A DNA stretch of 33,444 bases from the NCBI GenBank assembly GCA_001767695.1, contig MELR01000031.1, forward strand, positions 47,718 to 81,161, read 5' to 3'. The translations under genes were made by a program, and so were the position numbers. Numbering within the stretch: position 1 is the stretch's first letter; each line of letters opens with the position of its first letter. Origin of the DNA: Actinobacteria bacterium RBG_16_68_21 (GTDB lineage: Bacteria > Actinomycetota > Acidimicrobiia > Spongiisociales > UBA11373). Of the stretch, positions 1 to 33,444 are shown piece after piece. The notes beneath the pieces are model-generated. The model ran no database searches. It was not told the DNA's origin and worked only from the letters and a program-made list of their open reading frames with translations.

Positions 1-1
1 C

Positions 2-670
2 GTCGCCACCGCGCTGCCGGCCGGGGCGACGGTCGTGTCCCGATCCACCGGTACGGCTCTCGGTCCGGGGGACTCCGGAGCGGATGTGGTGGCGCTGCAG
101 AGAGCCTTGCGCGCCAAGGGGTTCTACCGGGGTGCGGCGGATGGTGAGTACGGACCGACGACGGCGTCGGCGGTGGTCGCCTTCCATAAGGTGATCGACC
201 GGGACCGGTCCGAATCGTGGCGAGCGTCGGACTGGCGCCGGCTTGACCGGTTCACGCCCACTTCGCCCACGAGGCGGCGCGGCGAGCCCGCCCGGATCGA
301 GATCGACATCGGCCATCAGGTGCTGTATCTCATCGAAGACAACCGGGTGAAGGCGATTGTCCCAGTATCGACCGGCGGCGGGTACACGTACATCAGCGAC
401 CGAACGGGCGGTCCGGTGGTGGCCCGAACTCCCCGGGGCGATTTCGAGCTGCGCTGGTTCGGCCGCGGGTGGAACTGTGATCCGGTGACCGGATGGTGCG
501 TGTACAACTACTGGTCGTTCTCGACGTACTACGGCATCCACGGCTATCGAACCGTTCCCCCCTACCCGGCTTCGCACGGGTGTGTTCGGTTGAACACCTG
601 GGACGCCGACCGGCTGTCGCGGCACTTCTTTGTGGGGATGCCGGTGCACATCTGGGACACGGCCCCCTAG
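2..670 (+). CDS. L,D-transpeptidase (YkuD) with peptidoglycan-binding domain, 5' partial
   Basis: Secreted enzyme expected to make 3-3 cross-links in peptidoglycan or attach proteins to it. The reading frame is open from base 2, so the gene almost certainly starts left of the window; the GTG at 35 lies just after what looks like the end of a signal peptide (ATALPAGATV). Next comes a PG_binding_1 domain (GDSGADVVALQRALRAKGFY, then DGEYGPTTASAVVAFHK), followed by the YkuD catalytic domain ending in HGYRTVPPYPASHGCVRLN, which contains the catalytic His and the SHGC cysteine. A WNCDPVTGWC segment places two extra cysteines before the active site, as in the paralogue at 7815-8609. A third paralogue lies at 8645-9403. 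The family call is firm; the N-terminus is unknown. Confidence 0.93.
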   Translation, partial: VATALPAGATVVSRSTGTALGPGDSGADVVALQRALRAKGFYRGAADGEYGPTTASAVVAFHKVIDRDRSESWRASDWRRLDRFTPTSPTRRRGEPARIEIDIGHQVLYLIEDNRVKAIVPVSTGGGYTYISDRTGGPVVARTPRGDFELRWFGRGWNCDPVTGWCVYNYWSFSTYYGIHGYRTVPPYPASHGCVRLNTWDADRLSRHFFVGMPVHIWDTAP

Positions 671-701
671 CGGCGTCGGCCCGCTTCTGTCCGGCTCCTG
701 A

Positions 702-1601
702 TCAGATACCCAGGGCGAGGGCTGCGGCAACCACCACCAGGGCGGCGACCGCGCCGGTGGTGGCCACCTGCCATCGCCGCCGGCGGACGGCGCCCGCTAC
801 CACGGCAGCCACCGACGTCCCGGCGCCGAGCGCAACGAGCCGGTGGGAGGCGTCACCGTCGATCCAGGCCGCCAGGCCAATAAGGGCACCGGTCGCGGCG
901 GCACACCAACCGATGAGGGTCACCGCGCGACGGCTCCCCATCCTCGCCGCCAGCACCCGTTTGCCGGCAGCGGCATCGCTGCCCAGGTCGGGGAGCTCGA
1001 AGCAGATCATCATCGCCAGGTGGAGGGGTACCAATGCCGCCACCGCCCACCACAGGTCTTCGGTCAACCCGACACCCTGCGACCAGGCACCGACGAAGGG
1101 GACGAGCCCGGCCACCACGAGCGAGGTCGCCGGCTCGCCCCATCCGGTGGCGAGGAGGCGGACCGGGCGCGTCGAGTAACCCCAGGCGAGCCCGAGGGCG
1201 ACGACGCCGGCGAGGGCGGCCGGCCGGCTGACCAGGGCCATGCCGCCGATGGCCGCCACGGCGAGCACCGTCGCCAGACGCGCCCCGATGAGCGCCGCCC
1301 GGGGCTGGATCCTCCCGGACTGGATCATGCCGCTTCCTCCCGAGAAGAGGGTGCGGTTGACGACCCCGACGTCCATCTCCGCGTCGGCGAACTCGTTGGC
1401 CAGTTGGGCGGTCAGTTGGATCGCGGTGACCATCATCTGGCCGAGCAGGTAGCGGCCGGCATCGATCGCCGGGGAAGCGCGCGATCCGAGGGCGAACAGC
1501 AGGACGCCCCCGAGGAGGAAGTGGGGTCGAGCGAGCCGCAGGTAGCGCCACACCCTCTCATGATGGCGCGAGTGTGGCCCGGACCTGATGGCCCGGGCCA
1601 C
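702..1601 (-). CDS. UbiA-family prenyltransferase (MenA-like)
   Basis: Polytopic membrane prenyltransferase, 299 aa with about eight or nine hydrophobic segments. Both Asp-rich Mg-diphosphate motifs are visible: NEFADAEMD at residues 69-77, and DLGSD with a following GK at 205-214. The first motif and the following SGGSGMIQSGRI segment resemble MenA (1,4-dihydroxy-2-naphthoate prenyltransferase, menaquinone synthesis) more than heme O or UbiA proper. The exact acceptor is an inference. The GTG start at 1601 is 12 nt after the nirK stop and has no clear Shine-Dalgarno sequence, so it may be translated by coupling at the end of the nsrR-nirK transcript. A quinone enzyme beside a respiratory nitrite reductase fits a shared respiratory role but does not prove it. 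No other men genes are in the window. Confidence 0.82.
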   Translation of the reverse strand: MARAIRSGPHSRHHERVWRYLRLARPHFLLGGVLLFALGSRASPAIDAGRYLLGQMMVTAIQLTAQLANEFADAEMDVGVVNRTLFSGGSGMIQSGRIQPRAALIGARLATVLAVAAIGGMALVSRPAALAGVVALGLAWGYSTRPVRLLATGWGEPATSLVVAGLVPFVGAWSQGVGLTEDLWWAVAALVPLHLAMMICFELPDLGSDAAAGKRVLAARMGSRRAVTLIGWCAAATGALIGLAAWIDGDASHRLVALGAGTSVAAVVAGAVRRRRWQVATTGAVAALVVVAAALALGI

Positions 1602-1613
1602 CCGCGGTGTCGC

Positions 1614-3086
1614 TCAGCCGGTGACGGTCACGGTGCCTCGCATCCACGGATGCGGTATGCAGTAGTACGGGTACGTGCCCGGTTCGGTGAACGTGAACGT
1701 GAACGTCTCACCCTGGTCGAGGAATCCCGAGTCGAACCGTCCGTCGGCGGTGCCCGCCGACCCGTCCGACACACCTGAAGTGACCGTGTGGGCGATGGCG
1801 TCCATGTTGGTCCAGCGCACCGTCGTCCCGGCAGGGACGGTCAGGTCGAGTGGCTCGTAGGCGTGGTCGGCGTTCGCCGGGTCGAAGGCGCCGTCCGGGA
1901 TTGCGACCTCGGCGCCGACCTCGCCGGCGATCGTCGTTGTCGTGGGGGTCCCGCCGCCCGATGCCGTGGCCGGCTGGACCACCCCGTAGAGCTCGGGTTG
2001 CGGATCGCCCTCGACCACGATCGTCCCCAGGGCGCCCTTGTAGAAGGTCCGCACCAGCGCATGGTCGACGAGGATGATCGTCGAGGGCACCAGACCGTCG
2101 AGTTCCACCACCGTTCCGCCGCCGGCGACCACCAGCGTCGACTGCGACCCGCGGATCGCTCTGTTGGCCGCGTGGGTGGCCGCTTCCGGGTACACCAGGT
2201 CCCAGTGCGACCCGATGGGGTGGAAGTTGGAATCGAGGTTGAGTCCCTGATTGACCATGTAGATCCGGGCGCGCTCTCCCACCGCCATGGTCAGGGTGTT
2301 GTCTCCCTTGAGGGCATCCGTCCTCCCGTTGAAGGTCACGTAGCGGGGCTCCTCCAGGCGGAGGGCCTCGGCATCGAAGGGAGCGATCCCCGAGGCATCG
2401 GGCTCCCCGACATACCACTCCGATTGCATGACCGCCCACTCGTGATCGACGACAGGGAGCGGTTCCTCGGGGTCGACGATGAACATCCCATACATCCCGC
2501 GGGCGATGTGGACCGGCACGTCGCCGTAGGCGCAGTGATACATGAACGCCCCCGGGTAGAGCAGCCGGATCTCGATCGTGGCCGTCTCGCCGGGGTTGAC
2601 GGTGAGATCCTTGGCCCCGCCGCCCTGGCCGGTCACGGCGTGGAAATCGATGTTGTGCGGATGCGTATTCCCCGGGAGGTTGGTGAGGGTGATGAAGACC
2701 ATGTCGCCGACCCGGCCGCGGAGCACCGGACCCGGGGACCCGCAGGTCACCGCCTCGTCACCGGCGATTCGGTATCCCCACATGTCCGTCGAGACCCCTG
2801 ATGCCGGGTCGAGGGGGCAGACTCCTTCGACGATCTCCAGGCTCACCTGATACGACCGTTGCTCGCTCCTGGTGATCGGCGGCGGCACCGCCGGGGCGTA
2901 GGACACGTGGACCTCGTCTGCGGGGGCGGCCGTCAGGCTTGCCTTCGGAGTCAGCTCGGGTCGTACGCTCTCATCGACCGGGAAGGCCGACGCCTCGTCC
3001 CCGGCCACGATCACGAACGAGGCGGCGATCATCGCCGCCCCCACCGCCAGCGCGGCCCACGGCAGAACAGCTTTCCAGGTTCTCAT
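1614..3086 (-). CDS. nirK: Copper-containing nitrite reductase with C-terminal fused cupredoxin domain
   Basis: Reduces nitrite to nitric oxide in denitrification, outside the membrane. 490 aa, starting with an N-terminal hydrophobic segment (7-28) that acts as signal or anchor. All copper and catalytic residues of NirK can be placed: HNIDFH gives type-1 His144, catalytic Asp147 and type-2 His149; YHC gives type-2 His184 and type-1 Cys185; His193 and Met198 complete type 1; IGSH gives catalytic His294; VDHAL gives type-2 His342. After a Thr-rich linker (381-385) a separate cupredoxin follows with His433, Cys476, His479 and Met482, a complete second type-1 site that could pass electrons to the enzyme. 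The start is the ATG at 3086: it has AAGGAGAGGA at 3091-3100 and overlaps the regulator stop as ATGA. A longer reading to 3257 only runs inside the regulator gene. Confidence 0.92.
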   Translation of the reverse strand: MRTWKAVLPWAALAVGAAMIAASFVIVAGDEASAFPVDESVRPELTPKASLTAAPADEVHVSYAPAVPPPITRSEQRSYQVSLEIVEGVCPLDPASGVSTDMWGYRIAGDEAVTCGSPGPVLRGRVGDMVFITLTNLPGNTHPHNIDFHAVTGQGGGAKDLTVNPGETATIEIRLLYPGAFMYHCAYGDVPVHIARGMYGMFIVDPEEPLPVVDHEWAVMQSEWYVGEPDASGIAPFDAEALRLEEPRYVTFNGRTDALKGDNTLTMAVGERARIYMVNQGLNLDSNFHPIGSHWDLVYPEAATHAANRAIRGSQSTLVVAGGGTVVELDGLVPSTIILVDHALVRTFYKGALGTIVVEGDPQPELYGVVQPATASGGGTPTTTTIAGEVGAEVAIPDGAFDPANADHAYEPLDLTVPAGTTVRWTNMDAIAHTVTSGVSDGSAGTADGRFDSGFLDQGETFTFTFTEPGTYPYYCIPHPWMRGTVTVTG

Positions 3087-3529
3087 CGATTCCTCTCCTT
3101 GACCGAACTTGCTGTCATCTTCCTGCTTCTCTTCTTGGGAACTGGCGACACCGGCTCGTCGGCGAGGCGCCGGAGCAGGGCGTCCCTGCCCGCCGACCAG
3201 GCGTCGTGCAGCGAGCACCGTGCATCGGAAGCGCACGGCCCGGCCCGGAGCACGCACACGCCGTTGTCCGTCGGTCCCTCGATCAGCTCGACGAGTTCGA
3301 GGATCGACCGGCGGGACGGCTCGATCGTCAGTCGGTAGCCGCCCCGGGGCCCCGGCTCACTGGCGATCCATCCGGCTTTCACCAGCGGCGTGAGGACCTG
3401 TGGAATGAACTGGGCGGTCGACTCGAGCCGGGCGGCGATTTCCGCCGCCCGGAGCGTCGCGGCTTCCCGATGGAGCAGCCGTACCGCCCGCAGGGCGATG
3501 TCGCTGCGGCGCATGATCTCCAATCGCAT
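3083..3529 (-). CDS. nsrR: Rrf2-family Fe-S regulator, NsrR-like
   Basis: 148 aa winged-helix transcription factor. N-terminal helix-turn-helix (roughly 7-66, including AEIAARLESTAQFIPQVL and GPRGGYRL), then the dimer helix and a three-cysteine cluster at Cys92, Cys99 and Cys105. This spacing is like the [4Fe-4S] ligands of NsrR, the nitric-oxide-sensing Rrf2 branch. It is first in the transcript with nirK, and its stop overlaps the nirK ATG (ATGA), so regulator and NO-producing enzyme are translationally coupled. A perfect 10-bp-arm palindrome directly upstream (3531-3555) fits an autoregulatory operator. Start chosen at 3529; an ATG at 3514 is the alternative. A basic tail (KKRSRK) follows the cluster. 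Other Fe-S Rrf2 members such as IscR or RsrR are possible, but the nirK context favours NO sensing. Confidence 0.85.
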   Translation of the reverse strand: MRLEIMRRSDIALRAVRLLHREAATLRAAEIAARLESTAQFIPQVLTPLVKAGWIASEPGPRGGYRLTIEPSRRSILELVELIEGPTDNGVCVLRAGPCASDARCSLHDAWSAGRDALLRRLADEPVSPVPKKRSRKMTASSVKERNR

Positions 3530-3530
3530 A

Positions 3531-3555
3531 GTCCATGAGTCTAGAACTCATGGAC
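3531..3555 (-). promoter_or_regulatory. Palindromic operator overlapping the nsrR-nirK promoter
   Basis: Arms GTCCATGAGT (3531-3540) and ACTCATGGAC (3546-3555) are perfect inverted repeats separated by 5 bases. On the minus strand a TAGACT -10 box (3538-3543) lies inside it, 8 nt before the regulator ATG, and TTGGTG (3563-3568) may serve as a rather distant -35. A repressor bound here would cover the -10 and transcription start. The palindrome is seen directly; binding by the adjacent Rrf2 protein is inferred. Confidence 0.72.
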
Positions 3556-3582
3556 TGGTCCGCACCAATCACCTCAGAGGGT

Positions 3583-4587
3583 TCAGGCCGAGCAATCCCC
3601 GGAGCCGATCGAGAATCGGTCGATCACCCCGGACCCGACCGTGACGAATTCCCCGACCACGGCCCGATCGCAGGCCGTCAGGCGCAGCGCCCCGGTGTCG
3701 CGGTCGCCGAAGAAGAAGACACTGTGCGGATCGGGGAGATTGCCGGAGAGCGGCACGTTGGTTCTCCCGATTCCTACGGTCGCGTAGGTGATCCCATCCA
3801 CCGCGAAACGCTCGTAGTTGTGGTTGTGTCCGTTCAGCACTAGGTCGGCCCCCCACTCGGCGAAGGGCCAGCGCAGCGCTGCCTCGCCGCGGTGATGGGC
3901 AGATCCGTACGGGGCGTGGTGGAACACCACCACCTGCCACGGCTCCGGGGAAGCCGCCAGGCCGGCCTGCAGCCATGACGCCTGAACCGAGGCCACTCCG
4001 ATGCCGTCCGGTTCGAGTCCGTCGCTGTCGACGATGAACCAGTGAACCGGGCCGAGGACCACGTCGTAGTAGCGCTCATTCCCCGAGGACGACACATACC
4101 CGTCGCCGGGAAGGCTGAAGAATGCCTCGTAGTCGGCGAGGCCGGCGTCGGTGTAATCGTGATTGCCCAGCGCCGGGAAGAACCGATTCACGTCGGCACC
4201 CGGGCCGTAGTCCCCCTCATAGGAGCCGATGAAGTCGGCGAAGAACCTTCCCACCGCCGCGTCGTATCCGATCGACCCGTAGGCGTTGTCACCGACGGTC
4301 ACCACGTAGTCGGGTGCCCAATCCTGGATCATCCCCGCGGTCGCTGCTTCCTCCGGGCCACCGTCGCCGTAGTCGCCGATCACCGCGAAGATCGTCGGCG
4401 CTTTAGCCGCGGTGGTCATCGGGGATGCTGTCGTGGAGGTCGCGGTGGGGACCGACGTCGCAGTCGTCGTCGTGGCGCCGGTGGTCGATGCCACCGTGGG
4501 GGGCGATACCGCGGTGCCCGCGGAGCACGCCGACGCGGCGATCACCCAGAGGGTGACCAGCCACGGTCGTCGGTCGGTTACAGCCAT
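3583..4587 (-). CDS. Secreted purple-acid-phosphatase-like metallophosphoesterase lipoprotein
   Basis: 334 aa phosphoesterase, probably membrane-anchored outside the cell. Lipoprotein signal ends in IAASAC with Cys21, followed by a Thr/Ser-rich linker to about residue 60. Calcineurin-fold dinuclear-metal motifs are in order: GDYGD (71-75), GDN (99-101), GNHD (141-144), FHH (222-224) and GHNHNYER (253-260). The Tyr inside the first motif and the overall layout resemble purple or tartrate-resistant acid phosphatases. The substrate cannot be told. The start is the ATG at 4587, preceded by GATAAT exactly 6 nt upstream, which indicates a leaderless transcript. A reading extended to 4692 would put residues before a clean lipoprotein signal and is rejected. 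Confidence 0.88.
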   Translation of the reverse strand: MAVTDRRPWLVTLWVIAASACSAGTAVSPPTVASTTGATTTTATSVPTATSTTASPMTTAAKAPTIFAVIGDYGDGGPEEAATAGMIQDWAPDYVVTVGDNAYGSIGYDAAVGRFFADFIGSYEGDYGPGADVNRFFPALGNHDYTDAGLADYEAFFSLPGDGYVSSSGNERYYDVVLGPVHWFIVDSDGLEPDGIGVASVQASWLQAGLAASPEPWQVVVFHHAPYGSAHHRGEAALRWPFAEWGADLVLNGHNHNYERFAVDGITYATVGIGRTNVPLSGNLPDPHSVFFFGDRDTGALRLTACDRAVVGEFVTVGSGVIDRFSIGSGDCSA

Positions 4588-4593
4588 CGAACC

Positions 4594-4599
4594 ATTATC
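4594..4599 (-). promoter_or_regulatory. -10 box for leaderless phosphoesterase transcript
   Basis: GATAAT on the minus strand followed by exactly 6 nt and the ATG at 4587, so transcription would start at or next to the start codon. No convincing -35 is visible. Confidence 0.55.
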
Positions 4600-4645
4600 C
4601 AACGGATCGGCATCTACGGCCCCTGCAGAGGACGGTCGCGCCCGA

Positions 4646-4651
4646 TACTCT
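4646..4651 (+). promoter_or_regulatory. -10 box for the Rieske gene
   Basis: TACTCT would give a transcript starting near 4658 with a leader of about 19 nt. The leader contains GGGAG (4667-4671), 5 nt before the TTG start at 4677. It is divergent from the phosphoesterase promoter at 4594-4599. Confidence 0.45.
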
Positions 4652-4676
4652 GCGGCAATCCGATCCGGGAGCCCAC

Positions 4677-5042
4677 TTGGCATACGAAACACCCGCCGGG
4701 GATGCCGCCGATCTGTCTCCGGGAATGGTGACGGGGGCGGGCCGCTGGGCCGTCGGCGATGCCGACGGCAGCCGGTTCGCCGTCACGCGACGTTGTCGCC
4801 ACCTCCTGGCCGATCTCGCCCACGGCTCGATCGACTCGGCGAACTGCCTGGTGTGCCCGTGGCACGGGGCTCGCTATGAGACCGACACGGGTCGCATGGC
4901 GTCGGGACCGCAGGGTTTCTACGGTCGAATCCCCGGTCTTGCCGATGCCCTCAAGGCCCTCACCAGGGTGCTACCCCTGGGCCGCGGGGAGGTGGTCGAG
5001 CGGGCGGGGAGGCTCTTCGTCCGGCGCGCCGGCACCGAGTGA
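4677..5042 (+). CDS. Small Rieske [2Fe-2S] protein
   Basis: 121 aa single-domain Rieske protein. The cluster ligands are Cys40 and His42 (CRH) and Cys60 and His63 (CPWH), followed by the usual GARYETDTGR and GPQG segments. It has no signal peptide or membrane segment, so it is probably a soluble ferredoxin-like electron carrier or a subunit of an oxygenase; no oxygenase lies nearby. The start is a TTG with GGGAG five bases upstream; no ATG or GTG lies ahead of the conserved domain in a better position. The divergent phosphoesterase promoter leaves only about 90 bases between the two genes. Confidence 0.85.
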   Translation: MAYETPAGDAADLSPGMVTGAGRWAVGDADGSRFAVTRRCRHLLADLAHGSIDSANCLVCPWHGARYETDTGRMASGPQGFYGRIPGLADALKALTRVLPLGRGEVVERAGRLFVRRAGTE

Positions 5043-5073
5043 GCGACCGAGCCGGCGAGGGCGGCCGCCTGCC

Positions 5074-5079
5074 TAACGT
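5074..5079 (+). promoter_or_regulatory. -10 box for leaderless EamA gene
   Basis: TAACGT followed by exactly 6 nt and the GTG start at 5086, so the mRNA is expected to begin at the start codon. There is no Shine-Dalgarno sequence upstream of this GTG. Confidence 0.55.
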
Positions 5080-5085
5080 GCGGCG

Positions 5086-5985
5086 GTGCGCCGCGTCTGG
5101 ATCGCCCTGGTCATCGCCTCGCTCGGCTGGGGCACCGCCGGCGTAGCCACCCGGGGGGCACTCGACGCCGGGCTCCAGCCGTTCGCCATCGCCACCCTGC
5201 GGGCTGCCATCGCCGCCGTCGCAGTGATCGGCTTCCTCGTGGTGCGCCGAACGGCGTTCCCCAGGGGGGTGGCGCTGCGCGTCGGGCTGGTCATGGGAGT
5301 GACCAACTTGGCCGTTCCCTATCTCACCGCCAACGTGGCCTTGCAGCATGCCTCTGCGGGCTTCGTCGGCCTGACCACCGCGCTGATCCCCCTCATCACC
5401 GCGGTGATCGCCCACTTCGTGCTCGTCGGTGAGCGATTGTCCGTATTCCGGTTGGTGGGCCTGGTGATCGGCTTCCTCGGGGTCGCCCTCCTCTTGTCCT
5501 CGGGGGACTCCGGTCTCGCCGAGGGTGGCCAGCCGGTGCTCGCCGGGGTGCTTTCGTTGGTGGGCGTGGTGTCGATCGCAGTCGGTGGCATCTATGCCAA
5601 GCGCCATGCTGGTGGGTACGACCCGTTCGAGGTGACCGGCGTCCATTTCGTCTCCGGCACCATCATCATGGCGGTCGCCGCGTTCTTCGCCGAAGGTCTG
5701 CCGGCCGGTATCGGGGGTGGGTCATGGGCGCTGCTGATCTACATGGGTCTGATCAGCACGTTCCTCCCGTTCACGTTGTATTACTGGATGCTGCGCCGGG
5801 TGTCCGCGACGTTCACCTCGATGGCCGGGTACCTCGTGCCTCCGATCGCAGTGTGCGCCGGAGTCGTGTTCCTCTCGGAGCGTCTCGAATCGGGAATCGT
5901 GTTGGCCGGGCTGCTGATCCTCGCCGGCGTCATCATCGGCGACCGATCCGAGCGCCGCGCCGTGTCCCCGGTTCCACTCGCCTAG
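5086..5985 (+). CDS. EamA/DMT-superfamily transporter
   Basis: 299 aa inner-membrane protein with about ten hydrophobic segments arranged as two EamA repeats (roughly 1-135 and 145-287), typical length for the drug/metabolite transporter superfamily. The first repeat contains the usual SLGWGTAGVATRGAL and RAAIAAVAVIGF stretches, and each repeat ends in a helix preceded by an ER or E-rich loop (LVGERLS, LSERLE). Substrates in this family are diverse (metabolites, amino acids, nucleosides) and nothing here identifies one. GTG start, leaderless promoter TAACGT 6 nt upstream. It converges with the cell-wall-binding lipoprotein gene, with only 22 bases between the two stops and no clear terminator. 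Confidence 0.88.
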   Translation: MRRVWIALVIASLGWGTAGVATRGALDAGLQPFAIATLRAAIAAVAVIGFLVVRRTAFPRGVALRVGLVMGVTNLAVPYLTANVALQHASAGFVGLTTALIPLITAVIAHFVLVGERLSVFRLVGLVIGFLGVALLLSSGDSGLAEGGQPVLAGVLSLVGVVSIAVGGIYAKRHAGGYDPFEVTGVHFVSGTIIMAVAAFFAEGLPAGIGGGSWALLIYMGLISTFLPFTLYYWMLRRVSATFTSMAGYLVPPIAVCAGVVFLSERLESGIVLAGLLILAGVIIGDRSERRAVSPVPLA

Positions 5986-6007
5986 GTGTGACAACCAAGG
6001 CGATGCC

Positions 6008-7771
6008 CTACTGGTAGGAGACGTAGACGACGGTCGGTATCAGGTCGAGCACCTCGCGGGGCGTGATCGGCCCCGGGAAGTCCTCGTCGTAGAAGTTCTT
6101 CCAGCCGAAGCGCCACCCTGCCGTCTGCCAGCCTTCGGTGATCACGGCCCAAGTCTTGTACTTGTCCGAGATCGCCCCCTGCCCGTCCATTTGAATGACC
6201 ACGGCCAGCTCGGTGGGTGTTGCGATCTGGTCGCGGTCCTCCAGCATCGAGCTCCGGAACTGGTGGAGGAGGAGCATCTTCTGCGGGAGGTGGTTGTCCC
6301 GGACCAGCGTGGCGAGCCAGTCCACCACCGAGTTGACCTCTTCGGCGGAGACGTGGCCGATCTGGCGGAGGTGAACCTGGTCGGGCTCGAGGCGCCACTC
6401 CGGATCGAGGGCGAGGCCGACATTGGGCAAGAGGAGGAGCTCCTCGTAGAGCTTCGCTTGAGTTAGGAAGTCGCTCCGTCCCGGCTGCAGGTCGAGCAGG
6501 ACATAGATCCCTTCCCGGGCGGCACGATCGACCCATGGGCGGAGGAAGTCGACTGTCATCTCATTGGAGTAGTTGTCGTCGAGGCCGGCATCGGCGGCGG
6601 CAACCGTGGCGATGATCTCGAACGTCGGCAGCACCGTGAGCCCGTCGGCGTTGTAGCCGGCGGACAGCTGACGGACCCGGTCGACTGAGCCATCGATGTC
6701 CTGCTCGCCGAGCACGCCCAGATCGACCGTCTGCGGATTGCCGTACAACGCCACCAGCCGCCGTCCGGGGAACATCAGGTAGCCGCCTCCCGGGATCTCG
6801 TCGTCCTGGAGGATCACCGGCAGCTGCCAGGTCGCATCGGGGGTCACGCCGATCAGCTGCACCTGCTTGGCCCCTCCCGGCACCAGTTGCAGGGTGTGGG
6901 CGACCTCGACGTTGGCCCGCAGATCCGAGCCGTCGACCACCGCCATGAGACCGCCGGTGGTGACGGCACTAACCGCGGCGGCGATGGCCAGCGAGGTCTG
7001 ACCGGCATCGACCAGCCACACCGCACCGGTGGAACCCACCCCGGCGTAGAGCTCGGGGATGGCGACCGGGTCGGCAGGAATCGTCGTGCTGGTGGTGGCG
7101 GGGGTGTCGCTTCCCGGCGAGGTCGTCGTGGTCGTCGTGGCGGGCACGATCCCCGAACCCGCGGCGAGGCCGGCGATGGCGGCGACGACCGTGGCAATGC
7201 CGGGTGCCGGGGGAAGCACGATCTCGGTGGTGGCACCGACGCGGTCGTTGACCTCGGCGGCGATTTCTGGCGGAGTGCCCGTGAGCGTCTCGATGTCGGA
7301 GAAGTCGGGGACCTGCACCGTGTCGGTCCCGTGGCCCACCAGCCAAACCGTTTTCGGGGAGAGCCGGTCGATTTCGTATGCGAGCAGGCTCGAACCGGTT
7401 GCCGCGGCGAACAAGAGGGGCCCGTCGAGGTGAGCGGCGAGTCTGCCGGCGATGGCGACCAGATCCAGATCGGAGGCGGAGACGACGATCACGTCGTGGG
7501 CGCACACGAACGCGTTCTGCGAGATGCTCACCGATGCCGCCTCGATGTTGGCGCCGGTGACCCGCTCCGTGTCGGGGCTCCCGGCCCGTGCCGTGGGGAC
7601 GACGGGGATCGAGGTCCGGCACGGTCGGAGGTCCTCGGTGGAGGGCGGCGTCGAGGACCCGTCTGCGTTCGTTGCGGTCGGGCCGGATGTCGTCCCCCCG
7701 CTCCCCCCGAAGCAGGCCGCGGCGACGAGGGAGAACGCGGCAATGGTCGCGGTGATCGGGAAGCGGCGCAG
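6008..7771 (-). CDS. Cell-wall-binding-repeat (CWB2-like) lipoprotein with TIM-barrel-like C-terminus; probable CTG start
   Basis: 587 aa from the proposed CTG at 7771. That codon has GGAGG 5 nt upstream and opens a textbook lipoprotein signal ending VAAAC at Cys20. The first ATG/GTG/TTG in frame is the GTG at 7531, which would remove the signal and start inside a domain. Residues about 66-135 (TERVTGANIEAASVSISQNAF, then DVIVVSASD, HLDGPLLFAA, LSPKTVWLVG) follow the pattern of cell wall binding repeat 2 (PF04122), though divergent. A Thr/Ser linker precedes a second such module (ELYAGVG..AVWLVDAG). The last about 290 residues (ALYGNPQTVDLGVLGEQD onward) alternate strands and helices with acidic motifs (DLQPGRSDF, ALDPEW, VVIQMDGQG), resembling a glycoside-hydrolase-like barrel; I cannot name the family. 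Last gene of the 9403-6008 envelope set. Confidence 0.8.
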   Translation of the reverse strand: MRRFPITATIAAFSLVAAACFGGSGGTTSGPTATNADGSSTPPSTEDLRPCRTSIPVVPTARAGSPDTERVTGANIEAASVSISQNAFVCAHDVIVVSASDLDLVAIAGRLAAHLDGPLLFAAATGSSLLAYEIDRLSPKTVWLVGHGTDTVQVPDFSDIETLTGTPPEIAAEVNDRVGATTEIVLPPAPGIATVVAAIAGLAAGSGIVPATTTTTTSPGSDTPATTSTTIPADPVAIPELYAGVGSTGAVWLVDAGQTSLAIAAAVSAVTTGGLMAVVDGSDLRANVEVAHTLQLVPGGAKQVQLIGVTPDATWQLPVILQDDEIPGGGYLMFPGRRLVALYGNPQTVDLGVLGEQDIDGSVDRVRQLSAGYNADGLTVLPTFEIIATVAAADAGLDDNYSNEMTVDFLRPWVDRAAREGIYVLLDLQPGRSDFLTQAKLYEELLLLPNVGLALDPEWRLEPDQVHLRQIGHVSAEEVNSVVDWLATLVRDNHLPQKMLLLHQFRSSMLEDRDQIATPTELAVVIQMDGQGAISDKYKTWAVITEGWQTAGWRFGWKNFYDEDFPGPITPREVLDLIPTVVYVSYQ

Positions 7772-7814
7772 CTGACCCTCCGAGGTTCGTCGAGAGGCTA
7801 ACCGGAGCCGGAAC

Positions 7815-8609
7815 TCAGTCGGTCAGGTGAGCCGGTTGGTGAGGCGGAGCGATCGTCGGCGGCTCGTCCCAGACGTGGACCGGCATTCCGACGAAGAGCT
7901 CCGAGTCGAGCCAGTCGGAGTCCCACAGGTTCACCCGCGTGCAACCGTGTGATGCCGGATAGCTGGGGACCTCGCGATAGCCGTGGATGCCGTAGAACGG
8001 GGTAAACGCCCAGTAGTTGTAGACGCACCAAGTCGTCACCGGATCGCAGTTCCACCCCCACTGTCGCCACATCAGGTGGAAGTCGCCGTGGGGGGTGCGG
8101 GCGGAGACCGTCTGGCCGGACCGCACGCTGTGGTACGTGTAGTCGCCGGCGGTCGACACGGGAAGGATGCCGGTCACCTCGCCCTCACGGACGACGAACA
8201 TCAGCTGTCTGGTTACGTCGATCTCGACGCGATCCGGCTCGTACCAGCGGTCGGGGATGCCCGGGTCGCTCGGAAGCGAGTCGAGCCGAATCCAATCGAG
8301 AGCGTTGAAAGTCGTGGTTCGGGGGAGTCCCAGGTACTTGTGGAAGGCCAGCACCGCGGTTTCCGTCGGTACGTCGAAGGCTCCCGTCGCCTCCGATCGG
8401 TAGAAGCCGGCCGAGGTGAGGGCCTCCTGGAGCCGGGTGACGTCCGGGCCGGCGACGCCCGGTGCCAGCCTCACCAGGCGGTCGAGCGAGCCGACGCCGA
8501 GCAATTGGTACGGCTCCTCGGCCCCGGCGCCGGGCACGACCAAAGCCGTGATACCGAGCATCACGGCGAATGCGGCGAGGCGGCGACGATGTAGCAAGGG
8601 CATGAGCAT
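7815..8609 (-). CDS. L,D-transpeptidase (YkuD) with peptidoglycan-binding domain
   Basis: 264 aa secreted enzyme for 3-3 peptidoglycan cross-linking. Signal peptide 1-31 ending VPGAGA; PG_binding_1 domain (PGVAGPDVTRLQEALTSAGFY, then TETAVLAFHKYLGL); YkuD domain from EPDRVEIDVTRQLMFVV to the catalytic HGYREVPSYPASHGCTRVN. An extra cysteine pair (WNCDPVTTWC) precedes the active site, as in the gene at 2-670. The start is the ATG at 8609 or 8603 (MLMPLL); the extension to 8912 only overlaps the upstream paralogue. It sits 35 bases after that paralogue and 43 bases before the cell-wall-binding lipoprotein, suggesting an operon. Confidence 0.93.
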   Translation of the reverse strand: MLMPLLHRRRLAAFAVMLGITALVVPGAGAEEPYQLLGVGSLDRLVRLAPGVAGPDVTRLQEALTSAGFYRSEATGAFDVPTETAVLAFHKYLGLPRTTTFNALDWIRLDSLPSDPGIPDRWYEPDRVEIDVTRQLMFVVREGEVTGILPVSTAGDYTYHSVRSGQTVSARTPHGDFHLMWRQWGWNCDPVTTWCVYNYWAFTPFYGIHGYREVPSYPASHGCTRVNLWDSDWLDSELFVGMPVHVWDEPPTIAPPHQPAHLTD

Positions 8610-8644
8610 AGATCGGACGCCCGCAGAGTCGGGTTTCGCGTTTT

Positions 8645-9403
8645 CTAGTGGCGCGGCTGAGGAGCGGGGGTTGGCTCCGGCGGGACGTCCCACACGTGCA
8701 TCGGCATGCCCACGAAGAGCAGGGGTTCGACCCAGCGCGAGTCCCGGGTCGTGATCCGCACACACCCGTGGGAGACCGGACGGTTGGGCACGTCGGGGTA
8801 CCCGTGGATCCCGTAGTACGGGGTGAACGCCCAGTACTTGTACACGCACGTGGGCAGGCAGCTCCAGCCGAGTTGGTGCCAGTCGAGGGTGAAGTCGCCG
8901 CGGGGGGTCCATGCCAGCTTGTCCCGACGGAATAGCGGGCTGGGGTAGACGTACCCACCGCCGCTGGAGATGGGGAGGATGCCCGCCACCTCGAAGTTGC
9001 GAACCACGAACAGCAGCTGCCTGCCGATGTCGACCTCGACGCGGTCGGGTTCATCCCTCCACATGGGGATCCCGGGGTCGCTGGGCATGAAGTCGAGCCG
9101 AATCCAATCCAGGGCGCCGAACTCGTAGGTGGGTTCCAGCCCGAGATACGCGTGGAATGTCCTCACCGCGAACTCGGTCTGCTCGTCGTATCGGCCGGAG
9201 ATCGGGCCGTGGTACATGCCCAGTCCGGCGAGGGTGTACTGCAGCCGGATGACCGCCGGGCCGGTGTCGTCGCGAGACAACGCCACCAGGGTGCCGTAGC
9301 CCTCGACCGGTGCCAATTCGGAGGCGTGCGCCGCCGGGGCGACGCCGGTGAGCCCGGCGACCACAAGGAAGGCGATCGTGAATCGGAGGAGTGGGCGTGT
9401 CAT
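8645..9403 (-). CDS. L,D-transpeptidase (YkuD) with peptidoglycan-binding domain
   Basis: 252 aa paralogue of the two other L,D-transpeptidases here. Signal peptide 1-25 (ends AAHAS), PG_binding_1 domain (DDTGPAVIRLQYTLAGLGMY, then TEFAVRTFHAYLGL), YkuD domain with HGYPDVPNRPVSHGCVRI, catalytic His and Cys intact. The segment before the active site is shortened to SCLPTC, so the cysteine pair found in the paralogues is kept but closer together. First gene of a set with 7815-8609 and 6008-7771. Upstream on the same strand a TATCGT box (9430-9435) and a six-codon leader frame (9400-9420) are visible; the leader's stop overlaps the ATG at 9403. A start further upstream would run into the helicase leader and is unlikely. 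Confidence 0.92.
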   Translation of the reverse strand: MTRPLLRFTIAFLVVAGLTGVAPAAHASELAPVEGYGTLVALSRDDTGPAVIRLQYTLAGLGMYHGPISGRYDEQTEFAVRTFHAYLGLEPTYEFGALDWIRLDFMPSDPGIPMWRDEPDRVEVDIGRQLLFVVRNFEVAGILPISSGGGYVYPSPLFRRDKLAWTPRGDFTLDWHQLGWSCLPTCVYKYWAFTPYYGIHGYPDVPNRPVSHGCVRITTRDSRWVEPLLFVGMPMHVWDVPPEPTPAPQPRH

Positions 9404-9420
9404 CGGGTGGCCGGGGTCAT
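9400..9420 (-). other. Possible six-codon leader ORF overlapping the L,D-transpeptidase start
   Basis: ATG at 9420 opens a frame coding MTPATR whose TGA (9402-9400) overlaps the ATG at 9403 as ATGA. GGAGG lies 3 nt before the leader ATG, which is rather close. It could couple translation of the enzyme to the leader, or be chance. Confidence 0.25.
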
Positions 9421-9429
9421 CGGCCTCCG

Positions 9430-9435
9430 ACGATA
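9430..9435 (-). promoter_or_regulatory. -10 box for L,D-transpeptidase operon
   Basis: TATCGT on the minus strand, giving a short leader before the ATG at 9403. The same hexamer is used 6-7 nt ahead of two start codons elsewhere in the window (12678 and 16656). Confidence 0.42.
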
Positions 9436-9590
9436 GCGATCCCGCGATGGGTGGTGCCAGCAGTGCTTGCGCTCGGCCACCTGGTACCGTGAACCTCACC
9501 GCGGGTCGATGCAACCTCACCTCCCGCGGGATCCCTGCCGACACGGGCGGAGTCGTGCCGCGTCGCAGGCCGGGCTACGAAGAGAGAGGC

Positions 9591-10832
9591 ATGGCTGCCA
9601 TTACACCGCAGGTCGCGGGCTTCAAGGACCTAGGCGTGTCGGACGAGATCATCGGCGTCCTTGCTCCGCTCGGCATCACCGAGCCCTTCCCGATTCAGAC
9701 GATGACCATTCCCGACGGGCTCGCCGGCCGCGATGTATGCGGCAAGGCGCAGACCGGGTCGGGCAAGACCCTGGCGTTCGGGATCCCGCTGGTGGAACGC
9801 ACCTCGCCGGGCACCCGGGGCCGTCCCCGGGCGCTGATCCTGGTACCGACCCGGGAGTTGTGCCATCAGGTCGCCGAGGAGCTCGCCCCGCTCGCCGCGG
9901 TCATGGGCTTGGGTCTCGCCGCCGTCTACGGCGGTGCCTCGATGAAGGAGCAGACGGCCGCGGTGCAGGGCGGGGCGGCGATCCTGGTGGCGACACCGGG
10001 ACGGCTCATCGATCTCGAGGAGCGCAAGATCGTGAATCTGTCCGACGTCGCCAGGGTCGTGATCGACGAGGCGGATCAGATGGCCGACATGGGTTTCCTG
10101 CCCCAGGTCCACAAGATCATGCGTGCCATCGGGGGCGGACATCAGACGATGCTCTTCTCGGCGACGCTCGACGGTCAGGTGGCGTCGTTGATCTCTCGTT
10201 ACCTCACGGATCCCATCCGCCACGAGGTGGAGACCGAGTCGGACGTCGTCGACACCCAGGATCACCGGTTCCTTCTCATTCACCACCTCGACAAGCCCAA
10301 GGTGGTGGCGGCGATCACCAAGAGCACCGACCGGGCCCTCGTGTTCGTGTCCACCAAGCGCGGCGCCGACCGCGTGGCCGAGCAGCTCCAGAAGGAGGGG
10401 GTGCGGGCCGCCCCGATCCACGGTGATCTTCATCAGTCATTGCGTGAGAAGACCCTTGCCGACCTCATCTCCGGCGACACCCCGGTCCTTGTTGCCACCA
10501 ACCTGGCCTCTCGGGGCCTGCACATCGACGACATCGACGTCGTCATCCATTACGACCCTCCCGCCGATTACAAGTCGTTCATCCATCGTTCGGGACGCAC
10601 CGCCCGCGCCGGGGAGAGCGGCCTGGTGGTGACCCTGGTCGAGTGGGATCAGGTGAGCGAGATCGAACGGCTCCAACGAGCCAGCGGTCTCCACCAGGAG
10701 ATAGTGAAGATGTTCTCCAACGATCCCCGGCTCGGCGACCTCGCCGGGTTCACGCCCGATCGGGTGGTGTTCAAGATGGGCAGCGATGCCGAGCTCTCCC
10801 GACGGGTACGGACCCGGCGGCGGCGGCGCTGA
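9591..10832 (+). CDS. DEAD-box ATP-dependent RNA helicase
   Basis: 413 aa cytoplasmic RNA helicase core, used in RNA unwinding, ribosome assembly or mRNA decay. Motifs in order: Q motif region (FPIQ at 33-36), Walker A AQTGSGKT (53-60), PTREL (86-90), TPGRLI (135-140), DEAD box VIDEAD (157-162), SAT (190-192), then the second RecA domain with LVATNLASRGLHID and HRSGRTARAG. The C-terminal tail is short and Arg-rich (RRVRTRRRRR), without the RNA-binding extension of DbpA or CsdA, so it is RhlE-like in build. Start at the ATG 9591 with an AG-rich ribosome site at 9582-9589; the reading from 9348 crosses the intergenic region and is not supported. A TACCGT at 9485-9490 may be its -10, giving a leader near 95 nt. 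Confidence 0.93.
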   Translation: MAAITPQVAGFKDLGVSDEIIGVLAPLGITEPFPIQTMTIPDGLAGRDVCGKAQTGSGKTLAFGIPLVERTSPGTRGRPRALILVPTRELCHQVAEELAPLAAVMGLGLAAVYGGASMKEQTAAVQGGAAILVATPGRLIDLEERKIVNLSDVARVVIDEADQMADMGFLPQVHKIMRAIGGGHQTMLFSATLDGQVASLISRYLTDPIRHEVETESDVVDTQDHRFLLIHHLDKPKVVAAITKSTDRALVFVSTKRGADRVAEQLQKEGVRAAPIHGDLHQSLREKTLADLISGDTPVLVATNLASRGLHIDDIDVVIHYDPPADYKSFIHRSGRTARAGESGLVVTLVEWDQVSEIERLQRASGLHQEIVKMFSNDPRLGDLAGFTPDRVVFKMGSDAELSRRVRTRRRRR

Positions 10833-10850
10833 GCGCCCCGTCCGAGCAGG

Positions 10851-11885
10851 TCAGCCGGGGATGTCGTCCATCCCGCTGAGCGCGGTGATGTCGAGCGAGT
10901 ACGTCGTTGCCGCGTCGTAGCGTTCCCACCCCAGGCTCCACGTGACCGTGGCCGACTCGACCTCACCGGCGTCCAGCGTCACTCCCCGCGCCCGCTCGAG
11001 TTGCGTGGTCCCCACTGCCAGCGGTCCCACGGGCGGCACCTCCCGTTGTAGGAATTGCGCAGACCGCCCCGTCGCCGAGAAGAGCTGACCCCGAAGGACG
11101 CCGTCGGATCCGAGAAGATCGACCGTCACCTCGACGAATGCCCGCACCGTGGGATCACCTTCGAGGTGCCACTCGATGAACCCCGCCTCCTTGCGAGCGG
11201 TGATCCGGTCGACGACCAGCACCGAAGTAGCCGAGCGAGTGACGGTGTCGCCCGACTGGGTGACGAGCTCGGTGACCAGGACGGTTTCCGGCAGGTCGAC
11301 GATGTCCACCGGCAACGCGGCGATATCGAGGTGCGAGGTCGCCACCCTGGCCCCCGATTGGGCGGCGGGCGTCAACTCGACTGCGACCACGTCGGCGACG
11401 TCGATCGGGCCGCTGTCGAACTGGAGCGTCACCATTCCGGGTGCGGCATCATCGAACAACTCCGCGGCGTCGGTCAAACGCCTTCCATCGGCGAGGACCA
11501 TGGTCCACAGTCCGAGGCTTCGTCTGCTCCCTCCGAGCCTTGTGGATCCGAGGGCTTCCCCCGTGGGTGCGGAGTCGTTGCGGTAGGCCGAGGAGACGCC
11601 TACGAACGTCTCCTCACCGCGCCGGTATATCCAGTCCGCGCGGAGGCCGAATTCTCGACCCACGTCGGTGTATCCGGGAGGGAATCGGGAGACGACCGCC
11701 ACTCCCGTCGTCGTCGTGGTCGACGGCGGGGTTGGCTTCCCGGAAGCGGGAACCACCAAACCTGCCAGCGCTCCGGCGGCGAGTGCCACGGCGACGGTGC
11801 CGATCAGGGGACGAGAGTTGCGCCCGCCTCGTGCGGGGTGATCGTCCAGTGGCGAGCGGAGGATCTCGCGGAGCGCGTCAGACAT
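10851..11885 (-). CDS. Membrane-anchored protein of unknown function
   Basis: I do not recognise the family. 344 aa: about 28 cytoplasmic residues rich in charge, one transmembrane segment (roughly 29-49, TVAVALAAGALAGLVVP), a Pro/Thr linker (PTPPSTTTTTG), then about 280 extracellular residues predicted mostly as beta strands, without cysteines or obvious catalytic motifs. AAGGAGT lies 6 nt before the ATG at 11885. The gene overlaps the upstream gene by 8 bases, and both encode single-span proteins with Thr linkers and beta-rich ectodomains, so they probably form a complex or act together. It converges with the helicase, 18 bases between stops. Confidence 0.72.
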   Translation of the reverse strand: MSDALREILRSPLDDHPARGGRNSRPLIGTVAVALAAGALAGLVVPASGKPTPPSTTTTTGVAVVSRFPPGYTDVGREFGLRADWIYRRGEETFVGVSSAYRNDSAPTGEALGSTRLGGSRRSLGLWTMVLADGRRLTDAAELFDDAAPGMVTLQFDSGPIDVADVVAVELTPAAQSGARVATSHLDIAALPVDIVDLPETVLVTELVTQSGDTVTRSATSVLVVDRITARKEAGFIEWHLEGDPTVRAFVEVTVDLLGSDGVLRGQLFSATGRSAQFLQREVPPVGPLAVGTTQLERARGVTLDAGEVESATVTWSLGWERYDAATTYSLDITALSGMDDIPG

Positions 11886-12678
11886 GAGGCACTCCTTCCA
11901 GGGGGGTGATGGCGCCGCTGGTCAGCGGCAACCAGAACACCCCGGTGATCTGCAGCGTGATGGGGTCGGGAATGGCATCCCCGTAGTAGTTGAGGGTCCA
12001 TCGCGAGCGGTTGCCGAAGTTGCTGCTGGTGTTGCCCCACCCGGGGCCGACACCCGTGATGGCGAGATCGGCCCCGAGACCATTGGTGGACGCCGTGGCC
12101 ACCGAGCCGATCGTCCGGGTGGCGGTTTCGGCGACGACGAGCGCTCCGGTGCCCTGGGCTTGCACCGTGACCAGCGCCACCGTCACCCCGGGGGCGATTT
12201 CGTGGGGGGCGGTGTCGTCGGGGCTGAGGGTGATCTGTGTCTGCAGCGCCGATGCGATCCAGTAGGTGTCCAGGCGTAGACCGGTGATGTCCGCCGCGCT
12301 GGTGCCGACCGGCAGCACGAAGCGGACGCTGCCCAGATTCGAGGCGCCTTCCGAGCCGACCTCGCCTCGAGTTGTCAGCAGGGTCCAGCTCGCCGGAACC
12401 ACTCCCACTGGGGGGTCGGGCTCGGTCGGGCCGATCGGGTGGGTGGTGAACTGCACCGCGACGTCTCTCCCGGTGACAGCGACCTGCTCGGGGATGACCG
12501 CGACGGGTCCGACGACGATCTCGGTACCGCGCACCCACACCGGCAATGTGGTGGTGGTCGTTGACGCGGTGTCCTCGGTCCCCGCGGTAGCCGCTCGGCC
12601 GATCCAGGCGCCTCCGAGCCCGACCGCGAACGAGGCCACGGCAGCTACGACGACTACGAAGACGCGGCGCCGATCCAC
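11878..12678 (-). CDS. Membrane-anchored protein of unknown function
   Basis: Not recognised. 266 aa: short basic start (MDRRR), transmembrane segment about 6-26, Thr linker (TASTTTTTLPVW), then an ectodomain of about 220 residues with many short beta-type stretches and no cysteine. The pattern hints at an immunoglobulin-like or DUF4352-like fold, but this is only an impression. First gene of the pair with 10851-11885. The GTG at 12678 is preceded by TATCGT exactly 6 nt upstream, a leaderless arrangement. Divergent from the peptidoglycan-binding lipoprotein gene, 72 bases between the two start codons, so the three genes may be co-regulated. Confidence 0.75.
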   Translation of the reverse strand: MDRRRVFVVVVAAVASFAVGLGGAWIGRAATAGTEDTASTTTTTLPVWVRGTEIVVGPVAVIPEQVAVTGRDVAVQFTTHPIGPTEPDPPVGVVPASWTLLTTRGEVGSEGASNLGSVRFVLPVGTSAADITGLRLDTYWIASALQTQITLSPDDTAPHEIAPGVTVALVTVQAQGTGALVVAETATRTIGSVATASTNGLGADLAITGVGPGWGNTSSNFGNRSRWTLNYYGDAIPDPITLQITGVFWLPLTSGAITPLEGVPHV

Positions 12679-12684
12679 ACCGCG

Positions 12685-12690
12685 ACGATA
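12685..12690 (-). promoter_or_regulatory. -10 box for leaderless two-gene membrane protein transcript
   Basis: TATCGT on the minus strand, 6 nt (12679-12684) before the GTG at 12678. Confidence 0.52.
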
Positions 12691-12736
12691 CCGATCCGGC
12701 GGGGTACCCCGGCCGCCACGGCATAGGCCCGATCAC

Positions 12737-12742
12737 TAGCCT
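12737..12742 (+). promoter_or_regulatory. -10 box for the peptidoglycan-binding lipoprotein gene
   Basis: TAGCCT lies 8 nt before the ATG at 12751. This favours that ATG over the GTG at 12745, which would be only 2 nt from the box. Confidence 0.45.
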
Positions 12743-12750
12743 GCGTGGCG

Positions 12751-14340
12751 ATGCTCGATCGGTGGCACCGAAGCATCCTGCCGCTGGTGGGATCGCTCGT
12801 GTTCGCCGCCTGCAGTGGAGGCTCGGGAGACACGACCACCACGGCGGCGACCACCACCACCGCGCCACCGACCACCGAGGCTACCACCACGACGACCGAG
12901 CCTCCCGCTCCCAACGGGCCACCGATCACCTCCCTCGGTGACAACAACGCCACCGCTTTCGCTCTCCAATTCCTCATGAACTGTGCCGGGTATGGCCCGC
13001 TCGAGGTGGACGGCGTGTTCGGGCCCGCCACCGAGGCAGCGGTGCGGGCGATGCAGGCCGATATCGACCGCGAGGAGAGTGGGGCGCCCGACGACCAGAC
13101 ATTTGCGCTGCTGTCGCGGTCGTGCACGGAGTCGCGGCGGCTGTCGCTCGACGCCGGTGGCACCGAGGCCGTCGGCAACGTGTCGGCGTCGGATCCCGAT
13201 ACCTACTTCGTGCGGGCCGAGGCCGGCCAGCGGTTGGCGGTCCTGATCAGATCTGACGGGGGCGGCGCTCGCGCCGCGGTGAAGGGGGCCGATGGTGCGG
13301 TGCTGGCGACCCCAGCGACTGCGAGGGCGGCAGACATCCCCTCGACCCAGGACTACGTGGTCACCGTGGACACCGACGGAGATGCCACCACCTACTCGCT
13401 CCTCGTCGCCGTGGTGACACCCGGCACCGGCGGCGTCGCCGCGGCGGAGGCGGGGACGATCGTGGTCGGCGGCGACGAAGAGGCGGTGAGCGGCGTGTGC
13501 CTGGACACCACCGGCGACACCTCCTACGCCGCCGAAACCGGCAGCGGATTCCTGGTGGTCGCGGTTGGACACCCGGGTGGCTTCGCCATCACCAGGGGCG
13601 GCGTCGGAGGCTGGATCGAGTTCGTCTACCGGGACGGCTCTCCCGGATACGTCGGATTCCCCTCGGATCTGGATCTGTCCGTCGGCGGCCGGGTGGTGGG
13701 CACGGCCCGGGTGTACCGCAGCGATGGGGGGGCCTTCACCGAACCGGTGGATGTCGCCTTCGACTTCGCCAGGTCGGTCGTCCCTTGTGAGGGCGGTGCC
13801 GCCACGGCGATCGTCCTCACTCGCACCGGGCTCGGGGTCATCGACTTCGGTACGGAGCCCGACGAGACGATCGAAGCGGTGCGCGCCGCGATGCCGGGAG
13901 CATCCCCGACGGAGGACAGCGGGTGGATGGCCGTCGCCGACTACCAGTCGCCCTACGGCCTGTGTGGGAGCGACACCGGCAACGTGCGGATCGTGACCGT
14001 CGACAACCTGACCCTCTATTTCACCGATGCCGCCACGACCTGGGCGCCTCGGGGTACCAGGCACTTCGCCGGCTATCAGGCGAGCGATGGGGTCTTCCCC
14101 TTCACGACCCGCGGCGGTGTCGGGCCCGGCTCCACGATCGGCGACGTGCTCCTCGCACACTCCGACGGCGGGGTGGGCGAGGGAATCGATGGGGGATTCG
14201 ACGTATTCGTGACCTCGCCGCTTGGCTCCGACGGTTGGCTGCGCGCCATCGCCTCGGAAGCCTCCGCCGCCGATGACCTGGCGGCGACGATCACCGCGGT
14301 GCGCGGCGGACGTTTCTGCGACCTCCCCCCAGCCGGCTGA
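12751..14340 (+). CDS. Peptidoglycan-binding lipoprotein with unknown C-terminal domain
   Basis: 529 aa secreted lipoprotein. The signal ends in VFAAC, followed by a long Thr linker encoded by an ACC/ACG-rich run (12832-12900). A PG_binding_1-like domain follows (ATAFALQFLMNCAGYG, then DGVFGPATEAAVRAMQADID). The middle contains a pre-peptidase-like beta domain (DPDTYFVRAEAGQRLAVLI ... TQDYVVTVDTDGDATTYSL). The C-terminal part (IVLTRTGLGVIDFGTEPDETIEAVRA ... LTLYFTDAATTW ... GVGPGSTIGDVL) is a compact domain I associate with secreted proteins of Acidimicrobiia but cannot name. Role probably at the cell wall. The ATG at 12751 is chosen from promoter spacing; the GTG at 12745 would add two residues only. 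Confidence 0.8.
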   Translation: MLDRWHRSILPLVGSLVFAACSGGSGDTTTTAATTTTAPPTTEATTTTTEPPAPNGPPITSLGDNNATAFALQFLMNCAGYGPLEVDGVFGPATEAAVRAMQADIDREESGAPDDQTFALLSRSCTESRRLSLDAGGTEAVGNVSASDPDTYFVRAEAGQRLAVLIRSDGGGARAAVKGADGAVLATPATARAADIPSTQDYVVTVDTDGDATTYSLLVAVVTPGTGGVAAAEAGTIVVGGDEEAVSGVCLDTTGDTSYAAETGSGFLVVAVGHPGGFAITRGGVGGWIEFVYRDGSPGYVGFPSDLDLSVGGRVVGTARVYRSDGGAFTEPVDVAFDFARSVVPCEGGAATAIVLTRTGLGVIDFGTEPDETIEAVRAAMPGASPTEDSGWMAVADYQSPYGLCGSDTGNVRIVTVDNLTLYFTDAATTWAPRGTRHFAGYQASDGVFPFTTRGGVGPGSTIGDVLLAHSDGGVGEGIDGGFDVFVTSPLGSDGWLRAIASEASAADDLAATITAVRGGRFCDLPPAG

Positions 14341-14345
14341 GATCC

Positions 14346-14371
14346 GCCCGCCGTCCGTCGATTGGGCGGGC
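14346..14371 (+). terminator. Weak hairpin terminator after lipoprotein gene
   Basis: GCCCGCC (14346-14352) pairs with GGCGGGC (14365-14371) over a 12-base loop and is followed by TTCT. It lies 6 bases after the stop at 14340. The short stem and poor T run make it a modest candidate. Confidence 0.42.
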
Positions 14372-14403
14372 TTCTGCCCCGGGGAGCGTCGTCGGGCGTG
14401 CTC

Positions 14404-14409
14404 TACCCT
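14404..14409 (+). promoter_or_regulatory. -10 box for leaderless LLM oxidoreductase gene
   Basis: TACCCT followed by exactly 6 nt and the ATG at 14416; no Shine-Dalgarno sequence is present. Confidence 0.58.
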
Positions 14410-14415
14410 TCCGTC

Positions 14416-15300
14416 ATGGATCTCAAGACCCCGATGATCGACATTGGCCGGGTGGGGGTGTTCGGTTGGCCGTTCGTCTCCGCTCCCGCCGCCGAGGTAC
14501 GGGCGGCGGCGCGCGCTCTGGAGGAGATGGGATACGGCGCCCTGTGGTTCCCGGAGAGCCGGGGTCGCGAGGCGTTCACCACCGCGTCGCTGCTGCTGGA
14601 AGCCACCGACCGGATCGTGGTGGCCACCGGGATCGCCAACCTGTGGGCACGCGATCCCATGGCGATGGCGACCGGCGCCATGGGCCTGGCCGAGTCCTCG
14701 GGCGGCCGTTTCGTGCTCGGTGTCGGAGTCAGCCACGCCCCCTCCGTGGCCGCTCGCGGCCACCGCTATCAGCGCCCGCTGGAACGGATGACCTCCTATC
14801 TCGACGCCATGGAGGCCGTGCCCGGTCCGATTCCCGGAGCCAGCGCCTCACCCCCGGTCGTCCTCGCCGCCCTTGGTCCCCGGATGCTCGGATTGGCGGG
14901 TGACCGCACCGCTGGGGCGCATCCCTACTTCGTGCCCGTCGAGCACACCTCCCGCGCCCGGGAGACGCTCGGCGACGGCGTCTACCTGGCACCCGAACAG
15001 GCCGTGCTGATCGAAACCGACCCCGCCGCGGCGCGCACCACTGCCCGCGCCCACATGGAGCGGTATCTGGCTGCCGACAACTACCGGCGCAACCTGCTGC
15101 GACTCGGCTGGACCGACGTCGATGTCTCCGGGGGAGGGAGTGACCCTCTCGTCGACGCCATCGTCGGCTGGGGTGATCGGGAGGCCGCAGCTCGGCGGAT
15201 TCGGGAGCATCTCGATCGGGGCGCCGATCATGTGTCGGTCCAGATGCTGGGGGACGACTGGCTGGTCGAACTGGAGCGACTCGCCGGGATCCTGCTGTAG
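14416..15300 (+). CDS. LLM-class (F420-dependent) oxidoreductase
   Basis: 294 aa luciferase-like monooxygenase fold enzyme, a TIM barrel that uses F420 or flavin. Typical features: ARALEEMGYGALWFPES near the N-terminus, IVVATGIANLWARDPMAMA, then GGRFVLGVGVSHAP, and late PLVDAIVGWGD before a helix and DHVSVQMLG. The sequence fits the mycobacterial-type F420 subfamily (TIGR03620-like), so F420 is the more likely cofactor; the substrate is unknown. The ATG at 14416 is selected because TACCCT sits exactly 6 nt upstream (leaderless) and because homology begins just after it; the earlier start at 14362 lies in the terminator hairpin. It converges with the M20 peptidase gene. Confidence 0.88.
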   Translation: MDLKTPMIDIGRVGVFGWPFVSAPAAEVRAAARALEEMGYGALWFPESRGREAFTTASLLLEATDRIVVATGIANLWARDPMAMATGAMGLAESSGGRFVLGVGVSHAPSVAARGHRYQRPLERMTSYLDAMEAVPGPIPGASASPPVVLAALGPRMLGLAGDRTAGAHPYFVPVEHTSRARETLGDGVYLAPEQAVLIETDPAAARTTARAHMERYLAADNYRRNLLRLGWTDVDVSGGGSDPLVDAIVGWGDREAAARRIREHLDRGADHVSVQMLGDDWLVELERLAGILL

Positions 15301-15318
15301 GCGTGGTCGGTAGACGGC

Positions 15319-16656
15319 CTAGGAGGTCAGGTATCGCAAGGCGATCGCCTCGGCGAGGATCGAGTTCTCCAGATCGGAGAGGTCAACGCTCTCGTTGGGC
15401 CCGTGCGACTGGCTCGTCGGGTCGGCGGAGCCGGTGAGCAGGATGGCCGCCGTCGGATACGCCTCGGCAAAGGCGGCCACGAACGGGATCGAGCCCCCGA
15501 CCCCCATGTGCACCGTGTTGGTCCCGTAGGCGTCGGTGAAGGCCCTCTCGAACGCGTCGATCCTCGGGTCGTCTCCTCCGGCCAGGGAGAACGGACGGCC
15601 GCTCTCATGAGGCGTCGCCGACACCCGGGCGCCCCAGGCGGGACGTGACTCGATGAACTCGACGAGCGCCTTCATGGCGCGACCCGGATCGTCTCCGGGC
15701 GCGAGCCGCACGCTCACCTTGGCCCGTGCCCGGGGGATCAGCTGGTTGATGGCCCGGGAGAGTGGGGTGGCGTCGATGGCGAGGACCGCGGCGGCGGGAT
15801 GGCTCCACATCCGCGAGGTCAGCGATCCCTCGCCGATCAAGCCGACCTCGGGGAGCACGCCCGCCTGGGCGCGCAACTCCTCCTCCGTCAAATCGAGCGG
15901 TTCGGATTCGTACGACACCAGGCCGGGGACGGCGACGTTTCCCTTGTCGTCGTGGAGTTGCGCCAGGATTCGGGCGAGCACGGTCAGGGCATCGGGGACG
16001 GCGCCGCCGAATTCGCCGGAGTGGACACCCGCCTTGAGCACGGCCACCTCGACGATGACGGAGATCAGGCCGCGCAACGACGTGGTGAGGGCCGGGGTGC
16101 CGGCCCGCCAATTGCCCGAATCGGCGATGACGATCACGTCCGCGGCCAGCAGCTCGCCGTACTGCGCGATCAGATCGGGGAGATGGTCCGAACCGATCTC
16201 CTCCTCGCCTTCGACGATCACCTTGATCCCCACCGGCGGTCTTCCCCCGAAGGCCCGGATTGCGCCGGTGTGGGTGACGATCCCCGCCTTGTCGTCGGCG
16301 GCGCCCCTCCCGTAGAGGCGCCCGTCCCTCTCCATGGGCTCGAACGGCTCACTGTCCCATCCGTCGTCTTCGCCCGGGGGCTGGACGTCGTGGTGGGCAT
16401 AGAACAAGACCGACGGCGCGCCCGCTGGTCCGGCGATCGAACCGAACACCGCCGGGTGGGCGCCGTCGAGTTCGAGGAAGCGGACGTCGTCCATGCCGGC
16501 TTCGCGGAGGAGGTCGGCGGTGGCTTCGGCGGAGCGTCTCACCTGCGCCGGATCGAACCCGTCGGCGCTCACCGAGGGGATGCGGATCAGGCTCTCGAGG
16601 TCGGCCTTGATGCTGGGAAAGAGATCACTGACGGCTTGGCGCAGGTCTTCGTTCAT
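15319..16656 (-). CDS. M20-family metallopeptidase (dipeptidase)
   Basis: 445 aa cytoplasmic zinc dipeptidase of the M20/ArgE-DapE-CNDP group. Metal ligands and catalytic residues: AHHD (87-90), GRGAADDKAG with the bridging Asp (117-125), EGEEEIGS with the general-base Glu (149-156), ADSGN, and late SHGPNES. GVHSGEFGG marks the dimerisation (lid) domain. Length and motifs match the dipeptidase branch rather than DapE. It follows the dppF gene by 42 bases on the same strand, so it probably cleaves the peptides the transporter brings in. A TATCGT box 7 nt before its ATG (16664-16669) suggests it also has its own leaderless promoter. Confidence 0.92.
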   Translation of the reverse strand: MNEDLRQAVSDLFPSIKADLESLIRIPSVSADGFDPAQVRRSAEATADLLREAGMDDVRFLELDGAHPAVFGSIAGPAGAPSVLFYAHHDVQPPGEDDGWDSEPFEPMERDGRLYGRGAADDKAGIVTHTGAIRAFGGRPPVGIKVIVEGEEEIGSDHLPDLIAQYGELLAADVIVIADSGNWRAGTPALTTSLRGLISVIVEVAVLKAGVHSGEFGGAVPDALTVLARILAQLHDDKGNVAVPGLVSYESEPLDLTEEELRAQAGVLPEVGLIGEGSLTSRMWSHPAAAVLAIDATPLSRAINQLIPRARAKVSVRLAPGDDPGRAMKALVEFIESRPAWGARVSATPHESGRPFSLAGGDDPRIDAFERAFTDAYGTNTVHMGVGGSIPFVAAFAEAYPTAAILLTGSADPTSQSHGPNESVDLSDLENSILAEAIALRYLTS

Positions 16657-16663
16657 GATGGCG

Positions 16664-16669
16664 ACGATA
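16664..16669 (-). promoter_or_regulatory. -10 box for M20 peptidase, internal promoter
   Basis: TATCGT on the minus strand, 7 nt before the ATG at 16656, in the gap after dppF. Confidence 0.45.
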
Positions 16670-16698
16670 GCCAGCCGGGGTCCGCCGGCGACCCGCCG

Positions 16699-17789
16699 CT
16701 AGACCGCCGGCGGAGTGGGGAGGGGCGAGTCGCTTCCAGCCCGACGGCGGGAGTCCTCGATCAGGTCGCCGGCGTCGGCAAGGGGGAAGTGGCACGCGAC
16801 CGTGTGCCCCGGTCCCACCTCGCGGAGTAGAGGTTCCTCAGTGGCGCAGATCGGGAATTGCGCTCTGGGACACCGCGGGTTGAACCGGCATCCCGAGGGA
16901 GGGTTGATGGGGGAGGGCACGTCGCCCTGGAGGATGATGCGCCGCCTCGCCTTGGCGAGCTCCGGGTCGGGGATGGGTACGGCGGAGAGGAGGGTGGCGG
17001 TGTACGGGTGCTTGGGATCGCGATACACATCGGCCTGCGGGGCGATCTCGGCGATCTTGCCCAGGTACATGACCACGATGCGGTCCGACACGTGCCGCAC
17101 GACCGACAGGTCGTGGGCGATGAACAGGTAGGTCAGATTGAATTCGGTCTGCAGATCCTCGATGAGGTTGAGGATCTGTGCCTGAATCGACACGTCGAGC
17201 GCCGACACGGGCTCGTCGCACACGATCAACCTCGGCGTGAGCGCCAGCGCCCTGGCGACGCCGACCCGCTGGCGCTGACCGCCGGAGAACTCGTGGGGAT
17301 AGCGGTTGTAGTGTTCGGGACTCAGGCCCACTCGCTCCATTAGCTCTTGGACCGACCCCTTGATTCGGTCCTTGGCCACTATGCGGTGGATCCGGAACGG
17401 ATCCCCGATGATCGAACCGACGGTCTTGCGTGGGTTGAGCGAGGCGTAGGGATCCTGGAAGATGATCTGCATCTGGCGACGGAGCGGTCGCATCTGCTTG
17501 CGGGAGTAGTGCGTGTAATCCTCGCCGTCGAATTCCAGCGTTCCGGCCGTTGCCTCGTGAAGCTTGGTGATGACCCTGGCCAGGGTCGACTTCCCGCAGC
17601 CGGTCTCACCTACGAGGCCCACGGTCTCTCCTGGATAGACCTCGAGGTCGACGTCGTCGACGGCCTGCACATCGCCTACCCGCTTCTGGAAGACGATTCC
17701 CCTGGTGACGGGGAAGTACTTTCGTACCGCGGAGACCTTGAGCAGCGGCCTCACCCCCACATGCTGTGTCGACGGTTGTGAAGTGGTCG

Positions 17790-17793
<4 letters not shown>
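16699..17793 (-). CDS. dppF: Peptide ABC transporter ATP-binding protein (DppF/OppF type)
   Basis: 364 aa ATPase that powers peptide import. Walker A GETGCGKST, Q-loop FQDPYASLNPR, signature SGGQRQRVGVARAL, Walker B LIVCDEPVSALD, and H-loop AHDLS are all intact. The C-terminal oligopeptide-transporter extension is present with four cysteines (GCRFNPRCP, ICATEEP and VACHFP); in a mycobacterial Dpp homologue such cysteines bind an Fe-S cluster. The N-terminal TRGIVFQKRVGDVQAVDDV insert is typical of the F-type subunit. Its ATG overlaps the dppD stop (ATGA, 17790-17793). DppF pairs with DppD; both are in one transcript with the permeases. Confidence 0.94.
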
Positions 17794-18832
<1,039 letters not shown>

Positions 18833-18836
<4 letters not shown>

Positions 18837-19798
18837 GAGTACCTCACCCGCGGATCCAGGTAGGCATACAGGATGTCCGCCACCAGGCTCATCACGGCGA
18901 CGGCAAGGCTGGCGAACACGACGACGTCCATGATGACCGGCAGGTCTCCGTTCTGCACCGATCGCACGACGTACGTCCCCAGCCCGGGGAGGTTGAATAC
19001 CGTTTCGGTGATGATCGCGCCGCCGAGCAGCGTTCCCAGGTCGGCGCCGAACAACGACACCACCGGGGTGAGGCTGGCGCGCAGCGCGTGCTTGTAGACC
19101 ACCTTGCGTTCTGACAGGCCCTTGGCGCGCGCGGTACGGATCCAGTCCTGACCGAAGGCCTCGAGCAGGCTGCCCCGGACCATCCGGGCGTAGAAGGCGG
19201 CAAAGAGTAAGGCGAGCACCACCCAGGGTAAGAGGAAGTGGAGGAACCACTGACCCACCCCCTCGGAGAAGGACGAATAGCCCGTCCCCGGCAGCCAGTG
19301 GAGCTTCTCCCAGAAGATGTAGAGCGCCATCAGGCCGAGCCAGAACACCGGGGCGGACACGCCGAAGAGGGCGAATCCCATCGACGCCCTGTCTTGCCAC
19401 CTGCCCCGCTTCAGGGCGGAGGTGAGGCCGATCAACACCCCGAGTATCAGCCACACCACCGCTGCCCCGATGGCCAGCTGCATGGTGACAAATGCCCGCT
19501 CGAGGAAGTTCTCGCGGATCGGCGACCGGGTGACGAACGACAGCCCGAACCCGGGCCATCCGTACTCGTCCCCAAGGAAGATGCGCTTCACGAAGAGCCC
19601 GTACTGCACCCAGAACGAGTGGTCCAGGCCGAGGGACTGGCGCACCTCTTCGATGAGGCGTTCGCTCGGCGCGCGTCCGGCGAACAAGATCGCCGGATCG
19701 ACGGGCGGGATGACGAAGAAGATCAGGAACGTGAGGAACGTCACCAGGATGACGACGAGCAGCACCCACATCAGGCGGCGGGCGATGTACCGGGCCAT
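18833..19798 (-). CDS. dppB: Peptide ABC transporter permease (DppB/OppB type)
   Basis: 321 aa inner-membrane permease with the DppB start (MARYIARRLMWVLLVVILVT), a long first periplasmic loop containing SLGLDHSFWVQYGLF, and about six transmembrane helices. The cytoplasmic EAA loop is visible as DWIRTARAKGLSERKVVYKHALR, the site that touches the ATPases. The C-terminus DPRVRYS is typical of the family. It forms the pore with DppC, which here lies upstream of dppA rather than next to dppB, an order (C-A-B-D-F) that differs from the usual A-B-C-D-F. A hairpin separates it from dppA. Confidence 0.93.
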
Positions 19799-19846
19799 CT
19801 AGGGCATTCCTCGATCTCCGCTCATGGCTTTGTCGTCCAAGCAGTG

Positions 19847-19882
19847 ATGGGGACCGCTCCGCACCTGCGGAGCGGTCCCCAT
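19847..19882 (-). other. Strong intergenic hairpin between dppA and dppB
   Basis: ATGGGGACCGCTCCGC (19847-19862) pairs perfectly with GCGGAGCGGTCCCCAT (19867-19882) over the loop ACCT, a 16-bp stem. It begins 15 bases after the dppA stop. No T run follows on the minus strand, so it looks more like a 3'-end stabiliser or partial attenuator than a full terminator; this would give more binding protein than permease. Confidence 0.75.
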
Positions 19883-19896
19883 TCACCGTTTCGGAA

Positions 19897-21828
19897 CTAG
19901 CGCTGCAGTGAGGGGTCGACGGCGAGCTTGGAGAACGCCGTCGTGCCGGCGAACTGGTCGAAGTCCCAGCTCGTCACGGCCGGACCGATGGTGGTGAGAA
20001 TGTTCGGCCACAGATAGGGAATCCACGGCACGATCTCTTCCATCATCTTCATGTCGAGAGCGTTCCAGCAGTCGAGTCCACCCTGCTCACTTTCCAGAGC
20101 GGCCAACTTGCAGGCATCGATGTCGGCATCGACGCTCACCGTAGGTCCGAAGACGACACCCAGCTCGGCGGCCTGCTCAGCGCTGAGCCCGACCATCGAG
20201 TAGTTGTAGTTGCCTTCGGCCTTGATGCCACGACCGTCGAACAGGAATCCGACGAATGAACTCGAGTCCGGGTAGTCCTTGCCCCACCCGGGGTTCATTC
20301 CGATCGGAATGTTGTTGGCGACGGTCTGAATGATGGTGTAGTGGTTTTCTGCTTCCTGGACCGCCACCTGGATGCCGATCTGAGCCAGCGAATTCACCAC
20401 GACCGGCTCAGAGGCCGTCCAGTTCGAGCTGGTCCGATTGATCATCACAACGCCCGAGCACTCCGGAGCGTCACAGAGTCCGTCACCGTTGGTGTCGTAC
20501 TTGGACAGCTTCATCTCTTCCATGGCCGCGGCCAGATCACCGCGGTGGCCCTCAGTGGCATACGGGTCGTAGTCGGCACCCAAACCAGACAAGCCCGGAG
20601 GCTGAATGTGGGTCGCCACAACCCCGCTGATGTCGCCGCCCCACGCCTGCAGGATTCCCGCCTTGTCCATGATCAGGTTGGCGGCCCTGCGGACATGCAC
20701 GTCGTCGAACGGCGGCACCGTCAGGTTCATCGTGATGTACCAGGTCCGGTCATCTCCGCCCTCTTTGAGGAGCGGCGCCAGCGCCGGGTCGGTGGCATAG
20801 GCCTGGAGCACGTCCGCCGGGGGGTTCCCCGAGGAGACGGCGCCTTCCAGCTCGCCGGCACGGATCTTGGCGTAGATGTCCTGGACGTTGGTGTTCAGAT
20901 CGATGGTGATCCGATCCACGTAGTTGGCCCGAACCGCCGGATCATCCGTGGCCGGGTCGTAGTCGGGGTTGCGCACGAAGTACGAGTGGTTCTCAGGATC
21001 GAATCCCGAGATGGGACCGGAGGCCACCAGAGCCTCACAGCTCGAGGCGTCCAGCTGGTCACTGCCCTCGTACATGTACGGTCCGCTCGACACCACGTAT
21101 CGACCGTACTCACCGGCCTGCAGGAAGCATCCTGCGACCTCTTCGGGCATCGGTGACGTCGCCGGCATGGCGACGAGGAACACGAAGTCCGGGGAGACCT
21201 TGGTCAGATGGAAGACGATCGTCTTGTCATCGGGTGTCTCGATACCCGCGATCGAGTCCGGCAGGTCCGCGGACAGCGCCATACCGTCGATCAGGCCGTC
21301 GTAGTAGAACTCGTACTGGGCCACGACCGACTCGGTCGCCATCCGCCGGAAGGCGAACTCGACGTCCTTCGAGGTGATCGGCCGCGACAGCGGCGGGCCG
21401 AACATGATCCCGTCCTTCAGGGTGAACGTGTACGTCAACCCATCGTCCGAGATCTCCGGGAAGTCCACGGCGAGGTCTGGAGCGAGCGAGTTACCGTTCG
21501 CGCCACCCGTGTGGTAGTAGGTGAGCAGTGTCCGGGCGAGCAGGTTCGTGAAGATCCCGAACGAGATGCCCAGATACTCACCGCTCGGATCCCCGCCACT
21601 CGTGTAGGCGATGCCATCCGTCTCGATGCGGTAGGTGCCGCCCGGCTGAGGACCGGTTGTACCGGCGCTCGTCGTCGTTTCACCGGCCGCCGTGGTGGTG
21701 GTGGCACCACTCGTAGTCGACGTCGCCGCGGCCGTCGTGGTCGTTTCCGCCGAGTCGTCGCCACAGGCGGCGACGATCATTGCGAACGCCAAGAGCAGCG
21801 CGAGCGCGCCAAGAGTTCTGCGTCTCAA
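19897..21828 (-). CDS. dppA: Peptide ABC transporter substrate-binding lipoprotein (SBP family 5)
   Basis: 643 aa extracellular binding lipoprotein. The lipobox IVAAC places Cys22, then a long Thr linker (ETTTTAAATSTTSGATTTTA) leads to the binding domain (GGTYRIETDG ... LAPDLAVDFPEISDDGLTYTFTLKDGIMFGPP, a clear SBP_bac_5 pattern). The start is the TTG at 21828, with GGAGG 6 nt upstream; the TTG at 21852 in the same frame lies ahead of that ribosome site. An internal DTNGDGLCD loop (20470-20496) looks like a calcium-binding loop and has nearby cysteines. It delivers peptides to DppBC. The linker DNA at about 21660-21755 is ACC/ACG rich. Confidence 0.93.
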   Translation of the reverse strand: MRRRTLGALALLLAFAMIVAACGDDSAETTTTAAATSTTSGATTTTAAGETTTSAGTTGPQPGGTYRIETDGIAYTSGGDPSGEYLGISFGIFTNLLARTLLTYYHTGGANGNSLAPDLAVDFPEISDDGLTYTFTLKDGIMFGPPLSRPITSKDVEFAFRRMATESVVAQYEFYYDGLIDGMALSADLPDSIAGIETPDDKTIVFHLTKVSPDFVFLVAMPATSPMPEEVAGCFLQAGEYGRYVVSSGPYMYEGSDQLDASSCEALVASGPISGFDPENHSYFVRNPDYDPATDDPAVRANYVDRITIDLNTNVQDIYAKIRAGELEGAVSSGNPPADVLQAYATDPALAPLLKEGGDDRTWYITMNLTVPPFDDVHVRRAANLIMDKAGILQAWGGDISGVVATHIQPPGLSGLGADYDPYATEGHRGDLAAAMEEMKLSKYDTNGDGLCDAPECSGVVMINRTSSNWTASEPVVVNSLAQIGIQVAVQEAENHYTIIQTVANNIPIGMNPGWGKDYPDSSSFVGFLFDGRGIKAEGNYNYSMVGLSAEQAAELGVVFGPTVSVDADIDACKLAALESEQGGLDCWNALDMKMMEEIVPWIPYLWPNILTTIGPAVTSWDFDQFAGTTAFSKLAVDPSLQR

Positions 21829-21908
21829 AGTATTCCTCCCATTTCGTTTCAATCAGGGTGCGATGGGTCTTTCACCGACCGCGATGGTCAGTTGTATCCC
21901 CTCGTCCG

Positions 21909-21922
21909 TTAACACGAGTTAA
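21909..21922. promoter_or_regulatory. Small inverted repeat upstream of dppA
   Basis: TTAAC and GTTAA separated by ACGA lie in the 121-base gap between dppC and dppA. They stand out as AT-rich within GC-rich DNA and may be a regulator site, but no promoter boxes are clear. Confidence 0.3.
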
Positions 21923-21949
21923 GCATGGCTGGCGTCCTGTCGGGCCTCC

Positions 21950-22942
21950 TTAGCGGCCGGTACGGGGATCGAGCGCATCACGCAAACCGTCCCCGACCAG
22001 ATTGAAGGTGAGCGTGGTGGCGAGCAGAAAGAGCCCCGGGAAGAGCATCATCCACCAGGCCACCCGGAACACCTCCGCCGCCTCGGCGAGCTGGCGACCC
22101 CAGGAGGGGACGGTCTGGGGGACCCCGAGGCCGAGGAACGACAGCGCCGCCTCGAAGATGATGTTGGACGGGACCAGCAGCGTCGAATACACGATGATCG
22201 GCGCCACCAGGTTGGGCAGCAGCTCCCGGAAGATGATGGTCAGGTTGCTGGCTCCCACGGCGCGATTGGCGTCGACGAACTCCTGTTCTCGCAACGAGAG
22301 CGTGTTTCCGCGGACCACACGCGCGATGTTCGGCCAGCTGAAAAGGGCGATGACGAACACGACGAGTTGCAGGCCAGGCTTTATCAGCCCCCCGAAACAG
22401 CCCTCTGTGGATGCAGAGCACGCCCCGACGATGCCGATGGCAAAGAGCAGCAGAGGAAACGACAACACGATGTCGGTGGTTCGGGAGATCAGCGTGTCTC
22501 TCCAGCCTCCGTAGTAGCCGGCGATCAACCCCAGCGTCACGCCAACGAAGACCGCGAACCCGGTGGCCACCACACCCACGAGCAGGGAGGTTCGGGCGCC
22601 GTATAGGACCCGCACGAACAGGTCGCGGCCCGACCGGTCTGCCCCGAACCAGAACTGCTTGTTGGGCCCGAGGGGAAGCCCGAATTCGTTGACCATCTTG
22701 ACCGGATCGTGGATGAAGAGGTCGTTGGGGCCGTGGTGGGCGACACGATCGGCGATCACCGGAGCGAACAGGGCGGCCAGCACCAACAAGACCAGGAACC
22801 CGAGGGCGAAAATGGCGACGTGATCCTTGCGGAAGCGAATCAGGAACAGCTGCCAGGGTGATCGCCCGACTATCGCGGCCGCGCCCACTTCCGGTTCGCG
22901 GGGTGCCTCCCCTTGTCCGAATGCGCTCTCGCGGGTCTCCAC
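21950..22942 (-). CDS. dppC: Peptide ABC transporter permease (DppC/OppC type)
   Basis: 330 aa inner-membrane permease. N-terminal cytoplasmic stretch of about 40 residues, first membrane segment near 42-64, then the family signature FGADRSGRDLFVRVLYGARTSL and the EAA loop EFVDANRAVGASNLTIIFRELLPN. The C-terminus GDGLRDALDPRTGR is typical. A periplasmic loop with two cysteines (GACSASTEGCFGG) may form a disulfide. GTG start at 22942, with AAAGG about 10 nt upstream and TAGCAT (22982-22987) as possible -10. It is the first gene of the importer operon. Confidence 0.93.
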   Translation of the reverse strand: METRESAFGQGEAPREPEVGAAAIVGRSPWQLFLIRFRKDHVAIFALGFLVLLVLAALFAPVIADRVAHHGPNDLFIHDPVKMVNEFGLPLGPNKQFWFGADRSGRDLFVRVLYGARTSLLVGVVATGFAVFVGVTLGLIAGYYGGWRDTLISRTTDIVLSFPLLLFAIGIVGACSASTEGCFGGLIKPGLQLVVFVIALFSWPNIARVVRGNTLSLREQEFVDANRAVGASNLTIIFRELLPNLVAPIIVYSTLLVPSNIIFEAALSFLGLGVPQTVPSWGRQLAEAAEVFRVAWWMMLFPGLFLLATTLTFNLVGDGLRDALDPRTGR

Positions 22943-22981
22943 GCTCGCCGACCTTTCATGTCGGGGGTGATCGGTCCGGGA

Positions 22982-22987
22982 ATGCTA
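22982..22987 (-). promoter_or_regulatory. Possible -10 box for the dpp operon
   Basis: TAGCAT on the minus strand would start transcription near 22975, a leader of about 33 nt before the dppC GTG. No good -35 is seen. The rest of the 264-base gap holds only GC-rich sequence with a short direct repeat (GCCGCCAGCTG twice near 23113-23137). Confidence 0.35.
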
Positions 22988-23206
22988 GGCGTGCGAATCC
23001 CGGCCTGCGGCCGTCGGGTGGTCGGCGACCCGATCGAGACCGGCAACCTCACCGTGTCCAGCCGTCCGGCGAGACTACTCGGAGCCGCCGATGCCGGGGG
23101 ACTCGCAACGTGGCCGCCAGCTGCCCGCCGCCAGCTGTCCGCCGCCATCCGCCCCGCCCCCAGGTCTCCGTGGGGTGTGCGCTGGCATGCCCGGCCTGTC
23201 GCGCGG

Positions 23207-23914
23207 TTAGAGAGGCTCACCAATTGCCGGGGCGATCACCTCGATGCCGGAACCCTCCAGGGCGGTGCTCAACTGCTGCGGCGTGCCGGCCAGGATCGGG
23301 AAGGTCCCCCAGTGGATCGGCACCACTGCCCGCACCCCGAGGAGGCGGGCAGCGCGAGCCGCTGCAGCCGGACCCATCGTGTAATGGCCCCCGATGGGGA
23401 GGAAGGCGAGGTCGGGGCGATGGATCTCGCCGATCAAGGCGAGGTCGCCGAACAGATCGGTGTCCCCGGCGTGGTACAGCTTCGGTCCGCCGGGAAGAGC
23501 CAGCACCCAGCCTCCCGCCTCGCCCCCGGGGACGATGTGGTCGTCCTCGGAGATCCCCGCCGAGTGCACCGCGGTCACCAGGGTGCCTTCGATCCCTCCT
23601 GGTCCTGAGACCGTGCCGCCCTTGTTGAGCCCGACGGCGTGCTCGACCCCACCGGCGGCCAGGTAGACCGCCACCTCGTGGATGGCGAACACCTGTGGGT
23701 TGTGCACGCCGACCAGTTCCAGGGTGTCGCCGAAGTGATCGAAGTGCCCATGGGTGAGGTAGATCGAGTCGACGCGCTCCTGGGTGTGCTCCGTGGTCGG
23801 GCAGGCGGGATTGCCGGAGAGCCACGGATCGATGAGTGCGACGGTGCCGTCGGCAAGGCGGATGCGGATCGCCGAGTGGCCCAGCCAGGTGATGACGGTG
23901 CCCTTGAGGTCCAT
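23207..23914 (-). CDS. UPF0173-type metal-dependent hydrolase (metallo-beta-lactamase fold)
   Basis: 235 aa MBL-fold hydrolase. The start VTWLGHSAIRI-like segment (TVITWLGHSAIRIRL), the metal motif THGHFDHFGD, then AGDTDLFGD and the late PIHWGTFP are the UPF0173 pattern. Members are small cytoplasmic hydrolases of mostly unknown substrate. The start is the ATG at 23914 with GGGAG 4 nt upstream (23919-23923); the extension to 23956 is not needed. A TAGACT (23940-23945) fits as its -10, back to back with the promoter of the FAD oxidoreductase. Confidence 0.9.
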   Translation of the reverse strand: MDLKGTVITWLGHSAIRIRLADGTVALIDPWLSGNPACPTTEHTQERVDSIYLTHGHFDHFGDTLELVGVHNPQVFAIHEVAVYLAAGGVEHAVGLNKGGTVSGPGGIEGTLVTAVHSAGISEDDHIVPGGEAGGWVLALPGGPKLYHAGDTDLFGDLALIGEIHRPDLAFLPIGGHYTMGPAAAARAARLLGVRAVVPIHWGTFPILAGTPQQLSTALEGSGIEVIAPAIGEPL

Positions 23915-23939
23915 TGCGCTCCCTTTCGCCTCTGGCTGG

Positions 23940-23945
23940 AGTCTA
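23940..23945 (-). promoter_or_regulatory. -10 box for the UPF0173 hydrolase gene
   Basis: TAGACT on the minus strand gives a leader of about 20 nt carrying the GGGAG ribosome site before the ATG at 23914. Confidence 0.42.
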
Positions 23946-23973
23946 CGGATGGGCACCGCGGGGCGGCCCTCCG

Positions 23974-23979
23974 TACACT
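23974..23979 (+). promoter_or_regulatory. -10 box for the FAD oxidoreductase gene
   Basis: TACACT gives a leader near 16 nt containing GGAGG (23992-23996), 5 nt before the ATG at 24002. Confidence 0.42.
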
Positions 23980-24001
23980 GCCTGACCTACCGGAGGTGGA
24001 G

Positions 24002-25255
24002 ATGAGTCGTGAGACCGCCGACGTCGTCATCGTCGGAGCGGGGATCATCGGGCTGTCGATCGCCCATCAGATCAGCCGACGGGATCGTCGCCGCGTCGTC
24101 GTGTTGGAGAAGGCGCCCAACGTCGCCGAGGGCTCCACCGGCGCCTCGTGCGCCATCCTCCGCCAGCGCTACACCCACGTCGAGGCGATCACCGTCGCTC
24201 GCGACGGTCTGCGAGCCCACCGCGATTGGGCGCGGTACACCGGGCTGGACGAGCCGCGGGCGCGCTTTCATCACACCGGGGTGTTGTGGATGATGAACGA
24301 GACCCCGCAAGCGGTCGAAGCGGGGCGGTCCCGAATGGCGGGGCTCGGTATCGGCGTCGAGGTGCTCGATGCCGCCGGGGTGGGCGAGCGGTTCCCGGCG
24401 CTGTCTGCCTGCAATGAGCCGTTCGATCTTTCCGGGGAGACCGAGCACACCTGTGTGGACCACGACACGTTCCTGTTCGAGACCGAGAGCGGGTTCTTCG
24501 ATCCGGTGAGTGCGGCGCAGGATCTGCTCGAGGCGGTCCGCGGTGTCGGCGTGGATGTGCGATTCAAGGCCGCGGTCACCGGAGTGCGGACTTCGGGCGG
24601 CCGCGTCGACGGTGTCGATCTCACCGACGGGACCGCGATCGACGCTCCGGTTGTCGTCAACGCCGCCGGGCCGTGGGCGCCCCGCCTGGCGGCCATGGCC
24701 GGCTTCTCGTACTCGCCGTGGACGATTCATCCGATTCGGGCGCAGGTGATCTACCGGGAGTGGCCCCGAGACGTCGTGCCCGGCCCGATCCCGGTGGTGG
24801 CCGACTCGTCGGGCGGCATCTACTTCCGGCCCGAGGCCGGAGGGCAGCAGATCCTGGTCGGCTCGATCCTCGAGGAGGACGAACAGGAGGTGGTATCGGA
24901 TCCCGATGTGTTCAACGGAAACATCGATGCCGCCTTCCGCGACGTGAAGATCCACGCGCTCCATCACCGGATTCCGTCGCTGCCCTATCGGGGACAGATC
25001 ACCGGGGTGGCCGGCATGTACACGATGAACGTCGAGGATGTTCATCCGGTGGTGGGGCCGACGTCACTCGAGGGCTTCATCGTCGCCAACGGGTTCTCCG
25101 GCCACGGGTTCAAGGAGTCGCCTTCGATCGGCTCGATGGTCGCCCGCTTCATCACCGGCGCCGAGTCGGACGAGTGGGACACATCGGCGCCGATGGAGTT
25201 CTTCTCGATCGACCGCGCCCCGATCGTGCTCGACCAGAAGGCGGTGTTGGCCTAG
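24002..25255 (+). CDS. FAD-dependent oxidoreductase (DAO family, sarcosine-oxidase-like)
   Basis: 417 aa flavoprotein of the D-amino-acid oxidase/glycine oxidase/sarcosine oxidase family. Dinucleotide motif VIVGAGIIGLSIAHQI (10-25), then LEKAPNVAEGSTGASCAILRQRY, the mid NAAGPWAPRLA FAD segment and the late GFIVANGFSGHGFKESPSIG, which closes over the flavin. It resembles the beta subunit of sarcosine oxidase and dimethylglycine-dehydrogenase-like proteins, so it probably oxidises a secondary or tertiary amino acid; the substrate is not determined. GGAGG lies 5 nt before the ATG. Its TAG stop and the tyrA TAG stop share the same CTAG bases (25252-25255). Confidence 0.87.
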   Translation: MSRETADVVIVGAGIIGLSIAHQISRRDRRRVVVLEKAPNVAEGSTGASCAILRQRYTHVEAITVARDGLRAHRDWARYTGLDEPRARFHHTGVLWMMNETPQAVEAGRSRMAGLGIGVEVLDAAGVGERFPALSACNEPFDLSGETEHTCVDHDTFLFETESGFFDPVSAAQDLLEAVRGVGVDVRFKAAVTGVRTSGGRVDGVDLTDGTAIDAPVVVNAAGPWAPRLAAMAGFSYSPWTIHPIRAQVIYREWPRDVVPGPIPVVADSSGGIYFRPEAGGQQILVGSILEEDEQEVVSDPDVFNGNIDAAFRDVKIHALHHRIPSLPYRGQITGVAGMYTMNVEDVHPVVGPTSLEGFIVANGFSGHGFKESPSIGSMVARFITGAESDEWDTSAPMEFFSIDRAPIVLDQKAVLA

Positions 25256-26316
25256 GTGCCCGCCAGCCAGGCGCGCGACGCCTCCATCATCCTCGCAAAG
25301 CTGTCACGGTCGCCGGTGGCAACCCAGGAGGCCAGCTCGTCGAACTCCCGACGCACCGCCTCGTAGAGCTCCGGGGTGTTCTGGTTGATCCGCTGGATGG
25401 CGAAGTACAGGTCGGGATCCTCGCCGAGCACGGTGCGGGCGGTTTCGATCTGGGCGTGGAAGGTGGTGCTTCCTACGCGGTTCACATCGCCGAATCGTTC
25501 GGTCCCGGCGGCGAGCACCTTGGCGAACAGCAGATTCATCAGGTGGGAGAGGCCGAGAACGTAGGAGACGACCCGATCGTGACCCGCGAAGTCGAGGGTG
25601 ACGAGCGTCGCCGCGGTGTCGGCGAACAAGCCCACCACCGCGGCGGTGGCATCGGGCCGGCCGCAGTCGCAGATGCAGACCACCTTGTCGGAAAGGGTGC
25701 GGGCGGAGGGGCCGAACATCGGGTGGATGCTGGTCACCGCCAGACCTGAGCCGACCGCTCTCCCGACGGAGTCGGTGAGGTGTCCCTTGAGGCTGGCGAT
25801 GTCGCACACCACGCCGGGGAACCGCGCTGCGGCGAATCCGTGGATCAGGTCCGGCATGACCTCGGGTGGAGTCGCCAGGAAGGCGATCGAAGCGTCCACC
25901 TCCCAGGGTGCGCCGTCACCGCGGTCGACGACCGTGACCCGGTGTCCCTGGTTCTCCAGGAAGTCCACCAGCCACCGTCCCATCCGGCCCCGCCCCCCCA
26001 CCACGGAGATGTGGCCGGCCTCACCGGCGTAGGTCGAATACGAGACTCGTTCCTGCTCGGCTCGGGAGGCGGTGATCAGGCCCTGCATCAGCGCCCGCAC
26101 GGTGTCGGCGGGGAGGTCGAGGCGAGTTGCGGTCGCTGCCGCCCGATCGAGCACTGTGCGCTCCACGTCGTAGTCCCGCAGCGGCTCGCCGGCGGTGCGC
26201 TTCGCCTTCCCGATGGTGCGCGCTGCCTCGAGGCGCTCCGCCACCAGGCGGAGAATGCCCTCGTCGATCTCCCTGATCCGATCGCGCAGGCGTTCGAGGC
26301 CCTCCATGGGTGCCAT
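25252..26316 (-). CDS. tyrA: Chorismate mutase/prephenate dehydrogenase (T-protein)
   Basis: 354 aa bifunctional enzyme of tyrosine synthesis: chorismate to prephenate, then NAD-dependent oxidation to 4-hydroxyphenylpyruvate. N-terminal AroQ-type chorismate mutase helices (about 5-95: LRDRIREIDEGILRLVAERL ... IGKAKR ... RDYDVER). NAD motif GGRGRMG (107-113). Dehydrogenase core with SIHPMFGPSA, where His is the catalytic residue in the E. coli T-protein. The fused architecture matches enterobacterial TyrA, which is unusual for an actinobacterium, where the two are usually separate (established knowledge; transfer is only a guess). ATG at 26316 or 26307; readings further upstream enter the repeat-rich gap. 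Confidence 0.9.
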   Translation of the reverse strand: MAPMEGLERLRDRIREIDEGILRLVAERLEAARTIGKAKRTAGEPLRDYDVERTVLDRAAATATRLDLPADTVRALMQGLITASRAEQERVSYSTYAGEAGHISVVGGRGRMGRWLVDFLENQGHRVTVVDRGDGAPWEVDASIAFLATPPEVMPDLIHGFAAARFPGVVCDIASLKGHLTDSVGRAVGSGLAVTSIHPMFGPSARTLSDKVVCICDCGRPDATAAVVGLFADTAATLVTLDFAGHDRVVSYVLGLSHLMNLLFAKVLAAGTERFGDVNRVGSTTFHAQIETARTVLGEDPDLYFAIQRINQNTPELYEAVRREFDELASWVATGDRDSFARMMEASRAWLAGT

Positions 26317-26369
26317 GATGGCGCGGGCTTGGGGCGGATGCTGTGGCGGACTCGGTGGGTTACGTCGCG

Positions 26370-26452
26370 CAGCGACTCTTACGGGCGACCGGCGACGACG
26401 GGCGACTCGGGACGGGCGACTCTTGCTGGCGACTGGAGACTGGAAACTTCTT
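26370..26452. repeat. Degenerate short repeats of GGCGACT type
   Basis: Seven or so imperfect copies of a GGCGACT/GGGCGAC unit follow each other (for example GGGCGACTCGG, GGGCGACTCTT, GGCGACTGGAGACTGG) in the 208-base gap between tyrA and the small membrane protein gene. No coding sense was found. It may be a slipped tandem repeat or a remnant element. Confidence 0.4.
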
Positions 26453-26467
26453 CGGGTATGCCTCACC

Positions 26468-26496
26468 TTGGCCAAAGCGGAGACGTCGCCTAGATT
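26468..26496 (+). promoter_or_regulatory. Promoter of small membrane protein gene
   Basis: TTGGCC (-35, 26468-26473) and TAGATT (-10, 26491-26496) are separated by exactly 17 bases. Transcription would begin about 20 nt before the GTG at 26525. It is the best two-box promoter in the window. Confidence 0.55.
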
Positions 26497-26524
26497 CGGT
26501 CCGTCCTGACCCGGGAGTGTGATC

Positions 26525-26791
26525 GTGTCGAAGAGGGTGGTTGGTGTTGTCGTCGCCGGCGCCGGGGTGGTGCTGGTCTTCATCGCGACGATGGCGGACA
26601 TCATCGGGATCTCGTCCGGCGGCTCGGCCGAAATGTTCGGCAAGCGCCAGATCATCGGCACCGTCGTCGGCGCGGTGGTCATCGTCGCCGGGTTGGTGGC
26701 GGCATTCGCCTTCGGTCCGCCCCGCGCTCCGCAGCCGGCGCGCAAGCGCAGGTCTCGCCGCCCACCGCCCAGGACCTCGAGGCCGACCTAG
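26525..26791 (+). CDS. Small two-span membrane protein, unknown function
   Basis: 88 aa, not recognised. Two hydrophobic segments (about 4-27 VVGVVVAGAGVVLVFIATMADIIG and 40-62 IIGTVVGAVVIVAGLVAAFAF) and a very basic C-terminal tail (RKRRSRRPPPRTSRPT) probably facing the cytoplasm. Start at the GTG 26525, which has GGGAG 7 nt upstream; a GTG at 26519 would add two residues. A good two-box promoter precedes it. It converges with the molybdenum hydroxylase genes. Small size and absence of a known domain leave the function open, but the promoter, ribosome site and hydrophobic pattern argue that it is a real gene. Confidence 0.7.
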   Translation: MSKRVVGVVVAGAGVVLVFIATMADIIGISSGGSAEMFGKRQIIGTVVGAVVIVAGLVAAFAFGPPRAPQPARKRRSRRPPPRTSRPT

Positions 26792-26826
26792 GAGGACCTG
26801 CGATCCGCTCGCCCGCGAAGCGGCGG

Positions 26827-29145
26827 CTAGGCCCCGACCCCGGCGGCGCGCAACGCCCGCCACACCTTCTCGGATGTGAAGGGGGGGTGGGTGAGGCGGA
26901 TGCCCACCGCGTGGTACACCGCGTTGGCGATGGCGGGGAGCGGGCCGTTGATCCCGATCTCGGCCACCGACTTGGCTCCCATGGGCCCGGTCGGTTCGTA
27001 CGACTCGACGAGAAACACCCGGATCGGGGGCAGGTCCATCGTTCCGGGAATCTTGTAGCGGGCGAGGTCGGGGTTCTTCACCCGACCGAGACGGGTGAAC
27101 TCCATCTGCTCGGTCAGGGCGTAGCCGATGCCGTTGGCGATCGCCCCCTCGACCTGCCCTTCGGCGAGGCGGGGATTGACCGCGGTGCCGCAGTCGACGG
27201 CCGCCACGAAGTCGAGCACCTCGATCCGGCCGGTCTCGACGTCGACGGCGACCTCGGTAAAGGCGGCCATGAAGGGCGGAGCCGACGACTCGGGGACGAA
27301 CGACGCCGTTGCTGCGATCTGCGCGGGATCCGGCCCGTAGTAGGACCGATGGCCGATCGCCGCCAGGTCGACGCTGCGGCCGTCGGATGTGGACACCCGG
27401 GAGTCGGCGAGGACCAGTTGCTCGGGCTCGGTCTCCAGCATGGTGGCGGCGACGGCGACGATGCGGTCCCGGACTTCTTCTGCGGCCCGCTGCACCGCCC
27501 ATCCGGACACGTAGGTGGTCGACGAGGCATAAGCGCCGGTGTCGAACGGCGTGAGGTCGGTATCTGAGGAGACCACCACGATCCTCGTGAGAGGCACGCC
27601 GAGGACCTCGGCGGCGATCTGGGCGAGGATCGTGTCCGAGCCGGTGCCGAGGTCGGTGGCTCCCACCAGCAGGTTGAACGATCCGTCGTCGTTCATCGCC
27701 ACGGTCGCCGCCGCCATGTCCACGAGCGGAATGCCGGAACCCTGCATGTGCACCGACATGCCCACGCCGTGGCGGATCGACCCATCGCCGCGCGGCTCGG
27801 CACGCTTGCGCACCCAGTCGAAGCGCTCGGCCCCCACCTGGAGGCAGGCGTCGAGCTCACACGAGGTGATGATCTGCGGGGTGCCCTTGCGGCCCTCGCC
27901 GAGCTCTTCGAAGATCGGTGAGGTCTGCCCGGCCCGGATGTGGTTGCGGGAGCGCAACTCGACGGGGTCGATGTGGAGCCGTTCGGCGATCTCGTCCATC
28001 GCCATCTCGAGCGGATAGCAACCCTGGGTGCCGCCGTACCCCCGATAGGCCCCGGCCACCGGCATCGTGGTGTACACCGCTTTGCCGTCGAAGCGGACAT
28101 GGGGGGCCTTGTTGTACAGGGGGAGCGTCTTCGACCCGGTGTTGGACATCACGGTGAGGGCGTGCGCGCCGTACGCCCCGGTATTGGAGATCGCTTCCAT
28201 GTCGATCGCGTGGACGATTCCGTCCGACCGCGCTCCGAGCTTCACCCGCACCCGCATCGGATGGCGGGTCCGCGACGAGATGAACTCCTGGGAGCGGGTG
28301 AATTCGAAGCGGACGGGACGTCCGGTGCGGAGAGTCATCAGGGCGGCCACGTCTTCGATCAAGACCTCCTGCTTGACCCCGAAGCCTCCACCGAGGCGCG
28401 GCTTGATCACCCGGATGCGATGGATCGGCACGTCGAGAAGGCGGGCGACGATCCTCCGTACGTGGAAGGGCACCTGGGTGCTGGAGACCAGGGTGATCCT
28501 GCCTTCGGGGTTGATCGAGGACACGACCACATGAGGTTCGAGGGGGGCGTGTTGGGCGTATTGGGTCTCGGTGGTCGTCTCGACAACGACATCGGACTCG
28601 TCGAAACCGGCGGTCACGTCGCCGGCGATCGCCGACACCACCGATGCGATGTTGTGCTCGGCATCCCAGATGTCCAGGGCGTCCGGCTCGTCGTGGATCA
28701 CCGGCGCCCCGGGGGCGAGGGCGGCGTCGATCGACAGGACCGGACCGAGGTCCTCGTACTCGGCGTCGATCAAGCCGAGTGCCCTCAGGGCGATCGCCGG
28801 GCTGTCGGCGGCCACCGCCGCCACCCGGTCGCCGATGAAGCGCACCTTGGTGTCGAACATGCGGGTGTCGTACGGGCTCGGTTCCGGGTGACCCTGGCCG
28901 GCCGTGGTGTAGCGCATCTCCGGGGTGTTGCGGTGGGTGAGGACGCAAGCCACACCGTCGAGCGCCTCGGCGGCCGAGGTGTCGAGGCGGGTGATGCGGG
29001 CGTGGGCCACCGGGCTGGTGAGCAAAGCCACGTGGAGCATCCCGGGGAGGTCGAGGTCGCCGGCGAACACCGGGCTTCCCGTGACCAGAGTCCTGCCGTC
29101 GATCTTGCGTTCGTTGATGCCGACGACCTTGAACTTGTCCTTCAT
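26827..29145 (-). CDS. Xanthine dehydrogenase family molybdopterin-binding subunit
   Basis: 772 aa large subunit of a molybdenum hydroxylase, which inserts an oxygen from water into heterocycles or aldehydes. Molybdenum cofactor motifs: LGGGFGVKQE (about 251-260), AYRGYGGTQG (366-375) and the catalytic Glu729 in GAKSVAEIGINGP. The CO-dehydrogenase active-site loop (AYRCSFR) is absent, so it is not form I CODH. The pocket around residue 200 (QHAPLEPH) follows the XDH pattern. The start is the ATG at 29145, which overlaps the [2Fe-2S] subunit stop as ATGA; the frame stays open to 29790, but only across the two other subunits. Three separate subunits are organised like E. coli XdhABC. Purine, nicotinate or other heterocycles are possible substrates; the neighbouring carbamoyltransferases favour purines (inference). 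Confidence 0.92.
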   Translation of the reverse strand: MKDKFKVVGINERKIDGRTLVTGSPVFAGDLDLPGMLHVALLTSPVAHARITRLDTSAAEALDGVACVLTHRNTPEMRYTTAGQGHPEPSPYDTRMFDTKVRFIGDRVAAVAADSPAIALRALGLIDAEYEDLGPVLSIDAALAPGAPVIHDEPDALDIWDAEHNIASVVSAIAGDVTAGFDESDVVVETTTETQYAQHAPLEPHVVVSSINPEGRITLVSSTQVPFHVRRIVARLLDVPIHRIRVIKPRLGGGFGVKQEVLIEDVAALMTLRTGRPVRFEFTRSQEFISSRTRHPMRVRVKLGARSDGIVHAIDMEAISNTGAYGAHALTVMSNTGSKTLPLYNKAPHVRFDGKAVYTTMPVAGAYRGYGGTQGCYPLEMAMDEIAERLHIDPVELRSRNHIRAGQTSPIFEELGEGRKGTPQIITSCELDACLQVGAERFDWVRKRAEPRGDGSIRHGVGMSVHMQGSGIPLVDMAAATVAMNDDGSFNLLVGATDLGTGSDTILAQIAAEVLGVPLTRIVVVSSDTDLTPFDTGAYASSTTYVSGWAVQRAAEEVRDRIVAVAATMLETEPEQLVLADSRVSTSDGRSVDLAAIGHRSYYGPDPAQIAATASFVPESSAPPFMAAFTEVAVDVETGRIEVLDFVAAVDCGTAVNPRLAEGQVEGAIANGIGYALTEQMEFTRLGRVKNPDLARYKIPGTMDLPPIRVFLVESYEPTGPMGAKSVAEIGINGPLPAIANAVYHAVGIRLTHPPFTSEKVWRALRAAGVGA

Positions 29146-29612
29146 GAGCGCCGCTCCAGGAGAGTGCCGGCGGCGGCGAGGATCGCCTCGATCGGCTTGA
29201 CGTATCCGGTGCAGCGGCAGAACGACCCGGACAGGGCGCTGCGTACCTCGGCCTCGTCGGGTTCCGGATTCCGGGAGAGCAGGTCCACCGCGAGCATCAG
29301 CATCCCCGGCGTGCAGAAGCCGCACTGCACCGCGCCACCCTCGACGGCGGCGCTCTGCAGGGGATGCAGCTCGCCGTCGTGAGCCAGTCCCTCCGCCGTC
29401 CCGACAGCGGTGCCGTCGACCTGTCCGGCGAACACCAGGCAGGCGTTGACCGCCCGACCGTCGACGAGCACTGCGCACGAGCCGCAATCCCCGCGGTCGC
29501 ATCCGTTCTTGACGCTCGTCTTGCCGATCCGCCGCAGCACGTCCATGAGGCTCTCTCCGGCGGCGATCACGACCGTGGTCGGAACGCCGTCGACGGTGAA
29601 GCGCAGGTTCAC
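29142..29612 (-). CDS. [2Fe-2S] subunit of xanthine-dehydrogenase-family enzyme
   Basis: 156 aa electron-transfer subunit. Plant-type cluster ligands: Cys38, Cys43, Cys46 and Cys58 (NGCDRGDCGSCAVLV ... AC). The second cluster domain has Cys97, Cys100, Cys132 and Cys134 (QCGFC and FCRCTGY). Full length for this family. The GTG at 29612 overlaps the FAD subunit stop (GTGA) and its own stop overlaps the large subunit start (ATGA), so the three are tightly coupled. No Tat signal, so the enzyme is cytoplasmic. Confidence 0.95.
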   Translation of the reverse strand: MNLRFTVDGVPTTVVIAAGESLMDVLRRIGKTSVKNGCDRGDCGSCAVLVDGRAVNACLVFAGQVDGTAVGTAEGLAHDGELHPLQSAAVEGGAVQCGFCTPGMLMLAVDLLSRNPEPDEAEVRSALSGSFCRCTGYVKPIEAILAAAGTLLERRS

Positions 29613-30445
29613 GGCAGCCTCCCGGCGATCTCGGCGAGGCAGCGGCGCACCAGCACGGCGGCAATGGCGCGGCGGTACTCGGCGGTCGCTCGATCATCGT
29701 CCCGGGCGGGGATCTCGGCGGCGGCGATGGTGGCCGCCGATGAGATCGCTGCGGGGTCGAGCGGACGGCCGTGGAGCAGTACCTCGGCATCGGTGACCGA
29801 AGCCGCCAGGGCGGGAGTCTCTCCGACCACGACCCGGGCCGCGGCCACCGACCCGTCGTCGGCGATGTCGATGCGGCACGCGCAGTTGAGGATTGCCAGA
29901 TCGAAGTGGGTTCGGGAGAACTTGCGGAAGGCCGCCGCCGCCGGCCGGTGCATCGGGGGAATGGTGATCCCGGTGACGATGAGCGGGGTGCGGTGGGTTT
30001 GCGAGGCGTAGAAGTCGGCGAGCGGGCCGGCGCGCGGACTGCCGTCGTACCAGTTGATGGTGGCGTCGAGGGAGAGCAAGACGGGGATGACGTCCGAGAG
30101 GCGTCCCCGGGCGAGGTGCCCGCCGATCGTGGCGCGGTTGCGCAGCAGGGGTGATCCGACGAGCCGCAGCATGTCGGCGATCACCCCGTCGGCATGAGCT
30201 GCCAGCCGGGGATGCTCCAGCATCTCCGACAGCGTCGTGGTCGCGCCGATCGAGAAACCGTCGCCCGACTCGGAGATGCCCGACAGGGGGAGGACGGTGA
30301 GGTCGACCAGCGAAACCGGGGCCGGCGGCTCGTGAAGGATGACGTCGGTGCCGCCGGAGACGGGGATGGATCCCTGTTGGACGGCGACAAAGGCGGTCGC
30401 GATGTCGATGGGACGGATGAATCCGGATACATTGACGACCGACAC
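29609..30445 (-). CDS. FAD-binding subunit of xanthine-dehydrogenase-family enzyme
   Basis: 278 aa subunit that receives electrons from the [2Fe-2S] clusters. FAD motifs: SGGTDVILHE (31-40), FSIGATTTLSEM and LRNRATIGGHLARG. First gene of the three-subunit transcript. The GTG at 30445 is preceded by TAGAGT exactly 6 nt upstream, a leaderless start. Order is FAD, Fe-S, Mo subunit. It is divergent from the carbamoyltransferase genes, with 127 bases between the starts. Confidence 0.92.
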   Translation of the reverse strand: MSVVNVSGFIRPIDIATAFVAVQQGSIPVSGGTDVILHEPPAPVSLVDLTVLPLSGISESGDGFSIGATTTLSEMLEHPRLAAHADGVIADMLRLVGSPLLRNRATIGGHLARGRLSDVIPVLLSLDATINWYDGSPRAGPLADFYASQTHRTPLIVTGITIPPMHRPAAAAFRKFSRTHFDLAILNCACRIDIADDGSVAAARVVVGETPALAASVTDAEVLLHGRPLDPAAISSAATIAAAEIPARDDDRATAEYRRAIAAVLVRRCLAEIAGRLP

Positions 30446-30525
30446 ACCACGACTCTATGTGGGCGAGGCGCCTGCCGTCGGGGTATTTCGGCCCCGGCTT
30501 GGCGACATCCGGCGGTAGTGGTGTG
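30443..30525. promoter_or_regulatory. Inverted repeat pair in the divergent intergenic region
   Basis: CACACCAC (30443-30450) and GTGGTGTG (30518-30525) are perfect 8-base inverted repeats 67 bases apart in the shared control region of the hydroxylase and carbamoyltransferase genes; an 8-base palindrome AGGCGCCT (30466-30473) lies between. They could bind one regulator for both directions. The left arm overlaps the hydroxylase start codon, so this is tentative. Confidence 0.28.
30452..30457 (-). promoter_or_regulatory. -10 box for leaderless molybdenum hydroxylase operon
   Basis: TAGAGT on the minus strand, then exactly 6 nt and the GTG at 30445. Confidence 0.52.
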
Positions 30526-30572
30526 CCGGCGCCCGCGGGAGAGTGTTCGGACCGTCGACGGAGGTGGAAGAA

Positions 30573-31523
30573 ATGAGAAGTTTCGCCGGTCGCGACATCC
30601 TGTCCTTGAAGGACTTCGAGCGCGGCGAGTTCATGCAGGTGTTCGAGGTGGCCGAGGACTTGGAGCCGATCGCCCGATCGCGGCGCAACGGCGATCTCCT
30701 CTCCGACAAGACGCTGGTGACCGCCTTCTACCAGCCGTCCACGCGCACCCGGCTGGCGCACGAGGCGGCGATGCACCGCCTCGGTGGGCATGTGCTCGGT
30801 TTCTCCGACCCGCGCATGACCCGGGCCGGCGACTTCTATCAGGAGTCGATCAAGGACACGGTCCACATGCTGGAGTACTACGGGGACGCCATCGTGATGC
30901 GTCACTTCCAGCAGGGCGCCCCGGCCGAGGCGGCACGGTGGGCGAGCGTTCCGGTGATCAACGCCGGCGACGGTTGGGGAGAGCATCCCACCCAGGTGTT
31001 GACCGATCTGTACACGGTGATGAAGGAGCAGGGAACCATCGATGGCCTGACCTTCCTGTGCATCGGAGACATGCGGATGAGGACGATGCATTCGCTCGGC
31101 TATGCCCTCACCCAGTTCGATGCAGAGGCGGTGTTCGTGTCGCCTCCCGAGATGTCCCTCACCGACGATTTCAAGGCCGAGTTGACCGATCGGGGCCTGG
31201 TGTTCCGCGAGGTGGAGCACGTGAGAGAGGCGATCGCCGAAGCGGATGTGATCTACATGGAGCCGGTGGTCCAGGCCGACTACACCAAGAGCCGCGACGA
31301 GGCCGGGGGCGACAAGGGCCTGACGCCGGAAAACTACCGGGTCACCCGCGAGCTGCTGAGGGAGGCAAAGGGCGACGCGATCATCCTGCACTCGCTGCCC
31401 CGGATGGACGAGCTTCCCCCCGATGTCGACGCCACCCGCCACGCCCGTTACTGGGAGGAGGCGTTCAACGGCGTCGTCATGAGGATGGCCCTGCTTGCGC
31501 TCGTCATGGGCGCCACCGAGTGA
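30573..31523 (+). CDS. Aspartate/ornithine carbamoyltransferase family protein, altered amino-acid site
   Basis: 316 aa, built like the aspartate carbamoyltransferase catalytic chain. Carbamoyl-phosphate residues are kept: STRTR (56-60), Arg110, His138 and Gln141 (HPTQ), HSLPR (274-278), and the C-terminal NGVVMRMALLALVMG. Aligned by eye to E. coli PyrB, Arg167/Thr168 match Arg170/Thr171, but catalytic Lys84 falls on Tyr89 and aspartate-binding Arg229 falls on Pro231 (YMEPVVQ in place of YMTRVQ). So aspartate is probably not the acceptor, and this is unlikely to be the pyrimidine enzyme. GGAGG (30560-30564) lies 8 nt before the ATG at 30573. Followed after 10 bases by a YgeW-like enzyme. A ureido acid as substrate is inferred from the neighbours. 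Confidence 0.85.
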   Translation: MRSFAGRDILSLKDFERGEFMQVFEVAEDLEPIARSRRNGDLLSDKTLVTAFYQPSTRTRLAHEAAMHRLGGHVLGFSDPRMTRAGDFYQESIKDTVHMLEYYGDAIVMRHFQQGAPAEAARWASVPVINAGDGWGEHPTQVLTDLYTVMKEQGTIDGLTFLCIGDMRMRTMHSLGYALTQFDAEAVFVSPPEMSLTDDFKAELTDRGLVFREVEHVREAIAEADVIYMEPVVQADYTKSRDEAGGDKGLTPENYRVTRELLREAKGDAIILHSLPRMDELPPDVDATRHARYWEEAFNGVVMRMALLALVMGATE

Positions 31524-31533
31524 AGGGAGATTG

Positions 31534-32508
31534 ATGCGCACCGGACTACGCGGTCGTGACATGATCACGACCCAGGAGTGGACCAAAGGCGAGATCGATT
31601 CGGTGCTGGAGGTCGCCCTCGATCTGAAGCGGCGGCGCGCCCTCGGCCAGCCGCACGCCCTGCTCGACGACAAGGTGCTGGCGATGCTCTTCTTCTTCTC
31701 CAGCACCCGTACCCGTGCCTCGTTCGAGGCGGGGATGGCGCAGCTCGGGGGCCACGCCCAATTCATCGAAGCCAAGACGACCCAGATCGCCCACGGCGAC
31801 ACCGCCAAGGAGATCGGGGAGATCCTCGGGCGCTACAACGACGGCATTGCCATCCGTCAGGTCGATTGGGGTGTCGGCAACCAGTACATGCGGGACGTCG
31901 CCGAGGCATCGCGGGTGCCGGTCCTCAACATGCAGTGCGACCGGTTCCATCCCTTCCAGGCGCTCGCCGACCTGCTGACCATCGTCGAGGAGAAGGGCGA
32001 TCCGCGCGGCTTGACCATCGACGTCAGCTACGCCTACGCCGCCAGCTATCAGAAGCCGATGAGCGTGCCGATCAGCCTGATCCTCCTGCTGACCCGCTAC
32101 GGCGCCAACGTGCGGCTCACCCGGCCTCCCGAGTTCCGCCTCCTCCCCGAGTACGTGGAGCAGGCCGCCGCCAACGCCGCCGCCGCCGGCGGTTCCTTCG
32201 AGGTGCTCGAGGACTTCGACGCCGGCTTCCGCGGCGCCGACGTCGTGTATCCGAAGAGCTGGGGATGCATGTTGGAGACGGAGGATCTCGCTGCCTCCGC
32301 GGAGATCTCCAAGAGGTACACCGACTGGATCGCCGACGAACGGCGGATGGCGATGGCTGCCGACGGTGCCATCTACATGCACTGCCTGCCGGCCGACCGG
32401 GGAATCGAGGTCGCCGATGCGGTCATCGACGGACCGCAGAGCGTCGTCTACGACGAGGCGGAGAATCGCCTGCACGTGCAGAAGGCCGTGATGGCGCTGA
32501 CCATGTAA
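31534..32508 (+). CDS. ygeW: YgeW-like knotted carbamoyltransferase
   Basis: 324 aa transcarbamylase. Carbamoyl-phosphate loop SSTRTR (56-61), HPFQALADLLTI (139-150), HCLPAD (283-288). The stretch SYAYAASYQKPMSVP (165-179) and YPKSW (239-243) match the YgeW branch, not ornithine or aspartate transcarbamylases. E. coli YgeW is roughly 70 residues longer. In E. coli this gene sits in the purine/ureide region with ygeX, ygeY and xdh genes. Here it is between another carbamoyltransferase and a PLP enzyme, opposite a xanthine-dehydrogenase-type operon. ATG at 31534 with AAGGGAG just upstream (31523-31529); the TTG at 31531 is a less likely start. The specific acceptor, such as a ureido or diamino acid, is inferred only. 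Confidence 0.83.
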   Translation: MRTGLRGRDMITTQEWTKGEIDSVLEVALDLKRRRALGQPHALLDDKVLAMLFFFSSTRTRASFEAGMAQLGGHAQFIEAKTTQIAHGDTAKEIGEILGRYNDGIAIRQVDWGVGNQYMRDVAEASRVPVLNMQCDRFHPFQALADLLTIVEEKGDPRGLTIDVSYAYAASYQKPMSVPISLILLLTRYGANVRLTRPPEFRLLPEYVEQAAANAAAAGGSFEVLEDFDAGFRGADVVYPKSWGCMLETEDLAASAEISKRYTDWIADERRMAMAADGAIYMHCLPADRGIEVADAVIDGPQSVVYDEAENRLHVQKAVMALTM

Positions 32509-32517
32509 GGGGGCTGG

Positions 32518-33444
32518 GTGGAGGCCGTTGCTCGTCTCCGATGTCTCATCTGTGGACGGGCCTACCGGCCCGATGAGATCGCCTATGTGTGTCCCGATCA
32601 CGGCCGGGAGGGAGTGGTCGACGTCGAGTACGACTACGCGGCGATCGGCGCGGCGTGGTCACCGGACACGCTGCCCGCGGTCGCCGGGATGTGGCGGTAT
32701 CGCCCGCTCCTCCCCGTCGGCGAGAGATCGAGCGAACCGCCGATCCTCGTCGGGGGGACCCCGCTGATCGATGCTCCCCGGCTCGCCGCCGCCGCCGGCC
32801 TCGCCCGGGTATGGGTGAAGGACGAGGGCCGCCAGCCGACGGCCTCGCTCAAGGATCGCGCCTCGGCGATGGCGGTGGTCAAGGCCGCCGAACGGGGGAT
32901 CGGCACGATCACCACCGCCTCCACCGGCAACGCCGCCGCCGCCCTCGCCGGGATGTGCGCCGCCGCCGGGGTACGGGCGGTGATCTTCGTGCCGGAGAGC
33001 GCCCCCCAGGCGAAGATCACCCAGCTGCTCGTCTTCGGCGCCTCGGTGGTGCTCGTTGCCGGCAGCTACGACCAGGCGGTGCAACTGTCGATGGAGGCCG
33101 CCGACCGGCGCGGCTGGTACAACCGCAACACCGGTTTCAACCCCTACATGACCGAGGGGAAGAAGACCGTCGTATACGAGATCTGCGAGCAACTGGGCTG
33201 GCACGTCCCCGACGCCATCGCCGTCGGGGTGGGCGACGGCTGCATCATCGGGGGCGTCCACAAGGGTTTGCGGGACCTGCTGGCTCTGGGCTGGATCGAT
33301 CGGATGCCGCGCCTCATCGGTGTTCAGGCAGAGGGAGCGCAGTTTCTCGCCGAGGCCTGGCGTAACGGCGAGGATCCGTTCACCAAGCCGCCCGCCCCGG
33401 CCGACACGGTGGCGGACAGCATTTCGGCGGGCATGCCCCGGGAC
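32518..33444 (+). CDS. Threonine-synthase-like PLP-dependent lyase, 3' partial
   Basis: Fold-type II PLP enzyme; 309 codons are visible before the window ends. The N-terminus has a zinc-ribbon-like CLIC...CPDH (9-12 and 25-28), followed by VGGTPLIDAPRLA, then the PLP lysine Lys112 in ASLKDRASAMA and the phosphate-cradle STGNAAAALAGM. These are threonine synthase features; the FKALG-type motif of diaminopropionate ammonia-lyase (YgeX) is absent. In this position it may still perform a beta-elimination or replacement on an amino acid made by the carbamoyltransferases, comparable with YgeX in the E. coli region. The GTG at 32518 has AAGGGGG (32507-32513) and lies 9 bases after the ygeW-like stop. 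True threonine synthase for amino acid synthesis is the main alternative. Confidence 0.86.
   Translation, partial: MEAVARLRCLICGRAYRPDEIAYVCPDHGREGVVDVEYDYAAIGAAWSPDTLPAVAGMWRYRPLLPVGERSSEPPILVGGTPLIDAPRLAAAAGLARVWVKDEGRQPTASLKDRASAMAVVKAAERGIGTITTASTGNAAAALAGMCAAAGVRAVIFVPESAPQAKITQLLVFGASVVLVAGSYDQAVQLSMEAADRRGWYNRNTGFNPYMTEGKKTVVYEICEQLGWHVPDAIAVGVGDGCIIGGVHKGLRDLLALGWIDRMPRLIGVQAEGAQFLAEAWRNGEDPFTKPPAPADTVADSISAGMPRD

Follow-up and report, generated by a model that had tools for sequence, protein, structure and literature searches.

A predicted self-repressed rrf2–nirK operon with a conserved operator at the regulator start in Acidimicrobiia

Introduction

How is a copper nitrite reductase gene controlled when the gene in front of it encodes a regulator that runs directly into it? 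The question is raised by a locus of Actinobacteria bacterium RBG_16_68_21, an uncultured member of the Acidimicrobiia, contained in a 33,444-nucleotide stretch of DNA that was analysed as a whole and is called the window here. A preliminary description read this locus as a self-contained NO-feedback switch made of an NsrR-like gene, nirK and a perfect operator. At issue are the identity of the regulator, the standing of the operator and the signal that would open it.

Control of nirK by Rrf2 proteins is already known. In Neisseria, NsrR controls nirK and norB. In Nitrosomonas europaea, the Rrf2 repressor NsrR governs nirK, the gene of the copper nitrite reductase, in answer to nitrite and NO (PMC1274295). 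Rrf2 genes are also known from clade II nos clusters, where they were found enriched beside nosZ in a sediment metagenome; the available part of that report gives no operator, nirK link or subfamily, which are added here for Acidimicrobiia (PMC6264515).

Results

Layout of the locus and genome context

Three genes follow one another on the minus strand, in the order metallophosphatase, Rrf2-family regulator and nirK, with a gap of 53 bp between the first two (Table 1). The TGA of the regulator (3083–3085) and the ATG of nirK (3084–3086) merge into ATGA, as the preliminary description had it. This overlap recurs in the family genomes G010 and G011 and in several more nirK-linked loci. On either side of the region lies a gene for an L,D-transpeptidase (YkuD) with a peptidoglycan-binding domain (35–670, plus strand; 7815–8912, minus strand).

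Table 1 Coordinates of the features at the rrf2–nirK locus in the window
Feature	Position	Strand	Remarks
Metallophosphatase gene	3583–4692	−	
Rrf2-family regulator, 148 aa	3083–3529	−	C92, C99, C105, H108 and D10; from profiles, residues, tree and AlphaFold2 model
nirK, copper nitrite reductase	1614–3086	−	N-terminal membrane/signal segment; C-terminal plastocyanin-like domain (aa ~406–488)
ATGA, regulator stop/nirK start overlap (predicted translational coupling)	3083–3086	−	From sequence; recurs in relatives
Operator dyad A, AATCGCATAGT-ccatg-AGTCTAGAACT	3522–3548		Ranked first by three matrices built from relatives only
Operator dyad B, perfect 11-5-11 palindrome	3530–3556		Ranked second in the window by the nosZ-linked matrix
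TAGACT, TAnnnT-like −10 candidate inside the palindrome	3538–3543	−	Inferred from sequence only

Judged by its residues, nirK is genuine. Among proteins of solved structure, it comes closest to Neisseria AniA and further copper nitrite reductases (E 1e-71), with which its nitrite reductase part (aa 54–367) aligns. The motifs HNIDFH, HC..H....M, SNFH and VDH line up with AniA (1kbv), and the type 1 and type 2 copper ligands (His, Cys, Met) and the catalytic Asp and His are all in place. These ligand and catalytic motifs are invariant across four aligned sequences; the copper-ligand and catalytic roles of the aligned residues we take to be those of established NirK structures. With 256.9 bits the protein stays under the curated cut-off of TIGR02376 (296.3 bits), which marks it as a divergent member of its family. 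The C-terminal plastocyanin/amicyanin-like domain also occurs in relatives and is possibly a built-in electron donor.

The source genome is a 2.03-Mb assembly in 35 contigs and is 92% complete. A globin-type Hmp, a NorB-like COX1 protein and NosZ were sought in it and none was found. At this completeness, its gene content suggests a partial denitrifier that takes nitrite to NO, with NirK and no detectable NosZ, NorB-like COX1 protein or globin. With none of the three found, and no second operator site in genome-wide pattern scans, a wider NO regulon is not indicated. Besides the nirK-linked regulator, only one further protein of the genome scores above the Rrf2 cut-off.

The regulator combines NsrR-like and IscR-like residues

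The regulator belongs to the Rrf2 superfamily (PF02082, 78.6 bits; cut-off 30). Its AlphaFold2 model has the Rrf2 fold (pLDDT 85) and is nearest, among solved folds, to RsrR; the best profile matches are RsrR and IscR, with close scores. The three-Cys cluster of the preliminary description is present, spaced C92-x6-C99-x5-C105. Among 93 related regulators, C92 is kept in 92, C99 in 85, C105 in all 93 and H108 in 92, and 81 of the 93 have an acid at position 10, which is D10 in the window's protein.

H108, three residues past the third Cys, stands at an IscR ligand position where both NsrR references carry R/K, and Trp111 is IscR-like as well. D10 aligns with Asp8 of Streptomyces NsrR, whereas IscR has Arg there; Asp8 is described as a cluster ligand in the available part of PMC5411485. 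The regulator accordingly has both the three Cys and helix 1 acid of the NsrR ligand set and the Cys3-His of the IscR set. Because H108 is absent from the NsrR references and the acid from IscR, the regulator is, by its residues, neither NsrR nor IscR.

Profile models agree with this placement. The NsrR model NF008240 gave no match to the regulator at E 0.01, while E. coli NsrR scored 292.8 bits in the same library; against the IscR equivalog model the regulator reached 36.1 bits (cut-off 207.55). It also departs from RsrR, which is marked by 11-3-11 sites and has no three-Cys set, in its three conserved Cys and its 11-5-11 site.

A regulator clade associated with denitrification genes

The search for homologues covered 14 genomes at the level of the family and 138 at that of the order, and gave 93 distinct regulators with their neighbourhoods. 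In a tree built on few columns and with only three reference proteins, 81 regulators including the window's form one clade (support 100/100), in which the window's protein branches with nirK-linked copies of G010, G011 and G133 (99/86). The E. coli and Streptomyces NsrRs pair together (100/97) apart from this clade, and the IscR reference branches elsewhere. The NsrR identity proposed in the preliminary description is not borne out by this tree, by the missing match to the NsrR model or by the IscR-like His108.

Within 6 kb, 17 of the 81 clade members have nirK and 17 have nosZ (34 together), and 52 have at least one of nirK, nosZ, nosD, nosL, narK, a cytochrome d1 protein and an oxidase-like gene; these counts come from related, not independent, genomes. 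The remaining 29 loci, several of them on short contigs, have none of the denitrification or respiratory markers tested. Since nirK and nosZ are rare genes, the association of the regulator with denitrification is far beyond chance. The regulator stands beside nirK in three further genomes of the family, from two further genera, with the ATGA overlap in two; nirK genes 69–74% identical to the window's adjoin the same regulator type in G002, G010 and G011. Relatives show the same combination of regulator, nirK and operator as one local unit, and the earlier idea of a local switch is strengthened.

Several other neighbourhoods were observed. At L041 a gene for a NirS-type cytochrome c-d1 protein (4710–6338; PF02239, 276 bits) follows the regulator directly with an ATGA overlap. 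In a sister group, the regulator gene stands divergent from one for a multiheme cytochrome that is similar to hydrazine dehydrogenase/HAO-type proteins (L046, 7623–8930; L049, 2477–3781). A subclade adjoins a conserved zinc-ribbon-like protein (L118, L130, L136–L139, L141, L142), with nosL or cytochrome c genes close by in some loci. Two Chloroflexota nirK genes (L164, L169) are preceded by an Rrf2 gene from a different branch, 36–39% identical to the window's, which suggests repeated recruitment of Rrf2 genes beside nirK. The use of copper by both NirK and NosZ made this metal a candidate signal, but it was rejected, since the regulator type is the same at heme NirS-type and narK modules.

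A conserved operator at the regulator start

Dyad B reads AGTCCATGAGT-CTAGA-ACTCATGGACT, with arms of 11 bp that are 100% complementary, and abuts the regulator ATG (3527–3529) with zero bases in between. The perfect palindrome of the preliminary description is therefore real, with arms one base pair longer than the 10 bp given and no gap of one to two bases before the ATG. Dyad A is shifted by 8 bp and overlaps dyad B; the start codon and codon 2 make up its outer half together with the initial bases of codon 3, and it matches the family pattern with one mismatch.

Chance would give about 3e-4 such palindromes (spacers 0–9) per 60 bp of upstream sequence. The window nevertheless holds three perfect palindromes with 11-bp arms and spacers of 3–7, where shuffled sequence has 0.18 on average, so that palindromy alone is not decisive and conservation is. 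A test matrix was made from seven nosZ-linked regulator sites, none of them from this genome. Over the 33-kb window it gave 26.6 bits at 3522–3548 and 24.6 bits at 3530–3556, with 8.1 bits for the next best site; the dyads lead all other positions of the window by 16 bits. Among nirK-linked relatives, with the window excluded and with L152, whose neighbour is cytochrome d1-like and not nirK, counted in, 13-pair symmetry peaks exactly at −14 relative to the regulator start (6.2 pairs against a background of 3.6). Some start codons and operator centres of relatives were set by rule, and single loci such as L135 are possibly misregistered.

The relatives' consensus is about RWTYnnnnAGT-N5-ACTnnnnRAWY. 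Their sites vary in sequence and keep AGT-N5-ACT and the mirrored arms, as in the nosZ-linked loci L153 (ATTCCTATAGT-cctag-ACTATAGGACT) and L155 (AAATCTCTAGT-tgcca-ACTACAGATTT). This comparative evidence from other genomes makes the predicted operator convincing. Codon 2 ends in A in 15/16 of the regulators whose start is immediately preceded by ACT or ATT, versus 22/64 of the others (Fisher p 2.5e-5, an optimistic value given the relatedness of the sequences). This difference suggests that the operator holds the coding start.

The preliminary description regarded the 5-base spacer as unusual for NsrR. The published NsrR consensus, gATGyAT-N5-ATrCATc (PMC1274295), has the same N5 geometry, and shares with the operator an odd dyad and CAT at +6 to +8; cATGAGT of the operator agrees with the core ATGyAT at 4/6 positions. 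The spacer length does not set the operator apart from NsrR sites.

Genome-wide pattern scans of the source genome found the window site only and no second operator above background, and no hmp or norB gene was found upstream of which the earlier account would have looked for further copies. The site thus occurs once in the genome, yet it is conserved across relatives. The preliminary description would have taken a single site that relatives lack as a refutation, and this is not the case. A single operator, in a genome with just one further regulator that passes the Rrf2 cut-off, points to a local, self-limiting switch.

The palindrome had also been said to cover a −10 box. It does include TAGACT, but this is only TAnnnT-like, and a scan for sigma-70-type promoters found none above threshold, which makes the −10 box a weak candidate. 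A transcript from it would have little or no leader.

An exact stringent DosR/DevR box, GGGACTTNNGNCCCT, lies upstream of the Rrf2 operator in nine relatives, at −50 (L140, L144), −51 (L176), −57 (L111, L146), −80 (L153), −84 (L154) and −96 (L115, L119) relative to the regulator start. The box consensus is that of PMC6448022. A relaxed box occurs in 20/81 loci versus 2.3 in shuffles (maximum 7). In the window itself the best match to a DosR box has 9/14 positions, which is background level.

Discussion

Proposed mechanism

The sequence provides two genes, their overlap and an operator that is conserved in relatives and occurs once in the genome. We lean, by a modest degree of confidence, towards an rrf2–nirK bicistronic operon that is repressed by its own Fe–S regulator on the overlapping dyads and relieved by NO. 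An Rrf2 dimer would bind the two 27-bp dyads (3522–3556 together). We infer that it carries an Fe–S cluster, which would sit on C92, C99 and C105 with H108 and/or D10 as a further ligand. Because the operator spans the putative −10 region as well as the start codon, its occupation by the protein should mean repression: the dimer would cover these elements and the transcription start and shut the promoter. NO, from NirK itself or from neighbours, would nitrosylate the cluster and release the repressor, after which regulator and nirK would be co-transcribed, with nirK translation coupled through ATGA. As the repressor would be remade in step with the enzyme, the unit would close as the signal fades.

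NO is a plausible signal, and the most natural one given the attachment of the regulator to nirK, nosZ and nirS-type genes and the NsrR precedent. Some observations count against parts of this scheme. No promoter consensus was found, and read-through from the metallophosphatase gene, on the same strand 53 bp upstream, could bypass the operator. The regulator's position outside the NsrR branch and its best profile and fold matches, to the redox sensor RsrR and to IscR, are further points against the scheme, as is the third of the clade's loci in which none of the markers tested occurs. Finally, with no NO reductase, globin or NosZ found in the 92%-complete genome, the NO-fed positive loop would have no obvious sink, and resynthesis of the repressor would be its only evident brake.

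Compared with NsrR and nirK of Nitrosomonas, the likeness lies in an Rrf2 regulator paired with a copper nitrite reductase gene. In contrast, the regulator here stands outside the NsrR branch and carries a further conserved His, its gene opens the predicted operon with ATGA coupling, and it has one genomic site.

Other signals and regulators

The most serious rival to NO keeps the same local repressor and operator and replaces the signal by redox state or low oxygen, the oxidized cluster repressing and the reduced one releasing as in RsrR; denitrification genes would then open when oxygen runs out. RsrR of Streptomyces venezuelae regulates itself through inverted repeats, which form two adjacent sites in its promoter, according to the available part of PMC5015018, which describes no denitrification targets. 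The present regulator resembles it in having two predicted sites at its own promoter, and RsrR is its closest fold and joint best profile. The RsrR sites, in the same partial account, are 11-3-11 and one base apart, whereas the two 11-5-11 dyads here have 19 bp in common. The linked nirK, nosZ, narK and oxidase-like modules share low oxygen rather than NO, and the DosR boxes upstream of nine operators point the same way, although these boxes could already supply the oxygen signal. The [2Fe-2S] ligands of RsrR are given as Cys, Glu and His by a work cited in PMC9338935, while three Cys and a His are kept here. We regard a redox or oxygen signal as rather unlikely.

It is improbable that the protein is a canonical NsrR acting as in E. 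coli or Streptomyces. Such an identity would explain the Rrf2 fold, the three Cys, the acid that matches ScNsrR Asp8 and an operator that agrees in part with the NsrR motif and is in register with it; it is opposed by the separate, well-supported branches, by the silent NsrR model, by a His in 92/93 sequences where NsrRs carry R/K and by the failure to find an hmp-type globin gene in the genome.

An IscR- or RirA-like sensor of Fe–S or iron supply, which would silence a respiratory module rich in metal whenever clusters run short, is equally improbable. The neighbourhoods fetched carry nir and nos genes and no isc, suf or iron uptake genes were seen in them, the IscR reference lies on another branch and the acid at position 10 is foreign to IscR, which is to be set against the shared three Cys, His108 and Trp111 and an IscR profile score close to that of RsrR. 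That the palindrome is a chance product or an RNA hairpin that binds no regulator, for which the three perfect palindromes of such arm length in the window might speak, is highly improbable given that its position and sequence class are conserved in independent lineages and that the window sites were retrieved by a matrix trained on other genes' sites in other genomes.

Implications

The open-licence literature that was searched yielded no description of a separate denitrification-linked Rrf2 clade with such a ligand set, such an operator and the start codon inside it. We tentatively put forward the possibility that Acidimicrobiia have an unnamed Rrf2 subfamily, with hybrid Cys3-His-plus-acid ligands, whose members act as private switches of single enzymes under a shared DosR-type activator responding to hypoxia or NO. 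If so, nirK, nirS, nosZ and narK modules would each have their own regulator copy and a related operator, of which the start codon would in some cases be part. This would be a decentralized alternative to the global regulators NnrR, DNR and NsrR. If each step has a private Fe–S repressor, the release of NO and N2O would be set stepwise and not by one master regulator, and with the operator consensus such control may become predictable from sequence in uncultured Actinomycetota of soil and sediment.
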